The position numbers were made by a program, and so were the translations under genes. The notes under the pieces are model-generated. The model worked only from the letters and a program-made list of their open reading frames with translations. It was not told where the DNA came from and searched no databases. Positions 1 to 64,000 of a stretch of DNA of 64,000 nt are shown in pieces (position 1 is the stretch's first letter; the number at the start of each line of letters is the position of its first letter). Origin of the DNA: Elusimicrobiota bacterium (lineage in GTDB: Bacteria > Elusimicrobiota > Elusimicrobia > UBA1565 > UBA9628); assembly GCA_026388095.1 (NCBI GenBank), contig JAPLKL010000006.1, forward strand, positions 1 through 64,000, read 5' to 3'.

Positions 1-182
1 AGAGCGGCGCGGTCGCGCTGATGCTGGTCATCCTCGTCGCCATCGATAACTTCGCCGGCGCCCCGTCCTGGCTGGCCCGCCTGCCCTACCCTCTCACCGT
101 CCTCTGCGTCGTGTTCACCTGGGCCAGCGCCTACTTCTATTACCGACAAAGCCGCCGCATGATCGAGAGCTCATGGGGCTGA
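1..182 (+). CDS. pgsA: CDP-alcohol phosphatidyltransferase, C-terminal end (partial)
   Basis: The window opens inside a reading frame that ends at TGA 180-182. About 59 residues are visible: a hydrophobic helix (ALMLVILVAIDNF), a short loop, a second hydrophobic helix, and a basic tail ending in ESSWG. Two closing membrane helices with a positive tail fit the end of a CDP-alcohol phosphatidyltransferase such as phosphatidylglycerophosphate synthase. The pgpA gene begins inside its last codons, and PgpA is the next enzyme of phosphatidylglycerol synthesis. The catalytic CDP-alcohol motif lies outside the window, so the name rests mainly on this context. Confidence 0.6.
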   Translation, partial: SGAVALMLVILVAIDNFAGAPSWLARLPYPLTVLCVVFTWASAYFYYRQSRRMIESSWG

Positions 183-709
183 GCCGCTGCGACCGCGCGT
201 CGGTCTGCCTTGCCACCGGACTCTATTTAAGCTATATTCCCTCGACGTTATTGGGCGCCCTTTCCAGGGCAAAGTTCTTTGAGTGGGCGCGGGGACGGCG
301 CTGGACCGGGGCGGGGCTGATGGGAACCTGCGCAGGCTTGGCCCTGGCCCCGCTGCTGCCGACGGCGCCTCTGCGCTTCGCCGCCTTCTGGGCCTGCGCC
401 GTGGCGGCGTCCTGCTGGCTCTGCGACCGTGCGGAGAAGGCCTTCGGCGTCCACGACGACCCGCGCATCGTGCTCGACGAGGTCGTCGGCTTCTGGACGG
501 CGATCGCCTTCCTGCCGCCGCGGCTGCCGGTCTGGATGGCCGCTTTTGTGCTGTTCCGGATCCTGGACGCGTGGAAGCTGCCGCCTTGGAGCTGGCTGGA
601 GCGGCTGCCGGGCGGCCTGGGAGTGGTCGCCGACGACGTGGGCGCGGGCGTCGCGGCCAACATCGGTCTGCGTGCCCTGCTCTGGTTCGTGCCTTGGTTC
701 GGCCTGTGA
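173..709 (+). CDS. pgpA: phosphatidylglycerophosphatase A
   Basis: 178 residues, normal for PgpA, which removes phosphate from phosphatidylglycerophosphate to give phosphatidylglycerol at the inner membrane. Family signatures are all present: DDPRIVLDEVVG at residues 95-106, RILDAWKLPP at 129-138, and GGLGVVADDVGAG at 147-159, which carries the acidic residues typical of the active site. Several hydrophobic helices lie between them. The ATG at 173 overlaps the end of the upstream phosphatidyltransferase gene by 10 bases, so the two are probably translationally coupled. The following gene starts with GTG inside the pgpA stop region. Confidence 0.92.
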   Translation: MGLSRCDRASVCLATGLYLSYIPSTLLGALSRAKFFEWARGRRWTGAGLMGTCAGLALAPLLPTAPLRFAAFWACAVAASCWLCDRAEKAFGVHDDPRIVLDEVVGFWTAIAFLPPRLPVWMAAFVLFRILDAWKLPPWSWLERLPGGLGVVADDVGAGVAANIGLRALLWFVPWFGL

Positions 710-1923
710 AAAAGACGATTGCGGCGGTCATCCTCCTGCTCGGCCTGGGCGTCTCAAGGGCCCGGGCCCAGTTCGTGGGCGTCTCCACGCAGCCGGTCGC
801 CTTCGGAACCTCCACATCGACCGTGGTCAACCTGGCAGGCTATCTGGGGACCAAGATATCCCGGGAGCGCGGCCCCTGGGTGCTGGGCGAGGTCCTCTTC
901 TTCTCCAGGGACCGCCTGGTCAGCGACTACTCCTGGCGCGAGGCCGTGCGCGGGCAGCGCGGCTCGCTCTACACCAACGCGGACATAGACTCCGACGTCG
1001 AGCGCCTCCTGGCGCTGAAGAAGTTCGACAAGGTGGACGCAGGCCTCTACGAGATCCCGGGAGTGCCCGTGCCGCCGGAATTCCAGGGCGTGGCGGTCTC
1101 GACCTCCGAGGTGCGCCTGGTCTTCTTCATGACCGAGAAGTTCGTGGTGGGCGCCTCGACCAAGGCGGCGCGGCCGCTAGCGCCCGCGGCCGTCTCCGGC
1201 GTCGTGCTCACCCCTACGGCCTACCGGGGTGCGGGCCGCTACACCACACCGGGCATGGGCCTCGACATCAACGCGGCCTACTATATCGGCCGTCTCTACG
1301 GGAAGAACAGCTATGCTTTGACCCCGGCCAAGACCAACTACATCGACCGCCTGGGAGTCTGGCTCCTGACCGCGGACGGCAAGATGCAGGTCCAATCCGA
1401 GACCTCCCTGCGGCCGGCCATGGCGGTGGGCGTCCAGGCCACGGCCCTCTTGCGCGACTCCCCGCAGCCGCAGATCAACCAGACCCCCACCCTCACGGTC
1501 AAAGCCTCCAACGGCAGCACCCAGATCCTCACCGACGCCTTCGTGGTGCTGAGCAAGAAGTTCGGGCCGGCGCGCACGAGCATGGGCCTCATGATGGGCA
1601 GCATCGGCAACCTGCCCGCGAACCTCTCCGAATTCCTCACGCCTGAAGCCCTGAAGTTCTACCGAGACCCGAATCAGAACCTCACGTCCCTCAAAAGCAA
1701 CACCGTGCCCTACGCCAGCGTCCTGTTCGTGCCCAAGCCCGCCTATCCCCTGGGAGTCGAGATCATGAAGTTCAACGGGGCGATGATGAACCCCTGGCTC
1801 ATCAACTTCAAGATAGGCTACTTCATCAAGCTCAACTTCGACGTGGCCTACCTCAAGTATCAGGGCGGCTACGACGTCATCGGCGTCCTGCAGTTCCGCT
1901 ACAACTACTTCCCGCAGCGGTAA
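706..1923 (+). CDS. secreted POTRA-like outer-membrane beta protein, function unknown
   Basis: 405 residues from a GTG at 706 that overlaps the pgpA stop by 4 bases. This start gives a clean signal peptide: KKT, a hydrophobic core, then SRARAQF. Residues about 40-150 look like one POTRA domain, with a helix-loop DIDSDVERLLALKKFDKVD followed by an alternating strand ending RLVFFMTEK. The rest is rich in alternating polar and hydrophobic strands and ends in YNYFPQR, as expected for a small outer-membrane barrel. No Omp85 xRGY-type motif was seen. POTRA plus barrel is my reading of strand pattern and length; the substrate is unknown. Confidence 0.6.
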   Translation: MKKTIAAVILLLGLGVSRARAQFVGVSTQPVAFGTSTSTVVNLAGYLGTKISRERGPWVLGEVLFFSRDRLVSDYSWREAVRGQRGSLYTNADIDSDVERLLALKKFDKVDAGLYEIPGVPVPPEFQGVAVSTSEVRLVFFMTEKFVVGASTKAARPLAPAAVSGVVLTPTAYRGAGRYTTPGMGLDINAAYYIGRLYGKNSYALTPAKTNYIDRLGVWLLTADGKMQVQSETSLRPAMAVGVQATALLRDSPQPQINQTPTLTVKASNGSTQILTDAFVVLSKKFGPARTSMGLMMGSIGNLPANLSEFLTPEALKFYRDPNQNLTSLKSNTVPYASVLFVPKPAYPLGVEIMKFNGAMMNPWLINFKIGYFIKLNFDVAYLKYQGGYDVIGVLQFRYNYFPQR

Positions 1924-1935
1924 GGCGCCGGGGCC

Positions 1936-4176
1936 CTAGGGGTGGCCCCGCCAGCGCCGAGCCGCCCACTCGCAGAGCAGCAGAGCCAGGGCCGCGGTGA
2001 GCCACCAAAGCGAGGTGCAAAGGCGCCGACGCCGGACGATCTCGGACTGGCGCCGGACGGGCGAGAGCTTCTCCAGCAGGGCTGCGGCGTCGGCGGCGGA
2101 GAGTTCGCTGAAGGTCCCTCCCGTGGCCTCAGCCACCCGGCGCAGCCACTTCCGGTCCATGGGCGCCTCGGGGGGAGTCTGGGCCCACTCGAAGCGCGCC
2201 TCGTCTTCGCCCCAGGCTTTTCCCTGGTAGCGCGCCATGGCCTTGAGCCGGTTCCAGCCCGGGGCCAGTCCCGTCATTTCCACGGCATAGGCTCCCGGGC
2301 CGGTCTCCCGAGGCACGACCTCGCGCACTGTCCCGTCCGGCGCCGTCCATAGGACCTTGAGCTCGGTGGCGGCCGCGGCCGCGGGAGCGAAGCCTTCGTC
2401 GAAGACCCGCAAGGCGACCACGGCCGGCTCCCGGGAAGGCAGGCGGTCCGGCAGCGGCGCGAACTTGACCTTGGAGAGCTCCAGGCTGCCGGTCAGGTAC
2501 TGCACGGCCCGGGTCCAGAACCGGCCGTAGAAGTTCGCGGTCCGCCAATCCAAGGCCCCGCCCAGGCGCCAGCGCCAGGTCGAATCCGAGCTGACCAGCA
2601 TGACCTTGCCCCGTCCATAGTCCCGGATCGCGAAGATGGGCACCGGCTCGCCCTCATCGGTGCGGGCCCGCGGATGCGCGGCCAGCACCGCGGCCCCCGG
2701 CCGCGCGGCGACGAACTGTCCGTAGCCGTCGAGCTCGGGCAGGGCCTCCCAGGCGGCGCGGGACTGCTCAGGCGTATCGTAGAGCTGCACGAGCGGATGG
2801 CTCAGCGCCACGGGCTTGGCCCGGAACAGCCCGCCGATGAAGTCCGGGACCCGGCTGGAGAGCTTGACCGGCAGGACCTCCTCCAGAGGCGTGCCGCGAT
2901 ACCCGCCGAGGCTGAAGGCGTTCTCGCCGCCGATGACCAGCAGGGCCCCGCCCGCGGCCACGAAGCTGCGCAGCGAGTCGAGGTAGGCCAATGGGATCTG
3001 GGCGCGGAAGCGCTCGTAGGAGAAATTCTCCAGGATGAAGAGGTCGAATTGACTGATGGTCTGCACGAAGATCTCCGGGGCCGGGAAGGGGATGAGCGAG
3101 AGCTCGTTGTCCGGGACGAGCGTGGGGTTCTCCGGATTGCGCAGGATGACGAAGGAGACCAGCTCATGGTTGGGATTGGATTTCAGGAATTCGCGCAGGT
3201 TCGCGTACTCGGCGCTGGGCCGGCCGGCCAGGTACATGATGCGGTATTTCTGCCGTATGACCTCCATGCGGAAATCCCGGGCGCCCTGGGCGGACCCGGC
3301 TCGCGCGGCGACCCTGTAGCTCTCCGAGCCCAAGGACTCGGCCGTAGCCGTGAACGTGGCCACCACGGTCTCCAGGTCCGTACGTATAAGGGACTCCCGG
3401 CGCTCCACCGTCTCCCAGCGCTGCCGGTCCACGGCGCTCCTCTTGAGCAAGCTGAGTTCCAGGACCCGGCCGGACAGAGCCGACGCCTCCACTGCGGCCT
3501 CCACGCTGACGCGGCCGTGCAGGAAGGCGAAGTCAGGGGTCTTCAGATCGACGAAGGCGACGCCGCGCTCCCGCTGGGAAGGGCCTACGCCCACCACATC
3601 GACGGGCAGGCGCAGCTCGGCCAGCGCCCGCTCGAGCTCCGGGTCGGATTCGGCGTTGCCGTCGCTGAGCAGCCAGGCCCGCTCCGGCCGCGACTCGGGC
3701 CCCTGCTCGTCGGCTGCGTCGCGCAGGGCCGCAGCCGGCCGCAAGCCGGCCGCCGAGACGCTCAGCCCGTCGAGCTCGCTCCAGCCCGCCAGCCTGCGGC
3801 CGCGGTCGCTGAGGGCGTAGAATTCCGGCTGGCAGCGGACCTCCAAGGACCGGCGCTGGCCCCGCAGCCAGTCCAAGGCCGCGCGCAGGCGGCTGGCGGA
3901 GCGCAGCAGGGGCAGCCCCCCGATGCGCGCCGGCGCGGCCATGGGATGGCCGTTGTCGACGAGGACCAGCAGCCTTGGCTTGAAGAGCTGCGGCTCGCTG
4001 ACCGCGACTGTCGGCTGCAACAGGGCCACCGCCAGGGCGGCCGCGGCCAGGACCCGCAGGGCCAGCAGGACGCCGCGCGCCGGGGTGCGGCGCCCGTGCC
4101 AGATCATTGCGGCGGCCAGCGCCAGCGCCGCCAGGGCTCCCGTCCAACCGCCGCCCCATTCCAGGGAGAGACTCAT
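1936..4176 (-). CDS. membrane protein with VWA-like and glutamine-amidotransferase-like regions (Bat cluster)
   Basis: 746 residues starting at ATG 4176. The ATG overlaps the stop of the upstream BatA-like gene (ATGA). The frame stays open to 5745, but the extra N-terminal stretch is antisense-style noise across the neighbouring gene. Two hydrophobic helices lie near the N-terminus (about residues 12-28 and 36-56). A degenerate VWA-like region with LLVLVDNG follows, then a GATase1-like region with ALLVIGGENAFSLGGY, and a C-terminal helix (LWWLTAALALLLCEWAA) with a basic tail. This layout is known from large Bat-cluster proteins in bacteria. The VWA metal site is incomplete, so it may be structural. 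It is the last gene of a DUF58-BatA-VWA operon. Confidence 0.75.
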   Translation of the reverse strand: MSLSLEWGGGWTGALAALALAAAMIWHGRRTPARGVLLALRVLAAAALAVALLQPTVAVSEPQLFKPRLLVLVDNGHPMAAPARIGGLPLLRSASRLRAALDWLRGQRRSLEVRCQPEFYALSDRGRRLAGWSELDGLSVSAAGLRPAAALRDAADEQGPESRPERAWLLSDGNAESDPELERALAELRLPVDVVGVGPSQRERGVAFVDLKTPDFAFLHGRVSVEAAVEASALSGRVLELSLLKRSAVDRQRWETVERRESLIRTDLETVVATFTATAESLGSESYRVAARAGSAQGARDFRMEVIRQKYRIMYLAGRPSAEYANLREFLKSNPNHELVSFVILRNPENPTLVPDNELSLIPFPAPEIFVQTISQFDLFILENFSYERFRAQIPLAYLDSLRSFVAAGGALLVIGGENAFSLGGYRGTPLEEVLPVKLSSRVPDFIGGLFRAKPVALSHPLVQLYDTPEQSRAAWEALPELDGYGQFVAARPGAAVLAAHPRARTDEGEPVPIFAIRDYGRGKVMLVSSDSTWRWRLGGALDWRTANFYGRFWTRAVQYLTGSLELSKVKFAPLPDRLPSREPAVVALRVFDEGFAPAAAAATELKVLWTAPDGTVREVVPRETGPGAYAVEMTGLAPGWNRLKAMARYQGKAWGEDEARFEWAQTPPEAPMDRKWLRRVAEATGGTFSELSAADAAALLEKLSPVRRQSEIVRRRRLCTSLWWLTAALALLLCEWAARRWRGHP

Positions 4177-6998
4177 GGGATCCCCAGGCGCATCTTCTGG
4201 AGCAGATAAGGCTGATGCACGGCGTCCGACTTGTAGCTGCCGGTCAGCGAGTACATCAGGATGTCGAGGGTGAGCTTGCGCGCGTTGTGCCTCTGGGCCT
4301 CTCCGCCGGGAAGGCAGGGCAAAAGCGGCCGTCCCAGGGCGTCCTTGACCCAGGCTCCCAGAAGGTCGTCGCGGGAGTAGAGCACGGCCGTGCGCTCTCC
4401 CCAGGAGACCCCTTCCAAAGTCCCGCGCACCATGACCCGGCCCGCAGCCCCGCGCAGGAAGAAGAAGGTCCTGAAGACCACGTGGTCCGCAGGCAGCGGC
4501 TGGAGCTCGGACTCGGCGAGCACGTCTTTGAGCGTGCCGCGCACCCAGCGGTCGAAGGAGCTCCTCGCCAACCCCGAGGTGTCCTCGATCCAGAGCATCC
4601 CGCCCGCGGTCAGGTAGGCGCGCAGGCGCCGCGCATCCTCGGCGTCGAGCGGCGGCGGGGCTTCGCGCCCCGCCAGGATGACCAGGGGGGAAGTGAAGAG
4701 CGCCGGGTCCTTGAGGGTGATGACGCGCCTCTGCGGTTCCACCAGGACGCTGGTCACCGTGCCCAGGAGCTGCAGCGCCTCGGCGGGAGCGTCCGGATAG
4801 GGGTCCCAGGTCGCTCCAAGCTTGAGCTGGGTCCACACGAACCGGTCTCCCTGCTGGGCCTCTGACGGGACGGTCAGGCCAGCCAACAGAAGCACGAGGG
4901 CGAAGGCCCGCGGCAGGCAGAGGAGCATCTCGAGGATTAGGCAGGCGGCGGCCGCCGCCAGGACCGCGCCGCGCGCTTCGCGGCCGCGCACCTTGAGCCA
5001 GAACTCCTCGCGCAGGCGCTCCACGCCCAAGTCCCGCCAGAAGGCCGAGGCGGCCGGCGCCAGTTCGCTCTCGCCGGTGCCGCGGTCGAGATTGACGGCG
5101 TAGACCCTGCTGCCGGAGTCGTCTTCCATGACATAGAGTCCGGGCCGCTCCGTCTCGGAGTAGGCGACCCGCCGGTCCTTGACCCAGAGGGTGGCGCTGC
5201 GCCCCTCGGGTGAACGCACCCGCACCCGGGCCGGCGCCGCCTCCTGGCGCGACCAGGCCCTGACGATGGGCTCGCCCACCTTCACGCCGAAATCCTCGAT
5301 CCCGCCCGCGGGTTCGCGCAGCAGAGAGAGGGAGGCGGACACCAAAGCGGCGAAGACTGGCTTGACCGGGAGGTTTCCGGAGACGGCGTCCAGCGGCGCG
5401 GCCCAGACGGCCACGCGGCCGATGCCATAACCCGACGAAGCCAGAAGAGGTGCGCCGGAGGGGGTCCGGATCCAGACCTTGCCTCCCGGGCGCGGCGCCA
5501 AATCCAACCGGCGGGTCAGCGCGACCTTGTCGAGCTCGAATTCGCGCCATGCCGCGAAGGTCGCGCCGGCCGTATGGAAATCCGCCCGGCCGGTGCCGGC
5601 GGAACCTCCGATACCGCCGGCGCCCGCCTCCAGACGCAGGCCCCGCGCCGGCTCCGGCTCGGCCGCGGCCGAGACTCGGACCGGCAGCCATTGCGACAAG
5701 CCGCCCAGGACGGCGGAGCCTTCGCGGCTGCCTGGGAACAACCACAAGCCTCCGCCCTGCCTGACATAAGCCTCCAGAGCCGCGGCGACGGAGACGGAGA
5801 GCGACTGGACATCAGCCAACGCCACGGCGTCGTAATCCGAGAGCCGCGCCACGGAAGAGCCGAGCCGGCCCGACTCCGCGAAATCCGCGTCCCATTCCAG
5901 CAGCCGCTTGCCGGACCCCGCGAAGAGGTCCTGCAGGAAATAGCCGGCGTGCGGCGAGCGCAGGAAGGCGGGGTCGCCGTAAAGGACCAGCAGCCGGGCG
6001 CGGCGCGGCTGCCGGAAGGAGTAGTAATGGGGATCGTCGGCCGGCAGGGCGTCCGGCCGCAACTCCACCCGGCCGGACCACGTCGAAGCGGCCCCCGGTC
6101 GAGCGGCGGGCAAGGGCACGGACGAGGCGGTCTCGGCCCGGCCCCGCAGAGCCACGGCGCTGGCCCCCAGGCGCGTGCGCTCCTGCCACAGGTCCAAGGA
6201 CGAGTCCGCCTTGGCCGAGGCCCACAGCCTGACGCGCAGGGCCGGCTGATCCGAGGTGCCGCCGCGCTCCGGGCGGGCGGAGAGCACCGTCGCGTTGAAA
6301 GGGGGGGGCGGCCAGGATAGGCAGTAAAGGCCGATTCCGGGCTCCGGCGGCGGGAAATCCCCGCGCAGTCCATGGGCCGCGCCGTCGCTCAGAAGCAGGA
6401 CGGCGCGGTCTCTGCGGGAGCGCGCCTGCGCCAGAAGCGCGTAGGCGGCCCGCAGGGCGGGAGCGTAATGGGTGCCGCGCCAGCCCGGCGGAGAATGGTC
6501 GATGAGTTCCTGGCAGGCGCTCGGGGTCATCCAGTCGAGCCCGGCGTCGGCTCCCTCCACGCGCTCCGCGAAGGCGGCGCAGGCCACGCGGTCGGAGGGA
6601 CGCAGGCTGCGCAGCAGTCCCGCCGCCGCCTCGCGCGCCGCGGTCCAGCGCGTGCGGCCCTGGCTCACGACCCCCATGGAATAAGAGCGGTCCAAGAGCA
6701 GCACGAGGTCCATCCCGTCGTCCCTTCCGGGAGCGGAGGACGCCTGCCCGCCGCCGCGCGGCTCCAGAACCGGTCCGGCATAGGCCGCGATCAGGAGTAT
6801 CACGACGGCGCTGCGGGCCGCGGCCAAGAGCCATTGGCGCAGCCTGGTGCGCGGCAAGGCCTGGGCCTGGACCCGGCGCAGCAAGGTCAGGTCCGAGAAC
6901 TCCACCGCCAGCGCCCGGCGCCGCGACAGCAGGTGCAGGAGCAGAGGCACGGCGCCCAAGGGCAAGGCCCAAAGCACGGCCGGATCGGTGAAGGTCAT
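4173..6998 (-). CDS. BatA-type VWA membrane protein fused to a DUF4159 domain
   Basis: 941 residues. The N-terminus has the BatA start pattern (DPAVLWALPLGAVPLLLHLL SRRR) and a second helix at about 60-78. A VWA domain follows, with the MIDAS motif DRSYS at residues 103-107 and LLSDG further on. Near residue 700 there is an internal hydrophobic segment ending VPSEAQ that reads like a signal peptide, and the remaining ~215 residues match DUF4159 (LKLGATWDPYP, GGMLWIEDT, ILMYSLTGSYKSD). Bat-type VWA proteins work with MoxR ATPases and DUF58 proteins in envelope or metal-loading chaperone roles. The start overlaps the DUF58 stop by 4 bases. Confidence 0.85.
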   Translation of the reverse strand: MTFTDPAVLWALPLGAVPLLLHLLSRRRALAVEFSDLTLLRRVQAQALPRTRLRQWLLAAARSAVVILLIAAYAGPVLEPRGGGQASSAPGRDDGMDLVLLLDRSYSMGVVSQGRTRWTAAREAAAGLLRSLRPSDRVACAAFAERVEGADAGLDWMTPSACQELIDHSPPGWRGTHYAPALRAAYALLAQARSRRDRAVLLLSDGAAHGLRGDFPPPEPGIGLYCLSWPPPPFNATVLSARPERGGTSDQPALRVRLWASAKADSSLDLWQERTRLGASAVALRGRAETASSVPLPAARPGAASTWSGRVELRPDALPADDPHYYSFRQPRRARLLVLYGDPAFLRSPHAGYFLQDLFAGSGKRLLEWDADFAESGRLGSSVARLSDYDAVALADVQSLSVSVAAALEAYVRQGGGLWLFPGSREGSAVLGGLSQWLPVRVSAAAEPEPARGLRLEAGAGGIGGSAGTGRADFHTAGATFAAWREFELDKVALTRRLDLAPRPGGKVWIRTPSGAPLLASSGYGIGRVAVWAAPLDAVSGNLPVKPVFAALVSASLSLLREPAGGIEDFGVKVGEPIVRAWSRQEAAPARVRVRSPEGRSATLWVKDRRVAYSETERPGLYVMEDDSGSRVYAVNLDRGTGESELAPAASAFWRDLGVERLREEFWLKVRGREARGAVLAAAAACLILEMLLCLPRAFALVLLLAGLTVPSEAQQGDRFVWTQLKLGATWDPYPDAPAEALQLLGTVTSVLVEPQRRVITLKDPALFTSPLVILAGREAPPPLDAEDARRLRAYLTAGGMLWIEDTSGLARSSFDRWVRGTLKDVLAESELQPLPADHVVFRTFFFLRGAAGRVMVRGTLEGVSWGERTAVLYSRDDLLGAWVKDALGRPLLPCLPGGEAQRHNARKLTLDILMYSLTGSYKSDAVHQPYLLQKMRLGIP

Positions 6999-7873
6999 GG
7001 GCGGCGGCCCAGCAGACGCGCCAGGTCCTCGTCCCAGGGGCGGTCGTTGTAGAAGCTCAGGAAGGAGATGTCGGCGCCGTGGAAGCCCGCCTCATAGAGC
7101 CTCTGTTGGCGATGGAAGGCTTCCCGGTAGGCGGCCTGCAGGGAGGAGGCGTCGCAGAAGAGCTCCCGTTGGTCCTCCAGTCCCCGGAACACGATGGGGC
7201 CCGCGAAGCCGAAGTCCCTCTCGGCCGGGTCGAGCACCTGCAGGACCATGAGCTCATGGCGGCGCGCCTGCAGGGCCTTGACCACCTTGAGGATGGCGTC
7301 GCAGTCTCCGAGAAGGTCCGAGATCAGGACGACCAAGGAGCGGCGCCGGATGCGGGCGGCCGAGGCCTCCAGGGCCGCGGAGAGGTCGGTCTCGCCGCCG
7401 GCCCGGCTGCGCCCCAGCAGAGAATCGATGACCTCGAGCTGTCCGAAGCTGGTCCGAGGGGGGATGAACTCCCGCGGCTGCGTGTCGAAGGTGGCCAGGC
7501 CCACGGAGTCGCCCTCGGCGAGGACCAGGAAGGAGACGGCCATGGCCAGGCGGCAGGCGTTCTCCCACTTGGCCGGGCGGCCACCGGCGGCGTAGGCCAT
7601 GGAGCCCGAAGCGTCGAGGAGGATCATGCCGGTCAGGATGTTCTCGGATTGGTACTGGCGCACGTAGAAGCGCTCCTGGCGCGCGAAGACCTTCCAGTCG
7701 AGGGCCTTGATCTCGTCGCCGGGGACATAGGCGCGATGCTGGGCGAACTCGTGCGAGATGCCCCGGGCCGAACTGCGGTGGCGGCCGGTCAGATGGCCCT
7801 CGGCGGTCATGCGGCGCAGGTTGAGGCGGAGGTTGCGCAGCTTGGCCAAAGCGACGGGGTCGAGATAACGCAT
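6995..7873 (-). CDS. DUF58 domain protein (VWA-type, MoxR partner)
   Basis: 292 residues. The DUF58 hallmark GDEIKALDWKVFARQE lies near residues 52-67, followed by an intact VWA metal site LLDASGSM. DUF58 proteins are cytoplasmic partners of MoxR AAA+ ATPases and BatA-like membrane proteins. It heads an operon with the two genes downstream, joined by 4-base overlaps. The start is ATG 7873, and a TGG-TAGAAT extended -10 lies 6 bases upstream of it, which predicts a leaderless mRNA. The MoxR gene that usually adjoins DUF58 lies 2 kb away on the same strand, behind three genes of opposite orientation. Confidence 0.9.
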   Translation of the reverse strand: MRYLDPVALAKLRNLRLNLRRMTAEGHLTGRHRSSARGISHEFAQHRAYVPGDEIKALDWKVFARQERFYVRQYQSENILTGMILLDASGSMAYAAGGRPAKWENACRLAMAVSFLVLAEGDSVGLATFDTQPREFIPPRTSFGQLEVIDSLLGRSRAGGETDLSAALEASAARIRRRSLVVLISDLLGDCDAILKVVKALQARRHELMVLQVLDPAERDFGFAGPIVFRGLEDQRELFCDASSLQAAYREAFHRQQRLYEAGFHGADISFLSFYNDRPWDEDLARLLGRRP

Positions 7874-7879
7874 CGAGGG

Positions 7880-7888
7880 ATTCTACCA
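7880..7888 (-). promoter_or_regulatory. extended -10 promoter of the DUF58 operon, leaderless
   Basis: On the minus strand the sequence reads TGG-TAGAAT, then six bases, then ATG 7873. Transcription would begin at or next to the start codon. No Shine-Dalgarno sequence fits in the gap. Confidence 0.6.
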
Positions 7889-7952
7889 ATATGCGCGAGC
7901 GCGCGTGATCAAGTCCGCATAATGTATATTATGCCGACATCGGAGGGAGAAC

Positions 7953-8324
7953 ATGACCTTCAAGTTCGCGCACAACAATCTCAACGTGCTGGACCTCCAG
8001 AAGAGCCTGGACTTCTACTCCCAGGCCCTGGGGCTCAAGGAGACCCGGCGCATCAACGCCGCGGACGGGAGCTTCATCCTGGTGTTCCTCGGAGACGGCG
8101 TCACCGCGCACAAGCTGGAACTGACTTGGCTGCGCGACCGCAAGGGAAAGTACAACCTCGGCGACAACGAGATCCATCTGGCTTTCACCACCCCCGACTA
8201 TCCGGGCGCCCACAGACAGCACAAAGAGATGGGCTGCATCTGCTACGAGAACGAGAAGATGGGCATCTACTTCATCGAAGACCCTGACGGCTACTGGCTG
8301 GAGATCCTGCCGGAAAAGCGCTGA
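7953..8324 (+). CDS. gloA: lactoylglutathione lyase / glyoxalase I family protein
   Basis: 123 residues forming one complete vicinal-oxygen-chelate unit. The four expected metal ligands are present: H7, E56, H75 and E117, with the C-terminal signature DPDGYWLEIL. Glyoxalase I converts the methylglyoxal hemithioacetal to a lactoyl-thiol. The thiol cofactor used by this organism is not known from the window, so the substrate is family-level. The start ATG 7953 has a good Shine-Dalgarno (GGAGGGAGA). A CATAAT/TATATT -10 lies at about 7918-7930, in the short divergent region shared with the DUF58 gene. Confidence 0.85.
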   Translation: MTFKFAHNNLNVLDLQKSLDFYSQALGLKETRRINAADGSFILVFLGDGVTAHKLELTWLRDRKGKYNLGDNEIHLAFTTPDYPGAHRQHKEMGCICYENEKMGIYFIEDPDGYWLEILPEKR

Positions 8325-8343
8325 TCCCGTGGAGTAAGAAGCC

Positions 8344-9465
8344 CTGGACACTCAGCAGAAACTGGAGCTCCTGGCCGACGCGTCGCGCTACGACCTGTCC
8401 TGCGCCTGCGGCACCACCGACGGCGACGACCACCGCCGCCGCGGCCAGGACGGCATGTGGCTCTACCCGGCCGCGCTTCCCAGCGGCGGGACCTCCATCA
8501 TGCTCAAGACGCTCATGTCCAACGCCTGCGTCAACGACTGCCGCTACTGCCCCTTCCGCAGCAGCCAGGACGTGCCCCGCTGCACTCTGACTCCGGAGGA
8601 GATCGCCGCCCTTTACATGAGCTACGTGCGCCGTATCGGCGTCTTCGGGCTCTTCCTGACCTCGGGCGTGGTGCGGGACCCTGACTTCACCATGGACCGC
8701 ATGATCGCCACGGCCAGCATCCTGCGCCAGGGCTACCAATACCGCGGCTACATCCATTTGAAGATCATCCCGGGAGCGTCGGACGAGGCCATCACGCAGG
8801 CCGTGAGCCTGGCCAGCGCGGTCTCCCTCAACGTGGAAGCGCCCAAGGCCTCCTATTTCCGGACCCTGTCGCAGAAGAAGGACTTCGAGCGGGACATCGT
8901 GCGTCCGATCAAGTTCATCAGCAGCCTGACCGCCCCGGGGACCCGCTATGCGCGGGTCAAGCAGACCACCCAGTTCGTGGTGGGCGCGGCGGAGGAGAAA
9001 GACGCCGAGATCCTGCAGGCCACCTACGGCCTGTACCGCCGCTGGGGCTTGAGCCGCATCTATTTCAGCGCCTACCAAAGAGGCCTGGGAGACCAGAGCC
9101 TGCCGGGGGAGCGCGCCGAGCGCCGGCCGCAGGACCTGCTGACCCGCGAGCACCGGCTCTATCAAGCCGATTTCCTGCTGCGCAAGTACAAGTGGGACCT
9201 CAAGGACATCGGCTTCGAGGGGGACGGCAACCTCGCGCTCGATACAGACCCGAAACAGCGCTGGGCGGACGCGCATCCGGAGTTCTATCCGGTGCGGCTG
9301 CGCACGGCGCGGCGCGACGACCTGCTGCGGGTGCCCGGCCTGGGGCCGATCACCGCTGACCGGATCCTGGAGGCGCAGCGGGAGGGGGGGCTGGGCAGTT
9401 TGCAGGACGCAGGTCTGCGCGGCTCGCGGCTGGAGAAAGCGTCGGCCTATGTGACGCGCCAGTAG
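8344..9465 (+). CDS. radical SAM protein with helix-hairpin-helix end, putative DNA modification/repair
   Basis: 373 residues from a CTG start at 8344. An in-frame TAA at 8335 limits the upstream end, GGAG at 8331-8334 is well placed as ribosome binding site, and the first 37 residues (KLELLADASRYDLSC) match the N-terminus usual for this family. An ATG at 8455 would delete them. The radical SAM cysteines are CVNDCRYC at residues 62-69. The C-terminus has a helix-hairpin-helix (LLRVPGLGPITADRILEA), a DNA-binding motif. It resembles the family annotated as putative DNA modification/repair radical SAM protein, usually paired with a uracil-DNA glycosylase-like gene. No such partner is in the window. 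Confidence 0.8.
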   Translation: MDTQQKLELLADASRYDLSCACGTTDGDDHRRRGQDGMWLYPAALPSGGTSIMLKTLMSNACVNDCRYCPFRSSQDVPRCTLTPEEIAALYMSYVRRIGVFGLFLTSGVVRDPDFTMDRMIATASILRQGYQYRGYIHLKIIPGASDEAITQAVSLASAVSLNVEAPKASYFRTLSQKKDFERDIVRPIKFISSLTAPGTRYARVKQTTQFVVGAAEEKDAEILQATYGLYRRWGLSRIYFSAYQRGLGDQSLPGERAERRPQDLLTREHRLYQADFLLRKYKWDLKDIGFEGDGNLALDTDPKQRWADAHPEFYPVRLRTARRDDLLRVPGLGPITADRILEAQREGGLGSLQDAGLRGSRLEKASAYVTRQ

Positions 9466-9489
9466 GTGCGACGCCGGTAAGGAGACAGA

Positions 9490-9903
9490 ATGAATCATAT
9501 CTGCGAGCGGCTCCGGTCATTTTTATCAATCGTGCTCGTGGCGTCGATATTGTCTGGCTGTGCTGCCACAACCGTTTTGGGGCGCCCCTCAGCGAAAGAC
9601 ATGAATGTGCTGAATCCCGGCACCTCGAGAGGAGTCGTCGTCAGTGAATTAGGCAAGCCAATCTACACCAAGGATATCGACGGAGAAAAACTAGACACGT
9701 TCACATTCGACAAGGGCGTGTCTGGTGGTTTTATGTGGAGTCGCGCCTTCTTTCATGTAGTCGCGGATCTATTCACTATTTTCCTCTGGGAGTTTGTGGC
9801 TTGGCCCAGTGAAAGAGTCGCAGCCAGGCGCAGAACGACCGTTGAGGTCGGATATGACAAGGACGAAAAAGTCCAGACGGCGAATTACATCAAGAAAGGT
9901 TAA
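9490..9903 (+). CDS. small lipoprotein, SmpA/OmlA-like, function unknown
   Basis: 137 residues starting ATG 9490 after GGAGACAG. The signal peptide ends in the lipobox LSGC, so it should be lipid-anchored. The segment NPGTSRGVVVSELGKP resembles the helix-turn of the SmpA/OmlA (BamE-like) fold, in which a short motif introduces a small alpha-beta domain. A hydrophobic stretch (VVADLFTIFLWEFVAW) follows and may be a membrane helix. Its DNA is visibly less GC-rich than its neighbours, with many A/T third positions, which suggests a separate origin. It converges on moxR across a hairpin. Confidence 0.65.
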   Translation: MNHICERLRSFLSIVLVASILSGCAATTVLGRPSAKDMNVLNPGTSRGVVVSELGKPIYTKDIDGEKLDTFTFDKGVSGGFMWSRAFFHVVADLFTIFLWEFVAWPSERVAARRRTTVEVGYDKDEKVQTANYIKKG

Positions 9904-9937
9904 ACGAAAAGCGGCTGGGCAAGCGACGCGCGCGGCC

Positions 9938-9956
9938 TCCGGCGCTTCGCGCCGGA
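9938..9956. terminator. hairpin between convergent lipoprotein and moxR genes
   Basis: Perfect 8-base inverted repeat TCCGGCGC-TTC-GCGCCGGA in the 56-base gap between two convergent stop codons. There is no T-run on either side, so intrinsic termination is only probable. Confidence 0.5.
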
Positions 9957-9959
9957 ACC

Positions 9960-10952
<993 letters not shown>

Positions 10953-10972
10953 TTCAGAACCCCTCGTCGCAC

Positions 10973-12067
10973 TCACGCCCCCTGATTGCGCCACCAGAAC
11001 CAGAGCACGGCGGCCACCAGCAAGATCAGGATCAGCGTGCTCGTCCAGGGCGAAAGCACCGACACCCGGTGCGTCACGGGCATCCTGGGGGAGGCCGCCA
11101 CGAGCTTGGGCACGGCCGCCGAGCCCAAAGACAAGGAGCCCAGCATCGTCGCGGCCAATTCCGGGACCTTGGCGCCCTTGGCCAGGATGGAGTAACCCCA
11201 ATACGCCCAGGGCATATAGCCGGCCAAGAACACGCCCTCGCCGGCCGCGTCGGCGACCCGCGCCGAGGCGTAGATGAAATCCGGCCCGGCCGAGGTCATG
11301 ATGTACTGCACGGGGGTCAGCGTCTTCGGCTGCACGCCGGGGGCCGCGAGCACCGTCCCCTTGACGATCTCGGGCTGGTCCTTGACCGGCGTCCCGTCGT
11401 CGGCCGACTTCAGGACCAGAAGCTCGACCCCGGAGCCCTCGAAGGCGGCCACGAATTCCAGCTTGCGCTCGCGCGGGGTCAGCGCCCGGGCGCGCAGCCC
11501 CGGCGGCAGGATGAAGCGCAACTGTCCGTCGGCGCTCTCGGCGACCGCGCCCGCTCCCGCGACCGGGGTCCCGGTGCCTTTCAGCGAGCCGAGGATGGAG
11601 GGCAGCAAGGTCTCGGGCACGGCGCTCACCAAAGTGCCCAGCAGGTAGACCCCTTCGACTTCCATGACCGCCAGAGTCATGCGCGGCTTGTCGTCCAGAT
11701 CGGCCCGGAGACAGATGGCGGTGACGCCGTTGGCGTAGGAGGCGGTCTCGACGTTCGCTGCCCCCCGGAACTTGAGGTGCGTGCGCGCGTTGATGCCGGA
11801 GAGCACATCGGAAAGGAAGGTGCGCACGGCCGCACGGTTCTCCAGGCTGACCGGATTGATGCGCGCCAGGACGAAGGAGCTTTTCTCCGGCCCCTTGAGG
11901 GAGAGGATCAAGGTCGGGTTGTCCCCGGAGAGGGGCACCAAGGACCAGCCCGCCGGGGGTTCGACGGTGAAAGGAGGCGGGGGGGCTGCGCCTGCGCCCG
12001 AAGCCGCGCGCTCGGGCACGCCGGCCGCCGCCAGGAACAAGGCCATCGCCATCACCCAGCGATTCAT
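10973..12067 (-). CDS. secreted, C-terminally membrane-anchored protein of unknown function
   Basis: 364 residues. An N-terminal signal peptide (MNRWVMAMALFLAAAG) is followed by a Pro/Ala-rich linker, two beta-rich modules each resembling PsbP/DUF-like single-domain folds (residues about 35-165 and 175-310), then one C-terminal helix (TSTLILILLVAAVLWFWW) and a short basic tail. The bulk should sit in the periplasm, held to the inner membrane. It lies directly upstream of moxR, probably in the same transcript, so it may be a client or partner of the MoxR system. I do not recognise the family. Confidence 0.6.
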   Translation of the reverse strand: MNRWVMAMALFLAAAGVPERAASGAGAAPPPPFTVEPPAGWSLVPLSGDNPTLILSLKGPEKSSFVLARINPVSLENRAAVRTFLSDVLSGINARTHLKFRGAANVETASYANGVTAICLRADLDDKPRMTLAVMEVEGVYLLGTLVSAVPETLLPSILGSLKGTGTPVAGAGAVAESADGQLRFILPPGLRARALTPRERKLEFVAAFEGSGVELLVLKSADDGTPVKDQPEIVKGTVLAAPGVQPKTLTPVQYIMTSAGPDFIYASARVADAAGEGVFLAGYMPWAYWGYSILAKGAKVPELAATMLGSLSLGSAAVPKLVAASPRMPVTHRVSVLSPWTSTLILILLVAAVLWFWWRNQGA

Positions 12068-12162
12068 CAGACAGGTAGTTTATCAGCCTGGGACGGGCCG
12101 CGCAAGCCCGATGCGGCAGGACAGAGGAGCAGGTCGCGGCGAGGACGACGGGATGGGCTGAT

Positions 12163-13584
12163 CTACGACCGATCTGGCGATAACGCTGACCATATCCTCC
12201 AGAACGAGAGCTGGATGAAATTCTGGCATATCTTCAGCGGCAGCCTGCGGACCGCCTGGAAATAGAGCGCATACAATTCGTTCTTGGTCAGATGGCGCTC
12301 CCATATCGGCGGAGAAAAGTCAGCCCGAGGATTGCGGACATAGTTCGTCCAATAAAGGGGATCCAGCCCGCCCTCGGCTACAGCCTGCCGATGCAGCTCC
12401 GTGCCCGGCATGCATTGCAGCAGCTGGAAATTCGGCACCGATGGCGTGCCGAAAGCCGTATCGATAAGCCTCTCGACGTCCCGGGCGCATTGGTGTTGCG
12501 GGAAGCCGATGATCCAATTCGTGCTGCAGCTTATGCCATTATGCATGACCGCGCGCAGCCCATCATCGATCTGCCGCATGGTGACATGCTTCTTGATGGC
12601 ATGCAGGCCGGCATCCGTGCAATCCTCGATCCCGACGGAAAAAAGATAGCAGCCGGCCTTGCGCGCCAAGCGCATCATGGGGCCGTCGATCTGGTCGATG
12701 CGCCCCTGGAAAGACCACTTGATATCGAGCTCCTTGGCGAGCACCGCCTCGCAGAAGTCGATCACCCTCTTCTTGTTGATGTTGAACAAGTGATCGCAAA
12801 AGAAGAAATCCCTCACTCCTTGCCGAGTATAAAGCTCGATTTCCTCGATTATATTGGGGATGCTGCGCAATCGATATCGGGCCTCATCGATCTGGCAGAA
12901 CGTGCAGCGGAAGGGACAGCCTCGGGACGTGCTGATCACGGCCCTGAAACTCCCGAAGCCAAAACGCAAGCCTTTCATCCCCATGTATGGTGAAAAGCCA
13001 TGCAGGTCCACGGCCGGCACCCCGATCCGGTCCAGATCCTTCACCACGGCCGCGCCGCCTCCCTGGACCTCATCGCCGACCCGGCGCAAAAGCCCAGGGA
13101 CCAGCTTCACCTCCACCTTATCCCGCAGCGCTTGGCAAAGGTCCGCGAAGACCTCCTCCCCTTCGCCCGCCACCCCATAATCGAAGCAGTCATGCGCCAT
13201 GGTTTCCCGCCCCAGAGCGTACATGTGCGGCCCGCCGACGACCACGACCACATCGGCTTTCGCTCTCTTGACGGAACGGGCGGTCTGCCAAGCGTCAAAG
13301 AAATAGTGCGTCAACGCGCTCAGGCCGACCACATCCGGATCCATATCAGCCGCCCGGCGCGCGGCCTGGTCCTCATCGAGACGCTCGGCCACGCAGTCGA
13401 TCAAGCTCACCTGGACCCTCGGCATCTTCAGCCTCAGGGCTTGAGCCAGGTACATCAAGCCGACCGGCGGGTACACCAACAGCAGGCTATCCGCGGACCC
13501 GAATCCAGGATGGTCGAAAATGACCGGATGCCGCCTGGGCGGATTGATCAATACGACTTTGAAGATGTCATCCCTGGCAGCCAC
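12163..13584 (-). CDS. cobalamin-binding-type radical SAM protein
   Basis: 473 residues from GTG 13584, one base after the stop of the upstream membrane-protein gene, with GAGGCGGTTGAG as a weak ribosome site. The frame remains open further up but there it only shadows that neighbour. Residues 1-190 form a Rossmann-like B12-binding domain (VVLINPP, PDVVGLSALTHYF, VVVVVGGPHMYALG). The usual DxHxxG cobalamin motif is not seen, as in many BchE-like proteins. The radical SAM cysteines are CPFRCTFC at 223-230. Enzymes of this group methylate or rearrange unreactive carbons. The substrate is unknown. Local GC content is lower than in flanking genes. Confidence 0.82.
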   Translation of the reverse strand: MAARDDIFKVVLINPPRRHPVIFDHPGFGSADSLLLVYPPVGLMYLAQALRLKMPRVQVSLIDCVAERLDEDQAARRAADMDPDVVGLSALTHYFFDAWQTARSVKRAKADVVVVVGGPHMYALGRETMAHDCFDYGVAGEGEEVFADLCQALRDKVEVKLVPGLLRRVGDEVQGGGAAVVKDLDRIGVPAVDLHGFSPYMGMKGLRFGFGSFRAVISTSRGCPFRCTFCQIDEARYRLRSIPNIIEEIELYTRQGVRDFFFCDHLFNINKKRVIDFCEAVLAKELDIKWSFQGRIDQIDGPMMRLARKAGCYLFSVGIEDCTDAGLHAIKKHVTMRQIDDGLRAVMHNGISCSTNWIIGFPQHQCARDVERLIDTAFGTPSVPNFQLLQCMPGTELHRQAVAEGGLDPLYWTNYVRNPRADFSPPIWERHLTKNELYALYFQAVRRLPLKICQNFIQLSFWRIWSALSPDRS

Positions 13585-13585
13585 C

Positions 13586-14065
13586 TCAACCGCCTCTGGC
13601 CACGACCATGGTGCGGATCGACTGCATGATCCAGGCCGAGAACAGGAGCAGAAGGAGCTCCCATTGCATGAGCGCGGAAAGGACGGTCTCCCAAAGGATA
13701 TAACGGGGGTCGATATCGAACGCCGATAGGAGGGTGAAAACGAAGAACAAGACCAGGAAGACCGTCGCCAGGGGGGAAAGGGCGCGCACGGCCATGGTCG
13801 ATTGCAGAGCCGGGACAGCGGCGGCCAGGATGAATACGGAGAATCTGAGGACATGCATGGAGCACCGGTTCCGCCTGAGCTCCAGAAGCCCCTCGATGAG
13901 CGCGCAGGCCATGCACACAAGCATGATCCAACGCAGCGCCTCATGCCGCAGAGGCCAGGGTATGGACCCGTGGGGGATGAGGCGCCCTCTGCCCAGCATG
14001 AGATAGAGGGTCGTGGGGATTCCCGCGACGAGACCAAGGGCGGCGGCCCAGTGTCGTCGCAGCAT
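13586..14065 (-). CDS. small multi-pass membrane protein, unknown
   Basis: 159 residues if started at ATG 14065 (MLRRHWAAALGL). An earlier ATG at 14158 is possible but would run into the divergent tolQ promoter. About five hydrophobic helices are visible (for example LRWIMLVCMACALIEGLL, VFILAAAVPALQS, LATVFLVLFFVFTLLSAF). It is followed one base later by the radical SAM gene, so the two are probably co-translated. The membrane protein may present or receive the lipid-like substrate of that enzyme, but this is inference. No family recognised. Confidence 0.6.
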   Translation of the reverse strand: MLRRHWAAALGLVAGIPTTLYLMLGRGRLIPHGSIPWPLRHEALRWIMLVCMACALIEGLLELRRNRCSMHVLRFSVFILAAAVPALQSTMAVRALSPLATVFLVLFFVFTLLSAFDIDPRYILWETVLSALMQWELLLLLFSAWIMQSIRTMVVARGG

Positions 14066-14152
14066 GCGCCAATAGTAGCAAAAAACCGCCTGCGCACCGA
14101 TCCGCGGGGGAATGTCCCTGCCCACCGTCCACTTCCTTACGGGCGGAGGATT

Positions 14153-14161
14153 TGACATAAT
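14153..14161 (+). promoter_or_regulatory. extended -10 promoter of tolQ/exbB, leaderless
   Basis: TGA-CATAAT followed by CTCACC and ATG 14168. The six-base gap predicts a transcript beginning at about the start codon. Confidence 0.5.
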
Positions 14162-14167
14162 CTCACC

Positions 14168-14794
14168 ATGAGCTTCCATGTCAGCGTCAAGGATATCCTG
14201 GTCTCCGGAGGAGCGACCCTTTGGCTGCTCATCGGCCTGTCCATATACTCCGTCGCCCTCATGGCGCAGCGCTGGCGGTTCGTCCGGCGCGCCACCGGCG
14301 GCGAGCGGGCCTTGCTGGCCAAGCTGCGCCCGCTCATCGCCTCAGGCAACCTCTCGGATGCCGTCAAGCTCTGCCAGGCCCATAAGGGGCTCGCCGGCCC
14401 CATCCTCGTGACCAGCCTCACCGGCTCGCCCAGCCGCGACGAGCGCAAGCGCGCCGTCGAGCGCGAAGTCGAGCGGGCGGTGGCCGACCTCCAGAAGGGG
14501 ACCACGCTGCTGGGCACGGTCGCGACCGTCGCCCCCTTCATCGGTCTTTTCGGGACGGTCGTGGGCGTCATGCGCGCCTTCCGCGACCTGGCCAGCGCCG
14601 CGGGCGCCGGCCCCGGGGTGGTCGCCATCGGCATCTCCGAGGCGCTGGTCTGCACCGCCGCGGGCCTCTTCGTGGCCATCCCGGCCGTCGCCGCCTACAA
14701 CTACCTCAACCACCGCGCGGCCCGTTTCGGGGAAGACCTGAACTGGGCGTGCGACGAGGTCCTCGACGGCCTCACCGCGAAGGCCCGGCAGTGA
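14168..14794 (+). CDS. MotA/TolQ/ExbB proton channel family protein
   Basis: 208 residues with the three-helix layout of TolQ/ExbB: helix about 14-33 (ATLWLLIGLSIYSVALMAQ), a long cytoplasmic loop, then two helices. The conserved channel region reads LGTVATVAPFIGLFGTVVGVMRAF and continues with ISEALVCTAAGLFVAIPAV. This subunit uses proton flow to energise a TolR/ExbD and TolA/TonB partner. Both partners follow immediately with overlapping starts, so this is a complete three-gene energy-transduction unit. Confidence 0.93.
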   Translation: MSFHVSVKDILVSGGATLWLLIGLSIYSVALMAQRWRFVRRATGGERALLAKLRPLIASGNLSDAVKLCQAHKGLAGPILVTSLTGSPSRDERKRAVEREVERAVADLQKGTTLLGTVATVAPFIGLFGTVVGVMRAFRDLASAAGAGPGVVAIGISEALVCTAAGLFVAIPAVAAYNYLNHRAARFGEDLNWACDEVLDGLTAKARQ

Positions 14795-15210
14795 AGATCC
14801 CCTCCGGGCGCCGGACCTTCGCGGAGATGAACCTCATCCCGCTCATCGATGTCTCGCTCATCCTGGTCATCATCTTCATGGTGCTCACGCCGATCCTGGT
14901 GCAGTCCCAACTCACGGTCAAGCTGCCCAAGGCGCAGTCCGGCACCCCGGCCGCCGCCGAGACCACGGTCAACGTCCAGATCAGCCGCGGCGGCGCCGTG
15001 CTCGTCGAAGGCCAGCCCGTGCGCTGGGACAAGCTCGAGCGCGAGCTGACCCTGAGGCTGCCCAAGTCCGCCCAGAAGACCCTGCTGGTCCAAGCGGACC
15101 GCAGCGTCCCCGTCGAGAAGGTGGTCGCGGTCCTCGACGTGGCCAAACGCCTGGGCGTGGGCAAGCTGGGCATCGGCGTTTCACCGGAGGCCAACGAGGC
15201 CAAGCCGTGA
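14791..15210 (+). CDS. ExbD/TolR family biopolymer transport protein
   Basis: 139 residues from GTG 14791, overlapping the previous stop as GTGA. The N-terminal motif FAEMNLIPLIDVSLILVIIFMV includes the conserved membrane aspartate of ExbD/TolR. A periplasmic domain follows (SRGGAVLVEGQPV, VQADRSVPVEKVVAVLDVAKRLGVGKLG), matching the family's alpha-beta fold. It couples channel proton flow to the TonB/TolA-like protein encoded next. Confidence 0.93.
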   Translation: MKIPSGRRTFAEMNLIPLIDVSLILVIIFMVLTPILVQSQLTVKLPKAQSGTPAAAETTVNVQISRGGAVLVEGQPVRWDKLERELTLRLPKSAQKTLLVQADRSVPVEKVVAVLDVAKRLGVGKLGIGVSPEANEAKP

Positions 15211-15902
15211 CTTCCGCCGATGACGGCATGGCGCCCTACCTGACCTATTCTCTGGCCATCCATGTCGGGGCGGCCGCCCTGGCTCTGGCGCTCTACAGCG
15301 CCGCCAAAATCAGCTCAACGCCCGTCTACATGATCGACTTCGTGGGGCCCTCCGCCGCCATCCTCAGCCCTCAGGCCGAGACCGCGGCCGCAGCCAAAGG
15401 CCCGGCGCCCGCGCTGCAGCCCCAGACCGAGACCGACGAATTCTCGCCGCAGCGGCACAAAGGCGCCCCCCTGCCGAGGCCCAGCCTCCTGCGCGGCTGG
15501 AGCGAGCCGACCAGCGACGAGAAGCCCGCCGCCCCGGCCCCGGCGGCAACGACGGCCCAGCCCACGGCGGCCAGCGCACCCGCCAGCGGTGCCCCCGCGC
15601 AGGCGGGCATCGCCACGGACATGCCCAACTTCCCTTACCCTTGGTACATCAGCCAGATCCGCCAGGTCCTGTGGGAGCAATGGTCCAGCCGCATGCCCAA
15701 GGGAGCGGGCGAATGCGTGGTGGTATTCACCCTGCTGCCTAACGGGCGCTTCGTGGACTTGCGCACGGAAGAGAGTTCCGGAGACCCGGCTTTCGACCTG
15801 GCCGCTTTGAGCGCCGTCCAAGACGGGGCCCCTTACCCGCCGCTGCCGCGGGGCTTCAAGGAGCCCTTCCTCAAGATTCACCTCACCTTGAAGAGCCTCT
15901 GA
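15207..15902 (+). CDS. TonB/TolA-like energy transducer
   Basis: 231 residues from GTG 15207, again a 4-base GTGA overlap. One N-terminal membrane helix (residues about 10-33) is followed by a Pro/Ala-rich periplasmic spacer, then a TonB C-terminal-like domain with WYISQIRQVLWEQWSSRMP and VVVFTLLPNGRFVDLRTEE. It should carry energy from the two preceding subunits to the outer membrane. The spacer is rich in PA repeats, as in TonB. TolB, Pal or a TonB-dependent receptor are not adjacent, so TolA versus TonB cannot be decided. Confidence 0.88.
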   Translation: MTSADDGMAPYLTYSLAIHVGAAALALALYSAAKISSTPVYMIDFVGPSAAILSPQAETAAAAKGPAPALQPQTETDEFSPQRHKGAPLPRPSLLRGWSEPTSDEKPAAPAPAATTAQPTAASAPASGAPAQAGIATDMPNFPYPWYISQIRQVLWEQWSSRMPKGAGECVVVFTLLPNGRFVDLRTEESSGDPAFDLAALSAVQDGAPYPPLPRGFKEPFLKIHLTLKSL

Positions 15903-15993
15903 GAGAGGCCCCGGACCGGTCGCTCGTTTTACCGTTTTTTTAACGACATTTTTCCATTTTTTTGGAATCCTGTAATAAGAATACCCATACTTC

Positions 15994-16002
15994 TGTTACA
16001 CT
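15994..16002 (+). promoter_or_regulatory. extended -10 promoter in an AT-rich gap
   Basis: The 122-base gap before 16025 contains a strikingly T-rich tract (about 15928-15965), followed by TGT-TACACT at 15994-16002. A GAGGA ribosome site lies at 16012-16016 before ATG 16025, so this gene has a normal short leader. The T-tract may also serve as terminator for the tol genes. Confidence 0.45.
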
Positions 16003-16024
16003 ATAGCGACAGAGGACCGCCCCC

Positions 16025-17788
16025 ATGAAAGAAAAAGAGATTGGAGACACGGATCAGCAAAACCTCGACGCTCAGGTTCCGAACATCCCCGACCTGAAGA
16101 AGAAGGACAAGGAGCGCAAGCGAGCAGGGGCGGCTTGGGGCGGCGGCCGGCCTGCGGGGACCCCGTTCACTGGGGCGACCGGGGGGTCCGGAGCCGGCGG
16201 CCTTACGGCCGTCGCGGGCGAGGGACAAGTCGCGGCCAGCGCGGCGGGAGCGGCGGGAGGAGCGGGAGCGGCGGGCGCAGCGGGAGCGGGGGGAGCGGCG
16301 GGAGCGGCGGGAGCGGCGGGAGCCGCTGGCTCGGCCGCGGCTCCGGGCGGGATGGGCTGGCTGGCCTCCTGGCTGGGCGGCTCCAGCGGCTGGCTCGGTG
16401 GGGCCGGTGGCTGGCTCGGCGGGGCCGGTGGCTGGCTCGGCGGCGCCAGCGCGAGCTTCTTCGGCAAGGCCATGATCGCCATCGGCGCGGCGGCCCTGCT
16501 GGCCGGCGTAGGGCTCTACGCCTATATGCGTCTGCACGGCAATGGAGCGGAGCGCCAGAGCCCGGAATTAGGTCCGATCTCCGATCCTATCGCGGTACAC
16601 CGCAGCCCCAGCGATGATCGGCTGCGCATGGCGGCGCAGGCCGGCCATGGCCAGTTCCAGTGGGACCCTCAGGAGTCGCCGGCCGAACCCGCGACGCCCG
16701 CCGCTGAAGACAAAGCCCAGACTCCAACGTTGGCGGCGGCGCAGAAGCCGGCGGAGACTCCTTGGGGCGACATCCTTTCCGGGTTCCAGGCCAAGGGCGG
16801 ATCCCAGGGCCTCTCCGGGTTGCCTTCGGGCTCGGGCGCGTTCGGCGGCAACAACCTCTTCTCGGCGCTGACCGGAGCCGGGGCTCGCGGAGGCAGCGGC
16901 GGCGGAGGCAAGAATCTGGGGAGCATGCCCTCGCTGAGCAACCCCGGCCAGAAGGGGCATCTTTCCAGTGCCTTCGCGAAAGGCTCGACGCGCTCGACCA
17001 ATGCCCAGGCCTTGCGCACCCGCAACATCCGCTCCAGCCGGGCCTTCGCCCAGCTGCGCACCGCCCGGGCCATGTCCGTGCTGGCGGCGCGCGGCTCTTC
17101 CAGCGAACAGGGCATGAAGATCGGGGCCGCGGACGCCTTCGACCAGACCCAGACTCAGGGCGGGCAGATCGGGGCGATCGACTCAGCGGTCCCCACGAAC
17201 CCGCCCGGCGGCAGCGGAGCCTCCGGGGGCGAATACGGCGGGACGGCGCCGCTGCTCAGCGACCCCAACGCTCTGCCCCCCGAGCCGACCTCGCCTCCCG
17301 GCGCCGTCGACCCCGGCCAACAGCAGAACTACCAGAACCCCATGGACGCGATCAAGCAGCTCGCCGCCATGGCCGCCAAGCTCAAGCTGCTCTCCATGCT
17401 GCTCATCGCCATCGGGATAGCGATGATCATCGCGGGGTGCTGTTGCGCTCCGCCCAACATCGGCTTGATCATGGCCGGCATCGCGATGGTGGCCATGGGC
17501 GTCATGATGCTGATGATGGCCCAACAGATGGCGGCCCAGGCCAAGGCCATGGGGGAACAGCTCTCCGCGGCCATGGGGCAGCAATACGAGCAGGATAACG
17601 TCAATGCCTGCGTCAACCAAGCCGTCGCCAACGGGACCGATCCCAACGCCTGCAACTCGCCGCACAACAACGGCAACACGCACAACGACCAGACCACGAT
17701 CAGCCAGGACGTCAACGCGGAGCGCAACTCCACCTCCGAATACGACGACGGGACGCCGGTGTCCCAGCAGCAGTTGCAGCAGCAGTAG
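16025..17788 (+). CDS. large Gly/Ala-rich multi-pass membrane protein, unknown
   Basis: 587 residues. The highly charged N-terminus (KKKDKERKR) is followed by a Gly/Ala tract coded by short tandem repeats (residues about 70-105) and four WLGG units (about 112-145). A membrane helix comes next (KAMIAIGAAALLAGVGLYAYM), then a ~280-residue Ser/Gly/Pro-rich region, then two adjacent helices (LLIAIGIAMIIAGCC and GLIMAGIAMVAMGVMMLMM), and a Gln/Asn-rich tail. The composition suggests flexible or self-associating segments on either side of a membrane core. No family recognised. It follows the tolQ/R/tonB-like genes after an AT-rich promoter gap. Confidence 0.65.
   Translation: MKEKEIGDTDQQNLDAQVPNIPDLKKKDKERKRAGAAWGGGRPAGTPFTGATGGSGAGGLTAVAGEGQVAASAAGAAGGAGAAGAAGAGGAAGAAGAAGAAGSAAAPGGMGWLASWLGGSSGWLGGAGGWLGGAGGWLGGASASFFGKAMIAIGAAALLAGVGLYAYMRLHGNGAERQSPELGPISDPIAVHRSPSDDRLRMAAQAGHGQFQWDPQESPAEPATPAAEDKAQTPTLAAAQKPAETPWGDILSGFQAKGGSQGLSGLPSGSGAFGGNNLFSALTGAGARGGSGGGGKNLGSMPSLSNPGQKGHLSSAFAKGSTRSTNAQALRTRNIRSSRAFAQLRTARAMSVLAARGSSSEQGMKIGAADAFDQTQTQGGQIGAIDSAVPTNPPGGSGASGGEYGGTAPLLSDPNALPPEPTSPPGAVDPGQQQNYQNPMDAIKQLAAMAAKLKLLSMLLIAIGIAMIIAGCCCAPPNIGLIMAGIAMVAMGVMMLMMAQQMAAQAKAMGEQLSAAMGQQYEQDNVNACVNQAVANGTDPNACNSPHNNGNTHNDQTTISQDVNAERNSTSEYDDGTPVSQQQLQQQ
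16241..16323 (+). repeat. 9-base GGAGCGGCG-type tandem repeats inside the Gly/Ala-rich gene
   Basis: Imperfect copies of GCGGGAGCG-type units encode alternating Gly and Ala. They are in frame with the host gene. Such arrays change length easily by slippage. Confidence 0.7.
16388..16450 (+). repeat. 21-base tandem repeats coding GWLGGAG units
   Basis: Three consecutive 21-base units (GGCTGGCTCGG...GGT) encode GWLGGAG/GWLGGAS. A fourth divergent unit precedes them. The reading frame is kept. Confidence 0.7.
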
Positions 17789-17817
17789 CGGCGCTTGAAT
17801 CGGCGCATCGCCTAGGC

Positions 17818-17823
17818 TATACT
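17818..17823 (+). promoter_or_regulatory. -10 element of the GYF-domain gene, near-leaderless
   Basis: TATACT lies seven bases before ATG 17831. The first possible ATG (17825) is only one base after the hexamer, so the second ATG is the better start. Confidence 0.5.
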
Positions 17824-17830
17824 CATGGGG

Positions 17831-18787
17831 ATGCGCTATTGGGTCCGGGTCGATCGAGAAATCCGGGGGCCTTACACGTTCGAAGAGCTGGCCGCCCAAG
17901 GCACCCACGACTCGACGCTGGTCTGCCCGGAGAACCGCCCCAACAACAAGCGCCAGAACTGGCTGCCCTTGCGCAAGGCCAAGGAGCCGCCGAGATTCTA
18001 CGTGCGCGTCGGCTCCCGGGTGCGCGGTCCCATGCCCGGCGCCGAGCTGGGCCGCGTCGGCGGATTCTGCGGCGACACATTGGTCTGCCCCGAGCGGCGC
18101 AACTACAGGAACCGCTGGAACTGGGCCCCGGCCAAGACCTTCGCCGGTCTGCGGTCGGCCCCTGCGAGCCCGGTTGCGGTCGCCCCGCGAGAAGCCGCCC
18201 CCGTGGCGCGGCGCTTCTGGGATGCGCTGAAGACCCGCTGGCGCCAGCCGCCGGTGCTGCCGCTGCTCATAGGCGCAGCGGCCGTCATCGTAGTCGTGCT
18301 GCTCTGGATGAAGTTCTCCTATCTGCCCCGCGTCCGCCAGACCTACCTTAGGGTGCACGCGAGCATCGACCTCGCGGCTTTGGCCGTCCTCCAAGAGCGC
18401 TACCACCGCCAGACCGGGTCTTATGCCGACGACCTCGCCACGCTGGTCGCCGCGGGGGGAGACCCCGGACTGCCCGCGGACCTGGCCCCGGACCTCGACT
18501 TGCAGACTTTGTTCATCCGGGGGACATCCACTTATTTCATGCTCGAGGCCAACGCCCTCGACGAGAAGCGCACGTTGATCCGGCATGTGGGCTGGACCCC
18601 TGTCCTCAAGGAAGGGGACAGGGACCGTGCGATGACGATCTCCTCAAGCACGGCCCCGGTCCGCGAGGGAAAAGACCAGTACCGCGCGCCTGCCGTTTCC
18701 TCACACACGGCCGCCGGCCACCATGAAGGAGACGAGGGCCGTGCGCCGGCGATCTCTTCGCGCACGGCAGCCGACAGGACCCCGTGA
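17831..18787 (+). CDS. membrane protein with two GYF-like domains and a pilin-like C-terminal region
   Basis: 318 residues from ATG 17831. Two similar N-terminal units, RYWVRVDREIRGPYTFEEL and RFYVRVGSRVRGPMPGAEL, match the GYF_2 type fold, which binds peptides or acts as an adaptor on the cytoplasmic side. One membrane helix follows (LPLLIGAAAVIVVVLLW). The outside part (IDLAALAVLQERYHRQTGSYADDL) resembles the first helix of type IV pilin-like proteins. The C-terminal 60 residues are three degenerate repeats (RAPAxSSxTA) coded by hairpin-forming DNA. The response regulator gene starts 21 bases downstream, so joint function is likely. Confidence 0.7.
   Translation: MRYWVRVDREIRGPYTFEELAAQGTHDSTLVCPENRPNNKRQNWLPLRKAKEPPRFYVRVGSRVRGPMPGAELGRVGGFCGDTLVCPERRNYRNRWNWAPAKTFAGLRSAPASPVAVAPREAAPVARRFWDALKTRWRQPPVLPLLIGAAAVIVVVLLWMKFSYLPRVRQTYLRVHASIDLAALAVLQERYHRQTGSYADDLATLVAAGGDPGLPADLAPDLDLQTLFIRGTSTYFMLEANALDEKRTLIRHVGWTPVLKEGDRDRAMTISSSTAPVREGKDQYRAPAVSSHTAAGHHEGDEGRAPAISSRTAADRTP
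18598..18769 (+). repeat. cluster of hairpin-forming direct repeats at a gene 3' end
   Basis: First a dyad CCCTGTCC...GGACAGGG (18598-18623). Then three ~31-base units at 18624, 18682 and 18739, spaced 58 and 57 bases apart. Units 1 and 3 begin CCGTGCG and end in GCACGG, so each can fold. All lie within the last codons of the GYF-domain gene. Confidence 0.65.
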
Positions 18788-18808
18788 CCTGAACCAGGAG
18801 CTACGCGC

Positions 18809-20083
18809 ATGGACATGATGATCTTCGACGACGATCCTTACGCGGCGGAGCTTATAGCCACCATCGCCGAAGACGAAGGCCTGACCGTGGAGAAGCACCT
18901 CGACGGGATCGACGCCTTGGAGAAGATCCGCTGCGGACGTCCCCGCCTGGTGGTCACGGACATCATGATGCCGGGCATAGATGGGATATCCCTGTGCCGG
19001 GCCGTACGAGCCGACCCCGCCCTGGCTTCCATCCATGTGGTCGTCTGCTCGGGCAAGCAGTTCGAAGAGGACCGCCAGCGGGCGCTCGCCGCGGGTGCGG
19101 CCGCCTACTTCACCAAGCCCTTGGAGATGGCCAGGCTGCGCGAAACCATGGCCCGTCTGCTGCCGCGCTCCAGCCTCGCGGTACCAGGCCTGGCCCCGGT
19201 CGGAGGCGCTCCGGCGCCCGCCTTCCGGGCCAAGGTCTGGGGCTGCCGCAACGCCGGGACGGAAGCCGCCTCCCACTGCGTCTGCGTGGAGTTCGGCTCC
19301 AGGCTGTTGATCCTCGACGCCGGGACGGGGTTGGCCGGCGCGACCGCCGGGCCGCCTCCGCAGGACCGGCAGCTTTGGCTCCTGCTCAGCCGCCACCACT
19401 CCGACAACATGACGGGGTTCCCGGCCCTGGCCCCCTGGCTGCGGCAGGGCTGCGTGTTCCGCGTGGCCGGACCCGGGGACATGACCGAGGTGGGCTTCAT
19501 CTTCGTGCGCTGCCTGCCCGGCACGAGCGCGGCGCAGGCCCAGTTCTACCAGCTCAGCGAGGGCCCCTTCCAGCTCTGGCCGGACGTCGCTTTGACCGCC
19601 CTGCTCGCCAATCATCCGGGCGCCACCATGGCCTTCCGCCTGGACCACCGCGGCCGCAGCCTGGTCTACTGCCCAGCCAACGAACTGGAGGACCCGGATG
19701 ACGTGCAGACCGACTTCAACGAGAAGATGGCGCGTTTCGCCCGCGGAGCCGATGTCCTGCTGCACGACGCCCGTTACAGCGACGAGGACTTCGCTCACCG
19801 GCCAGACCGCGGACCGGCCGGCGCGGCCCTGCCCGCCGACCTGTCGACCGCGGGTGCGCAGGCGCGGCCGGGCCGGGAATTCCAAGGTCACAGCTGCCCG
19901 TCGCTCGCCGTCGACCTCGCCCTCAAGTCGGGAGCGCGCCGCCTGGTCCTGTTCCAGCTCGACGCTCGCTACGGCCCCGCGGAAGTGGACGGCATCGTGC
20001 GCGCCAGCCGCGACCGACTCAGGGAGAGCCGCTCCACGCTGCGGCTCGATGCGGCCGAAGCCGGGCAGGTCCTCGAGGTCTGA
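18809..20083 (+). CDS. response regulator receiver fused to a metal-site-degenerate metallo-beta-lactamase fold
   Basis: 424 residues. Residues 1-120 are a complete receiver domain: acidic pocket DDD at 7-9, phospho-acceptor D51 (VVTDIMMPG), S81 and K103. Residues about 140-424 follow the PhnP/RNase Z-like MBL plan (LLILDAGTG, GFPALAPWL, FARGADVLLHDARYS, GHSCPSLAVDLALKSGA). The metal motif that should read HxHxDH is RHHSDN, and the later conserved His before the final strands is FQLD. Only the GHS and HDA sites persist, so hydrolase activity is doubtful. It is probably a phospho-controlled binding module. It has a Shine-Dalgarno (AGGAG) and follows the GYF gene by 21 bases. Confidence 0.8.
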   Translation: MDMMIFDDDPYAAELIATIAEDEGLTVEKHLDGIDALEKIRCGRPRLVVTDIMMPGIDGISLCRAVRADPALASIHVVVCSGKQFEEDRQRALAAGAAAYFTKPLEMARLRETMARLLPRSSLAVPGLAPVGGAPAPAFRAKVWGCRNAGTEAASHCVCVEFGSRLLILDAGTGLAGATAGPPPQDRQLWLLLSRHHSDNMTGFPALAPWLRQGCVFRVAGPGDMTEVGFIFVRCLPGTSAAQAQFYQLSEGPFQLWPDVALTALLANHPGATMAFRLDHRGRSLVYCPANELEDPDDVQTDFNEKMARFARGADVLLHDARYSDEDFAHRPDRGPAGAALPADLSTAGAQARPGREFQGHSCPSLAVDLALKSGARRLVLFQLDARYGPAEVDGIVRASRDRLRESRSTLRLDAAEAGQVLEV

Positions 20084-20107
20084 GAGTTCCCTGCCCCTTC
20101 GGGGGCC

Positions 20108-22303
20108 TCACTTGGCGGACGGCGAGGTGTTCCTGCTCCGCTGTTCTTTCGTGAAGGCCAGCCAGGGCGAGACCAGCTCGAAGGCGCCGTAGATCGTCGT
20201 GGCCACCGCCGCGATCAAGAGCGCCGTGGCGATGGGGATGCCCGAGAGCACGAAGCCGTACACGAAGGTCGACACGATGGCCGCGAGGATGCCGAGGAAG
20301 GACTCGGCGGCCAGGACCTTGTTCACCTGGCTGCCGGTGAAGGTCCCCATCTTCTTCTGGTTCACCCCGGAGACGATCATGGCGGCGAAGCTCGCCAGGA
20401 AGGTCTGCAGCCCGTAAAGGGGCAGGACCAGCCACATGGAGGGCACGGAGATCATCAGCCAGAACAGGGGGACCTGCAGGGCGGCGAGGATGTAGAGGGG
20501 GACGGTCATGGACTCCTCGCTCTTGAAGCCGAACCTGTTGAGGAGCTTGCGCGCGGGCTCCATGAGCATGGCGCCGACGATGCTGCCCAGGCTGGAGAAG
20601 ACCACCAGGAGGCTGAAGAAGCCCATGGGCGTGCTGGTCATGCCCTTGAGGAACCAGCCCAGGACCGGGATATGCAGGGCCGCCCCGATCGTGGCCGGAT
20701 TGGCCTTGATGAGGTTCTCCACGTACTCCGGCAGGACGTTGAAGATCAGCGGGTCGGAGAAGAGGGAGACGAGCAAGGACGTGATCATGGAGGTGCGCAG
20801 GAAGCGGTCCGAGAACACCAGCTTGACCCCGTCCTTGAGGGAGCTGGCCAGCTCCTTGAGCACTCCCTTGAGCCCCAGTTTCTCCCGGGCCGGCTCGGCC
20901 TGCGCCGAGGCGGTCGCCGTGGAGGATTTCTTCGCGAAGATCTTGACCGTGGCGTAGATGAGGCCGGCGATCCCGGTGCACAGCGCGTAGAAGCCGTAGA
21001 TGACGGCCCCGCCGACCCCGGTCTTGCCCAGGAAATCTCCGACCATGGAGACCTGGCCGGCGATGGCCGGGCCGATGATGGCCACGGCTGAGGCGATGAA
21101 GGTCAGGATGGCGTTGGCCCGCACCCGCTCCGAGTCGCTGACGCTCGGGTCGCCCAGCATGCGGTTGACTCCCACGCTCTCCATGGTCACGGAGAGACCC
21201 TGGAAGAAGGACTGCACCGCGATGAAGCCCAGGAGGGTGTAGAGCGCGGCGCTCAGGCTGAAGACGCCGGAGGCGAAGAAGAGTCCCACGATGCCGCCCA
21301 GCACCGCGGAACGGACCCAGAAGGAGCGCGGCAGCCACTTGAGGCTGCCGTCGGTGTTGCGGGTGAACAGAGGGATGGTCGCGTAGCTGAAGGCCTGCGC
21401 CACCCAGTGCGCGATGCGCACCATGCTGCGGTTCTGGCGCACCAGGGCCTGGACGGCCTCGGAGTTGCCCGCGCGCGGGTCATTGTTCTCCTTCAGGGAG
21501 TTCTTGGTGAAGGCCGAGACCAGGTAGGGCAGGCCCACCATGTACATCTCGATGCCGAAGGTGTAGAAGATGTTGCCGACCACGTAGCGCCAGAAGGACT
21601 TGTTGCGCTCCGGGTCCTTGAAGACCTGTCCGAAAGAGCCCTTGGCCTCGGGAGCGGCGGCCGGGACCTCGGCCTGCGCTTGCGCCGGCTTCTCGCCGGA
21701 GGGCTGCAGCGTCGAACTGCGCGCGCCGCCGAGTTCGGGAGACTGCGTGGCCGAGACGGGATCGGCGACATCCTCCGCGCCCCGGGCGCGGCGCTCACCG
21801 GTCAGGACTCCGAACTGATTTTCGGCGGCGCTCTTGGAGCCGTCGGCGGAGGTCTTCTCCACCCCCTGCACAGCCTCGGCTGCGGCCTGGGCGGCCGGCT
21901 GGATCTTCTCCGCGCTCAGCGTGCGGACGGCCTCGGCGACCGGGACCTTGGTCTCGGCTGGCGCGGCCGAGACGACGGGAACTGCGGCCGCCGCCGGACC
22001 AAGAGCGGGCGCAGCCTGAGGAACGACTCCCGGAATGACGCGCAGGCCGGAAGCATCGACAGTCGGCACGGCGGAGAGGGAAGGACCCGAAAGGGGCTGC
22101 AGGGAGAGGCCGGAAAGCGATGCGGCGCCCGCAGTCAGGCGGGAGACCTGGAGGGAGGAGCCGACCGCGCTCGCCGCGTTGATGGGCAGGGCGCCGGTCT
22201 GGACCTGCACGGTCTGCACCGCAGCCAAGGCCGACTGCACGCTCAGGAGGTACGCCAGCAAGGAGGCGATGACCTTGAGGCCGCAGCGCGAGAGAGGTCT
22301 CAT
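20108..22303 (-). CDS. MFS transporter with signal peptide and ~200-residue N-terminal extension
   Basis: 731 residues from ATG 22303. A TATAAT lies seven bases upstream, and GTG 22321 is a less likely start. Residues 1-30 form a signal peptide (LKVIASLLAYLLSVQSALA). Residues about 31-210 are Ala/Pro/Val/Ser-rich with no membrane helix. From about 225 on there are 12 hydrophobic helices, with the cytoplasmic loop carrying a charged insert after helix 6, as in major facilitator proteins (for example NIFYTFGIEMYMVGLPYLV, RANAILTFIASAVAIIGPA). Extended MFS proteins of this kind are, from memory, common in Elusimicrobiota. Substrate unknown. Confidence 0.82.
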   Translation of the reverse strand: MRPLSRCGLKVIASLLAYLLSVQSALAAVQTVQVQTGALPINAASAVGSSLQVSRLTAGAASLSGLSLQPLSGPSLSAVPTVDASGLRVIPGVVPQAAPALGPAAAAVPVVSAAPAETKVPVAEAVRTLSAEKIQPAAQAAAEAVQGVEKTSADGSKSAAENQFGVLTGERRARGAEDVADPVSATQSPELGGARSSTLQPSGEKPAQAQAEVPAAAPEAKGSFGQVFKDPERNKSFWRYVVGNIFYTFGIEMYMVGLPYLVSAFTKNSLKENNDPRAGNSEAVQALVRQNRSMVRIAHWVAQAFSYATIPLFTRNTDGSLKWLPRSFWVRSAVLGGIVGLFFASGVFSLSAALYTLLGFIAVQSFFQGLSVTMESVGVNRMLGDPSVSDSERVRANAILTFIASAVAIIGPAIAGQVSMVGDFLGKTGVGGAVIYGFYALCTGIAGLIYATVKIFAKKSSTATASAQAEPAREKLGLKGVLKELASSLKDGVKLVFSDRFLRTSMITSLLVSLFSDPLIFNVLPEYVENLIKANPATIGAALHIPVLGWFLKGMTSTPMGFFSLLVVFSSLGSIVGAMLMEPARKLLNRFGFKSEESMTVPLYILAALQVPLFWLMISVPSMWLVLPLYGLQTFLASFAAMIVSGVNQKKMGTFTGSQVNKVLAAESFLGILAAIVSTFVYGFVLSGIPIATALLIAAVATTIYGAFELVSPWLAFTKEQRSRNTSPSAK

Positions 22304-22310
22304 GTCAATG

Positions 22311-22316
22311 ATTATA
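22311..22316 (-). promoter_or_regulatory. consensus -10 TATAAT of the MFS gene, leaderless
   Basis: On the minus strand TATAAT is followed by CATTGAC and ATG 22303, a gap of seven bases. No ribosome binding site can be present if transcription begins at the usual distance. Confidence 0.6.
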
Positions 22317-22406
22317 TCCACAGGGCCTGCGCGGCAGCACGGCCCTTTGGTCTGAATCAGGCCGTTATTGGGCCTAGGCGGAGTTGGGTCCTTGGACCGG
22401 GAGACT

Positions 22407-22826
22407 TTAGGGGGTCACGCGCCAGGGCCGATAGTCGTCGTCCTTCTGCCGCTGGGAAGGTCCTTCCAGGAGCCGCTTGACCTCGCCGCGCAACTCTCCG
22501 AAGTCGAAAGGCTTGGTGATGTACGCGTTGGCGCCCAGGTCGAGCGCCTCGCGGGCCAGCTCCAGGTCGGCCTGCGCGGTCAGCATGAGCACCGGGATGC
22601 AGATGCAGCCGGCGCGCGCGCTGCGCAGGACCTCGATGCCCGTCATGCCGGGCATGGCGACGTCGAGGAGGAGCAGGTGCGGGCAGGACTCGGCCAGGGC
22701 GCGCAGGCATGACGGGCCGTCGCAGGCCTCGTGGATCTCATACTCCTTGCCCAACAGGAGCACCAGCCCCCGGCGCAGGTCCGGGTCGTCGTCCACGACC
22801 AGGATGCATTTCCTCTCCAGGGCCAT
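22407..22826 (-). CDS. single-domain response regulator
   Basis: 139 residues, essentially one receiver domain plus a short polar tail. The acidic pocket is DDD at 12-14, the phospho-acceptor is D55 (LLLLDVAMPG), with T83 and K105 (YITKPFDFGEL) in place. There is no output domain, so it should act by protein contact (CheY-like) or as a phosphate relay. No kinase adjoins it. Kinase candidates in the window are the histidine kinase at 57483-58886 or unlinked ones. Start ATG 22826 follows TGG-TATAAT by six bases. Confidence 0.9.
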   Translation of the reverse strand: MALERKCILVVDDDPDLRRGLVLLLGKEYEIHEACDGPSCLRALAESCPHLLLLDVAMPGMTGIEVLRSARAGCICIPVLMLTAQADLELAREALDLGANAYITKPFDFGELRGEVKRLLEGPSQRQKDDDYRPWRVTP

Positions 22827-22832
22827 ATTCGC

Positions 22833-22841
22833 ATTATACCA
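22833..22841 (-). promoter_or_regulatory. extended -10 promoter of the response regulator, leaderless
   Basis: Minus strand TGG-TATAAT, then GCGAAT, then ATG 22826. This is one of the best examples of the six-base spacing seen across the window. Confidence 0.65.
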
Positions 22842-22890
22842 CTAAACCCCGATGGCCGAACCCGGGGATGGCGCCGCCGGGGAAATTATG

Positions 22891-22896
22891 TAGAAT
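22891..22896 (+). promoter_or_regulatory. probable -10 of tRNA-Ile / ileS
   Basis: TAGAAT, with the tRNA 5' end 28 bases beyond its last base. This leaves a short 5' trailer for RNase P. No clear -35 was seen. Confidence 0.4.
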
Positions 22897-22924
22897 GTCT
22901 GGCCATTTCAGGCAGGCCGCATAC

Positions 22925-23000
22925 GGGCGGATAGCTCAGTTGGTAGAGCGCTGTGCTGATAACACAGAGGTACCGGGTTCGAATCCCGGTCCGCCCACCA
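22925..23000 (+). tRNA. tRNA-Ile (anticodon GAT)
   Basis: 76 bases with complete cloverleaf: acceptor GGGCGGA/TCCGCCC, D-arm GCTC...GAGC, anticodon stem CTGTG/CACAG around loop CTGATAA, T-arm CCGGG-TTCGAAT-CCCGG, discriminator A and encoded CCA. It lies 13 bases before the start codon of the cognate synthetase gene. Confidence 0.97.
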
Positions 23001-23013
23001 CTTTTTTCACCCC

Positions 23014-26000
23014 ATGAGCGAGACCCCTCCGCAGATGAAGCCGGCGCCGGCCATGCCGCGCCACACCGAGATCGATCGCCGCATCCTGGAGTTCTGGAAG
23101 GAGCACCGCAGCTTCGAGGTCCTGCGCGAACTGCGCCAAGGCCGGCCCCCGTTCCGCTTCGTGGACGGTCCCATCACGGCCAACAACCCCATGGGCGTGC
23201 ACCACGCCTGGGGCCGCACCCTCAAGGACGCCTTCATCCGCTACAAATCCATGCGCGGGCACTCCTGCCGCTACCAGAACGGCTTCGACTGCCAGGGCCT
23301 CTGGCTCGAGGTGGAGGTGGAGAAGGAGCTGGGCTTCAAGGGCAAGCCCGACATCGAGCGCTTCGGCATCGACAACTTCTCGCGCAAATGCCGGGAAAGA
23401 GTGGAGAAGTTCTCCCGCATCCAGGCCGAGCAATCCGTGCGCCTGGGCCAGTGGATGGACTGGGACCACTCCTATTATACGCACACGGACGGCAACATCC
23501 TGGGCATCTGGCACTTCCTCAAGCTCTGCAAACAGAACGGCTGGCTCACGCGCAAGGCTTTGCCCATGCCCTGGTGCCCGCGCTGCGGCACCAGTCTCTC
23601 CGAGCACGAGATGGCCGGCTCCCACAAGGACCTCCAGCACCTCTCGGTGTTCGTGCACCTGCCGCTCAAGGACGACCCCAAGAAACATCTCCTGCTCTGG
23701 ACCACGACCCCTTGGACCCTTTCTTCTAATACGGCCGCGGCCGTCAACCCGGACCTGCAGTACTGCGAGGTCTCCTCGCCCAAGTGGCCGCACCGCCTCA
23801 TCCTCTGCAAGGACGCTTTGGGAAAGCTCAAGTCCTACGCGCCCAAGGTGGAGCGCATGTTCCCCGGCAAGGAGCTGGTGGGGCTGCGCTACGAGACCTT
23901 CTTCCCTGAGTTCGAGCCGCAAAAGTCCGTGGACCACAAGGTGGTGCCGTGGGCCGAGGTGGACGCGGCCGAGGGCTCGGGCATCGTGCACATCGCCCCC
24001 GGCTGCGGCCGCGAGGACCACGAATTGGGGCTGGAGCAGAAGCTCGCCGCCATCTCTCCGGTCGATGACAACGGAGTCTTTTTACCCGGCTTCGGCTGGC
24101 TGACCGGCCGCACGGCCGGAGAGGTGGCCGACGACGTGGCCAAGGCGCTGGAGAAGGCCGGCAAGCTGCTCCGGGCCGAGATGTACACGCACCCCTACCC
24201 CGTGTGCTGGCGCTGCAAGAGCGAGGTCCTCTTCCGGCTGGTGGACGAATGGTTCATCAAGACCGCGGAGATTAAGCCCCGGCTCAAGAAGGCGGCGTCA
24301 GCCGTGCAGTGGATGCCCGAGCACCTGGGCAAGCTCATGAGCGACTGGCTAGAGAACATGGGCGACTGGTGCATCTCCCGCAAGCGCTTCTGGGGCATGC
24401 CTCTGCCTTTCTTCAGCTGCAAGGACTGCGGAGAGCTCACGGTGGTGGGTTCCCGCGAAGAGCTGCGCTCTTTGGCCGTGGACCCGGCCAAGGTGGACGC
24501 CCTGCCGGAGCTGCACAAGTCCTGGATAGACACGGTCCAGATCCGCTGCCCGAAGTGCGGCAAGAGCGTACCGCGCACCGTGGAGGTCGGCGACTGCTGG
24601 CTCGACGCGGGCATCGTGCCCTACTCGACCATGGGCTATTTCACGGACCGGCCCGCTTGGGAGAAGCAGTATCCCATAGAATGGGTCTGCGAGATGCGCG
24701 AGCAGGTCCGGCTCTGGTTCTACTCCATGCTCTTCATGGGCGTCACCATCAGCGACCGCGCCCCTTACGAGAAGGTCCTGGCCCACGAGCGGGTCATCTC
24801 GGAGGAGGGCAACAAGTTCTCCAAGACCGGCTACATGATCCATTTCGACGAAGCCGTGGACAAGCTGGGCGCCGACCCCATGCGCTACCTCTACTGCGGC
24901 CAGCCCGTGGCCCTGGACCTGCGCTTCGGCTTCAACCTGGGCGAGCTGGCGGGCCGCAAGCTCTGCGCCCTCTGGAACATCTACGTCTTCTTCGTGACCT
25001 ACGCGCTGGTCGACAAGCCCGACCTCGCGGCCGAGGTGCCCGCCGACTCTCGCTCCGTGGCCGACCGTTGGCTTTTGGCGCGCACCCACGCCTTGCTCGC
25101 CGCGGCCACCGCAGCCTATGAAGGCTATGCCGTCAACGCGGTAGTGCGCGAAGTCGACGAGTACCTGGAAGACGTGTCCAATTGGTACGTGCGCATCAAC
25201 CGCCGCCGGTTCTGGAGGAGCGGGGAGGCGGCTGACAAGGCCGCAGCCTACCAGGCCCTCCATGACGGACTCAAGACGCTGGTCGAGGTCCTGGCGCCCA
25301 TCGTCCCTTTCATCACCGAGGAGATCTGGCAGAACGCGGTGCGCCCGCTGCTCCCCGGGGCCCCGGAGTCGGTCCACCATGCGGACTGGCCGGTCACCCC
25401 CGAGGGCTGGGCCGACGCCGGGCTCATCGCGCGCACCGCTTCGGTGCGCCGGGTCATCAGCATGGCTCTGCACTTGCGCGAAGCGGCAGGCGTCCGGGTG
25501 CGCCAGCCCCTGCGCGAGCTCCTGGTCAGAAGCTCGGAGGAGACCGCAGCGGCGCTGCGCGAGCAGCTTCCGGTCATCCTGGCCGAGATCAATATCAAGA
25601 ACGTTCGCTTCATCCCGGACACGGACGCCCTCTTCGTGCCCCGGCTCGCGATCAACCTCCGCGCCGCGGGCCCGGTCCTGCGCGGGGACATGGGCAAGGT
25701 CAAGCAGCTCGTGGAGGGCGCATCCGCTTCCGAGATGGCGGCGATGGCGGCCAAGTTCGATGCCGGAGAGCCCTGCCGCGTCCCAGGTCACGACGGCGAC
25801 CTGCCGCCCGCCATCTTCACGCGCGAGAAGGGCATGACGCCGGGCTTCCAGGTCGCGGAGGAGGGGGACCTCACCTTGGCCCTCGACACGCGCCTCGATG
25901 AAGCCTTGGAGCTCGAAGGCTTGGCGCGCGACGTGGTGCGCCATCTCCAGGTCCTGCGCAAAGACGCGGGTCTCGAAGTCACGCAGCGGGTGGAATTGGG

Positions 26001-26193
26001 ATGGACGACGCCCAGCGCGAAGCTCAAGAAGGCCATCGCCGAGCACAAGGACCACATCGCCGAGGAACTCCTTGCGGTCAGGCTGCAGGAGGGGGACTTG
26101 CCCGGCGAGGCGGTGCGCAAGGACTTCGACATCAGCGGCCACCCGCTGACCGCGATGCTCAAGCCGGCCTCCAGGCAGTCCGTCGGCGCCTGA
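23014..26193 (+). CDS. ileS: isoleucyl-tRNA synthetase
   Basis: 1059 residues, a full-length class I synthetase. The HIGH-like motif is in PITANNPMGVHHAWG (about 53-67). The KMSKS-like loop reads KFSKT at 601-605. Several zinc-type CxxC pairs are present (WCPRCG, CWRCK, CKDCG, CPKCG), with the editing domain between and an anticodon-binding helical region plus C-terminal domain after. WLEVEVEKELGFKGK and the overall order indicate an IleRS of the long, eukaryote-like type. The tRNA-Ile gene just upstream supports the Ile assignment over Val or Leu. No Shine-Dalgarno stands out in the short spacer. Confidence 0.88.
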   Translation: MSETPPQMKPAPAMPRHTEIDRRILEFWKEHRSFEVLRELRQGRPPFRFVDGPITANNPMGVHHAWGRTLKDAFIRYKSMRGHSCRYQNGFDCQGLWLEVEVEKELGFKGKPDIERFGIDNFSRKCRERVEKFSRIQAEQSVRLGQWMDWDHSYYTHTDGNILGIWHFLKLCKQNGWLTRKALPMPWCPRCGTSLSEHEMAGSHKDLQHLSVFVHLPLKDDPKKHLLLWTTTPWTLSSNTAAAVNPDLQYCEVSSPKWPHRLILCKDALGKLKSYAPKVERMFPGKELVGLRYETFFPEFEPQKSVDHKVVPWAEVDAAEGSGIVHIAPGCGREDHELGLEQKLAAISPVDDNGVFLPGFGWLTGRTAGEVADDVAKALEKAGKLLRAEMYTHPYPVCWRCKSEVLFRLVDEWFIKTAEIKPRLKKAASAVQWMPEHLGKLMSDWLENMGDWCISRKRFWGMPLPFFSCKDCGELTVVGSREELRSLAVDPAKVDALPELHKSWIDTVQIRCPKCGKSVPRTVEVGDCWLDAGIVPYSTMGYFTDRPAWEKQYPIEWVCEMREQVRLWFYSMLFMGVTISDRAPYEKVLAHERVISEEGNKFSKTGYMIHFDEAVDKLGADPMRYLYCGQPVALDLRFGFNLGELAGRKLCALWNIYVFFVTYALVDKPDLAAEVPADSRSVADRWLLARTHALLAAATAAYEGYAVNAVVREVDEYLEDVSNWYVRINRRRFWRSGEAADKAAAYQALHDGLKTLVEVLAPIVPFITEEIWQNAVRPLLPGAPESVHHADWPVTPEGWADAGLIARTASVRRVISMALHLREAAGVRVRQPLRELLVRSSEETAAALREQLPVILAEINIKNVRFIPDTDALFVPRLAINLRAAGPVLRGDMGKVKQLVEGASASEMAAMAAKFDAGEPCRVPGHDGDLPPAIFTREKGMTPGFQVAEEGDLTLALDTRLDEALELEGLARDVVRHLQVLRKDAGLEVTQRVELGWTTPSAKLKKAIAEHKDHIAEELLAVRLQEGDLPGEAVRKDFDISGHPLTAMLKPASRQSVGA

Positions 26194-26196
26194 CGG

Positions 26197-29100
26197 CTAC
26201 TTGACCACGACGATCTTCTGGGTCTTGCTGCCGCCGGGGCCGGACATGTGCACGAGATAGACGCCGCTGGCCACCCGGTTGCCCGCGCCGTTGTTGCCGA
26301 ACCAGTCCACGGAGCCCTTGCCTGCCGGGACGTCCCCGTCGAAGAGCGTGCCCACCAGCGTGCCGTTGAGAGTGTATAGCTTGATGGTCACGCGTCCCGC
26401 GGTCTGGACCTCGTATTTGACAGTGGCCTTCTCCCCCCGAAGCGGGTTGAAGATGTTGTTGTAGGCCGTGAGTTGTGCGCCCCCATCGGACGTCAGATTG
26501 ATGGCGTTCGACAAGCCTAGAGAGACCGTGCTGCCCGTCACATTGTAGCCGAAGACTTCCAGATATATCGTCCCCACGGATGGGAAACGGCACGAGAACG
26601 TCACCGTGGATGAGCACTGCGTGAACGCCTTAGTGGTTTCGGTCGTGAGTTGCACCTGGCCTGTGATCATGCCCAACGCATTGACCATCGAGCCGGGCAC
26701 AACGTTCAAGAAGGTGAAGGTGTTGCTGCTGATCGTATCGGGAATCACATTCCTGGCTTGATCGCGCAGTTGGGCGTAAGCGAAGGAGTAGTCCTGTTTC
26801 TGTGGCCAAGTGGTCACAACAACGGAGAATTTGATGATGTCATGGTCCATCGATGCATTGACCACGCTCCCCTCCAGAGCTCCGGAGCGAGGATAGTCGA
26901 AGGTCAGAGTGTAGGGAAGCAGGGAACTGACGCCGCTCTCGAAGCCGCCGGCCACCTGCAAGAAGAACTGTCCGGCCGACTCGTTCCTGTAGTTCAAGAC
27001 CACGGTCGGCGCCGCCGAAGTGCAGTCACTCTGGTCGCAGAAGGCGAACTCTGAAGGCACCGTGACCACGGGCTTGTGCCGGAGGTCGTAGAGGGTCAGG
27101 CCGTAGCCCATGTAGTAGCCGTCGGAAGGCACGCTATGGACCGGCAGCTTCATGATGATCGAGATCTGTCCTGGCCCGGCCCCAAAGGTGTAGAAGTCCG
27201 TGTGCCCGGGCGGGGAGATCGTGCCGGTCACCACGGTGTAGGTGCTCACGTCCAAGGCGCTCTCGAAGCCCGTATGGAGCTCGTTGACTCCGCCCCCGAG
27301 CAACAGGCCGTGCGCGTTGAAGCGCGGGATGATCGAACTGTTCTGGACCGGACCGCCGCAGGCCGGGACGAGGCCCTGGCTGTCCACCCTCTTCAGGGCA
27401 TCCAGGAATTCTTCGAAGCTCTCCGGGAAGAACTGCAAGGCCTGGAAGACCAGCCCGTCCGCGCAGGCCTGGCCGACCGACGGGTTCAAGCGCGCGATCT
27501 GGTCGGCGCGGATGTCCCAAAGTGCCTGGCTGAAGAAGATGCTGTCCGCATGGATCTCTCCGTTCCAAGCCTGGTCCAAGTAACCGTTGACCGGGAGAGG
27601 ATTGCAGGCGGTGCCCGAACACAACTTCGAGCACTTTCCGTTGGCCCACGATTTTGCCGGGTTGCGGCAGTCCAGTTCGCGCAGGGGCGCCTCGGGATAG
27701 TTGTAGTAGGCGCCAATGGAGGAGTCGTCGAGGGAGGTCGCCGCGAAGTAGTCCGCCAGCCCTTCGGAGATGGCGCCGGCCTGTCCGAAGTTCTGGATCG
27801 ACCAGATTTTCTCCACTACATAGTGGGTGTATTCGTGGCGCGGGACAGTGGCGTCGTCCGTGAGCGAGTCGGACGGAGTCTGGCCCCCGATGGAGGTATC
27901 CCCAAAGTTGAGGTTGTCATAGTCCGGATTGTAGAATGGGTCGCTGACGTTGGGCCCCAGGAGCGCGATGGCGTCGACCGGATGGCTGTTGATGTCAGCG
28001 GCCCCATCCTTGTTCACCGCGTATTGCTGAATGTAGCCGGCGCCGTAGGGGGTCCCCGCCGGGATGCCGGAGTTGAAGAAATCGTGCATCAGGTTGAGGT
28101 GGTAGAACAGGCTGATCTCGCTGCGCATGCCTTCCAAGGCCGTGCCCGTGCTCCATACGAGGTCGCTCACGCCGGAGACGCCCGGGTTGGGCAGGACCAT
28201 GTAGCTGGAAAGGCTCACGTCGTAGCCGTACTGCCCCCCCGGCTGATCGTTCGACTTGAGCCGCAGGTAGTAGGAGTCGCCGGCCACGGCCGCGCCCCTG
28301 AAGGCGCCGCGGTTGCCGAAGAAGGTTCCCACGGGATTGCCGGCGGGGTCCAGCACCGCCAGCTCGTCGTCGTCGATGACCGCGCTCGCCTCGTTGATGG
28401 CCCCGCCCACGGTCCCGACCTCGAATTTGTCGAAGATGGGAAGCACCTTGACCACCTTATGGTTGCTGGGGTGCGTGGGGTCGGAGTCCGTGACGGTGAC
28501 TGTGGATATCAGGGTGACGCTGCCGGGATAGGGGTGCGGCGACGAGACCGGGGTGCTCCCGGTGTACCAGAGGCCACCGCCGTTGTCATAGTGGACGCTG
28601 GGACCCCGGAAATTAGAGACGTTGACGTAGGGCCCCTGCAGCTGGGTGAACATCGCGCCCTGCTTGGTGCTGCAGTAGTGGCCGTCGCCGTAACCGCCGG
28701 TGGCCGGGTCGTCGTAATAGGTCTCGGCCGAGGTGCTGGCGTCGACCACGTAGACGTACTGGTGGCGGAAAGGCCGGACCTGCAGAGCGCCGCGGAGAGG
28801 GTCCACGTCGTAGACCTGGCCGGAGACAGTCCCCGTGCTCAGGCATCCCAGGGTAAAGAAGCGCAGGTCGTTGTAGCGAAAAAGCACCGCGCCGCTATGC
28901 GCGTCGATGTAGTAGCGCCAGAGCGCGGACTTGTCGCGCGCGGTGAACTTCCAGGCCAGACGCGCCTGGCCCGAGTTCTCGTCCGGGAAGACCACCAAAG
29001 CGGCGCGGCTGGAAGGGGCCACCCCCGCGTCCCGGCGCACCGCGGCCGCGGCTTGCGCGGCCGTCAAGGTCGGGACGATGTCCACGGCCAAGTCCGGCTC

Positions 29101-29619
29101 GAAGCGCGAGTGCACGCCGGTCACCGCGCCGCGCGCGTCGAGATGGACCTTGACCCGGGCGAACTCCACGGGCAGGCCCCGATAGGTCTGGCGGTAGAGG
29201 ACATGGTGCTGCCCGCCGCCCGAGACGACCCGCTCCACGGCCAAGGCCGCCGGGTCGACGCCGAGCATCCCGCGCTGTTCCGCCAGGAACGCGGCCGCCG
29301 CCTCTTGAGGCCGTCCCGGATGGGGCCCCGAGGCGCCTTCCACCAGGGCGGAGGGCATGCCGGTGCGTCCGTCGAACCGGATCTTCCAGCGGCCGCCGTG
29401 GGCTTGGTTGAAGGAGTCGAAGGCGCTGCGGGACCGGACGGAAGGGTCCCGCCGCCGGGGCCGGGAGAACTGGTCGAGTCCGAAGCGCTTGGCGTCCGCG
29501 CGGGCGACGGCGGAGCCCCGGACGGCGTAGGCTTGGCGCGGGACCAGGCCGGCCGTCGCCAACAGGGCGGCGCCCGCAAAGGTCCGGATGGCGTGCCTTA
29601 GGTGCTGACCGCGCCGCAT
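26197..29619 (-). CDS. secreted M4/M36-type zinc metalloprotease with FlgD-like C-terminal domain
   Basis: 1140 residues. A signal peptide (AGAALLATAGLVPRQAYA) is followed by an FTP/PepSY-like propeptide (residues about 60-260; HHVLYRQTYRGLPVEFARV) and a catalytic domain with HEYTH at 595-599 and the third zinc ligand E619 in ISEGLADYF. That pattern fits thermolysin/fungalysin proteases. Pre-peptidase-like beta domains follow. The last ~90 residues (NIFNPLRGEKATVKYEV, DWFGNNGAGNRVASGVYLV) form an FlgD-type Ig domain often seen at ends of exported proteins. Likely a secreted protein-degrading enzyme. Its stop lies 3 bases from the ileS stop. Confidence 0.88.
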   Translation of the reverse strand: MRRGQHLRHAIRTFAGAALLATAGLVPRQAYAVRGSAVARADAKRFGLDQFSRPRRRDPSVRSRSAFDSFNQAHGGRWKIRFDGRTGMPSALVEGASGPHPGRPQEAAAAFLAEQRGMLGVDPAALAVERVVSGGGQHHVLYRQTYRGLPVEFARVKVHLDARGAVTGVHSRFEPDLAVDIVPTLTAAQAAAAVRRDAGVAPSSRAALVVFPDENSGQARLAWKFTARDKSALWRYYIDAHSGAVLFRYNDLRFFTLGCLSTGTVSGQVYDVDPLRGALQVRPFRHQYVYVVDASTSAETYYDDPATGGYGDGHYCSTKQGAMFTQLQGPYVNVSNFRGPSVHYDNGGGLWYTGSTPVSSPHPYPGSVTLISTVTVTDSDPTHPSNHKVVKVLPIFDKFEVGTVGGAINEASAVIDDDELAVLDPAGNPVGTFFGNRGAFRGAAVAGDSYYLRLKSNDQPGGQYGYDVSLSSYMVLPNPGVSGVSDLVWSTGTALEGMRSEISLFYHLNLMHDFFNSGIPAGTPYGAGYIQQYAVNKDGAADINSHPVDAIALLGPNVSDPFYNPDYDNLNFGDTSIGGQTPSDSLTDDATVPRHEYTHYVVEKIWSIQNFGQAGAISEGLADYFAATSLDDSSIGAYYNYPEAPLRELDCRNPAKSWANGKCSKLCSGTACNPLPVNGYLDQAWNGEIHADSIFFSQALWDIRADQIARLNPSVGQACADGLVFQALQFFPESFEEFLDALKRVDSQGLVPACGGPVQNSSIIPRFNAHGLLLGGGVNELHTGFESALDVSTYTVVTGTISPPGHTDFYTFGAGPGQISIIMKLPVHSVPSDGYYMGYGLTLYDLRHKPVVTVPSEFAFCDQSDCTSAAPTVVLNYRNESAGQFFLQVAGGFESGVSSLLPYTLTFDYPRSGALEGSVVNASMDHDIIKFSVVVTTWPQKQDYSFAYAQLRDQARNVIPDTISSNTFTFLNVVPGSMVNALGMITGQVQLTTETTKAFTQCSSTVTFSCRFPSVGTIYLEVFGYNVTGSTVSLGLSNAINLTSDGGAQLTAYNNIFNPLRGEKATVKYEVQTAGRVTIKLYTLNGTLVGTLFDGDVPAGKGSVDWFGNNGAGNRVASGVYLVHMSGPGGSKTQKIVVVK

Positions 29620-29678
29620 GACGTCACTAGGTTAGGACAATCCGTTTACAGAAATGTTACGTTCCCGGAAGGAAGACA

Positions 29679-29769
29679 CGGAGAGGGAGGGATTCGAACC
29701 CTCGGTACCAGGATTACCCAGTACAACGGTTTAGCAAACCGTCGGTTTCAGCCGCTCACCCACCTCTCC
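29679..29769 (-). tRNA. tRNA-Ser (anticodon GCT)
   Basis: 91 bases, with the long variable arm of serine tRNAs. Acceptor GGAGAGG/CCTCTCC, anticodon stem ACGGT/ACCGT around TTGCTAA, T-arm GAGGG-TTCGAAT-CCCTC, discriminator G. The 3' CCA is not encoded, unlike the tRNA-Ile at 22925. It lies 17 bases after the phosphatase gene on the same strand. Confidence 0.95.
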
Positions 29770-29786
29770 AAGATCGGGGCGACGCC

Positions 29787-31739
29787 TTATTCTCCTATTT
29801 TTGTCGGCCTTCCGCAACCCGGCCCCAGGTAGCGCAGGGCCAGCAGCGTGATGTCGTCGGCGTGATCGCCCTGGGAGAACCGGTCCACGTCCTTGAGCAG
29901 GCCGAGCACCATGTCCTTGGGCGGGAGCTCACGCGCCTGCTTCAGGTACTCGAGCATCCGCTCTTCGCCGAAGAACGAGCCGTCCGGTGCCATGCCCTCG
30001 GTCACGCCGTCGGTGTAGAGGAACAGGCCGTCGCCCGGCCTCAGAGTCAGCGTCGCCTCCTCGTAAGCCGCCCCGGGGCGGACCCCGACGGCCGTCCCGT
30101 GGCCGCCCTCCAGGAAAGACATCTCCTCGCCTCGGCGCAGGAGCAGAGGGGGGTTGTGCCCGCCGTTGGAGTAGCGCAGCATCCCGGTCTTGATGTCCAG
30201 GACGGCGAAGAAGGTCGTCACGAACATCATCTGATCGTTGCCCTCGCTGAGATTGTCGTTGACCCGGGCCAGGATGGCCGCCGGCGAGAGCGTGGCGCCG
30301 GCCACGCTCTTGAGCAAGGTCTTGGTGATGGCCAGGAACAAGGAGGCAGGCACGCCCTTGCCGGACACGTCGCCGATGGTGAAGCAGAACTGCCCGCCCT
30401 CCATCAAGTAGAAGTCATAGAGGTCGCCGCCGACCTCGCGCGCCGGGTCCAGGACCGCGTGCATCTCGATCTCCGGGAAGTCCGGCAGCGGGGGGAATAT
30501 CTTGGGCAGCGTGCTCATCTGGATGTCGCGGGCGATGGAGAGCTCGCTCTCGATGCGCTGCTTGGCCGCGGTGGTCTCGGTGAGCTTGCGGATGTAGTCC
30601 TTGAGGGAGTCGCGCATCCTGCGGAAGGAGTCCGTCAACTGGCCCACCTCGTCCCGGGATAGCGCCTGGGGCAAGTCCACGTCGAGGTTGCCCCCGGCCA
30701 TGGCCTCAGTGGCCCGCGCCATGGCCGTGAGCGGCTGCGTCACCGAGCGGCACTCCGAGGCCACGAACAGCACGAGGATGAGCAGCGCGCCTGTGCCCAC
30801 CAGGACGGTGATCCAGCTCAGCCGCCGCAGGTCGGAGAGCAACTCCCGGTCAGGGAACACCACCCCCAGCGACCAGCCCGCGATGCCGATGGGCGCGAAG
30901 AACATATGGGCGGGCTCGTCGGTGCCGACGCGCCGGTAGGGCCTGAAGCCCATCTCGCCGCCGATCATCCTCCTGCCGATCTCCCGCAGGACCGGGTCGC
31001 CGCGGCCCTCGGCCAGGCTGAAGATGGTCTCGTTCATGATGAGCTGCTTGCGGTGGTGGGTGACGAAGGTGCCGTTCTGGGATATCAGGAAGGCGTCGCC
31101 CGTCCGGAGCACCTTGATGGAGGAGACCAGCTTCGTCAGCCAGTCCAAGGAGATGTCCACCCCCACGACGCCGACGAAGCGGCGCTCCCCTGCGACCCGG
31201 CGGTAGAAGGGCACGGAGTAGCTCGTCATCAGGATGTCGCCGCCGCCCACGTCGAAATAGGGCTCGCTCCAGGCCGGGCGCCCCAGCTCCTTGGGGATCT
31301 GGAAGAAGTCCTCGTAGAAGTATTGGTAGGTGGGGCTGCCCAGCACCGCGTACCTGAGCTTCCCGTTCATCCGGTGGTAGGCGGGGCAAAAGTAGAGGTG
31401 CTTTTGGTCGAAGGCATGCGGCGCGAAGGCGATCCAGAACCCATAGATGTCGGGGTTGGTCTGGGCCGCCTGCTTGAGCAGGCGCTGCATCGTCTCCTGA
31501 CCGACAGGGGCGTCGTCCAGATAATCGGCCAGGCCCTCCGGGACCTTCTGGATCGGCCCCAGGATGGAGCGCACCTGATGGACCGTGCTCATGGTCAGCT
31601 GCCGGGCGTATCGCTCCGTGTCCTGCAGCATCAGCCGGCTCGTGAACCGGTAGAAGAAGCCGAAGACCACCGCAAAGACGACGGTGCTCGTGGCGCAGAC
31701 GAGCACGATGAGCTTAAAGGCGATCGACTTATCGCGCAT
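29787..31739 (-). CDS. RsbU/SpoIIE-type PP2C phosphatase with dCache sensor and HAMP
   Basis: 650 residues. Membrane helix about 8-30, periplasmic double-Cache-like sensor about 35-285 (PDIYGFWIAFAPH, SYSVPFYRR, VVGVDISLDWL), second helix about 292-312, HAMP region and coiled coil to about 400, then a PP2C phosphatase (DPAREVGGDLYDFYL, FTIGDVSGKGVPASLFLA, DGLFLYTDGVTEGM, DHADDITLLALRY) with the metal-binding aspartates in place. Such enzymes dephosphorylate a STAS anti-anti-sigma protein. The matching STAS and kinase genes are at the head of this operon. The start overlaps the binding-protein gene by 11 bases. Confidence 0.92.
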   Translation of the reverse strand: MRDKSIAFKLIVLVCATSTVVFAVVFGFFYRFTSRLMLQDTERYARQLTMSTVHQVRSILGPIQKVPEGLADYLDDAPVGQETMQRLLKQAAQTNPDIYGFWIAFAPHAFDQKHLYFCPAYHRMNGKLRYAVLGSPTYQYFYEDFFQIPKELGRPAWSEPYFDVGGGDILMTSYSVPFYRRVAGERRFVGVVGVDISLDWLTKLVSSIKVLRTGDAFLISQNGTFVTHHRKQLIMNETIFSLAEGRGDPVLREIGRRMIGGEMGFRPYRRVGTDEPAHMFFAPIGIAGWSLGVVFPDRELLSDLRRLSWITVLVGTGALLILVLFVASECRSVTQPLTAMARATEAMAGGNLDVDLPQALSRDEVGQLTDSFRRMRDSLKDYIRKLTETTAAKQRIESELSIARDIQMSTLPKIFPPLPDFPEIEMHAVLDPAREVGGDLYDFYLMEGGQFCFTIGDVSGKGVPASLFLAITKTLLKSVAGATLSPAAILARVNDNLSEGNDQMMFVTTFFAVLDIKTGMLRYSNGGHNPPLLLRRGEEMSFLEGGHGTAVGVRPGAAYEEATLTLRPGDGLFLYTDGVTEGMAPDGSFFGEERMLEYLKQARELPPKDMVLGLLKDVDRFSQGDHADDITLLALRYLGPGCGRPTKIGE

Positions 31740-32697
31740 CGCGCTCCGCGCAGGGCGCTAAGAAGGAATCGAATGCGGGCGCCGCCTGGATCAGGCCTCC
31801 GTCCACGAGCACCTGGGCGGTCCGGGCGTAGTCCTCCGGCTTGAGCCGGCCGGTCAGGACGCGGCTGCTGCGGTCCTGGAAGAGTTCGCGCATCTGATCG
31901 AGCATCCAGCGCTGGTGGATCAGGTCGGCCGGGATGTGCGCCGCGCGCATGCGCTGCAGGACGACCTCCAAGGCCTCATCCTGATGGGAGAAGGCGTAGT
32001 CCCAGCCTTCCAGGCTGGCCATGGCGAAGGCGCAGGCGCGCGCCGGGTCCTTGCGGTAGGTCGCCTCCAGGGCGTAGATTCCGTCCTCGGGGGAATTCAG
32101 GCCGTACTCGTCGAACCGGAAGACGCTCAGCTCCCGGGGCTCGAGGCCGGAATTGAGCATGGTGTGGTACTCATTGTAGATCATGGCCGAAGCCAGGTCC
32201 ACGCCTCCACGCAGGAACAGGTTCACGGAATGGGACTGCCGGACCTCCCGCACGCTGACCCCGTACTTCTTGAAGAAAGCCCGGGGCAGAATCTGGAAGC
32301 TCTCCCAGAGGCCGACCTTCTTGCCCTTCATGTCCGCCGGCTTGCCGATGCCCGAGGACTTCATGGCGACCAGGACCAGCGCGGAGTATTGGCTGGTCTG
32401 CGCCAGATTGACCAGCCGCACCCCGTGCGCCCGCAGGCGGATGGCCTCCGAAAGCCAGAGCGTGCCGAAATCCGCCTTCCTCTCGCGCAGCAGTGCGTCG
32501 GCGGGCATGTCCGGGCCCCCTTGGAGGATGGTCACGTCCAATCCGCGCTTCCGGTAGAAGCCCTTGGCCTCGGCCATGTAGTAGCCCGCGAACTGAGCCT
32601 GCGGGCTCCACAAGGGCGCATAGACCATCGGGCGCGGCGTTGGCGCGGCGCTAGCGCAGCCGGACCACAGCGCCAGCGCCAGGCCGATGGTCGTCAT
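31729..32697 (-). CDS. NMT1/SsuA-type periplasmic solute-binding protein
   Basis: 322 residues. The signal peptide ends near SGCASA, and a lipoprotein cleavage before Cys14 is possible though the -3 residue is Trp. The mature part follows the NMT1/THI5-like plan (WSPQAQFAGYYMAEAKGFYRK near its start, GGPDMPADALL, ADMKGKKVGLWE). Relatives bind thiamine precursors, taurine or other small organics for ABC importers, but no permease or ATPase is present here. It sits between a HATPase gene and the Cache-domain phosphatase with overlapping ends, so it may present ligand to that sensor. The link is inferred from gene order. Confidence 0.85.
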   Translation of the reverse strand: MTTIGLALALWSGCASAAPTPRPMVYAPLWSPQAQFAGYYMAEAKGFYRKRGLDVTILQGGPDMPADALLRERKADFGTLWLSEAIRLRAHGVRLVNLAQTSQYSALVLVAMKSSGIGKPADMKGKKVGLWESFQILPRAFFKKYGVSVREVRQSHSVNLFLRGGVDLASAMIYNEYHTMLNSGLEPRELSVFRFDEYGLNSPEDGIYALEATYRKDPARACAFAMASLEGWDYAFSHQDEALEVVLQRMRAAHIPADLIHQRWMLDQMRELFQDRSSRVLTGRLKPEDYARTAQVLVDGGLIQAAPAFDSFLAPCAERDAR

Positions 32698-33116
32698 GCC
32701 CCGGGAGTGCGCCGGAATTCGAGCCGCAGGACGTTGCGGCCGGGCCGGCGTTCGTAGCTGACGCGATCCGTGACCTTCTTTATCAGGAAGACGCCGAGAC
32801 CGCCGATGGGACGATCCTCGAGGGGGACCGTAAGATCGGGATCGGCCCGGGCGGTCATGTCGAAAGGCCTGCCGTCGTCCGCGATCTCCACGGCGAGGAT
32901 GCCGTCGTCCGCGAGACAGGAGAGTCCGATGGCGGCCGGCCCCTCTGGTCCGGCGTATTTGCAGATATTGGTGACCGCCTCCTCCACGGCCAGCTCGACG
33001 CAGCCGATCTTCTGGGGATCCAGGCCCTCGGCGCGCGCGGCGCCGGACACCACGGCGATGAATTTCGGGAGGTTTTCGAGGAGGGCCGGCGACTCAAGCC
33101 GCGCGATGCTGCGCAT
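32694..33116 (-). CDS. RsbW-like anti-sigma kinase (HATPase_c)
   Basis: 140 residues from ATG 33116 (MRSIARLES); the longer open frame upstream overlaps the STAS gene. It contains the GHKL ATP site: N-box EEAVTNICKYA, G1-like DDGRPFD, and GGLGVFLIKKVTD. This is the compact form used as serine kinase of STAS proteins and binder of sigma factors. Its likely substrates are the STAS protein 13 bases upstream and a sigma factor encoded elsewhere. Its stop overlaps the ATG of the binding-protein gene. Confidence 0.88.
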   Translation of the reverse strand: MRSIARLESPALLENLPKFIAVVSGAARAEGLDPQKIGCVELAVEEAVTNICKYAGPEGPAAIGLSCLADDGILAVEIADDGRPFDMTARADPDLTVPLEDRPIGGLGVFLIKKVTDRVSYERRPGRNVLRLEFRRTPGA

Positions 33117-33129
33117 TGGGATGGCCAGC

Positions 33130-33423
33130 CTATTGGATCGTGAGACAGACCTCCAGCCCCGCGATCTTGAAGACCTTCTTGACCTCCGGAGCCACATTGG
33201 CCATGATGAAGCGCTCCTGGCCGACCGTCTGGGCCGCGCGCAGGCAGATGCGCAAGAACGACGAGGAAACGTAGCCCACCCCGGACAGGTCGAAGGTCAC
33301 CGGAGTTTTCGCCTGGGAGACCTCCTCGTCAATCCGGGTGGCGTGCTGCTCGCAGGCCAGAGTATCCATCCGTTCGGGGAAAGTACAGACCAGACGGCCG
33401 TCGACCGTGGCGATGTTGAACAT
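33130..33423 (-). CDS. STAS-domain anti-sigma factor antagonist
   Basis: 97 residues from ATG 33423, chosen because GGAGG stands in good position before it. The fold reads FNIATVDGRLVCTFPERMD, then the conserved loop DLSGVGYVSSSFLRICL holding the serine normally phosphorylated by RsbW-type kinases. It is the first gene of the four-gene partner-switching operon and should be the phosphatase substrate. Confidence 0.9.
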   Translation of the reverse strand: MFNIATVDGRLVCTFPERMDTLACEQHATRIDEEVSQAKTPVTFDLSGVGYVSSSFLRICLRAAQTVGQERFIMANVAPEVKKVFKIAGLEVCLTIQ

Positions 33424-33455
33424 GGCGTTGCCTCCGCGTGCGTTATCGCGGTCCG

Positions 33456-33464
33456 AGTATAGCA
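33456..33464 (-). promoter_or_regulatory. extended -10 promoter of the STAS operon
   Basis: Minus strand TGC-TATACT, 32 bases before ATG 33423. Unlike many promoters here it leaves a ~25-base leader with a GGAGG ribosome site. Confidence 0.5.
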
Positions 33465-33493
33465 TATCCCTCTGGAGCGCTCCCGCGGCCCGT

Positions 33494-35530
33494 TCAACGG
33501 CGGCGCTTGGCGCCTTTCCTCGCGGGCCTGGACCCGGCGAAGAAGATCGAGAGCTCCTCCAGACTGGCCAGACGCCGGCAAGGAGGCAGGGCCTCCAGGA
33601 AGGTCTCTCCGTAGCGCTTGTGCAGGATGCGCGAATCCAGGATGACCACCGCGCCGCGGTCGCAGCCGCTGCGGATCAAGCGGCCGAATCCCTGGCGCAG
33701 CTTCATGACCGCGCGGGGGAGGCTCCAGCACTCGAAATAGGAGCGGCCGAAGGACTCGTGCCAGCGCCTGCGCGCCTCTTCCAAGGGCGAGGCGAAATTG
33801 GGGAAAGGGAGCTTGGCCAGGATCACGCAGGAGAGGGCCGCTCCGGGGACGTCCACGCCCTGCCAGAAGGTGTCCACTCCCAGCAGCACGGCGTCGCCGG
33901 CTGAGATGAAGTCGTTCAAGAGCGCCTCGTTGCCGGAGACGCCCTGGACCCACAAGGGCCGGCCCTTGATCCGGCCTTTCATGAGACCATGGACCCGGCG
34001 CAGCATCTTCCAACTCGAGAACAGGATGAAGACCCCTCCGGGGATGCTGGGGATGATATCGCGGCAGCGCCGCGCCACCGCCGCCGCGTAGGCCGTCTCG
34101 TCGGACGGGTCGGGGCCGTCATCGAGTATGAGCAGAGCAGCCTGGCTGCGGAAATCGAAAGGGGAATCCAGCGCCAGTTCCCGCGCGCCCGCCATGCCGA
34201 CCTGCGCCTTGAACTCTCCCAAGCCCCGGCCCCAGGAGAGCGTGGCGGAAGTCATCACCACCGGGACTGCCGGCCCCAGGAGCTTATCGGAGAGCGGCTG
34301 CGACACGTCGAGCGGCACGGCGCGGAGTTCGAAGCCGAAGCGGCGGGGGGCGCGGCCGGTCTGCGGCCGGTCCGGCTGGCCCAAGGGGAACCACTCCACC
34401 CAGCGCGCGGTGTCGAGCGATCCGACCCCGAGAAGCTCGCGGAGGTCCTGGCGCAAGGCCGCCGCCCGGGCCTGCAGGGCATGGGCCTCGGACTCGTCTT
34501 CAGGGTCCGGGCATCTCCGCCGGACCTCGGCCAGACCTCGTTCCAGGCCGGCCAAAGAGGGGGGCTCAGATGCCTCTTCCGAGGAGCCCTCCAGCAGCCT
34601 GCCCCCGGGCTCCGCTACGCGTTCCGAGAAGCCGTGCCGGAAGGCGACCGCCCTGAGGAACTGCGGCCCCTCCTCGGCGCAGAGCCCGGCGCAGCGCAGC
34701 GCCTCGGCCCAGGACCCGTCGGCATCTCCGCCTTGGGCCGCGCTGCGGCCGGCCAAGGCCGCAGTCTCCTCGGCCAGGCGCAGGAAGCGGCCCGGGGTCA
34801 CGGCCGTGCCGAAATGACCGGCCGCGACATCCGCGAGGGTGTGCGCTTCGTCCACGACCAGGGCATCGCTCGGGGGCAGCCGTGCGGCCGAAAGCAGCAA
34901 GGAGTGGTTGATGACCAGGACCTGCGCCTTCTCGGCGCGCTCCCGGTCGCAGCGGTAGAGGCAACGGCCGCATTGTGCGGGGCGCCTGCGGCCCTGCCCC
35001 AGGCAAAGCTCCGGATCCCGGCAGATCCGGCGCCAGAGACCCTCCGGCACGAGGTTGGGCAGGCGCGTGCGCTGGCCCGTCTCCGCCGTCCTGGCCCAGG
35101 CGGACAGCTCCTGCAGAACGATTGCCGTGGAGTCCGAGAAGGATTCGGGGGACTGGACCAGCCTTTCGAGCCGGCGCACGCAGAGATAGTTGTCGGCGCC
35201 CATGAGCATGGCGTAGCTCAGGCGATGGCCCAGGCGCCTGAGGACGCGCGCGACGGTGGGCAGTTCGCGCGATAGGACCTGCTCCTGCAGCGCGCGCGTG
35301 TGAGTCGAGACCTGGAGGCGCCTGCCCCCGGACATCGCCCACAGGGCTCCGGGAAGCAGGTAGGCCAGGGACTTGCCCACGCCCGTGCCCGCCTCGACTA
35401 CGAGACCGCCGCCCCGCTCGAGAGTCTCCAGGACCGCCGCGGCCATGCGGGCCTGCTGCGGCCGGAACTCATAATCAGGATCTTCCATGGCCAGAGGTCC
35501 TTCCGGCGAGAAGAGTTCCGCGGTAGTCAT
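33494..35530 (-). CDS. dinG: DinG/XPD-family ATP-dependent helicase
   Basis: 678 residues. Walker A is EAGTGVGKS (46-54), the Walker B box is VVDEAH, and the motif VI region is QGFGRLIRSG. Cysteines C117, C176, C187, C190 and C194 lie where XPD/DinG enzymes hold a 4Fe-4S cluster, and C170 is an extra one. DinG-type helicases unwind R-loops and damaged DNA structures 5' to 3'. No exonuclease domain is fused. The gene is alone on this strand between the STAS promoter and a membrane protein. An earlier in-frame start was not seen. Confidence 0.9.
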   Translation of the reverse strand: MTTAELFSPEGPLAMEDPDYEFRPQQARMAAAVLETLERGGGLVVEAGTGVGKSLAYLLPGALWAMSGGRRLQVSTHTRALQEQVLSRELPTVARVLRRLGHRLSYAMLMGADNYLCVRRLERLVQSPESFSDSTAIVLQELSAWARTAETGQRTRLPNLVPEGLWRRICRDPELCLGQGRRRPAQCGRCLYRCDRERAEKAQVLVINHSLLLSAARLPPSDALVVDEAHTLADVAAGHFGTAVTPGRFLRLAEETAALAGRSAAQGGDADGSWAEALRCAGLCAEEGPQFLRAVAFRHGFSERVAEPGGRLLEGSSEEASEPPSLAGLERGLAEVRRRCPDPEDESEAHALQARAAALRQDLRELLGVGSLDTARWVEWFPLGQPDRPQTGRAPRRFGFELRAVPLDVSQPLSDKLLGPAVPVVMTSATLSWGRGLGEFKAQVGMAGARELALDSPFDFRSQAALLILDDGPDPSDETAYAAAVARRCRDIIPSIPGGVFILFSSWKMLRRVHGLMKGRIKGRPLWVQGVSGNEALLNDFISAGDAVLLGVDTFWQGVDVPGAALSCVILAKLPFPNFASPLEEARRRWHESFGRSYFECWSLPRAVMKLRQGFGRLIRSGCDRGAVVILDSRILHKRYGETFLEALPPCRRLASLEELSIFFAGSRPARKGAKRRR

Positions 35531-35555
35531 GAGGGGCGCAGGGTGCCAGCCGCGT

Positions 35556-36794
35556 TCACAGCAGTAGCTTGAGCTTCAAGACGAGCGCGCGCGTCTGGGG
35601 CCAGAAGAAGAATGGCACCAGGTTCAGGAGGCCCCAGAGCAACAGGAACCGCCAGACCTTCTGCTTTCCATAACGCTCGCGCAGACCCGTGAAGCCGGCC
35701 CCAGCCAGCCACAACAGCAGCGGGGCGTAAAGCTGCCGGAACCGCGAGTCGGCGCCGCCGAAAACGATGAAGACCGCCGGCCATGAAACGGTCAGCAGCA
35801 ACAGCGGCCATAGGACCCTCTCCCGGCGCGCGCTCCAGAAAGCGAAGACCCAGAGCGGCAGCCACAACATGAACGTGAGCTCGTAGCCGGGCAGGAAAGG
35901 ATAGAACTGGGAGACCAAGTTGAACAGCATCGCCTCACAGAGCTTGGCACGGGGGGCGGATCGGATGGCCTGCAGAGCATAGGCCCGGTAGAAGCGCTCG
36001 CGGGCGAGTTCGTCGCTCGGAGACTGCGCCGGCCGCGCCCCAAGGTCCAGCTTGAGATGTTCGTGCATGGTCCGGGGCAGGGCGGCCCACAGGCTGAAGC
36101 CCGCCCCCGTCGTACCTGGAACGAATGCGCCGAGGGCCGCCCGGTTGCGCAGGCCCCAACCCAGCATCGTCAGGGCCAGAGCGCCAGCCACGATGAGCGA
36201 ATGGAGCGGCCGCCAGCCGGGTCGGGTCCGCGGGCCCAAAAGCGCGATAGCGAGCGCGGCCAGGGCGCCTTCCGGCCGCACGAGGTAGAGCGCCGCGCCG
36301 GCGCCGGCGATGCCTAGGACCCACCGGCGCTGACACCGCCAACGCAGCCAGAGGGCGAAAAGGGCGGCCAGCATGAAGGCGAAGAACACCTCGGTCAGCA
36401 GCCGGCCGCAGGGATAGAACAGGCCGTAATAGAAGACGGACGCCCAACCTGCCAGCAAGGCCCCCTCCGCAGGGAGCCAGGCCAAGCCCCCCCAGAAGAT
36501 GAGCACACAGGTCGCCGCTCCGACGAGTATCTGCGCGAGCTGTGCGGCCATGATCGCAGGGCCTACGGCCAGGAAGACCGCGGCCAGGAAAGCAGGATAT
36601 AAAGGCATACGCAGAGCCCGGTATCCGGCGTCATCATGGAATGAGTGGTCCGCCGCCAAATGGACCGCGCTTTGATAGTAGAAGGTGGCGTCGCCGCGCA
36701 CTTCGCCGGGACCCAACGAGGTCCGAGCCGTCCCCGCGGCCCTCAAGACGACGGCGGCCAGAAAAATCGCCAGTCCGTGTCTTAGGGTTCTCAT
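35556..36794 (-). CDS. GT-C type integral membrane glycosyltransferase-like protein
   Basis: 412 residues from ATG 36794 (MRTLRHGLAIFL). The frame remains open to 36854 but that part lacks a membrane-protein pattern. About ten hydrophobic helices are seen. The first outside loop has RGDATFYYQSA and, further on, GYRALRMPLYPAFLA, similar to the D-containing loop of ArnT/PMT-like and related lipid-sugar transferases. These move sugars from polyprenyl carriers to proteins or lipids. Acceptor and sugar unknown. Confidence 0.75.
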   Translation of the reverse strand: MRTLRHGLAIFLAAVVLRAAGTARTSLGPGEVRGDATFYYQSAVHLAADHSFHDDAGYRALRMPLYPAFLAAVFLAVGPAIMAAQLAQILVGAATCVLIFWGGLAWLPAEGALLAGWASVFYYGLFYPCGRLLTEVFFAFMLAALFALWLRWRCQRRWVLGIAGAGAALYLVRPEGALAALAIALLGPRTRPGWRPLHSLIVAGALALTMLGWGLRNRAALGAFVPGTTGAGFSLWAALPRTMHEHLKLDLGARPAQSPSDELARERFYRAYALQAIRSAPRAKLCEAMLFNLVSQFYPFLPGYELTFMLWLPLWVFAFWSARRERVLWPLLLLTVSWPAVFIVFGGADSRFRQLYAPLLLWLAGAGFTGLRERYGKQKVWRFLLLWGLLNLVPFFFWPQTRALVLKLKLLL

Positions 36795-36896
36795 GCGGCC
36801 GGACGGATCGTGACTCTCATGCAAGGCTGGAAGAGCGCGCAGATTATAGCGCATTCTTGACGCTCCAGGGCAGACCTGCTACTCTCTCCGTTGAGG

Positions 36897-37229
36897 ATGG
36901 ACACAGGACCAGCGCAGACGACGCATCGCCTATGGCTCTGCGCGCGCTATCTGCCGGAGACGGCGCGCCTGCTGGGCACCCGTTACCGCGCCCTTTTCCT
37001 CTCCTACGCCCCGCGCACCCGGCCCGAAGGCGATGCGGCCACCGTAGCTGACGCCCTGGCCTTCGCCGATTTCATGCTGGGCCAGCAAAGGATCGCCCTG
37101 CTGGCGCCGGAGCTCTCGGCCCTGCGCCGAGACGCTCGGCACCTGCAGCGGCGCTACCGACTATTGCGGCGCGGGGAGGCCGTGACGGCGGTCCCCAAAG
37201 GGAAGCTGCGGCGCTGGCTAGGGCTGTGA
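36897..37229 (+). CDS. small protein of unknown function
   Basis: 110 residues from ATG 36897, or 112 from TTG 36891. A TACTCT hexamer ends five bases before the TTG. The protein is basic at its C-terminus (LRRDARHLQRRYRLLRRG), with an Ala/Leu-rich helical middle and no membrane helix. The divergent gene is the GT-C membrane protein, and the TPR protein gene follows 39 bases downstream behind its own promoter. No family recognised, but codon use matches the neighbours. Confidence 0.5.
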   Translation: MDTGPAQTTHRLWLCARYLPETARLLGTRYRALFLSYAPRTRPEGDAATVADALAFADFMLGQQRIALLAPELSALRRDARHLQRRYRLLRRGEAVTAVPKGKLRRWLGL

Positions 37230-37230
37230 C

Positions 37231-37259
37231 TTGAATTTGTAACACTTTTTCACTAATCT
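37231..37259 (+). promoter_or_regulatory. promoter of the large TPR gene (TTGAAT-17-TAATCT)
   Basis: A -35 TTGAAT at 37231 and a -10 TAATCT at 37254 are 17 bases apart. The -10 ends nine bases before ATG 37269. Confidence 0.5.
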
Positions 37260-37268
37260 TCTCTGCGG

Positions 37269-40178
37269 ATGAGGTTGCCCTTGCGTTCGACGCTCGCCCT
37301 GCTCGCACTGCTCTTCACCCTGCCCTGCCGCGCCAGCGACCAGGCCGGGGCGCGGCGGTCTTATGACGAAGCGCTGGCGGCGTTCCTCAACGGGAACTTT
37401 CACGCGGCGTTGTCTTCCGCCAACGAGGCCCTCAGGCGAGACTCCGGCTCTGGTGTGGCTTTCAGCCTGCGGGCGCGGATCTGGTACGTGCTAGGCGACC
37501 GGAGGCGCATGCAGGAGGACTGCGAGTCCGCCCTCTCCAGGCTGCGCGGCTCGGCGTCGGACGCGGACAGCCTGACTGCGCGTGGCTCGGCGCTGCTGCT
37601 CAAGGGCGACGTGGAGCAGGCGTTGACCAGCTTCAACACCGCCTTGCAGGCCAAGAGACCGTCCGCGGAGGCTTTCGCAGCCCGAGCCCGGGCCTGGCGC
37701 GCCAAAGGCGACTTCGCGGCCGAGGCCAATGACCTCACCGCCGCCCTCAAGGTCGCGAGGGTGAGCCTCTACTTCCACAACCGGGCCCACGCCTATTACG
37801 ACCTGGGCCAGTACGACAAGGCCATCGCGGACTTGACCGCGGCGCTTAAGGACAACAAGAGTTCCCACCTGTCCTTCGGCCTGCTGGGCACGGTCATCGC
37901 CCGCAGCGGCGACGCGGCGCGCGCGCTCAAGGCCTACAATAAGGCCATCACTTTGGACCCGCAGTACGTCTACGCCTACCTGGGGCGGGCGGCGCTGCGC
38001 CTCTCCCGCGGGGAGGACGCGGCCGCGTTCCAGGATTTCGGCGAGGCCATCCGGATCACCCCCCGTGAATTCTCTCCCTGGTTCAACCGGGCCGAAGCCT
38101 ACTGGCGGCGGGGAGACCAAGACAACGCCCTGGCCGACTACCGCAAAGTCCTGGCCACGGATCTACCGGACGCCCGTTACGCCCTCATTGTGGGAGACCG
38201 CTTCACCCAGCGGCAACTCTGGCGGGAAGCCATCGAGGCCTATTCCCGCGCCGCAGAGCTGAGCGCGACCGCCGCGCCGCTGGTGCGTCGCTCCGCCGCC
38301 TGGGAGGGGCTCAAGGACTCTCGCAAGGCGATGGCCGACCTCAACGCGGCCGTTCGGGTCGAGCCGGCTTCGGCCTCGGCCTGGACCGCCCGCGGCCTGC
38401 TGGGCCTGCAACTCGGCCGCTGGGACCAGGCCTTGGAGGACCTCACCCGCGCGGTCAGGCTCGATCCCAAGGCCGCCAAGGTCCGGGTGGCGCGGGGGAG
38501 CTTCTACGCCCGCACGGGCAAAGCTCAACTGGCCCTGGAAGACTTCAACGCCGCCATCGCCGCCGATCCCAACCAGGCGGAGGCCTACAACAACCGCGGC
38601 GCACTCTACGCCAACGCCTTCAACGACACCGACAAGGCGCTCAACGACATCGTCTCCGCGGTGGTCCTGTCGCCGCAGAACGCCGGCTACCAGTTCAACC
38701 TGGGCATCATGCGCCAGCGGGCCCGGCACTACCACAAGGCCCTGGAAGCCCTAGAAGCCGCCCTCAGCTTGAAAGGGCCGGTGGCCCCCATCATGCAGGC
38801 CCGCGCCGAGATCCGCGCCCAGCTCGGAGAGCATGCCGCAGCGCTGCGCGACATCCAGATATCCCTGGAGAAGGACCCCCGCAATCCCGCCATCTACGAC
38901 AGCCTGGGCCTCATCCGTCTGGCGGCGCACGACTACGAAGCCGCGATCCGCGACCTCAACCAGGCTCTGCATATCTCCAAGAAATTCGTCCCAGCGCTCG
39001 TGCACCGCGGCACGGCCTACGGGGCGCTGGGCACGCTCAAGGACGCCTACGACGATTTCGACCGCGCCGCAGACCTGGATGCGATGTCCAAAGAAGCCTG
39101 GACCGGCCTTTGCACGGTCAAGCGGCTGCGCCAGGATAACGCGGGCGCCGTGCGGGACTGCACCCGGGCTTTGGGATTGGAGCAGAGCTACGGACCCGCT
39201 TTTCTGCAAAGAGGGCTCGCATACCTCCATCTGAAGGACGCCAACCGCGCCATCTCCGACCTCAACACCGCCTACCAGCTCGGCGTGCGCCGCGCCGAGG
39301 GCCTGCTGGCCCAGTCCTACGCCCATGCGCTGGCCAGGCAATATCGGGAAGCTCACCGGACCTACCTCGCCGCCATGGCTCTCGATCCCAACGCCAGGAC
39401 CTACCAGGCCGGGTTCGGGGCCCCCCGCGGGGACAGCGACGACTTCTTCACCGCCGTCTCGGATATCGATGCGCTCACTTCGTCGGACGCCACCGATCCC
39501 TACGTCTTCGTCGTGCGCGGCGACGCGCTGCACAACGCGGGCCATTACGACAAAGCCATCGTGGAATTCACCAAGGCCATGGAGCTCGACGCCAACGTCC
39601 CCGAGGCCTACATCGGCCGCGGCAACTGCCTCTTCGCCCAGGAATCCTACGACGCGGCGCAGCAGGACTTCCTGCGGGCCATCGAGCTCGACCCGAAGGA
39701 CGCGAGCTCGCGCCTGCGCCTGGCCACGCTGTTGACGGTACGCCGCAGCTACAAACCGGCGATGGCGGCGATCTCGGCAGCGCTCAAGATCGACCCGAAG
39801 AACTCGGAAGCCTTCCTGCGCGCCGGCAACGTCTACTACTTCCAGGGCGCCTACCAGAAAGCCCTGGAAAACTACGAAGTCGCGGCGAAGTACGATGTGA
39901 ACTCGGCCGCCGCCTGCAACGGCGTCGGGATGGGCTATTTCGCCCTGCACAAGTATCCCGAGGCCCTGGAGAACTTCAGCCGGGCCGTTTCCCTAGGCGC
40001 CACCTGCGACCGCTACTATCGCAACCGCGCCTCGACCTACTCCAACCTCAAACAGTTCCGGAACGCAGCCGCGGAGTTCCGAAGCGCGAGTCTCGTCAAT
40101 ACGGACCCCGGGCTGGTGGAAGAATACCAGAGACTCATCAAGGACGCCGAGGCCCAGGTCAGCGGCAGCGGAGCGTGA
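37269..40178 (+). CDS. 969-residue secreted TPR-repeat protein
   Basis: Signal peptide (LRSTLALLALLFTLPCRA), then tetratricopeptide repeats over nearly the whole length, roughly 26 units of 34 residues. Typical helices are ARAYYDLGQYDKAIADLTAAL-like segments and AYNNRGALYANAFNDTD. No catalytic domain is visible. It should be a periplasmic or outer-membrane scaffold. Coiled repeats of this size often organise envelope protein complexes. The metF promoter overlaps its 3' end region, so it is probably transcribed alone. Confidence 0.85.
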   Translation: MRLPLRSTLALLALLFTLPCRASDQAGARRSYDEALAAFLNGNFHAALSSANEALRRDSGSGVAFSLRARIWYVLGDRRRMQEDCESALSRLRGSASDADSLTARGSALLLKGDVEQALTSFNTALQAKRPSAEAFAARARAWRAKGDFAAEANDLTAALKVARVSLYFHNRAHAYYDLGQYDKAIADLTAALKDNKSSHLSFGLLGTVIARSGDAARALKAYNKAITLDPQYVYAYLGRAALRLSRGEDAAAFQDFGEAIRITPREFSPWFNRAEAYWRRGDQDNALADYRKVLATDLPDARYALIVGDRFTQRQLWREAIEAYSRAAELSATAAPLVRRSAAWEGLKDSRKAMADLNAAVRVEPASASAWTARGLLGLQLGRWDQALEDLTRAVRLDPKAAKVRVARGSFYARTGKAQLALEDFNAAIAADPNQAEAYNNRGALYANAFNDTDKALNDIVSAVVLSPQNAGYQFNLGIMRQRARHYHKALEALEAALSLKGPVAPIMQARAEIRAQLGEHAAALRDIQISLEKDPRNPAIYDSLGLIRLAAHDYEAAIRDLNQALHISKKFVPALVHRGTAYGALGTLKDAYDDFDRAADLDAMSKEAWTGLCTVKRLRQDNAGAVRDCTRALGLEQSYGPAFLQRGLAYLHLKDANRAISDLNTAYQLGVRRAEGLLAQSYAHALARQYREAHRTYLAAMALDPNARTYQAGFGAPRGDSDDFFTAVSDIDALTSSDATDPYVFVVRGDALHNAGHYDKAIVEFTKAMELDANVPEAYIGRGNCLFAQESYDAAQQDFLRAIELDPKDASSRLRLATLLTVRRSYKPAMAAISAALKIDPKNSEAFLRAGNVYYFQGAYQKALENYEVAAKYDVNSAAACNGVGMGYFALHKYPEALENFSRAVSLGATCDRYYRNRASTYSNLKQFRNAAAEFRSASLVNTDPGLVEEYQRLIKDAEAQVSGSGA

Positions 40179-40196
40179 CGGTCCGCGGTCCCCATT

Positions 40197-40205
40197 TGCT
40201 AAGAT
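40197..40205 (+). promoter_or_regulatory. extended -10 promoter of metF, leaderless GTG
   Basis: TGC-TAAGAT, then AGCGGC, then GTG 40212. The six-base gap fits leaderless initiation at a GTG. Confidence 0.55.
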
Positions 40206-40211
40206 AGCGGC

Positions 40212-41075
40212 GTGGATATCCCGGCCCTCTTCGCCCGGCGGGAGCCGGTCTTCTCCTTCGAATTCTTCCTGCCCAAGGCTCCGGAAGACACGGACGCATT
40301 CCTGGCCAAGGTCCAGGCCCTCAAGGCCCTCGCGCCCGCCTTCGTGACCTTGACCTACGGGGCGGGCGGCTCGGCCCGGGAGCGCACTATCGATGTGGTC
40401 GGCCGCATGCAGCGGGAGGTCGGCATCGAGACCGTCTGCCACCTGACCGGCATCACGCACACCCGAGCCGAGATGTTCCGGAACCTCGAGCGCATCGAGG
40501 CGGCGGGCATCCGGCACATCATGGCCCTGCGCGGCGACCAGCCCAAGGACTGGGCCGGCGCCTTGCCCGGAGACTTTCCGCACGCGGTGGACCTGGTGCG
40601 TTTCATCCGGCAGTCGGGAGGCTTCAGCATGGCCGTGGCCGGCTACCCCGAGACCCATCCTGAGGCGGGCAGCCGGGACGAGGACCTCCGGAACCTCGCG
40701 TCCAAGGTGCGCGCCGGCGCGGACTGGGTGGTCACGCAGCTGTTCTTCGACAACCGGCACTACTTCGACTTCGTGGCCGCGGCCCGCCGCTCCGGCATCA
40801 CCGTTCCCATCGTCCCCGGTCTCATGCCCGTGACAGGATACTCCCAGCTCAAGCGCTTCACCACGCTCTGCGGAGCCTCCATCCCGCCCCGGATGGCCGC
40901 GGACCTCGAGCTCATCCAAGGCGACTCCGAGGCCGTGGCCCGCTACGGCATTGACTGGGCCACGCGGCAGTGCCGGGAACTGTTGGACCGCGGCGCGCCC
41001 GGCATCCATTTCTACACGCTCAACCGCTCCCACTCCACGACGGAAATCTTGGGAGCCCTGCGTAAAGTCGCATGA
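40212..41075 (+). CDS. metF: methylenetetrahydrofolate reductase
   Basis: 287 residues from GTG 40212. It reduces 5,10-methylene-THF to 5-methyl-THF with FAD, feeding methionine synthesis. The family markers are FSFEFFLPKAPEDTDAF with the catalytic Glu, VTLTYGAGGSARERT, THTRAEMFRNL, and MALRGDQP, with QLFFDNRHYFDFV later on, in the usual order and length. The stop overlaps the next ATG as ATGA. metH or other methionine genes are not nearby. Confidence 0.95.
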   Translation: MDIPALFARREPVFSFEFFLPKAPEDTDAFLAKVQALKALAPAFVTLTYGAGGSARERTIDVVGRMQREVGIETVCHLTGITHTRAEMFRNLERIEAAGIRHIMALRGDQPKDWAGALPGDFPHAVDLVRFIRQSGGFSMAVAGYPETHPEAGSRDEDLRNLASKVRAGADWVVTQLFFDNRHYFDFVAAARRSGITVPIVPGLMPVTGYSQLKRFTTLCGASIPPRMAADLELIQGDSEAVARYGIDWATRQCRELLDRGAPGIHFYTLNRSHSTTEILGALRKVA

Positions 41076-42820
41076 AACGGAGCGCGTCGGCATTGCCGAC
41101 GCGCCCCCGGCGCCCCCCTCGCAGGGGGGCGCCGGTTCCGTTAGGGGTGACCCTGCTGTTGCTGTTCTGCCTCAGGCCGGCCTCAGCCTGGAGCCAATCC
41201 GCCTCCACCCAGCCGGTAGTCGCCGAAATCCGGGTCGCTGAGCGCCTCGACGTTTTCGACCCCCGGGTCCCGGGCGAAGCCTGGTGGGGCTTCCAGATCG
41301 CCAACAAAATTCACGTCACGACCCGCGAACGGATCATCCGCCAGGAGATCCTGCTCCGACCGGGCGACCCCTGGGACGAACTCAAGGCCCTGGAATCCGA
41401 GCGCAACCTGCGCGCCCTGGGCTCGTTCCGCTGGGCCATGGTCACGGCCGTGCCGCGGCCGGACGGCAAAGTCGACGTCCTGGCCAAGGCCCAGGATTCC
41501 TGGACCACCATACCGAACCTCTCCATCGGGACCGAAGGGGGCCAGAACTTCTTCGCCTACGGCATCCAGGAGAACAACCTCTTCGGGTACAACAAATCCG
41601 TCTCCCTCCTGCACTACCAGAACGGGCCCACGGTGCGCAACGATCTGCGCTACACGGACCCCCGGTTGTTAGCCACCCGTTTGCGCCTCTCGGCCCTGGC
41701 GGCCAGGACCAGCCATGGAGATTCCACCGGCCTGGACCTGGCGCGGCCTTTCTATGCCCTGGATACGCCCTACGCCTACGGAGCGGGATGGACGCGGCTC
41801 ATCGACGAGGACACGCTCTATCGGAGCGGCCAGAACTACTCCCAGTTCCTGGAATACACCCGGAGCTTCATGCTCAGCGCGGGCCGGCGCCTGGGCAGCG
41901 GCGAGGCTCTGACCCAGCGCCTGGAGGCGGGCTGGCTCTACAGCAAGAGCCGCTTCGACTCCGAACCAGGGACTCTGGCCGGCACCATGCCGCCGGACCG
42001 CGAGCTCTCCGGGCCCACCTTGGGCTACTCTTGGATCCAGCCCCGCTACATCAAGGAGACCTATGTCGACCGGATGGAGCGCGTCGAAGACTACAACCTG
42101 GGCAACGAGCTGAGCTTCCTGGGCGGCTATGCCGGCACGCACCTGCAGTCGGACCGGGAGCGCTGGATATTCAACGCCACGGACCAGCAGGGCTTGAGCC
42201 TCGGCGAGGGCCGCTTCGCCCTGGCCCAGGTCGGCGCGGCCGGCCGCGTGGCGGGGGGGGACTGGGAGAACGCACTGCTCTTCACCAATCTCGACCTGTT
42301 CTGGAAGTCGGAGCGCCCCGTCCTCAACACGTGGGTGGCGCATCTGGAGGGCGCGACGGTGCGCCGGATGGACAAAGAGAACCAGGTCGTCCTGGGCGGG
42401 GACACTGGACTGCGCGGCTATGAGAATAACGCCTTCACCGGCGCCAAGGCCTTTCTGGCCAACGTCGAGAACCGATTCTTCGCTCCCGGGGAATACCTGC
42501 ATCTGGTGCGCGTGGGCGGCGCGGTCTTCTTCGACTCCGGCGCGGTGGCCCCGGAGGGGGCGGGGCTCTCCCTGCGGAGCTTCAAATCGGACGTGGGCAT
42601 GGGGCTGAGGCTGGCCTCGACGCGGTCGCGCTCCGGCGGAGTCCTGCGCGTGGACCTGGCCTACGCCCTGGACCAAGGCCCGGGGCCGAGCCGCTGGGTG
42701 GTGTCCATCCGCGGGGGGCAGGCCTTTTCCATATTCAACAGCGCGACCCGGCGACTGCGCCGGCCGCCCACCTCCCGCCTCGACGAGGTCGCGCCGCCCG
42801 GCTTTCCGGATCCGCGCTGA
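41072..42820 (+). CDS. Omp85-like outer-membrane protein with one POTRA domain
   Basis: 582 residues from ATG 41072, which overlaps the metF stop. A GTG at 41145 is an alternative because a strong double hairpin occupies the first codons. The signal peptide core is VTLLLLFCLRPASAWS. One POTRA-like unit follows (TTRERIIRQEILLRPGDPW, LRALGSFRWAMVTAVPR), then a beta-barrel of alternating strands holding VLGGDTGLRGYENNAF, the GxRGY motif of Omp85 proteins. It may insert or export outer-membrane or surface proteins. A single POTRA distinguishes it from BamA, which has five. Confidence 0.82.
   Translation: MKRSASALPTRPRRPPRRGAPVPLGVTLLLLFCLRPASAWSQSASTQPVVAEIRVAERLDVFDPRVPGEAWWGFQIANKIHVTTRERIIRQEILLRPGDPWDELKALESERNLRALGSFRWAMVTAVPRPDGKVDVLAKAQDSWTTIPNLSIGTEGGQNFFAYGIQENNLFGYNKSVSLLHYQNGPTVRNDLRYTDPRLLATRLRLSALAARTSHGDSTGLDLARPFYALDTPYAYGAGWTRLIDEDTLYRSGQNYSQFLEYTRSFMLSAGRRLGSGEALTQRLEAGWLYSKSRFDSEPGTLAGTMPPDRELSGPTLGYSWIQPRYIKETYVDRMERVEDYNLGNELSFLGGYAGTHLQSDRERWIFNATDQQGLSLGEGRFALAQVGAAGRVAGGDWENALLFTNLDLFWKSERPVLNTWVAHLEGATVRRMDKENQVVLGGDTGLRGYENNAFTGAKAFLANVENRFFAPGEYLHLVRVGGAVFFDSGAVAPEGAGLSLRSFKSDVGMGLRLASTRSRSGGVLRVDLAYALDQGPGPSRWVVSIRGGQAFSIFNSATRRLRRPPTSRLDEVAPPGFPDPR
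41082..41135. repeat. tandem double-hairpin element A
   Basis: Hairpin 1 at 41082-41104 has 11-base perfect arms (GCGCGTCGGCA). Hairpin 2 at 41107-41135 has 12-base perfect arms (CCGGCGCCCCCC). TTCCGTTAGGGG follows. The element lies inside the first codons of the Omp85-like frame, just after the metF stop. Confidence 0.7.
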
Positions 42821-42829
42821 ACGGCGGGC

Positions 42830-43351
42830 TCAGGGAGCCGCCGCCTCCTTGCGCACGCGGTCTCCCACCCTCACGATCCCGGTCTGGATGACGCGGGCGT
42901 AGAGACCGCGCAGCCGTTGGGCCCGCCCGTCGGGGGACTTGGTCAGGTCGTTGGCTGGTTTGCCGTAGTGGCGTTCGAACTTGCTGCAGCCGGTATGCGG
43001 GTGGGCGGTGACCTCGATCACCACCTGGCCGACGCGCAACCGCGTGCCCGCGGGGAGGTTCTCCTCGTGGAGGTCGAGATCGACGACCAGATTGTCTCCG
43101 GATAGATCTCCACGCCCGTTCCCCCCAGAGATGGCGGCCAGGAACCGCGCGTTGATGAGCGAGACCTGCGCCGAGGGGTCCGCGTCGGGTCCGAGACTCC
43201 AACGGTCGCCCCCAACGCCGCTCTCCGGGCTGAGGGCCGCCTCAGACAAGACCCGGCGCTCCTCGCCGGGCAGGCGCAGGACGATGCGCTCCAGCACGCC
43301 CCCGTCCTTTGGGCTGCTGCCAGCCAGTTCCAGGAGTCGGCGCATTTCCAT
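42830..43351 (-). CDS. MOSC-domain protein
   Basis: 173 residues forming a single MOSC domain, relative of the molybdenum-cofactor sulfurase C-terminus. Diagnostic features are GDNLVVDLDL, the pair RVGQVVIEVT and HPHTGCSKFERHYG with the conserved cysteine, and LRGLYARVIQTG. Such stand-alone proteins bind or transfer sulfur to molybdenum cofactor or reduce N-hydroxylated compounds. It converges on the Omp85-like gene with a 9-base gap. The start ATG 43351 follows TATAAT by eight bases, and GGAGG lies in that gap. Confidence 0.88.
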   Translation of the reverse strand: MEMRRLLELAGSSPKDGGVLERIVLRLPGEERRVLSEAALSPESGVGGDRWSLGPDADPSAQVSLINARFLAAISGGNGRGDLSGDNLVVDLDLHEENLPAGTRLRVGQVVIEVTAHPHTGCSKFERHYGKPANDLTKSPDGRAQRLRGLYARVIQTGIVRVGDRVRKEAAAP

Positions 43352-43359
43352 CGGCCTCC

Positions 43360-43365
43360 ATTATA
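43360..43365 (-). promoter_or_regulatory. -10 TATAAT of the MOSC gene
   Basis: Minus strand TATAAT, then eight bases containing GGAGG, then ATG 43351. The mRNA would have at most one or two untranslated bases, so the GGAGG may be coincidence. Confidence 0.5.
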
Positions 43366-43394
43366 GGAAAAGGCGAACCGGCCCGGCAAAGAAG

Positions 43395-43400
43395 TAGAAT
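43395..43400 (+). promoter_or_regulatory. -10 TAGAAT of the lhgO-TRAP operon
   Basis: TAGAAT ends five bases before TTG 43406 and eleven before ATG 43412. The choice of start decides whether the mRNA is leaderless. Confidence 0.45.
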
Positions 43401-43405
43401 GGACC

Positions 43406-44515
43406 TTGCCCATGGAGACGATCGACGCGGTCATCGTAGGCGCCGGAGTCGTGGGCTTGGCCACGGCCGCGCGTCTGGCCCGGTCCGACAACAACGTCGT
43501 CGTCCTCGAGCGCCACAGTCGCCACGGCCTGGAGACCTCGTCGCGGAACAGCGAGGTGATCCACGCCGGCCTCTACTACCCGCCGGGCAGCCTCAAGGCC
43601 CGGTTCTGCGTCGCCGGCCGCCGCAAGCTCTATGAGATCGGCGAACGGCACGGAGTGTTCTGCCGCCGCACCGGAAAGCTTCTCGTCGCCTGCGCCCCTG
43701 AAGAGGTTAAGAAGCTCGAGAGCCTCCGCGCCCAAGGGCGAGCCAACGGCCTCGTAGGCCTCGAGCTGGTGGAAAAAGCCGACATCCCCGGCTTGGCGCC
43801 CGGGGTGAGCGCCATCGCCGGCCTTTGGTCCCCCGAGACCGGCATCGTTGACACCGAAGAGCTCATGCGCTACTTCCTGCTCAAAGCCCAGGAGGCCGGA
43901 GCCATCTTCCTGTGGGACTCCGAGCTGACCTGCGTCTCACGCGCAGGCGGCTGCTACCGTCTGGGCGTCAAGGGAATGGCCGATCCCATTTTAGCCCGCT
44001 GCGTCGTCAATGCGGCGGGCCTGGCCTCCGACCGCGTGGCCGGCCTCGCCGGTCTCGACTGCGATGCCGCAGGCTGCCGGCTCCATTGGTTCAAAGGCGA
44101 ATACTTCAGCCTGCGCCGGGCGCTGCCCATCAGGCCCCTGGTCTATCCCGTCCCCGCGGAGCACGGCCTCGGCATCCACCTCACGGTGGACCGGCAGGGC
44201 CGCCACCGCCTCGGGCCGAACGCTTTCGCGGTGGATGCCCTGGATTACGACGTGGACCCCGGCCACCGCGGCTCATTCTTCGAGGCGGCCTCCCGCTATC
44301 TGCCGGACCTCAAGCCCGAGGACCTCGCCCCGGGCACGGCCGGCATCCGGCCCAAGCTCTCCACGGACGGCTCCTTCCGCGATTTCTTCATCGCCGAGCA
44401 ATCCGGCCGCGGCCTGCCCGGCTGGGTCGACCTCATCGGGATCGATTCGCCGGGCCTCACCGGCAGCCCGGCCATCGCCGACTTCGTGGCCAATTTGCTA
44501 GAATGGCCCGCTTGA
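43406..44515 (+). CDS. lhgO: L-2-hydroxyglutarate oxidase-like FAD oxidoreductase
   Basis: 369 residues if begun at TTG 43406, or 367 from ATG 43412. The FAD-binding fold starts VIVGAGVVGLATAARLA, and the substrate-side signature SSRNSEVIHAGLYYPPGS plus GKLLVACAPEE matches L-2-hydroxyglutarate dehydrogenases. C-terminal LIGIDSPGLTGSPAIADF closes the FAD site. The family oxidises L-2-hydroxyglutarate to 2-oxoglutarate at the membrane and passes electrons to quinone. It is the first of seven overlapping genes with a TRAP importer, which hints that a 2-hydroxy acid is imported. That substrate link is inference. Confidence 0.88.
   Translation: MPMETIDAVIVGAGVVGLATAARLARSDNNVVVLERHSRHGLETSSRNSEVIHAGLYYPPGSLKARFCVAGRRKLYEIGERHGVFCRRTGKLLVACAPEEVKKLESLRAQGRANGLVGLELVEKADIPGLAPGVSAIAGLWSPETGIVDTEELMRYFLLKAQEAGAIFLWDSELTCVSRAGGCYRLGVKGMADPILARCVVNAAGLASDRVAGLAGLDCDAAGCRLHWFKGEYFSLRRALPIRPLVYPVPAEHGLGIHLTVDRQGRHRLGPNAFAVDALDYDVDPGHRGSFFEAASRYLPDLKPEDLAPGTAGIRPKLSTDGSFRDFFIAEQSGRGLPGWVDLIGIDSPGLTGSPAIADFVANLLEWPA
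44496..44504 (+). promoter_or_regulatory. possible internal extended -10 before tatT
   Basis: TGC-TAGAAT inside the end of lhgO, followed seven bases later by TTG 44512 in the tatT frame. It may give a separate tatT-dctPQM transcript. Confidence 0.4.
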
Positions 44516-45369
44516 AGAAAATAGCGTTCCTGATTCCACTTTTCAGCCTTTGCTCCTGCAGCCTAAACTCCTTGGCCCTGCGCTCGACCGCGGAGTTCCT
44601 CGACCGCGGCGTCGCGGCCTATTACGACGAATCCGACCCTCAACTCGCCCGGGAGGCCATGGTCTCCCAGCTCAAGTTCGTCGAAGGTCTGCTGCAGAGC
44701 GCGCCCAAGAATCCTCGCCTCAACCGCCTGGCCGCGGAAGGCTTCGGGAGCTACACTTTCCTCTTCATAGAGGACTCGCAGCCGGAGCGGGCCAAGGGCT
44801 TCTATCTCCGGGGCCGCGACTATGCGCTCAGGGGCCTCAGCGCCCGGCCGGTTCTGGCGAATCTTTCCGCCATGCTGCCCGACGACTTGGATAAGGCGCT
44901 CAAGAGGGCGGGCAAGGCCGACGCCCCAGACCTCTTCTGGGCGGCCTTCTGTTGGTCCGGGTTCATCAACTTATCCAGGGACTCTCCCGATGCCGTGGCC
45001 GAGCTCCCCAAGGCCGTGGCGCTCATGAAGCGTTCGCACGAGCTGGACCCGGACTACGACTTCGCCGGTTCCGACATGTTCTTCGGCGTGTACTTCGCCT
45101 CGCGGCCCAAACTGCTGGGCGGCGACACGAAGAAGGCCCAAGAACATTTCAAGTGGGCCGAACGCCTCACGGAAGGGAAATACCTCATGGTCTACTTGCT
45201 GGAGGCCAAGACCTTGGCCGTGGCCTTGCAGGACCGCGCGCTCTTCGAGAGCCTCCTCGCCAAGGTCAAGGAATCCCCGGCCGGCCGCCTGCCCCAAGCC
45301 AGGCTCGCCGACGAGGTGGCCAAGCTCAAGGCCGCTGCCCTCATGGAGAGGATCGATGACCTGTTCTAG
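44503..45369 (+). CDS. tatT: TatT-like TPR lipoprotein associated with TRAP transporter
   Basis: 288 residues from ATG 44503, or 285 from TTG 44512. The signal peptide KKIAFLIPLFSLCSC provides a lipobox-type cysteine. The rest is helical TPR-like and fits the TRAP-associated TatT family known from Treponema: GFGSYTFLFIEDSQPERAKGFYLRGRDYA-type helices, AFCWSGFINLSRD, GSDMFFGVYFASRPKLLGG. In that system a TatT trimer docks the DctP-type binding protein and may hold hydrophobic ligands. The dctP gene overlaps its end by 14 bases. Confidence 0.88.
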   Translation: MARLKKIAFLIPLFSLCSCSLNSLALRSTAEFLDRGVAAYYDESDPQLAREAMVSQLKFVEGLLQSAPKNPRLNRLAAEGFGSYTFLFIEDSQPERAKGFYLRGRDYALRGLSARPVLANLSAMLPDDLDKALKRAGKADAPDLFWAAFCWSGFINLSRDSPDAVAELPKAVALMKRSHELDPDYDFAGSDMFFGVYFASRPKLLGGDTKKAQEHFKWAERLTEGKYLMVYLLEAKTLAVALQDRALFESLLAKVKESPAGRLPQARLADEVAKLKAAALMERIDDLF

Positions 45370-46381
45370 TCTTTTCCTAGCCCTGTCTTTGGCCCTGCCG
45401 AGCTCGGCCCCCGCAGCCGAACCCCAGGTCATCATCAAGTTCGCGACCTTGGCGCCGGACGGCTCCACATGGATGAAGGTCATGAACGACCTCAATGCGG
45501 AGCTCCAGGCCAAGACCGCGGGCCGGGTCAAGTTCAAGTTCTATGCGGGGGGGGTCCAGGGCGACGAGACCGACGTGGTCAAGAAGATCCGCATCGGGCA
45601 GATCCAGGCCGCGGGCTTCACGGGCGTGGGCCTGGGCCAGATCGCTCCCGCGGTGCGCATACTCGACGCCCCCTGGCTCTTCCACGACAACGCCGAGGCT
45701 GATATCATCCGCCAGGCCTTCGCCAAGGACCTCACTGCCGCCGTCGAGAAGGGGGGGTATGTCCTTCTGGGATGGACCGAACTGGGCTGGGTCTACGTGT
45801 TCAGCCGCAGCCCCGTCAACTCCCCGGAGGACATGCAGAGAGCCAAGATGTGGGTCTGGGAGGGCGATCCCATCGCCCAGGCCGCCTACAAAGCCCTGGG
45901 CGTCACCCCGCGGCCGCTCTCCGTCGTGGATGTCATGTCGTCCCTGGAGACCGGGATGGTCGACGGCGTCTACGGCCCCCCGATGGGAGTGACCGCGCTG
46001 CAGTGGTTCCGCCGGACCAAATTCATCTACAACGTGCCGATAGCGGACTCCATGGGCGCGGTGCTCCTGTCCCGCAAGGCCTTCGACGCCATCCCCGAGT
46101 CCGACCGCAAGGTCCTGCTCGAGGTCGGCGCACGGCACCTCAAGCGCCTGGGCCAGCTCTCGCGCCGGGAGAACGAGGACGCCCTGGCCGCTCTGCAGAA
46201 GCAGGGCCTGACCCTTTCGGCCAAGGCCGCCCCCGAGATGATGAAGCGCTACGAGGAACTGGGCCGGCTGGCCCGGCGGGAGCTGGTCGGCACGCTCTAC
46301 CCGGCGGAGCTCCTCGACCGGGTCGAGAAGGCGCTCGCCGACCTGCGGGCCAAAAGCGGTGGCAAGACTAAAAAAGGCTGA
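45356..46381 (+). CDS. dctP: TRAP transporter solute-binding protein, DctP family
   Basis: 341 residues with a signal peptide (LFLALSLALPSSAPAA). The mature start VIIKFATLAPDGSTWMK and the later LGWVYVFSRSPVNSPEDM, KMWVWEGDPIAQ and MSSLETGMVDGVYGPP are DctP/TatP features. A conserved arginine for the ligand carboxylate would be expected near the VFSRSP-KMWVW region. It delivers an organic acid or other small ligand to DctQ/DctM. It is encoded with TatT, as in the TatT-P type of TRAP systems. Confidence 0.93.
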   Translation: MTCSSLFLALSLALPSSAPAAEPQVIIKFATLAPDGSTWMKVMNDLNAELQAKTAGRVKFKFYAGGVQGDETDVVKKIRIGQIQAAGFTGVGLGQIAPAVRILDAPWLFHDNAEADIIRQAFAKDLTAAVEKGGYVLLGWTELGWVYVFSRSPVNSPEDMQRAKMWVWEGDPIAQAAYKALGVTPRPLSVVDVMSSLETGMVDGVYGPPMGVTALQWFRRTKFIYNVPIADSMGAVLLSRKAFDAIPESDRKVLLEVGARHLKRLGQLSRRENEDALAALQKQGLTLSAKAAPEMMKRYEELGRLARRELVGTLYPAELLDRVEKALADLRAKSGGKTKKG

Positions 46382-46862
46382 GTCCGTCCTGCTCGGTCTG
46401 GAGAGCATCGCCCTCGTGGGCATATTGCTCTTCCTGGTGGCGATGTCCTTCCTCCAGGTGGTCCTGCGCCAGTTCTTCGGCGGCGGCATCCTCTGGTGCG
46501 ACACCTTGCTGCGCCACCTGGTCCTCTGGGTCGGGTTCCTGGGCGCTGCGCGCGCCGCCGCCGAGGAGAAGCATTTCGCTTTCGAAGCCGTGACCGAGCA
46601 CCTGCCCGCCCGGCTCCACGGCGCGGCCGCCGCGCTGGCGCGCCTGTGCGCCGCGGCCGTGGCCCTGCTCCTGGCCAAGGCCTCCTGGGCCTTCATGCTC
46701 GAGGAGCGCTCCGCTGGCGCGCCCCTGTTCACGGCCGGAGGGCTCGGGGTCCCGGGCTGGCCCTTCGCCGCCATCGTGCCCATCGGGTTCCTGCTGGTCG
46801 CCGTCCACGCCGGGCTGCGCCTCTGGGTGGAGAAGGTCCCCGAGGAAGGCAGGACCCCGTGA
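46359..46862 (+). CDS. dctQ: TRAP transporter small permease, DctQ family
   Basis: 167 residues from GTG 46359, overlapping dctP by 23 bases. Four membrane helices are visible, beginning VLLGLESIALVGILLFLVAMSFLQVVLRQFF, with the family motif WCDTLLRHLVLWVGFLGAA. DctQ joins the binding protein cycle to the large permease DctM, whose GTG start overlaps its stop. Confidence 0.92.
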   Translation: MARLKKAESVLLGLESIALVGILLFLVAMSFLQVVLRQFFGGGILWCDTLLRHLVLWVGFLGAARAAAEEKHFAFEAVTEHLPARLHGAAAALARLCAAAVALLLAKASWAFMLEERSAGAPLFTAGGLGVPGWPFAAIVPIGFLLVAVHAGLRLWVEKVPEEGRTP

Positions 46863-48130
46863 TCTGGGCCATCACCGCGGCCGTGCTCGTGTTGGCCTTC
46901 CTGGGTGCGCCCATCTTCGCCCTGATGGGAGGGCTGGCCCTGTGGCTCTTCCAAAGCGCCGGGATCGCCTCGACCGCGGTCATCATCGAGCTCTATCGCC
47001 TCGCCACTTTGCCCTCTTTGATCGCCATCCCGCTGTTCACCTTCGCGGGCTACGCGCTGGCGGAGTCCGGCGCCCCCAAGCGCTTGGTGGCCTTGGCTGA
47101 GGCCCTCTTCAGCTGGCTGCCCGGCGGCGTGGCCATGTCCGCGCTGCTGGCCACCGCCCTCTTCACCGCCTTCACCGGAGCCTCCGGCGTGACCATCATC
47201 GCTTTGGGCGGGCTCATCTATCCGCTGCTGCGGCGCCAGGGCTACCCAGAGGACTTCTCCTTGGGCCTGGTGACCACGACCGGCAGTCTGGGGCTCCTCT
47301 TCCCGCCGAGCCTGCCCATCATCCTCTACGCCCTCGTGGGCAAGGTCTCCATCGACCGGCTCTTCGCGGCCGCGGCCGTGCCTGGACTGGTCCTGCTCGC
47401 TATTCTCGGCGGCTACGCCATGCTCGTGGCCGCCCGCCACGGTGTGCCCCGCGTGCCCTTCTCGCTGGCGACGGCGCTGCAGGCCGCGCGCGCAGCGGCC
47501 TGGGAGATACCGCTGCCCTTCCTCATCATCGGCGGCATCTACAGCGGCAAGTTCACCGCCTCCGAGGCCGCCGCCATCATGGCCTTCTATGTGGTGGCCG
47601 TCGAAGTCCTGGTCTACGGGGACCTGAGCTGGCGCGACCTGCCCCGGGTCGTGCGCCGCAGCATGATGCTGGTCGGCGCCATCCTCATCGTCCTGGGTAC
47701 GGCCCTGGGCCTGACCAACTATCTCATCGATGCCGAGGTCCCGGCGCGCATCTTCGGATTCCTCAGGCTCCACCTGCACAGCCAGTGGGCCTTCCTCGCC
47801 TGTCTCAACGTCTTCCTCCTCGTGGTCAACATGGTGGAGATATTCTCGGCCATCATCATCGTGGTGCCCATCATCGTGCCCGTGGCCCTGCAGTACGGCA
47901 TCGACCCCATCCATCTGGGGACCCTATTCTTGCTCAACCTCGAGATCGGCTACATGACGCCGCCTTTGGGCCTCAACCTTTTCCTGTCGAGCCGGCGCTT
48001 CGACAAGCGTCTGCCCGCCCTCTACCGGGCGACCATGCCGTTCTGGGCCGTGCTCCTCGTCGCCCTGGCCCTGGTCACCTATCTGCCGCGCCTGAGCCTC
48101 TGGCTCCCCGACCTCCTGAGGATACTATGA
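46859..48130 (+). CDS. dctM: TRAP transporter large permease, DctM family
   Basis: 423 residues from GTG 46859 (GTGA overlap with dctQ). About 12 helices. Characteristic segments are ALMGGLALWLF, PLFTFAGYALAESGAPKRL, ATALFTAFTGASGVTIIALGG, and PPSLPIILYALVGKVS, typical of the ion-coupled DctM subunit. The C-terminal GIDPIHLGTLFLLNLEIGYMTPPLGLNLF motif is standard. It completes the TRAP importer, and the ATG of the next gene overlaps its stop. Confidence 0.95.
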   Translation: MIWAITAAVLVLAFLGAPIFALMGGLALWLFQSAGIASTAVIIELYRLATLPSLIAIPLFTFAGYALAESGAPKRLVALAEALFSWLPGGVAMSALLATALFTAFTGASGVTIIALGGLIYPLLRRQGYPEDFSLGLVTTTGSLGLLFPPSLPIILYALVGKVSIDRLFAAAAVPGLVLLAILGGYAMLVAARHGVPRVPFSLATALQAARAAAWEIPLPFLIIGGIYSGKFTASEAAAIMAFYVVAVEVLVYGDLSWRDLPRVVRRSMMLVGAILIVLGTALGLTNYLIDAEVPARIFGFLRLHLHSQWAFLACLNVFLLVVNMVEIFSAIIIVVPIIVPVALQYGIDPIHLGTLFLLNLEIGYMTPPLGLNLFLSSRRFDKRLPALYRATMPFWAVLLVALALVTYLPRLSLWLPDLLRIL

Positions 48131-49017
48131 AACCATCGACGCGCAGCAGCGACCTGAAGCCTGAAGAGAAGCGGCGCCTCCTAGACCGAATCGAGTCTTC
48201 GCCGGCCTACCGCAAAGCCTACGAAGACGCGGAGTTCATGCAGCGCCGGGAACTCCGGCCCATCCGCCTGCAGTTGGAGCTGCTCAAGCCGGAAATGGTG
48301 CTGGCCGAGAACAAGATCAAGTCCACGGTCGTCGTGTTCGGTTCGGCGCGGGTGATGCCGCCCGAGCAGGCCAGCCGGGAACTGTCCCAGGCGCAAGCCA
48401 AGGCCAAAGCCGAACCCAGCGACTACGAACTGGCGCAGGACGTCAACCGGGCCCAGATGAAGGTCGAGTTCTCCCGCTACTACGAGGAGGCCCGCCGCTT
48501 CGCGGCCATCATCTCCCAGGCTCAGCAGTCCGACAAGCGCCTGGAGTTCGTCATCGTGACCGGAGGCGGCCCCGGCATCATGGAGGCGGCCAACCGCGGC
48601 GCCTATGAGACCGACTGCCGCTCCATCGGCCTCAACATCACCCTGCCGCACGAGCAAGACCCCAACCCGTTCATCACGCCGGAGCTTTCTTTCCAGTTCC
48701 ACTACTTCGCGCTGCGCAAGATGCACTTCATGATGCGGGCCAAGGCCATGGTGGCGTTCCCCGGCGGCTTCGGGACCCTCGACGAACTCTTCGAGACCCT
48801 GACCCTCGTGCAGACCGGCAAGAAACGGCCCATCCCCATCGTGCTCTTCGGCCGCGAGTTCTGGAAACGAGTCATCGACTTCGACTATCTGGCCGAGACA
48901 GGGATGATCCACTGGGAGGACACCCGATTGGTGGCCATCGTCGAGAAAGCCGAGGAAGGCTGGGCCCACATCCGCAATTTCTGGAAGGAGCACCGCTCCA
49001 GCGGCCGCATGCCGTGA
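48127..49017 (+). CDS. LOG-family nucleotide phosphoribohydrolase-like protein
   Basis: 296 residues from ATG 48127 (ATGA overlap with dctM). The Rossmann-like domain has the two LOG signatures GGGPGIMEAANRGA and PGGFGTLDELFE. A helical N-terminal extension of ~75 residues precedes VVVFGSARV. LOG proteins split nucleoside 5'-monophosphates into base and ribose phosphate, and in plants make cytokinins. Its position inside a TRAP operon is unusual. The longer open frame upstream only shadows dctM. Confidence 0.88.
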   Translation: MKPSTRSSDLKPEEKRRLLDRIESSPAYRKAYEDAEFMQRRELRPIRLQLELLKPEMVLAENKIKSTVVVFGSARVMPPEQASRELSQAQAKAKAEPSDYELAQDVNRAQMKVEFSRYYEEARRFAAIISQAQQSDKRLEFVIVTGGGPGIMEAANRGAYETDCRSIGLNITLPHEQDPNPFITPELSFQFHYFALRKMHFMMRAKAMVAFPGGFGTLDELFETLTLVQTGKKRPIPIVLFGREFWKRVIDFDYLAETGMIHWEDTRLVAIVEKAEEGWAHIRNFWKEHRSSGRMP

Positions 49018-49021
49018 TGCC

Positions 49022-50053
49022 ATGGTAGCCTCCGGCCTGGTGGCTCTCGCGCTCATGGCCGGCTCGCCCTCGGCCTGGGCGGGCGACGATTTTCTGGCGC
49101 TGGTGCGCAAAGCCCGAGGCCGCCAGGAGCCCGAGGAGCGCGTCGAGTATTTCTCGCGCGCGATCGCGGCCTGGACGCCCGGCCACGGCAGCGGCCTGCT
49201 GGCTTCGTGCTACTTCGGCCGCGGCGAGGCCCGCTACCAGACCGGCGATTTCGCCCAGGCTCTGCCCGACCTGGCCAAATCCTTGGAGGGGGACCTCAAC
49301 AACGCGCGGGCGGTGTTCCTGCGCGGGAGGATACTCCTGCATCAGACGCTCCTGGAACCTGAGCCTTCGGCCCGTTCCGCCGCTCAGGCGGAGCAGGCTC
49401 TGGCTGATTACGCCGCGGTCAAGCCGGAGGATGTCGAAGGCCTCCTCGCTCTGGGCCGCGCGCAGGTCCTGGCCGGCCACCTCGCCGCAGCCCAAGGCGT
49501 TTTCGGCCGGGCGCGCAAGCTCGTCCCCTCCGATCCCCGTCCCGGCCTCGGGCTCGGCCGGGCTTTCCTGGCCGCGCGGGAATTCAGCCGCGCGCGCGAG
49601 ACCCTCGACGACGCCGATGCCCTGGCCCGCGGCCGCGAGGCCGATGTCTTGACGGAGCGCGCCAAGTGCCGGCGGGCGCAGGGGGATGAACTCGGGGCGC
49701 TCGCGGACTACGACCGGGCCCTGCCCCGGCATGAAGACCTCCTCCTGGACCTGTCCCGCTCACATGCGCCTGCCGCGGACATCGAAGAGCGCGAGGCCGA
49801 CGCCGGCCGCGCCTATTACGGCCGCGGACGCATCCGCGAGTCGCGCGGCGACGCGCCCGGGGCTTTGGCCGATTATGAGGCCGGCTGCCGGCACGGCATC
49901 GAGGCCTGCTGCCGCAAGGCCAAGGAGTTCTCCGCGGTCAAGCCGCGGCAGCCCGAGACCCGGCCCGCCCCGGCCAAGCCGCCCAGGAAACCCAAGCGCC
50001 GCGAGCTGCCGAACCCGTCCAGCGACCCCGGGGACCGCCTATACGGCTCCTAA
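49022..50053 (+). CDS. secreted TPR-repeat protein
   Basis: 343 residues, starting four bases after the LOG gene. The N-terminus (MVASGLVALALMAGSPSAWAG) is a signal peptide without charged start. About six TPR-like units follow (ASCYFGRGEARYQTGDFAQAL, ALLALGRAQVLAGHLAAA-type helices), then a Lys/Pro-rich tail (KPPRKPKRRELPNPSS). It ends the seven-gene operon. It may assist TatT in the periplasm, by position only. Confidence 0.75.
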   Translation: MVASGLVALALMAGSPSAWAGDDFLALVRKARGRQEPEERVEYFSRAIAAWTPGHGSGLLASCYFGRGEARYQTGDFAQALPDLAKSLEGDLNNARAVFLRGRILLHQTLLEPEPSARSAAQAEQALADYAAVKPEDVEGLLALGRAQVLAGHLAAAQGVFGRARKLVPSDPRPGLGLGRAFLAAREFSRARETLDDADALARGREADVLTERAKCRRAQGDELGALADYDRALPRHEDLLLDLSRSHAPAADIEEREADAGRAYYGRGRIRESRGDAPGALADYEAGCRHGIEACCRKAKEFSAVKPRQPETRPAPAKPPRKPKRRELPNPSSDPGDRLYGS

Positions 50054-50081
50054 GCCGGCGCGTCTGCGCTCCTCGCCCATT

Positions 50082-50090
50082 TGATATAAT
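50082..50090 (+). promoter_or_regulatory. extended -10 promoter of the TPR gene at 50099, TTG start
   Basis: TGA-TATAAT, eight bases, then TTG 50099. A signal peptide begins exactly at this TTG, which confirms the start and supports near-leaderless initiation. Confidence 0.65.
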
Positions 50091-50098
50091 CGCTCTGC

Positions 50099-51253
50099 TT
50101 GAAGAGCCACCTGTTGCTAGCGGCGCTGGCCATGGTCTGCGCCCCTGCGGCGCACGCCGTCCTGCCCGAGACAGACAAGCTGATCCTGCAAGGTCTCGAT
50201 GCGGCCTACAGCCTGGACTTCGAGCGTTCCGCCTCCCTTTTCACCGAGGCAGGCCGCTTGGAGCCGGAACATCCGGTCGGGCCTTTCTTCCTCGCCTCGC
50301 TGCAGTGGCTCCAGTACTCCCAGAACGCCGACGTCCCCGGGACGGTCGACTCGCTCGAGCCGAAATTCAACCAGATCATGGACCAAGCCCTGGACCGTGC
50401 CCGGAAGATGTACGCGAAAAAGCACGACGACGCCGAAGCGAACTTCTACCTGGGAGCCATCTACGGGATGAAGGGGCGCTGGTTCCTGCTGAAGTACAAA
50501 TGGATCCGGGCGGCCCGCTACGGCTTCAAGGGCTATAAATACTTGAAGCGGGCAGTCGAACTCGATCCCGAGTGCTACGATGCCTACCTGGGGATGGGCA
50601 TGTACGACTATTACTCGGACACCCTGCCGACCGTCGTGAAGTTCGCGGCCAACATGATCGTCCGCGGAGACAAGCGGCGGGGGCTGCGCTACATCCAGAT
50701 GACGATGGAGAAGGGCCATTACAGCGTCACGGAGGCGAAGATCTTCCTGGTCGGAATCCTGTCCGTCTACGAGAAGCAGCCGGACAAGGCCCTGCAAATG
50801 GTCCAGGAGCTGCGCCTCCACAATCCTGGAAACCTTTTCTTTGTCCTGATGGAGATGGGGCCCCGGATCATCCTCCGAGACTGGAACGGGGCCATAGCCT
50901 TCGGGGAGTTCCTGGCCCCCCGGGTCCGCGAACTCCCCTACACGAAGCCGCACACCAGCCTCTTCGACCTCTATCTGGGGGAGGCCTACCTGGGGGCCAA
51001 GGATTACCTCAAAGCGACCGACATATTCAACCGCTGCATCGAGGCTGCCCCCGAACCCAGGAAGGCGACGGTCACCCACTGTCATCTGCGCCGGGCCCAG
51101 ACTTTGGACCTCCTGGGTCGGCGGACGGAAGCCGTCCTGGACTACACGTTCGTCAAGGAGCGCCCCGATTTCTTCGACTCGCAGGACAAGGCCAAGCGGG
51201 GCCTGAAGGCGGCCGCCACATACGAAGAGGTCCTCCGTCAACTCCAGCAGTGA
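50099..51253 (+). CDS. secreted TPR-like protein
   Basis: 384 residues from TTG 50099. The signal peptide KSHLLLAALAMVCAPAAHA needs this start, since no ATG or GTG is available before it. Helical repeats run through the rest (LDAAYSLDFERSASLFTEAGRL, AVELDPECYDAYLGMGMYDYYS, LYLGEAYLGAKDYLKATDIF). The central part with GMYDYYSDTLPTVVKF resembles a TPR group also found in eukaryotic TTC39/IML2-like proteins, recalled from memory only. Likely periplasmic, function unknown. It has its own promoter. Confidence 0.75.
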   Translation: MKSHLLLAALAMVCAPAAHAVLPETDKLILQGLDAAYSLDFERSASLFTEAGRLEPEHPVGPFFLASLQWLQYSQNADVPGTVDSLEPKFNQIMDQALDRARKMYAKKHDDAEANFYLGAIYGMKGRWFLLKYKWIRAARYGFKGYKYLKRAVELDPECYDAYLGMGMYDYYSDTLPTVVKFAANMIVRGDKRRGLRYIQMTMEKGHYSVTEAKIFLVGILSVYEKQPDKALQMVQELRLHNPGNLFFVLMEMGPRIILRDWNGAIAFGEFLAPRVRELPYTKPHTSLFDLYLGEAYLGAKDYLKATDIFNRCIEAAPEPRKATVTHCHLRRAQTLDLLGRRTEAVLDYTFVKERPDFFDSQDKAKRGLKAAATYEEVLRQLQQ

Positions 51254-51310
51254 TGCCTTCGGTCCTTAGGGGAGTCGCGCGCTCCGGCAGGCAAAAGCCC
51301 AAGACACGTC

Positions 51311-51339
51311 TTGAAAATTTAATGTCCGCACGGTATGCT
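51311..51339 (+). promoter_or_regulatory. promoter of coiled-coil gene (TTGAAA-17-TATGCT)
   Basis: -35 TTGAAA at 51311 and -10 TATGCT at 51334 with a 17-base spacer. ATG 51348 follows eight bases after the -10. Confidence 0.6.
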
Positions 51340-51347
51340 TTGGGCGT

Positions 51348-52127
51348 ATGGCCGAAGCGGACCCCTACCAGGTTTGGCTCGATGATTACAAGCGCGAGAT
51401 CGATGCCTTAGCCGCCAAGCCCCTCGCGCCCAGCCGGGAAGCGGGCCGCCGCGCCCAGGCCGCATTCTCTTCCTGGTGGCAGTCAGAATTGGGATCTCCT
51501 GCGGCGCCGCCGATCGCGGAGCCGGCCGCCCCGCCCGGACCGGGATCCTTCGACCGCTTCGAAGCCATGGCCCAGGAGAAGGCTTCTTTGAAGTCGGAAC
51601 TCGGACTGGCCAGACAGGAGAACGGACAACTGCGCCAGCGTCAAGAGGAATCGCGGGCGGCCCGGGAGGAGTTGGAAGCCGAGCTCCTGCGCCTGAAGGA
51701 CACCCATGACCGCGCCCTGGCGAGCCTCCAGGAGAAGGTCCGCCTTCTGGAAGACCGTATCCAGGCGCAGCGCCGGGACAAGGCCAACGCGGAGAAGGCG
51801 TTCGAGCGCTTGGAGGTCCGCGGCCAGGCTCTGGACGCGGACCTGCGCCAAGCCGCGACGGAGAGCGCCGCGGCCGAGCGGGACGCTCTGGAGGCGCGCC
51901 GCCACCTCGCAGAAGCAGAACCCGAGTTGCAGCGCCTCAAGCAGGAATGGGCCGCCGCGCAGGCGACGATCACGGAGCTGCGGCGCCAAGCCTCGTCCTA
52001 TCAGGAGCGGGTGGTCGATTTCCAGGAGCACACCGGCTCCGACTTGGCGCTGCTGCGACAGGAGCTGCGCGAATTCCTCATCAAGGTCAAGCGGCTCATC
52101 GACGAGGCTGCAGGCAGGCAGACCTAG
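51348..52127 (+). CDS. cytoplasmic coiled-coil protein, unknown
   Basis: 259 residues. Residues about 1-75 have a mixed, Pro/Ala-containing head. Residues about 75-255 are a nearly continuous coiled coil rich in Glu, Gln, Arg and Leu (SLKSELGLARQENGQLRQRQ, KVRLLEDRIQAQRRDKANAEKAFERLE). There is no signal peptide or membrane helix. It ends just before a double-hairpin element and the groES promoter. It may be structural or a scaffold. No family recognised. Confidence 0.7.
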   Translation: MAEADPYQVWLDDYKREIDALAAKPLAPSREAGRRAQAAFSSWWQSELGSPAAPPIAEPAAPPGPGSFDRFEAMAQEKASLKSELGLARQENGQLRQRQEESRAAREELEAELLRLKDTHDRALASLQEKVRLLEDRIQAQRRDKANAEKAFERLEVRGQALDADLRQAATESAAAERDALEARRHLAEAEPELQRLKQEWAAAQATITELRRQASSYQERVVDFQEHTGSDLALLRQELREFLIKVKRLIDEAAGRQT

Positions 52128-52133
52128 AATCCC

Positions 52134-52190
52134 TTTCGCGACGCAGCGCGTCGCGAAACCGGCCGGCCCCCATCTGAGGGGGGCCGGCCG
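52134..52190. repeat. tandem double-hairpin element B
   Basis: Hairpin 1 at 52134-52158 (TTTCGCGACGC arms, loop AGC). Hairpin 2 at 52160-52190 (C-GGCCGGCCCCC arms). TTCCGTTGGGGG follows, nearly the same tail as element A. It may end transcription of the coiled-coil gene, though no T-run follows. Confidence 0.7.
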
Positions 52191-52219
52191 TTCCGTTGGG
52201 GGATGGCCTTCCTTTATAA

Positions 52220-52305
52220 TTAGCACTCCAACAAACCGATTGACAGCTTTGGCAGTGTCATGCTAAAATAGCAGACGACAACGCCGAGTGCTAGTTATGA
52301 CACTC
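52220..52305 (+). promoter_or_regulatory. groES operator region: separated CIRCE-like half-sites and a dyad
   Basis: TTAGCACTC at 52220-52228 and GAGTGCTAG at 52286-52294 equal the two halves of a CIRCE operator (HrcA site), but lie 57 bases apart instead of 9. A second dyad, AGTGTCAT (52254-52261) with ATGACACT (52297-52304), brackets the -10 and start of transcription. Binding by HrcA or another repressor is inferred. Confidence 0.55.
52240..52269 (+). promoter_or_regulatory. groES-groEL promoter (TTGACA-18-TAAAAT)
   Basis: Perfect -35 TTGACA at 52240-52245 and -10 TAAAAT at 52264-52269 with an extended TGC before it. A ~65-base leader with GGAGGTAA before ATG 52342 follows, so this transcript is conventionally translated. 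Confidence 0.75.
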
Positions 52306-52341
52306 GCCGATCAACAGACTGATATCCGGAGGTAACGCAAC

Positions 52342-52653
52342 ATGGCCGAAGCGACGCTGAGCAAAGTAAAGATCCAGCCCTTGGGCGACCGCGTGCTGGT
52401 CAAGCCGGTCGAAGCGAAGGAAATCAAACGGGGGGGAATCATCATCCCCGACACCGCCAAGGAAAAGCCCCAGGAAGGAGAGGTGGTCGCGGTGGGTAAA
52501 GGCAAGATGACCGAGGAAGGCAAGGTCCTGCCCATGGACGTCAAGCCCGGCGACCGCATCCTTTACGGCAAATACTCGGGCAACGAGATCAAGATCGACG
52601 ATGTCGAACACCTGATCATGCATCAGGACGACATCCTCGGCATCCTCAAGTAG
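52342..52653 (+). CDS. groES: co-chaperonin GroES
   Basis: 103 residues, slightly longer than the usual 95-97 because of a short N-terminal extension (MAEATLSK). Family motifs are [17 protein letters not shown], the mobile loop [44 protein letters not shown] and DDILGIL. It caps the GroEL ring during ATP-driven folding. Strong ribosome site GGAGGTAA. It is followed 41 bases later by groEL. Confidence 0.98.
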
Positions 52654-52694
52654 CTATCCTAATTATATAGGCAAGAAGAGAGGGAAACACCAAC

Positions 52695-54320
52695 ATGGCA
52701 AAACAAATCGCTTACTCGGATGAGGCGCGCAGGCACCTCAAAAACGGCGTGGAGAAGCTGGCCAACGCCACCAAGATCACCCTCGGCCCCCGCGGCCGCT
52801 CCGTGATCCTGGAGAAGAAATTCGGCTCCCCGTCCGTTCTGGACGACGGCGTCACCATCGCCAAGGACATCGAACTGGAGAATCCCTTCGAGAACATGGG
52901 CGCCCAGCTCGCCCGCGAAGTCGCCTCCAAGACCAACGACGTGGCCGGCGACGGCACCACCACAGCCATCGTCCTGACGCAGTCCCTGCTGGTCGAGGGC
53001 ATCAAGAACATCACGGCCGGCGCCAACGCCAAGGCCATCGAGCGGGGCATGCACAAGGCCCTCGAGATGGTGGTCAAGGAGCTCAAGAAGAACACCAAGC
53101 CGGTCAAGACCAAGGAAGAGAAGGCCCAGGTGGCCACCATCTCCTCCAACGACCGGGTCATCGGCGACCTCATCGCCCAGGCCATGGAGAAGGTCGGGCA
53201 CGAGGGCCTCATCACCGTCGAGGAAGGCAAGTCCGCCGAGACCACCCTCGAAGTGGTGGAAGGCATGCAGTTCGACCGGGGCTACATCTCGCCCTACTTC
53301 ATCACCGACTCCGAGCGCATGGAGACGGTCCTGGAGAACCCGGCCATCCTCATCTCAGACAAGAAGGTGTCCTCCATGCAGGACCTCCTGCCCATCCTCG
53401 AGAAGGTCGTGCAGTCCGGGAAGGCCTTCGTGCTCATCGCCGAGGACGTGGACGGCGAGGCCCTGGCCACCCTCGTGGTCAACAAGCTGCGCGGGACCAT
53501 CAAGGCCGTGGCCGTTAAGGCCCCGGGCTTCGGCGACCGGCGCAAGGAGATGCTCCAGGACATCGCGGTCCTGACCAACGGCCAGGTCATCAGCGAGGAA
53601 CTCGGCCACAAGCTCGAGAAGATCGGCATGGACATGCTGGGCTCGGCCAAGCGCGTGGTCATCGACAAGGAGAACACCACCATCATCAACGGCGGCGGCG
53701 ACAAGTCCGAGATCAAGAAGCGCGCCGAGTCCATCCGCAAGCAGATCGAGGAGACCACCTCCGACTATGACAAGGAGAAGCTCCAGGAGCGGCTGGCCAA
53801 GCTCTCCGGCGGCGTGGCGGTCATCAACGTCGGAGCGGCCACCGAGACCGAGATGAAGGCCAAGAAGGCCAAGGTCGAGGACGCCTCCAACGCGACTCGC
53901 GCGGGCGTGGAAGAAGGAATGATCGCCGGCGGTGGCGTGGCGCTCCTGCGCGCGGCCTCGGTCCTGGACAAGTTCGCGGGCGTAGACGACGACGAGACCA
54001 CGGGCGGAGAGATCGTGCGCCGGGCCCTGCAATCCCCCATCCGCCAGATCGCGGAGAATTCCGGCCTGGAGGGCTCCGTGGTGGTACAGAAGGTCCTCAC
54101 CTCGACCCAGAACGTCGGGCTCAACGCCGACAACGGGGAGTACGTGGACCTCTTCAAGGCCGGGATCGTCGACCCCCTCAAGGTCACGCGCACGGCCCTG
54201 GAGAACGCGGTATCCTTGGTCGGGACCATCCTGACCACCGAAGTCCTGGTCGCGGACATCCCGGAGAAGAAGGAATCCATGCCGGGAGGCCCCCACGGCC
54301 ACGGCGGTGACATGTACTAA
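52695..54320 (+). CDS. groEL: chaperonin GroEL
   Basis: 541 residues, full length. ATP-binding [20 protein letters not shown] and [13 protein letters not shown], apical domain segment [37 protein letters not shown], and [15 protein letters not shown] are all present. The C-terminal tail is short and reads PHGHGGDMY, with histidines in place of the usual long GGM repeats. It assists folding of cytoplasmic proteins together with GroES. The double-hairpin element C begins nine bases after its stop. Confidence 0.98.
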
Positions 54321-54328
54321 GCCGCACC

Positions 54329-54388
54329 AGGCCGGCGCCGTCAGCCGGCCTTGCGTCCGCGCCCCCGGTCCGACAGGACCGGGGGCGC
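54329..54388. repeat. tandem double-hairpin element C after groEL
   Basis: Hairpin 1 at 54329-54351 (AGGCCGGC arms). Hairpin 2 at 54359-54388 has 13-base perfect arms (GCGCCCCCGGTCC, loop GACA). The layout equals elements A and B. Probably the terminator of groESL, without a T-run. Confidence 0.7.
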
Positions 54389-54433
54389 CTCATTCCCGGT
54401 CTCCGCCCCGATCGTTTTTCCAGGACGATTCTG

Positions 54434-54442
54434 TGGTATAAT
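54434..54442 (+). promoter_or_regulatory. extended -10 promoter of yggS, TTG start
   Basis: TGG-TATAAT, ten bases, then TTG 54453. No Shine-Dalgarno is present in the gap. Confidence 0.55.
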
Positions 54443-54452
54443 ATACATCTCG

Positions 54453-55130
54453 TTGATCCTTGACAACTTAACCAAAATACGCTACAGCATCCACGCCGCG
54501 GCGCAAAGGTCCGGCCGAGACCCAGGCCGAGTAGGCCTTGTGGTCGTGACCAAGTACGCGACCACGCAGCAGGTCCGCGAGGTCATCGCCTCCGGCATGG
54601 TTTCCGAGATCGGCGAGAGCAGGGTCCAGACCGCCGAGGCGAAGCGTTGCGAACTGGGAGAGCTTGCGGAGCGGGTCCGCTGGCGGCTCATCGGGCATCT
54701 GCAGACCAACAAGGCCCGCAAGGCCGCGCAGGTCTTCGACGCCGTGGATTCGGTGGACAGCCCGCATGTGGCGCAAGCCCTGGAGAAGGCCTTGGCCCCG
54801 GCTGGGAAGACCTTGCCGGTCTTGGTGCAGGTCAAGCTCACGGACCGCGACACCCAAGGGGGGGTCGCCCCGGAAGCCCTGGAGAGCCTCCTGCAAGAGC
54901 TCAGAGCGTATCCGCATCTGGAAGTCCGCGGCCTGATGACCATCGCGCCGCAGGCGGGGACTCCGGAGGATGTCCGGCCGCATTTCCGGCGCATGCGCGG
55001 TTGGTTCGACAGATTTTTCGCAGGCCGGCCCGAGGCGCAGTTGTCCATGGGCATGAGTAGCGATTACGAAGTGGCCGTAGAGGAAGGTTCCACGCTAGTC
55101 CGGTTGGGTTCGGTCGTTTTCGGTCAATAG
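54453..55130 (+). CDS. yggS: YggS-family pyridoxal phosphate homeostasis protein
   Basis: 225 residues from TTG 54453, the only start that gives the normal family length; the frame is open further upstream into the groEL terminator. The PLP lysine lies in LVVVTKYATTQQV, followed by EIGESRVQTAEAK, WRLIGHLQTNKARKA, VQVKLTDRDTQGGV and LSMGMSSDYEVAVEEGSTLVR with family order intact. These TIM-barrel proteins bind PLP and balance vitamin B6 and amino acid pools. It is followed by a DUF167 gene, a common pairing (yggS-yggU). Confidence 0.93.
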   Translation: MILDNLTKIRYSIHAAAQRSGRDPGRVGLVVVTKYATTQQVREVIASGMVSEIGESRVQTAEAKRCELGELAERVRWRLIGHLQTNKARKAAQVFDAVDSVDSPHVAQALEKALAPAGKTLPVLVQVKLTDRDTQGGVAPEALESLLQELRAYPHLEVRGLMTIAPQAGTPEDVRPHFRRMRGWFDRFFAGRPEAQLSMGMSSDYEVAVEEGSTLVRLGSVVFGQ

Positions 55131-55154
55131 ACCATCGTAGAGGGAGGGTACTGC

Positions 55155-55418
55155 ATGATCGTCAAAGTCCGTGTCATCCCAAACGCAGAGGACAACGAGG
55201 TGGTCAGCCGCATCGGGAGCGTTCTTCGGGTGAAGGTCACGGCCCCGGCCATAGACGAGAAGGCGAACGCGACGCTCAAGAATTACCTGGCTGAGTTCTT
55301 CGAAGTCCCGTCCCGGCGGGTCAACATCCTGCGCGGCGCCAACGGCCGCGAGAAGACCGTGGAGATCGTGGGCCGGACCGAAGAGCAGCTCAAACGGGTG
55401 ATGGAGTCCATCCCGTAA
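55155..55418 (+). CDS. yggU: DUF167 / YggU-family protein
   Basis: 87 residues with a Shine-Dalgarno (GGGAGGG) before ATG 55155. DUF167 features are VKVRVIPNAEDNEV near the start, LRVKVTAPAIDEKANATLKNYLAEFF, and VNILRGANGREKTVEI. The function of this conserved small fold is unknown. It is 24 bases after yggS and ends before a strong terminator. Confidence 0.93.
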   Translation: MIVKVRVIPNAEDNEVVSRIGSVLRVKVTAPAIDEKANATLKNYLAEFFEVPSRRVNILRGANGREKTVEIVGRTEEQLKRVMESIP

Positions 55419-55451
55419 GCGCGCCCGCGCTCACGAGATAGCGATTCGATA

Positions 55452-55503
55452 GACACCCGCGCGCATGGGGCCGCAGGCCCCTGCCGCGGGTGTCTTCGTT
55501 TTT
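55452..55503 (+). terminator. intrinsic terminator after yggU
   Basis: Arms GACACCCGCG and CGCGGGTGTC with an inner stem GGGGCC-GCA-GGCCCC, followed by TTCGTTTTT. This is the most typical rho-independent terminator in the window, and its T-tract leads straight into the mtnA promoter. Confidence 0.85.
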
Positions 55504-55511
55504 GCTATAAA
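55503..55511 (+). promoter_or_regulatory. extended -10 promoter of mtnA
   Basis: TGC-TATAAA, ten bases (TGAAAACACC), then ATG 55522. It overlaps the end of the terminator T-tract. Confidence 0.55.
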
Positions 55512-55521
55512 TGAAAACACC

Positions 55522-56547
55522 ATGAAGCCATTCCCGGTGCAGGACCCCATCGCGCACATCGCCTGGAAAGGCGACCGCCTGCTCGTCCTCGACCAGAGGC
55601 ACCTGCCTCGCCGCATCCGCTATGTGACCTGCCGCACGGCGGACGAAGTCGCCCGAGCCATCCGCTCCATGGTCCTGCGCGGGGCGCCCCTGATCGGGGT
55701 CGCCGCCGCCTACGGGATGGTCTTGTCCGCGCGGCGGGGCAGCGCGGCGCTCAGGCGCGCGGGACGGCTCTTGCGCCGCGCCCGGCCCACGGCCGTCAAC
55801 CTCATGCACGGGATCGACGCCATGCTCGCCGCCGGCGAGGGCGTCGCCGAGCATCGTCTGGCACCCGTCTTGGAGGAAGCGGCCGTCGCCTTCCACCGCG
55901 AGGACATCGCGGGCAACCGGCGCATGGCCGTCCTGGGAGCTTCCTTGCTCAAGAGGGGCTCCCGCATCATCACCCACTGCAACGCCGGGGCCCTGGCCAC
56001 CGCGGGGCTGGGCACCGCGGTCGGCGTCATCCGCTACGCGCATCACTTGGGCAAAGTCTCCCAGGTCTATCCATGCGAGACCCGGCCCTACCTCCAGGGT
56101 AGCCGCCTCACCTTGTGGGAGCTCATGCAGTCGCGCGTGCCCGCCGCCCTCATCACCGACAACATGGCCGCGCACGTCATGAAGACCTGCGGCATCGACG
56201 CCGTGATCGTGGGCTCGGACCGCATCGCGGCCAACGCAGACGTGTGCAACAAGATCGGGACCTACGGCCTGGCCATACTGGCCCGACATCACGGCATCCC
56301 GTTCTACGTGGTGGCGCCCACCACCACCGTGGACCTGGCCACGCCGGACGGCTCGCGCATCCCCATCGAGGAGAGGAGCGCCGCCGAGGTCCTCAAGATC
56401 TTCGGCCACCCCATCGCACCCCGGGGAGCCCAGGCCCGCCATTTCGCTTTCGACGTGACCCCGCACCAGTTGGTCACCGCCATCGTCACGGAGCGGGGCA
56501 TCGTGAGCCCGGCCAACGGGCGCAACCTCAAGCAAGTGGTAGGATAA
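55522..56547 (+). CDS. mtnA: methylthioribose-1-phosphate isomerase
   Basis: 341 residues from ATG 55522. It converts 5-methylthioribose-1-phosphate to the ribulose form in methionine salvage. Motifs: RGAPLIGVAAAYGM, HCNAGALATAGLGTAVGVI with the catalytic Cys, CETRPYLQGSRLT, and IVGSDRIAANADVCNKIGTY with the catalytic Asp. These separate it from eIF2B-like relatives. Other methionine-salvage genes are not next to it. cutA starts five bases after its stop. Confidence 0.94.
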   Translation: MKPFPVQDPIAHIAWKGDRLLVLDQRHLPRRIRYVTCRTADEVARAIRSMVLRGAPLIGVAAAYGMVLSARRGSAALRRAGRLLRRARPTAVNLMHGIDAMLAAGEGVAEHRLAPVLEEAAVAFHREDIAGNRRMAVLGASLLKRGSRIITHCNAGALATAGLGTAVGVIRYAHHLGKVSQVYPCETRPYLQGSRLTLWELMQSRVPAALITDNMAAHVMKTCGIDAVIVGSDRIAANADVCNKIGTYGLAILARHHGIPFYVVAPTTTVDLATPDGSRIPIEERSAAEVLKIFGHPIAPRGAQARHFAFDVTPHQLVTAIVTERGIVSPANGRNLKQVVG

Positions 56548-56551
56548 GCCC

Positions 56552-56914
56552 ATGCCAGAAGCCTCCCAGTTCCGAGTCCTATTCGTGACCGTGCCCGACG
56601 CCAAGCTGGCCGACGTCATCGCGGGCGGCTTGGTGGACCGTAAATTGGCGGCTTGCGTCAACATCATCCCCGGCGTCACATCCGTCTACCGGTGGGAAGA
56701 CAAGATCCAGAAGGACTCCGAGGTGCTACTGCTCATCAAGACCCGGACCGGAGCCCTCGATGAAGTGACGCAGTTCATCAAGGAGAAGCACACGGCCGAG
56801 GTCCCGGAGATCATCAGCCTCCCGATCACCGAGGGCAACCCATCCTATCTGGAATGGCTCGGGGCCAATACGATCTTCACCCGCAAGGTGGAAGACACCC
56901 CGTTCCCCTATTAG
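56552..56914 (+). CDS. cutA: CutA1 divalent-ion tolerance protein
   Basis: 120 residues. CutA1 trimers have a ferredoxin-like fold and are linked to copper tolerance, though the role is poorly defined. Seen here: LFVTVPDAKLADVIAGGLVD, KLAACVNIIPGVTSVYRWE, EVLLLIKTRTGALDEV, and EVPEIISLPITEGNPSYLEWL, all family signatures. Its stop TAG overlaps the maf GTG by one base. Confidence 0.95.
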   Translation: MPEASQFRVLFVTVPDAKLADVIAGGLVDRKLAACVNIIPGVTSVYRWEDKIQKDSEVLLLIKTRTGALDEVTQFIKEKHTAEVPEIISLPITEGNPSYLEWLGANTIFTRKVEDTPFPY

Positions 56915-57522
56915 TGCACGGCTTGAAGGGCGCCACCCTCATCCTCGCCTCCGCCTCCCCGCGCCGCCGCGTCCTGCTGCGGCGGCTGCGCCTGCCGTTC
57001 CGCATCCTGCCCAGCCATGTCAGCGAGGAGACCCGCGAGAAGAATCCGCGCCTCCTGGTCGTCGAACTGGCCCTGCGCAAGGCTCGCGACGTAGCCCGCC
57101 GCCATCCTGAGGCCAGGGTCCTGGGCGCAGACACCATCGTGGTCTGCCGGGGCGAGATCATCGGCAAGCCCCTGGACATGGCCGATGCTCGGCGCATCCT
57201 GGAACTCCTCAACGGCCGTTGGCAGGAGGTCTACACCGGGGTAGCCGTTGTCTGGGAGGGGGGACAGAGGTCCTTGTCCCGGGCCGTGAAGAGCCGGGTC
57301 CTGGCACGGCGCCTGAGCTCAGCGCAGCTCTCGCGTCTGGCGGGCAAGCATCACGACAAGGCCGGCGCCTACGCGGTGCAGGACCAGGACGATCCGTTCA
57401 TCGAACGCATCGAAGGCGACTACGGCAACGTGGTGGGGTTGCCTCTCGACGCAACCCGCAGACTGTTGGAGAGGTCCGGCGCCTACGCCGACTTGCCCTT
57501 GGCCAGAGGCAGGCTGAAGTAG
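56914..57522 (+). CDS. maf: Maf-family nucleotide pyrophosphatase
   Basis: 202 residues from GTG 56914. Maf proteins hydrolyse dTTP/UTP or modified nucleotides to monophosphates. LILASASPRRRVLLRRL is the substrate-binding start, ARVLGADTIVVCRG holds the catalytic Asp, and DKAGAYAVQDQDDPFIERIEGDYGNVVGLPL is the standard end. Its last 40 bases overlap the 3' end of the convergent histidine kinase gene. Confidence 0.94.
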   Translation: MHGLKGATLILASASPRRRVLLRRLRLPFRILPSHVSEETREKNPRLLVVELALRKARDVARRHPEARVLGADTIVVCRGEIIGKPLDMADARRILELLNGRWQEVYTGVAVVWEGGQRSLSRAVKSRVLARRLSSAQLSRLAGKHHDKAGAYAVQDQDDPFIERIEGDYGNVVGLPLDATRRLLERSGAYADLPLARGRLK

Positions 57523-58886
57523 AAACGGGCGCCGTGGGGAGAGGCGTCCTCGACCCCGATCGTGCCGCCGTGCCGCTGGACCGCCTTGAGGCAGAGCGCC
57601 AGCCCCAGGCCCACGTTGCCCACGTGGCGCTTCATGTCCTTCTGGAAGAACTTCTTGAAGATCTCCGGCCGCGCTTCCGGCGGGATCCCCGGGCCCCCGT
57701 CCGAGACCTCCACCCGCCCCTGACCGTCCTGGACCCGCACGGAGATGGTGATCGCGCCATGGGCCGGGGTATGCTCGACCGCGTTGTGCACCAGGTTGTC
57801 GAGCACCCGGCGCAGGAGGGCCGCGTCGCCTAGGGCCACGGCTCTGGTCCCGGCGGGGATGTCGACGACGAGTTTCTGCTTGCGGTCCGCCGTGATCAGT
57901 CCAAAATCCTTCCCGGCCACGGCGGCCATGGCCGCCAGGTCCACGGGCTGCTGCTCGCGCAGACCCTCGACCTCCTCCATGCGCGCCAGTTGCAGGACGT
58001 CATCGACCATGCGCCGCAGCCGGTCGGTGGACATGTCCAGAAGCTCTAGCGTGCGTTTGCAGCCCGCCCCCGCCTTGGACTCCGCGAGCTGCTCTTGAAG
58101 CAGAGTGACGCCGGAGCGCACCACGGTCAACGGGGTCTTGAGGTCGTGCACGAGCATCGCCGATAGCTCGCGCTTCTCCAGTTCCAGCTCGCGCCGCCGC
58201 CGCGTCTCCTCCTTGAGGATGCCCCCGAGGCGGTTGAAGGCGGCCACCAGGCGAGCGGCCTCGTCGCCCGCGTCGTCCACGCGCAGGGGCCGGAACCGCT
58301 CGGGGTCCTTGGGCAGAGCCTCGAAGCGGGGCACCAGCCGTTCGATGCGCCAGCCGAACCACGCGCCCATGAGCCAAGCCGTGATGGTGACGCCCAACAG
58401 GGCCGTCACGCCCCCCTGTACGGCGCTCGCACCGATGGCGGCTAGGCGGCTTTCCAAATCGGCGGTATGGAACCCCAACAGGACCGTACCCGGCCCGCGG
58501 GCCCCTAGCGGCACCCCCGTCTGCACGTCATAGATCCCGTCCGGGACCAGGCGGATGGGGACACCAGGATGCGGTTGGCGGGACAGCCAGCGGGGGTCAT
58601 CCACGCGGCGCAGCACAGGCCGGCCCCGTCGGTCCCTCACCTCGACGGCCGCGATGCCGGCCTGCCGGATCATGGCCGCCAAGTCGCCGTCGAGCTCGTG
58701 GTAGCGGCCGGCCCGCGCCTGCGCGGAGACCAGCGCCCGCACGGCCACCAAGGTGTCATCCGCCATGTTCTCGGCTCGGGAATAGGCCTCCCGGCGGATG
58801 ACGCGGACATGGTAGGTCAGCAGACCGGCCGTGATGGCCAGACCGAACAACGAGAAAACCAGAGCGAGACGGACGCTCAGCCGCAT
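57483..58886 (-). CDS. membrane sensor histidine kinase
   Basis: 467 residues. Helix 1 about 6-27, an extracytoplasmic sensor of ~125 residues without a recognised fold, helix 2 about 152-178, HAMP about 178-230. The HisKA motif is MLVHDLKTPLTVV with H247. The ATPase domain shows RRVLDNLVHNAVEHTP (N-box), VSDGGPGIPPE (G1), FKKFFQKD (F) and GNVGLGLALCLKAV (G2). No response regulator adjoins it. The start ATG 58886 lies 10 bases from a REP-like inverted repeat, so its promoter must overlap or lie within that element. Confidence 0.93.
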   Translation of the reverse strand: MRLSVRLALVFSLFGLAITAGLLTYHVRVIRREAYSRAENMADDTLVAVRALVSAQARAGRYHELDGDLAAMIRQAGIAAVEVRDRRGRPVLRRVDDPRWLSRQPHPGVPIRLVPDGIYDVQTGVPLGARGPGTVLLGFHTADLESRLAAIGASAVQGGVTALLGVTITAWLMGAWFGWRIERLVPRFEALPKDPERFRPLRVDDAGDEAARLVAAFNRLGGILKEETRRRRELELEKRELSAMLVHDLKTPLTVVRSGVTLLQEQLAESKAGAGCKRTLELLDMSTDRLRRMVDDVLQLARMEEVEGLREQQPVDLAAMAAVAGKDFGLITADRKQKLVVDIPAGTRAVALGDAALLRRVLDNLVHNAVEHTPAHGAITISVRVQDGQGRVEVSDGGPGIPPEARPEIFKKFFQKDMKRHVGNVGLGLALCLKAVQRHGGTIGVEDASPHGARFYFSLPLAKGKSA

Positions 58887-58896
58887 GACAATTCCA

Positions 58897-58958
58897 GGGA
58901 CACCATACCTAATTCAGGCATAAGCATAAGACGATTTAGGAATTAAGTATGGTGTCCC
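58897..58958. repeat. REP-like inverted repeat, 19-base arms
   Basis: GGGACACCATACCTAATTC (58897-58915) is mirrored by GAATTAAGTATGGTGTCCC (58940-58958), with one mismatch and a 24-base centre. From memory, the GGTGTCCC/AATTAAGTATGG motif recurs in REP elements tied to RAYT (IS200-like) transposases in many bacteria. No transposase is in the window. Confidence 0.7.
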
Positions 58959-58994
58959 ACATCTTGCGCCGTTTCAAGTCTACTTCTTTTTTCC

Positions 58995-59000
58995 TATACT
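58995..59000 (+). promoter_or_regulatory. -10 TATACT before GTG 59007, leaderless
   Basis: TATACT, six bases (TTGCAT), then GTG 59007. It lies just beyond the REP-like repeat. Confidence 0.55.
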
Positions 59001-59006
59001 TTGCAT

Positions 59007-59519
59007 GTGGACGCCCCTTCCAGCGCCGCGTCCTGGGCGCTGCTCTTCGCCCGGCTCTGGTTCATCCTGCGGACCTTGGCCGTTCGCGGACGGTTCCTGA
59101 CGGGCAAGGCCAGCTTCGTCCGGACGCATGTGCGCCAGACCTCCAGCGCCTTGGCCGAGGTCTACGACCGCCGGGGCCATCCCCTGGGGACCCGAAGGCT
59201 CGCTCACCACAGGCTGGAGACCGACCCGCCCCGCACAGGGATGCAAGGCTGGAGCCTTTTCGCGGCGCAGGCCGGGCCGGCCGCCTTTCCCGCGCTGCCG
59301 CCCCTCGTGAGACTCGTCTGCGGCTTCTGCGGCCATCTCTACTTCATCGAGATCCGGAGCCCAGAGGCGTCCGGAGGGGATGCTCCCCCGGGGCCCGCCT
59401 CCTACAGCGCGGCTTGGTTCTCCTTCATGGATCGCTCTTGCCAGGGAGTGCCCGCGCTGGATTGTCCGCATTGCGAACAATCCAGCGCCCCGGGTGTCCA
59501 ATTCCTGACCGGGGCCTGA
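59007..59519 (+). CDS. small cysteine-pair protein, unknown
   Basis: 170 residues from GTG 59007. No signal peptide, but a weak hydrophobic N-terminal stretch (WALLFARLWFILRTLAV). Two CxxC pairs (VCGFCGH and DCPHCEQ) suggest a bound metal, probably zinc. Downstream, 11 bases on, is the Yip1-type gene, so the two are likely in one transcript. No family recognised. A longer frame (58949-60817) through this region is a composite and is not used. Confidence 0.55.
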   Translation: MDAPSSAASWALLFARLWFILRTLAVRGRFLTGKASFVRTHVRQTSSALAEVYDRRGHPLGTRRLAHHRLETDPPRTGMQGWSLFAAQAGPAAFPALPPLVRLVCGFCGHLYFIEIRSPEASGGDAPPGPASYSAAWFSFMDRSCQGVPALDCPHCEQSSAPGVQFLTGA

Positions 59520-59530
59520 GGGGAGAACGC

Positions 59531-60817
59531 ATGGACGAGAGCCGACCGGTGCAGAGCCAGCCCGCGGCCCGAGAGCCCTACGGCTTGGGCCGCATGCTCG
59601 AGGACACGGTCTCCTCCCTGTTCCAGGCGGGCGACGTCTTCGCCGACCTCGCTGGGAAGCCGGCGCCGTCCTACGAGGTCATGATCCCGAATCTGCTGGT
59701 CTTCTGCGCGGCCGTCTGCGCCGCGACCCTCCTGCGCGCCTGCGTCGCCACGCCGGGCCTGCTGTACGCTTCCCCGTCCACGATGGCCATCGCGGCCGCA
59801 GGCGGATTGATCCTCGCCGTGCCCCTGAGCTTCCTGACGGCGGGAGTGCTCCATGCGTTCATGCTGCTCTCGGGAGGAGAAGGGGATTACCAACGCAGCT
59901 ATCAAGCGTCCTCCATGTTTTCCATCCTGATCGCGCTGCAGGCCCTGCTGAATTGGTTCGACTGGGTCTGGATGTTGCCGGCGCTGCTGGCGGCCTACAT
60001 GGGAACCGCCGCCGCTCGGACCTTGCATCGCGCGCCGGCCCTGCGCGCCGGCGTCGTATTCTGCCTGGTGGCGGCCTTCGGCATCGTGGGGCAATGGGCG
60101 GTGCGCGAGCAGGTCTCCCGCTGGTCCCAGACCGCGCGAGCGATGCAGACTACGGCCACGGCCGTCCAGGACCTCAGCATCCAGCTCCAGCGGATGCAGC
60201 AGATGTCCGCGCCGCAGGAGCCGGGGATTGGCGGGACCGGCCGCGGGGCTCCGGAGGCGCTGGGAACGGGGCCGGGGCCGGCGGCGCCGCAGAACTCCCC
60301 TCAACCGATTGGGCTGTCCAGCCTGGAACTTCTCTCCCCGCCCCAGGGCGACAACCAGTCGGACCTCCCGGCCCAGCTCCAGGCCCAGGCTCAAGCCCAG
60401 ACTAGAACGATCCAGCAGACCACCACGGATCTTCTGGCCCCAATAATGGGCATGCTGAAGAACCCGGCTTTGACCAGGGGCATGCCGCCGGAGCAGGCCA
60501 AGCAGATCGGCGCTATCACCGACATGCTGGTCCAGATGCAGAAGGACATGGCTGGAGGAAAGACCATCACCCCCGAAGAGCGCTCGGCCATGATGGCCCG
60601 GTTCCAGGGCACCATGATGCAGATGATGACTCAGATGCAGCAGCAGGGGCCGCTGCCGCGCAGAGGCCGAATACTTGAACCGGCCCGGAAGACCGCCAAG
60701 CCCAGCCGGACCCCTCCCGCGCCAAGACCGGACGCCGGCAACCCGACCAAGAGCGGCGCGGGCGGCCCCCAGCAGGAGCCGGCGTCTCGGGAGTCTCCGG
60801 AGAAGACTCCCGAGTGA
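59531..60817 (+). CDS. Yip1-domain membrane protein with Gln/Pro-rich tail
   Basis: 428 residues from ATG 59531 (weak ribosome site GGGAGAA). Residues about 15-210 hold a Yip1-like domain, starting with an amphipathic DTVSSLFQAGDVFADL and then five hydrophobic helices (for example LLVFCAAVCAATLLRACV, GVVFCLVAAFGIVGQWAV). The C-terminal half is soluble, Gln/Met/Pro-rich, with a helical NPALTRGMPPEQAKQ region and a basic, disordered end. Yip1 proteins shape or organise membranes in eukaryotes; bacterial roles are unknown. The queD start overlaps its stop as GTGA. Confidence 0.7.
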   Translation: MDESRPVQSQPAAREPYGLGRMLEDTVSSLFQAGDVFADLAGKPAPSYEVMIPNLLVFCAAVCAATLLRACVATPGLLYASPSTMAIAAAGGLILAVPLSFLTAGVLHAFMLLSGGEGDYQRSYQASSMFSILIALQALLNWFDWVWMLPALLAAYMGTAAARTLHRAPALRAGVVFCLVAAFGIVGQWAVREQVSRWSQTARAMQTTATAVQDLSIQLQRMQQMSAPQEPGIGGTGRGAPEALGTGPGPAAPQNSPQPIGLSSLELLSPPQGDNQSDLPAQLQAQAQAQTRTIQQTTTDLLAPIMGMLKNPALTRGMPPEQAKQIGAITDMLVQMQKDMAGGKTITPEERSAMMARFQGTMMQMMTQMQQQGPLPRRGRILEPARKTAKPSRTPPAPRPDAGNPTKSGAGGPQQEPASRESPEKTPE

Positions 60818-61239
60818 ATATGGCGTCAGTGAAATCCCACTGCGTGACGAAAGTCATCCATTTCTGCTACGGCCACCGGCTGCTGGAGCACCGCGGCAAG
60901 TGCCGCCACTTGCATGGTCACAACGGCGTCCTTGAGGTCACCTTGCGGCGAAGAAGGCTCGACCGGCTAGGGATGGTCGTGGACTTCGAAAGGATCAAGT
61001 CCGCCGTGGCGGATTGGGTCAAAGCCAACTTGGATCACAAGATGCTGCTGAACTCCCGCGATCCGCTGGTCCGGGCCCTGCGCGCGCTGGGCGAGCCCGT
61101 GATGACCATCCGGGGCAATCCCACGGCGGAGAACATCGCGCGCCTCGTCTACTCCCGGGCCCGCAGCCGCAAGCTCCCGGTGCTCAGCGTACGGCTCTGG
61201 GAGAGCCGCGACTCCTCGGCGCTCTATCCGGGAGCCTGA
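60814..61239 (+). CDS. queD: 6-carboxy-tetrahydropterin synthase (QueD family)
   Basis: 141 residues from GTG 60814, overlapping the Yip1 stop by 4 bases. The zinc site is formed by H21 (YGHRL), H34 and H36 (HLHGHN). The catalytic Cys is C30. FERIKSAVADWVKANLDHKMLL and GNPTAENIARLVYSRA are family segments. QueD makes 6-carboxytetrahydropterin for queuosine and other deazapurines. No queC, queE or queF is nearby, so a related pterin role (PTPS-like) cannot be excluded. Confidence 0.88.
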   Translation: MNMASVKSHCVTKVIHFCYGHRLLEHRGKCRHLHGHNGVLEVTLRRRRLDRLGMVVDFERIKSAVADWVKANLDHKMLLNSRDPLVRALRALGEPVMTIRGNPTAENIARLVYSRARSRKLPVLSVRLWESRDSSALYPGA

Positions 61240-61245
61240 GCGGCC

Positions 61246-62499
61246 TCAGCCTTCGAACCAGCCCCGCCGCGCGGTCTCGGCGAGGAATGCCGCTCCCGGT
61301 TTGAGACGGCGCGCCCGATCGCAGAGGCCGAAGCGGTGGCGGTAGGTGCCCCACTCGTAGTTGTCCATGAGGGTCCAGTGCAGGTAGCCCCGCAGGTCCG
61401 CGCCCTGCGCCGCGGCCTGCGCCAGGCTCGCCAGATGCGCACGCAGGAAGCTCTCCCGGTCCGCGCCGGATTCATCGGCCACGCCGTTCTCGGTGACCCA
61501 TAGGGGCTTGCCGTACTCCTTCCAGAGCTTCAGCGCCACGGCCCCCAGCCCTTCCGGGACGATCTCCCAGCCCGTCCCGCCGCGCGGCCGGTCTCCCCGT
61601 CGGCCGCCCAGGAGGCGGAACAGGGGCCGGGTCAGAGCGGCCTCGACCTCGGCGAACCCGGGCAGAGCCCCGGCCGGCAGGCCCGGCAGGCGGCCCCGCG
61701 CCACGAAGATGCGGGTGTAGTAGTTGAGTCCCAGGAAGTCCAGACAGTCCTTGGTGCCGTCTAAGAAGTCGCGGTGCATGAATCGGTCCCAGCGCTCGAC
61801 CGCCGCCTCGTCGCCCGGCCGGGCCGGCTCCAAGGCGCTGACATGGTGGGCCACTCCGACCCGGGCCTCCGGGCACAGCCGATGGATGAGGCGGTAGCAT
61901 TCATTATGCGTCCTCGCGAAGCTGGGCACCAGCAACGGCGTGAACTCACGCTCCGGCCGCCAGATCATGCGCCGGCCCGGGGGGAAGTGACCCACGCCGT
62001 AGGCGAAGAGCAAGTAGACCATGGGCTCGTTAAAGACCACCCAATCCCTCACTACGCCTCCCAGCGCCGTCACCGCGCGCTCGGCAAAGCGCAGGAACCT
62101 CTGGGGCACGGCTTCGTCGAGCCAGCCGCGAGGATGCCTCTTGAGCAGCCAAGCGGGCTCGGAGAAATGGTGCAGAGTGACGATGGGCCGGATGCCGGCG
62201 CCGACCAAGCGCTGGGCCCATTGCGCATAGCGGGCCAGGGCCCCATCGTCGAAGCGGCCCGGCTCGGGCTGGACGCGGGACCATTCCAGGGAGAAACGAT
62301 AGGCGGTGAGGTTGAGCTCCTGCAGGAGGCGAAAGTCCTCGGCGAAGAGCTCCCAGGAGCGCGCGGCCTCGGCCGAGCGTTCCCAGCCTCGTCTCGCCTC
62401 CCAGTCCCAAAGCGCCGAGTCCTTGTTGCCGCCCTCGTTCTGATAGGAGGAGGTGGAGGCCCCCCAAAGGAATCCTTTCGGAAATGTTATAATGGCCAC
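61246..62499 (-). CDS. bglA: GH1 family beta-glucosidase-like glycosidase
   Basis: 417 residues from GTG 62499, with GGAGAA six bases before it; FPKGFLWGASTSSYQNEGG follows directly, the normal GH1 beginning. The acid/base is E158 (FNEPM) and the nucleophile is E337 (VTENG). LHHFSEPAWLLKRHPRGW and YLHWTLMDNYEWG are further GH1 features. No signal peptide, so it acts in the cytoplasm on imported or endogenous beta-glycosides. It is about 30-40 residues shorter than typical bglA. The gene is divergent from trxB. Confidence 0.93.
   Translation of the reverse strand: MAIITFPKGFLWGASTSSYQNEGGNKDSALWDWEARRGWERSAEAARSWELFAEDFRLLQELNLTAYRFSLEWSRVQPEPGRFDDGALARYAQWAQRLVGAGIRPIVTLHHFSEPAWLLKRHPRGWLDEAVPQRFLRFAERAVTALGGVVRDWVVFNEPMVYLLFAYGVGHFPPGRRMIWRPEREFTPLLVPSFARTHNECYRLIHRLCPEARVGVAHHVSALEPARPGDEAAVERWDRFMHRDFLDGTKDCLDFLGLNYYTRIFVARGRLPGLPAGALPGFAEVEAALTRPLFRLLGGRRGDRPRGGTGWEIVPEGLGAVALKLWKEYGKPLWVTENGVADESGADRESFLRAHLASLAQAAAQGADLRGYLHWTLMDNYEWGTYRHRFGLCDRARRLKPGAAFLAETARRGWFEG
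62485..62493 (+). promoter_or_regulatory. extended -10 TGT-TATAAT upstream of trxB
   Basis: It lies within the first codons of the divergent GH1 gene. If used, transcription would start near 62500 with a ~37-base leader before ATG 62537. Confidence 0.45.
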
Positions 62500-62536
62500 G
62501 CTTTCTCCGTCTGAGAAACGCCGGACCAAGCAAATT

Positions 62537-63463
62537 ATGGCTTATTCCAAAAAGGTTGTCATCATCGGCTCCGGGCCCTCCGCCCATACCGCGGCCATCT
62601 ACGCGGCCCGCGCCAATCTCGAGCCCTTGGTCTTCGGAGGCGTGGCCATGGGCGGTCAGCTCATGATCACTTCGGACGTGGAGAATTTCCCGGGCTTCGC
62701 GGAGCCCGTGGCGGGCCCGGAGCTTATGGAGCGCATGCGCGCTCAGTGCGAGAGACTGGGAGTGCTGATCATCCCGGAGTACGTCTCCAAGGTCGACCTG
62801 AGCCGCCGCCCGTTCTCCCTGGAGACCACGGAAGGGGTCACCGCCTCCGCCGCGGCGCTCATCATCGCGACAGGAGCCAAAGCCAAGCTGCTGGGCCTGG
62901 AATCCGAAGGCAAGCTGATGGGTCACGGGGTCTCGGCCTGCGCCACCTGCGACGGATTCTTCTTCAAGGGCAAGGAGATCGCCGTGGTCGGAGGCGGAGA
63001 CACCGCAGTCGAGGAAGCGACCTTCCTGACCAGGTTCGCCACCAAGGTGACGGTGATCCATCGCCGCAACGCCCTGCGCGCCTCGGCGGTGATGATCCAG
63101 CGCGCCGAGCGCAACCCGAAGATCGCGTTCCTCTGGGACTCGGTGGTGACCGAGGTCTTGGGCCAGGATTCGGTCACGGGCGTGCGAGTCCGCAACGTGA
63201 AGACCGACTCGGTCAGAGAATTCGCCTGCCAGGGCCTGTTCGTGGCCATCGGGCACTCCCCGACCACGGACTTCCTGAGCGGACAACTCAAGACGGACGA
63301 GAACGGCTACATCGTGACCGACGGCCGGACCCGCACCTCGGTGGAGGGGGTCTTCGCCGCGGGCGACGTCATGGATTCCCGCTACCGGCAGGCGGTCACG
63401 GCCGCGGGCACGGGCTGCATGGCGGCCTTGGAAGCCGAGCGCTTCCTGGCGCAACATGAATGA
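62537..63463 (+). CDS. trxB: thioredoxin reductase
   Basis: 308 residues from ATG 62537 (MAYSKKVVIIG), the usual TrxB length; an ATG at 62492 would add 15 residues. FAD-binding IIGSGPSAHTAAIYAARA, redox pair ACATC (C135, C138), NADPH-binding VVGGGDTAVEEATFL, and FAAGDVMDSRYRQAVTAAG are present. It reduces thioredoxin with NADPH. The sequence GSGPSAHT with Ser in place of the common Ala resembles some divergent TrxB-like enzymes. lipA begins inside its last codons. Confidence 0.95.
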   Translation: MAYSKKVVIIGSGPSAHTAAIYAARANLEPLVFGGVAMGGQLMITSDVENFPGFAEPVAGPELMERMRAQCERLGVLIIPEYVSKVDLSRRPFSLETTEGVTASAAALIIATGAKAKLLGLESEGKLMGHGVSACATCDGFFFKGKEIAVVGGGDTAVEEATFLTRFATKVTVIHRRNALRASAVMIQRAERNPKIAFLWDSVVTEVLGQDSVTGVRVRNVKTDSVREFACQGLFVAIGHSPTTDFLSGQLKTDENGYIVTDGRTRTSVEGVFAAGDVMDSRYRQAVTAAGTGCMAALEAERFLAQHE

Positions 63464-64000
63464 AGCAGCCCGCAAGCCTCTGCCGTCCTGGCTGAAGGTC
63501 TCGGTCCCCTCCGGGGAGAAGGTCGCGCGCATCCGCAAGACCTGCGCCGAGCGCGGCCTCCATACCGTATGCGCCAGCGCCCGCTGTCCGAACCTGGGCG
63601 AGTGCTGGGGCGCGGGCACCGCGACTTTCATGATCCTGGGCGGCCATTGCACGCGCGGCTGCCGCTTTTGCTCCGTGCCTTCGGCCGCGCGGCCTGAAGC
63701 GCCCAAGCCGAGCGAGCCCGAACTGCTGGCCCAGACCGTGGCCGAGCTGGGGCTGCGCTACGTGGTCTTGACCACGGTCTGCCGCGACGATCTGCCGGAC
63801 CAGGGCGCTGGGCACATCGCGGCCTGCATCCAGGCGGTCAAAGAGCGGGTGCCCGAAATCCGCGTCGAGATCCTCCTGCAGGATTTCACAGGACAGGAGG
63901 CGGCCTTGCGCAAGGTCGTCGCCTCGGTCCCGGACGTGGTCGGGCACAACATCGAGACCGTGGAGCGCCTCACGCCTTCGGTGCGCGACGGGCGCTGCTC
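63456..64000 (+). CDS. lipA: lipoyl synthase, N-terminal part (cut by window end)
   Basis: About 181 residues are visible from ATG 63456, overlapping the trxB stop by 8 bases. The auxiliary cluster motif CASARCPNLGEC and the radical SAM motif CTRGCRFC are both intact, followed by LRYVVLTTVCRDDLPDQGAGHIA, all LipA hallmarks. It inserts two sulfurs into octanoyl groups on lipoate-dependent enzymes. The reading frame runs off the edge. The short spacing to trxB suggests co-transcription. Confidence 0.96.
   Translation, partial: MNEAARKPLPSWLKVSVPSGEKVARIRKTCAERGLHTVCASARCPNLGECWGAGTATFMILGGHCTRGCRFCSVPSAARPEAPKPSEPELLAQTVAELGLRYVVLTTVCRDDLPDQGAGHIAACIQAVKERVPEIRVEILLQDFTGQEAALRKVVASVPDVVGHNIETVERLTPSVRDGRC

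Follow-up and report, generated by a model that had tools for sequence, protein, structure and literature searches.

The window analyzed here is the whole stretch of 64,000 nucleotides from an Elusimicrobiota bacterium (assembly GCA_026388095.1, contig JAPLKL010000006.1, positions 1 to 64,000). It contains four minus-strand genes which the preliminary description of this DNA had read as a STAS–HATPase–NMT1–Cache/PP2C operon, and all four are where that description placed them, each confirmed by Pfam (Table 1). The 4- and 11-base overlaps it listed are likewise present, and both flank the NMT1 gene: the HATPase and NMT1 genes share the bases ATGA at 32694–32697, and the NMT1 and PP2C genes overlap at 31729–31739. 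The STAS and HATPase genes are separated by a 13-base gap, without overlap, given the likely HATPase ATG at 33116. A tRNA-Ser gene lies directly downstream of the PP2C gene (ARAGORN). Neither Pfam nor sequence inspection of the locus recovers a sigma-factor gene in or next to the operon, and the kinase may act on something else.

Table 1. Coordinates, strand, and supporting matches for the features of the operon and its downstream boundary.
Feature	Position in window	Strand	Evidence
STAS-domain anti-anti-sigma (RsbV/SpoIIAA-like) protein, 97 aa	33130..33423	-	Pfam STAS 2.4e-7, STAS_2 1.2e-7
HATPase_c_2 serine kinase (RsbW/SpoIIAB-like), 140 aa	32694..33116	-	Pfam HATPase_c_2 2.1e-27
NMT1/THI5-like periplasmic solute-binding protein, 322 aa	31729..32697	-	Pfam NMT1 7.7e-36; domain 31972-32598
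Membrane sensor phosphatase TM-dCache-TM-HAMP-PP2C (RsbU-like), 650 aa	29787..31739	-	Pfam SpoIIE, MCP-like_PDC_1, dCache_1, HAMP
Periplasmic dCache domain of phosphatase	30858..31613	-	dCache_1, residues 43-294
PP2C/SpoIIE catalytic domain	29829..30398	-	PF07228, 6.5e-54
tRNA-Ser(GCT), boundary, outside module	29678..29770	-	ARAGORN

By sequence inspection, the STAS gene has an ATG start with an AGG-type ribosome site, and its product carries a candidate phosphoserine in YVSSSFLRI, at the expected loop; the HATPase motifs EEAVTNICKYA and GGLGVFLIKK and the PP2C motifs GGDLYDF, IGDVSGKG, YTDGVTE, and DDITLL are intact. The best PDB matches of the kinase are RsbW (6m36, 3e-5) and SpoIIAB (1tid), and the full phosphatase is matched in Pfam by SpoIIE/PP2C (4.4e-53) and MCP-like PDC (4e-24), as well as by dCache_1 and HAMP. 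The operon thus holds the parts of an RsbU/RsbV/RsbW-type switch: a sensor-PP2C with intact metal-binding aspartates, an RsbW-like kinase, and a STAS protein with a candidate serine.

NMT1-type small-molecule binding proteins normally belong to uptake pumps. The NMT1 protein of the operon matches PF09084 over positions 2–216 of 216, and its AF2 model (pLDDT 94.6) finds ThiY (3ix1) and the thiamin-bound 4nmy as the closest solved folds; against ThiY the TM score is 0.75, and the model has the two lobes of a binding protein. Across 57 aligned rows, W30, Q33, Q35, F36, A37, G38, Y39, Y40, Q100, W131, N175, E176, E204, and D205 are invariant. The protein is probably exported. Because its own N-terminus, while hydrophobic, is short and uncharged (MTTIGLALALWSGCASAA), the putative signal peptide is read mainly from relatives; a hydrophobic N-terminal stretch is present in 63/63 copies checked, the window copy included. 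The resemblance to ThiY and the thiamin binder suggests an N-heterocyclic ligand, and a search of nine linked loci against Rfam returned no riboswitch that would name one. Molybdoenzyme genes of the xanthine dehydrogenase family neighbor the module in seven loci, which might suggest a ligand of the purine type, but the number is too small to support an argument.

The preliminary description had proposed that this binding protein presents its ligand to the Cache sensor, and had named conserved linkage across genomes as the check; the linkage proves to be both tight and deep. Among close NMT1 relatives gathered by a neighbor-blind search, a dCache gene directly follows NMT1 in 63 of the 64 that were testable, the partner being a PP2C phosphatase in 56, a chemoreceptor in three, and falling at contig ends or interruptions in four. 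In the Desulfobacterota, where the module's NMT1 is present in 66 of 395 genomes, the Cache gene adjoins it in 63/65 testable copies, mostly with fewer than 40 bases between the two profile matches; random gene order would predict approximately 0.0006 adjacencies per copy. The arrangement is far beyond chance, and it spans at least 12 phyla. Three loci carry NMT1 without a Cache partner, two have an NMT1 of the same clade beside a dCache-MCP, and at another locus the gene of a separate NMT1 lineage overlaps that of a dCache-histidine kinase. Other NMT1s are fused to PAS-HK, PAS-GGDEF, or GGDEF-EAL. No NMT1–Cache fusion was seen among the matches, whose open frames stop before any Cache domain; one frame of 938 aa has NMT1 as its sole Pfam domain.

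The two proteins have also diverged together. Evolutionary distances of NMT1 correlate at 0.75 with those of Cache (partial correlation 0.64 given PP2C), as against 0.56 with those of PP2C, and at the 35 loci with all four parts the correlations of NMT1 are 0.79 with Cache, 0.52 with PP2C, and 0.40 with the kinase; the bootstrap differences between them exclude zero. This pattern suggests that the partner of NMT1 is the Cache domain, although shared selection on exported domains can be an alternative cause.

NMT1 might instead serve an ABC importer encoded elsewhere and sit in the operon for co-regulation only. Other ABC systems do lie near a minority of the linked loci (TrpX-type at approximately nine, amino-acid type at approximately six), but these carry their own binding proteins. 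Consistent with the preliminary description, which had noted no ABC permease beside NMT1, BPD_transp_1 is absent from the whole 139-kb contig. That description had also held that a cognate importer elsewhere would speak against its proposal: profile searches of the window genome detect six BPD-type ABC importers, none of which lacks a binding protein in its own operon, two of these binding proteins being NMT1 by sequence inspection. Neither this condition nor a lack of conserved linkage, the other one it gave, is borne out. In the tree, the Cache-linked NMT1s form a clade apart from the ABC-linked ones, with starred support. A search with three verified SsuC/ThiX-type permeases as queries, blind to permeases of the TrpX and amino-acid types, places such a permease near 11/11 loci of the ABC clade and near 0/65 linked loci. 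A permease of the type that would match a ThiXYZ importer is missing near all 65 linked loci, the importers detected in the window genome are self-sufficient in binding proteins, and service to a distant importer appears highly improbable.

It is also conceivable that the Cache domain binds an amine ligand of its own, with NMT1 making no specific contact and only scavenging or buffering that ligand in the periplasm, so that its local concentration rises. The closest solved fold to the Cache model (AF2 pLDDT 92.9) is 3lib, an amine-binding dCache, and the mapped positions of the amine motif are largely kept: the aromatic residue at 105 is F or Y in 49/57, W145 is present in 55/57 (F145 in the window), M171 in 55/57, and T/S173 and D195 in 57/57, although these positions were mapped by alignment to 3lib and PacA, not by structure. 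The membrane-distal pocket appears to resemble those of amine sensors, and since it seems to keep their residues the domain might bind a ligand directly. The available text on the Chlamydia RsbU reports that this sensor detects a metabolite itself (PMC11619594). In about a dozen relatives, of dCache-PP2C or dCache-cyclase type, no NMT1 gene adjoins that of the sensor, which may therefore be able to function in the absence of NMT1. However, a scavenger need neither co-diverge with Cache above the rest of the operon nor remain adjacent in 63/65 copies, and we regard this explanation as unlikely. Less probable again is that the NMT1-like protein is an enzyme that makes or alters the molecule sensed by Cache, in the manner of RsbQ–RsbP. 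The NMT1 fold is common to fungal THI5 and DszB, the nearest sequences and folds with solved structures include THI5, and the invariant polar residues Q33, Q35, Q100, N175, E176, E204, and D205 mark the family; RsbQ–PAS pairs, too, are single pairs placed on several outputs (PMC3183031). But the closest folds, ThiY and 4nmy, are plain binding proteins, and relatives in the wider family are ordinary binding proteins linked to ABC importers.

Because the pairing is kept so faithfully, the binding protein is very probably the input of the sensor, and it is likely that the locus encodes a partner-switching module in which NMT1 and dCache form a two-protein receptor, with predicted docking between them. 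The exported NMT1 protein would bind a small ligand, probably N-heterocyclic or amine-type, and dock on the phosphatase's dCache domain in the periplasm; a conformational change passed through HAMP would then set PP2C activity. PP2C would remove phosphate from the STAS protein and the HATPase kinase would put it back, and unphosphorylated STAS would capture the kinase, releasing the kinase's other partner. An amino-acid ABC importer ATPase with a C-terminal RsbW-like HATPase lies near the module in Elusimicrobiota, Rhodocyclales, and Hydrogenedentes. A broader reading, which we consider unlikely, is that NMT1–dCache is a portable receptor of at least 12 phyla with PP2C and chemotaxis outputs, and that in some lineages the switch acts on this HATPase-tailed importer rather than on a sigma factor; if so, a binding protein would control transport through a phosphatase.

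A 2022 survey describes binding proteins that drive chemoreceptors, sensor kinases, c-di-GMP enzymes, and Ser/Thr kinases, with phosphatases absent from the list (PMC9602780). We found no published description of an NMT1–dCache–PP2C operon, and no report of a binding protein as input to a PP2C-class phosphatase, in the open-access literature. A PP2C gated in this way would bring a new class of receptor to partner switching, for which few input signals are known, and would offer a defined route to the ligand: purification of a small soluble protein rather than a membrane sensor. Cultured carriers include Azonexus hydrophilus, Rhodocyclus purpureus DSM 168, Desulfobulbus elongatus DSM 2908, and Desulfatibacillum alkenivorans DSM 16219, and because they exist the proposal is testable.

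In sequence and fold, the NMT1 protein is closest to ThiY of the ThiXYZ pyrimidine importer and to the thiamin-binding 4nmy. Those proteins serve ABC importers, whereas no matching permease lies close to the genes of the Cache-linked clade, and the solved chains align other residues at Q33 and Q35. The binding proteins of LuxP–LuxQ, TorT–TorS, and XylFII–LytS belong to families other than NMT1, and the outputs of these systems are histidine kinases and not PP2C. In them, as proposed here, a periplasmic binding protein provides the input to a membrane receptor (PMC6321045); the tandem-PAS fold of LuxQ is remotely like dCache (PMC5658362), and in the module, as expected of a LuxP–LuxQ-type pair, the genes of binding protein and receptor have stayed side by side (63/64 and 63/65). 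The Chlamydia Rsb switch likewise has a periplasmic sensor on a PP2C (RsbU), an RsbW-like kinase, and an RsbV-like STAS protein, although the available text reports direct sensing of metabolites by RsbU and describes no binding-protein gene alongside (PMC11619594). The dCache_1AM amine sensors, which supply the nearest fold and the largely retained motif, also occur in Ser/Thr phosphatases; the accessible part of their description mentions no binding-protein partner, unlike the NMT1-linked Cache (PMC10104139). Finally, RsbQ–RsbP of Bacillus subtilis (an alpha/beta hydrolase and a PAS-PP2C) is also an adjacent pair in which the PP2C of a partner switch receives its signal, at its sensor domain, from a separate protein, and, like NMT1–dCache, is found on several output domains (PMC3183031). 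The families differ: RsbQ is a hydrolase acting on PAS, while the present pair joins a binding protein whose hydrophobic N-terminus would serve for export to a periplasmic dCache sensor. By analogy, then, the NMT1–dCache module would resemble LuxP–LuxQ in its input and RsbQ–RsbP in its logic.

Contig C6, of which the window forms part, spans 139,444 bases of a 4.6 Mb genome with close relatives among the Elusimicrobia. The 4- and 11-base overlaps claimed in the preliminary description were both recovered; they flank the solute-binding gene, at the HATPase-NMT1 and NMT1-PP2C junctions respectively, and a 13-base gap separates STAS from HATPase. The longest-frame HATPase start (33197) would overlap STAS; the downstream ATG, which yields a family-typical length, is preferred.

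Operon genes, neighbours and other features at loci returned by the searches (L-numbers)
Feature	Location	Strand	Remark
STAS	33130-33423	minus	first gene of operon
HATPase	32694-33116	minus	second gene, start at ATG 33116
NMT1	31729-32697	minus	third gene
dCache-HAMP-PP2C	29787-31739	minus	fourth gene
DinG-like helicase	33494-35530		upstream of operon
tRNA-Ser	29678-29770		directly downstream of operon
Secreted protease-like protein	26197-29619		1140 aa; FTP, PepSY, FlgD-Ig; just beyond tRNA-Ser
NMT1 then sulfatase domain	L002:1-2421		one open frame; window genome, contig C36
ABC ATPase-HATPase_c_2	L016:2283-3581, L017:5912-7027, L039:5426-6517, L041:12801-13892, L077:9673-10764, L216:7051-8139, L217:4937-6583		amino-acid-type; RsbW-like C-terminal domain
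HATPase_c_2-like N-terminal domain	L029:10789-12372, L037:11229-12743, L045:4434-5750, L048:417-1703, L059:11817-13124		430-530 aa; unrecognised C-terminal part; recurs near module
STAS-AMP-binding fusion	L079:5545-7848		acetyl-CoA-synthetase-like enzyme; upstream of module

With the NMT1 protein as sole query and neighbours ignored, a search across the genomes of 84,980 species returned 80 loci, 65 of which (L016-L079 and L090) constitute the close family. Co-occurrence with Cache sensors was borne out: in 63 of the 65, NMT1 is directly followed, in the same orientation, by a gene for a dCache protein, the exceptions being an NMT1 gene that runs off its contig (L070) and an orphan (L069). A PP2C domain was seen in 56 of these 63; a chemoreceptor replaces the phosphatase in three (L060 and L075, Pfam-confirmed; L040, by reading only), and the dCache gene is cut or interrupted in four (L044, L056, L057, L066). 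Counting the window and L007, the two genes overlap, from the first start codon, in 53/65 linked loci. Hosts, as annotated, include Elusimicrobia, Desulfobacterota, Nitrospirota, Coprothermobacterota, Bacteroidota, Ignavibacteriota, Lentisphaerota, Verrucomicrobia, Wallbacteria, Hydrogenedentes, Pseudomonadota (Azonexus, Rhodocyclus) and a Thermoleophilia bin. This NMT1 is present in 9/295 Elusimicrobiota genomes and, as a single copy, in 66/395 Desulfobacterota genomes, where 63 copies adjoin a Cache-family match, one lies at a contig end and two are orphans (L170, L171).

A cognate importer was sought for the operon's NMT1 protein. BPD-type permease matches in the window genome resolve to six importers, each, by reading, with a binding protein of its own in the operon (two NMT1-type, the others tungstate-, sugar-, polyamine- and anion-like). 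A permease of the kind that partners NMT1 proteins lies within 4 kb at none of 65 linked loci and at all 11 ABC-clade loci. ABC_sub_bind/BPD_transp_2 systems occur near about nine linked loci and SBP_bac_3/BPD_transp_1 systems near about six, including their own binding proteins where read. At L046, L057, L063, L064, L067, L072, L073, L076 and L078, a TrpX-type ABC system, in which a single protein can hold as many as three ABC_sub_bind domains in tandem, lies near the PP2C gene. The tabulated ABC ATPase-HATPase_c_2 proteins adjoin SBP_bac_3 and BPD_transp_1 genes where checked; absent from the window genome, they have strong matches in 4/9 Elusimicrobiota genomes with the module versus 0/286 others (Fisher 4e-7).

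Across 51 loci, NMT1 pairwise distances correlate with those of the Cache domain at 0.75 and of PP2C at 0.56 (partial correlations: Cache given PP2C, 0.64; PP2C given Cache, 0.28); for the 35 loci that have all four parts, the correlations with NMT1 are 0.79 for Cache, 0.52 for PP2C and 0.40 for the kinase. Shared inheritance alone would predict similar correlations, since the genes stand together in most loci; in locus bootstraps of the four-part set, the differences exclude zero. The NMT1 tree separates, with starred support, a Cache-linked clade from ABC-linked, fused and other clades; three divergent, long-branched ABC-type entries within it are probably misplaced.

Desulfobacterota also hold 21 Cache-family matches away from NMT1, scattered in the Cache tree. 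Five (L172, L173, L175-L177) are STAS/HATPase/dCache-PP2C operons without a binding protein, and the Cache domain can therefore take other inputs; at L174, NMT1 carries an internal deletion, and the remainder include dCache-guanylate cyclases and an HD protein. NMT1 is more dependent on the sensor than vice versa, as expected if NMT1 is an input. Within 3.5 kb of the linked pair, STAS and HATPase appear together in 32 entries, HATPase alone in eight and STAS alone in four, many contigs being short; HATPase is fused to the phosphatase C-terminus in eight loci (Pfam for L035). The partner-switch core therefore accompanies the pair in variable arrangement.

The nearest solved folds to the NMT1 model (pLDDT 94.6) are those of ThiY and thiamin-bound 4nmy. 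Residues invariant among 57 sequences from many phyla (W30, Q33, Q35, F36-Y40, Q100, W131, N175, E176, E204, D205) suggest one ligand class throughout; the QxQFAGYY block is missing from ThiY and 4nmy, so thiamin or HMP is a mere lead. For the Cache model (pLDDT 92.9), the nearest structure is 3lib, a dCache that senses amines, and there is conservation at the positions that map onto the amine motif; possibly both proteins bind ligands. Xanthine-dehydrogenase-family molybdoenzyme genes, a possible ligand hint, lie a few kilobases from the module at L018, L024, L026, L027, L029, L045 and L059.

The order of the genes and their domains, the deep linkage, the separate clade, the co-divergence and the lack of a matching importer are computational observations. 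NMT1 would be exported and dock on the sensor, docking would control PP2C, and the switch would proceed by phospho-transfer; sigma-factor control, as first proposed, may apply by family precedent.

Elsewhere in the broad NMT1 family, the gene of one lineage shares bases with that for a dCache-histidine kinase (L166), and members of a second lineage are fused to PAS-HK, PAS-GGDEF or GGDEF-EAL proteins; recruitment to signalling therefore appears to have occurred more than once. We found no prior description of the NMT1-dCache-PP2C system in the open-access papers searched. Binding proteins are known to target chemoreceptors, sensor kinases, c-di-GMP enzymes and Ser/Thr kinases (PMC9602780), and solved complexes include LuxP-LuxQ, TorT-TorS and XylFII-LytS (PMC6321045). 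Nearest in logic is RsbQ-RsbP, in which a separate protein supplies the sensor of a PP2C phosphatase and whose pair also recurs with further output domains (PMC3183031). Two ideas, that of the binding-protein-driven receptor and that of RsbQ-RsbP, come together in the system described here.
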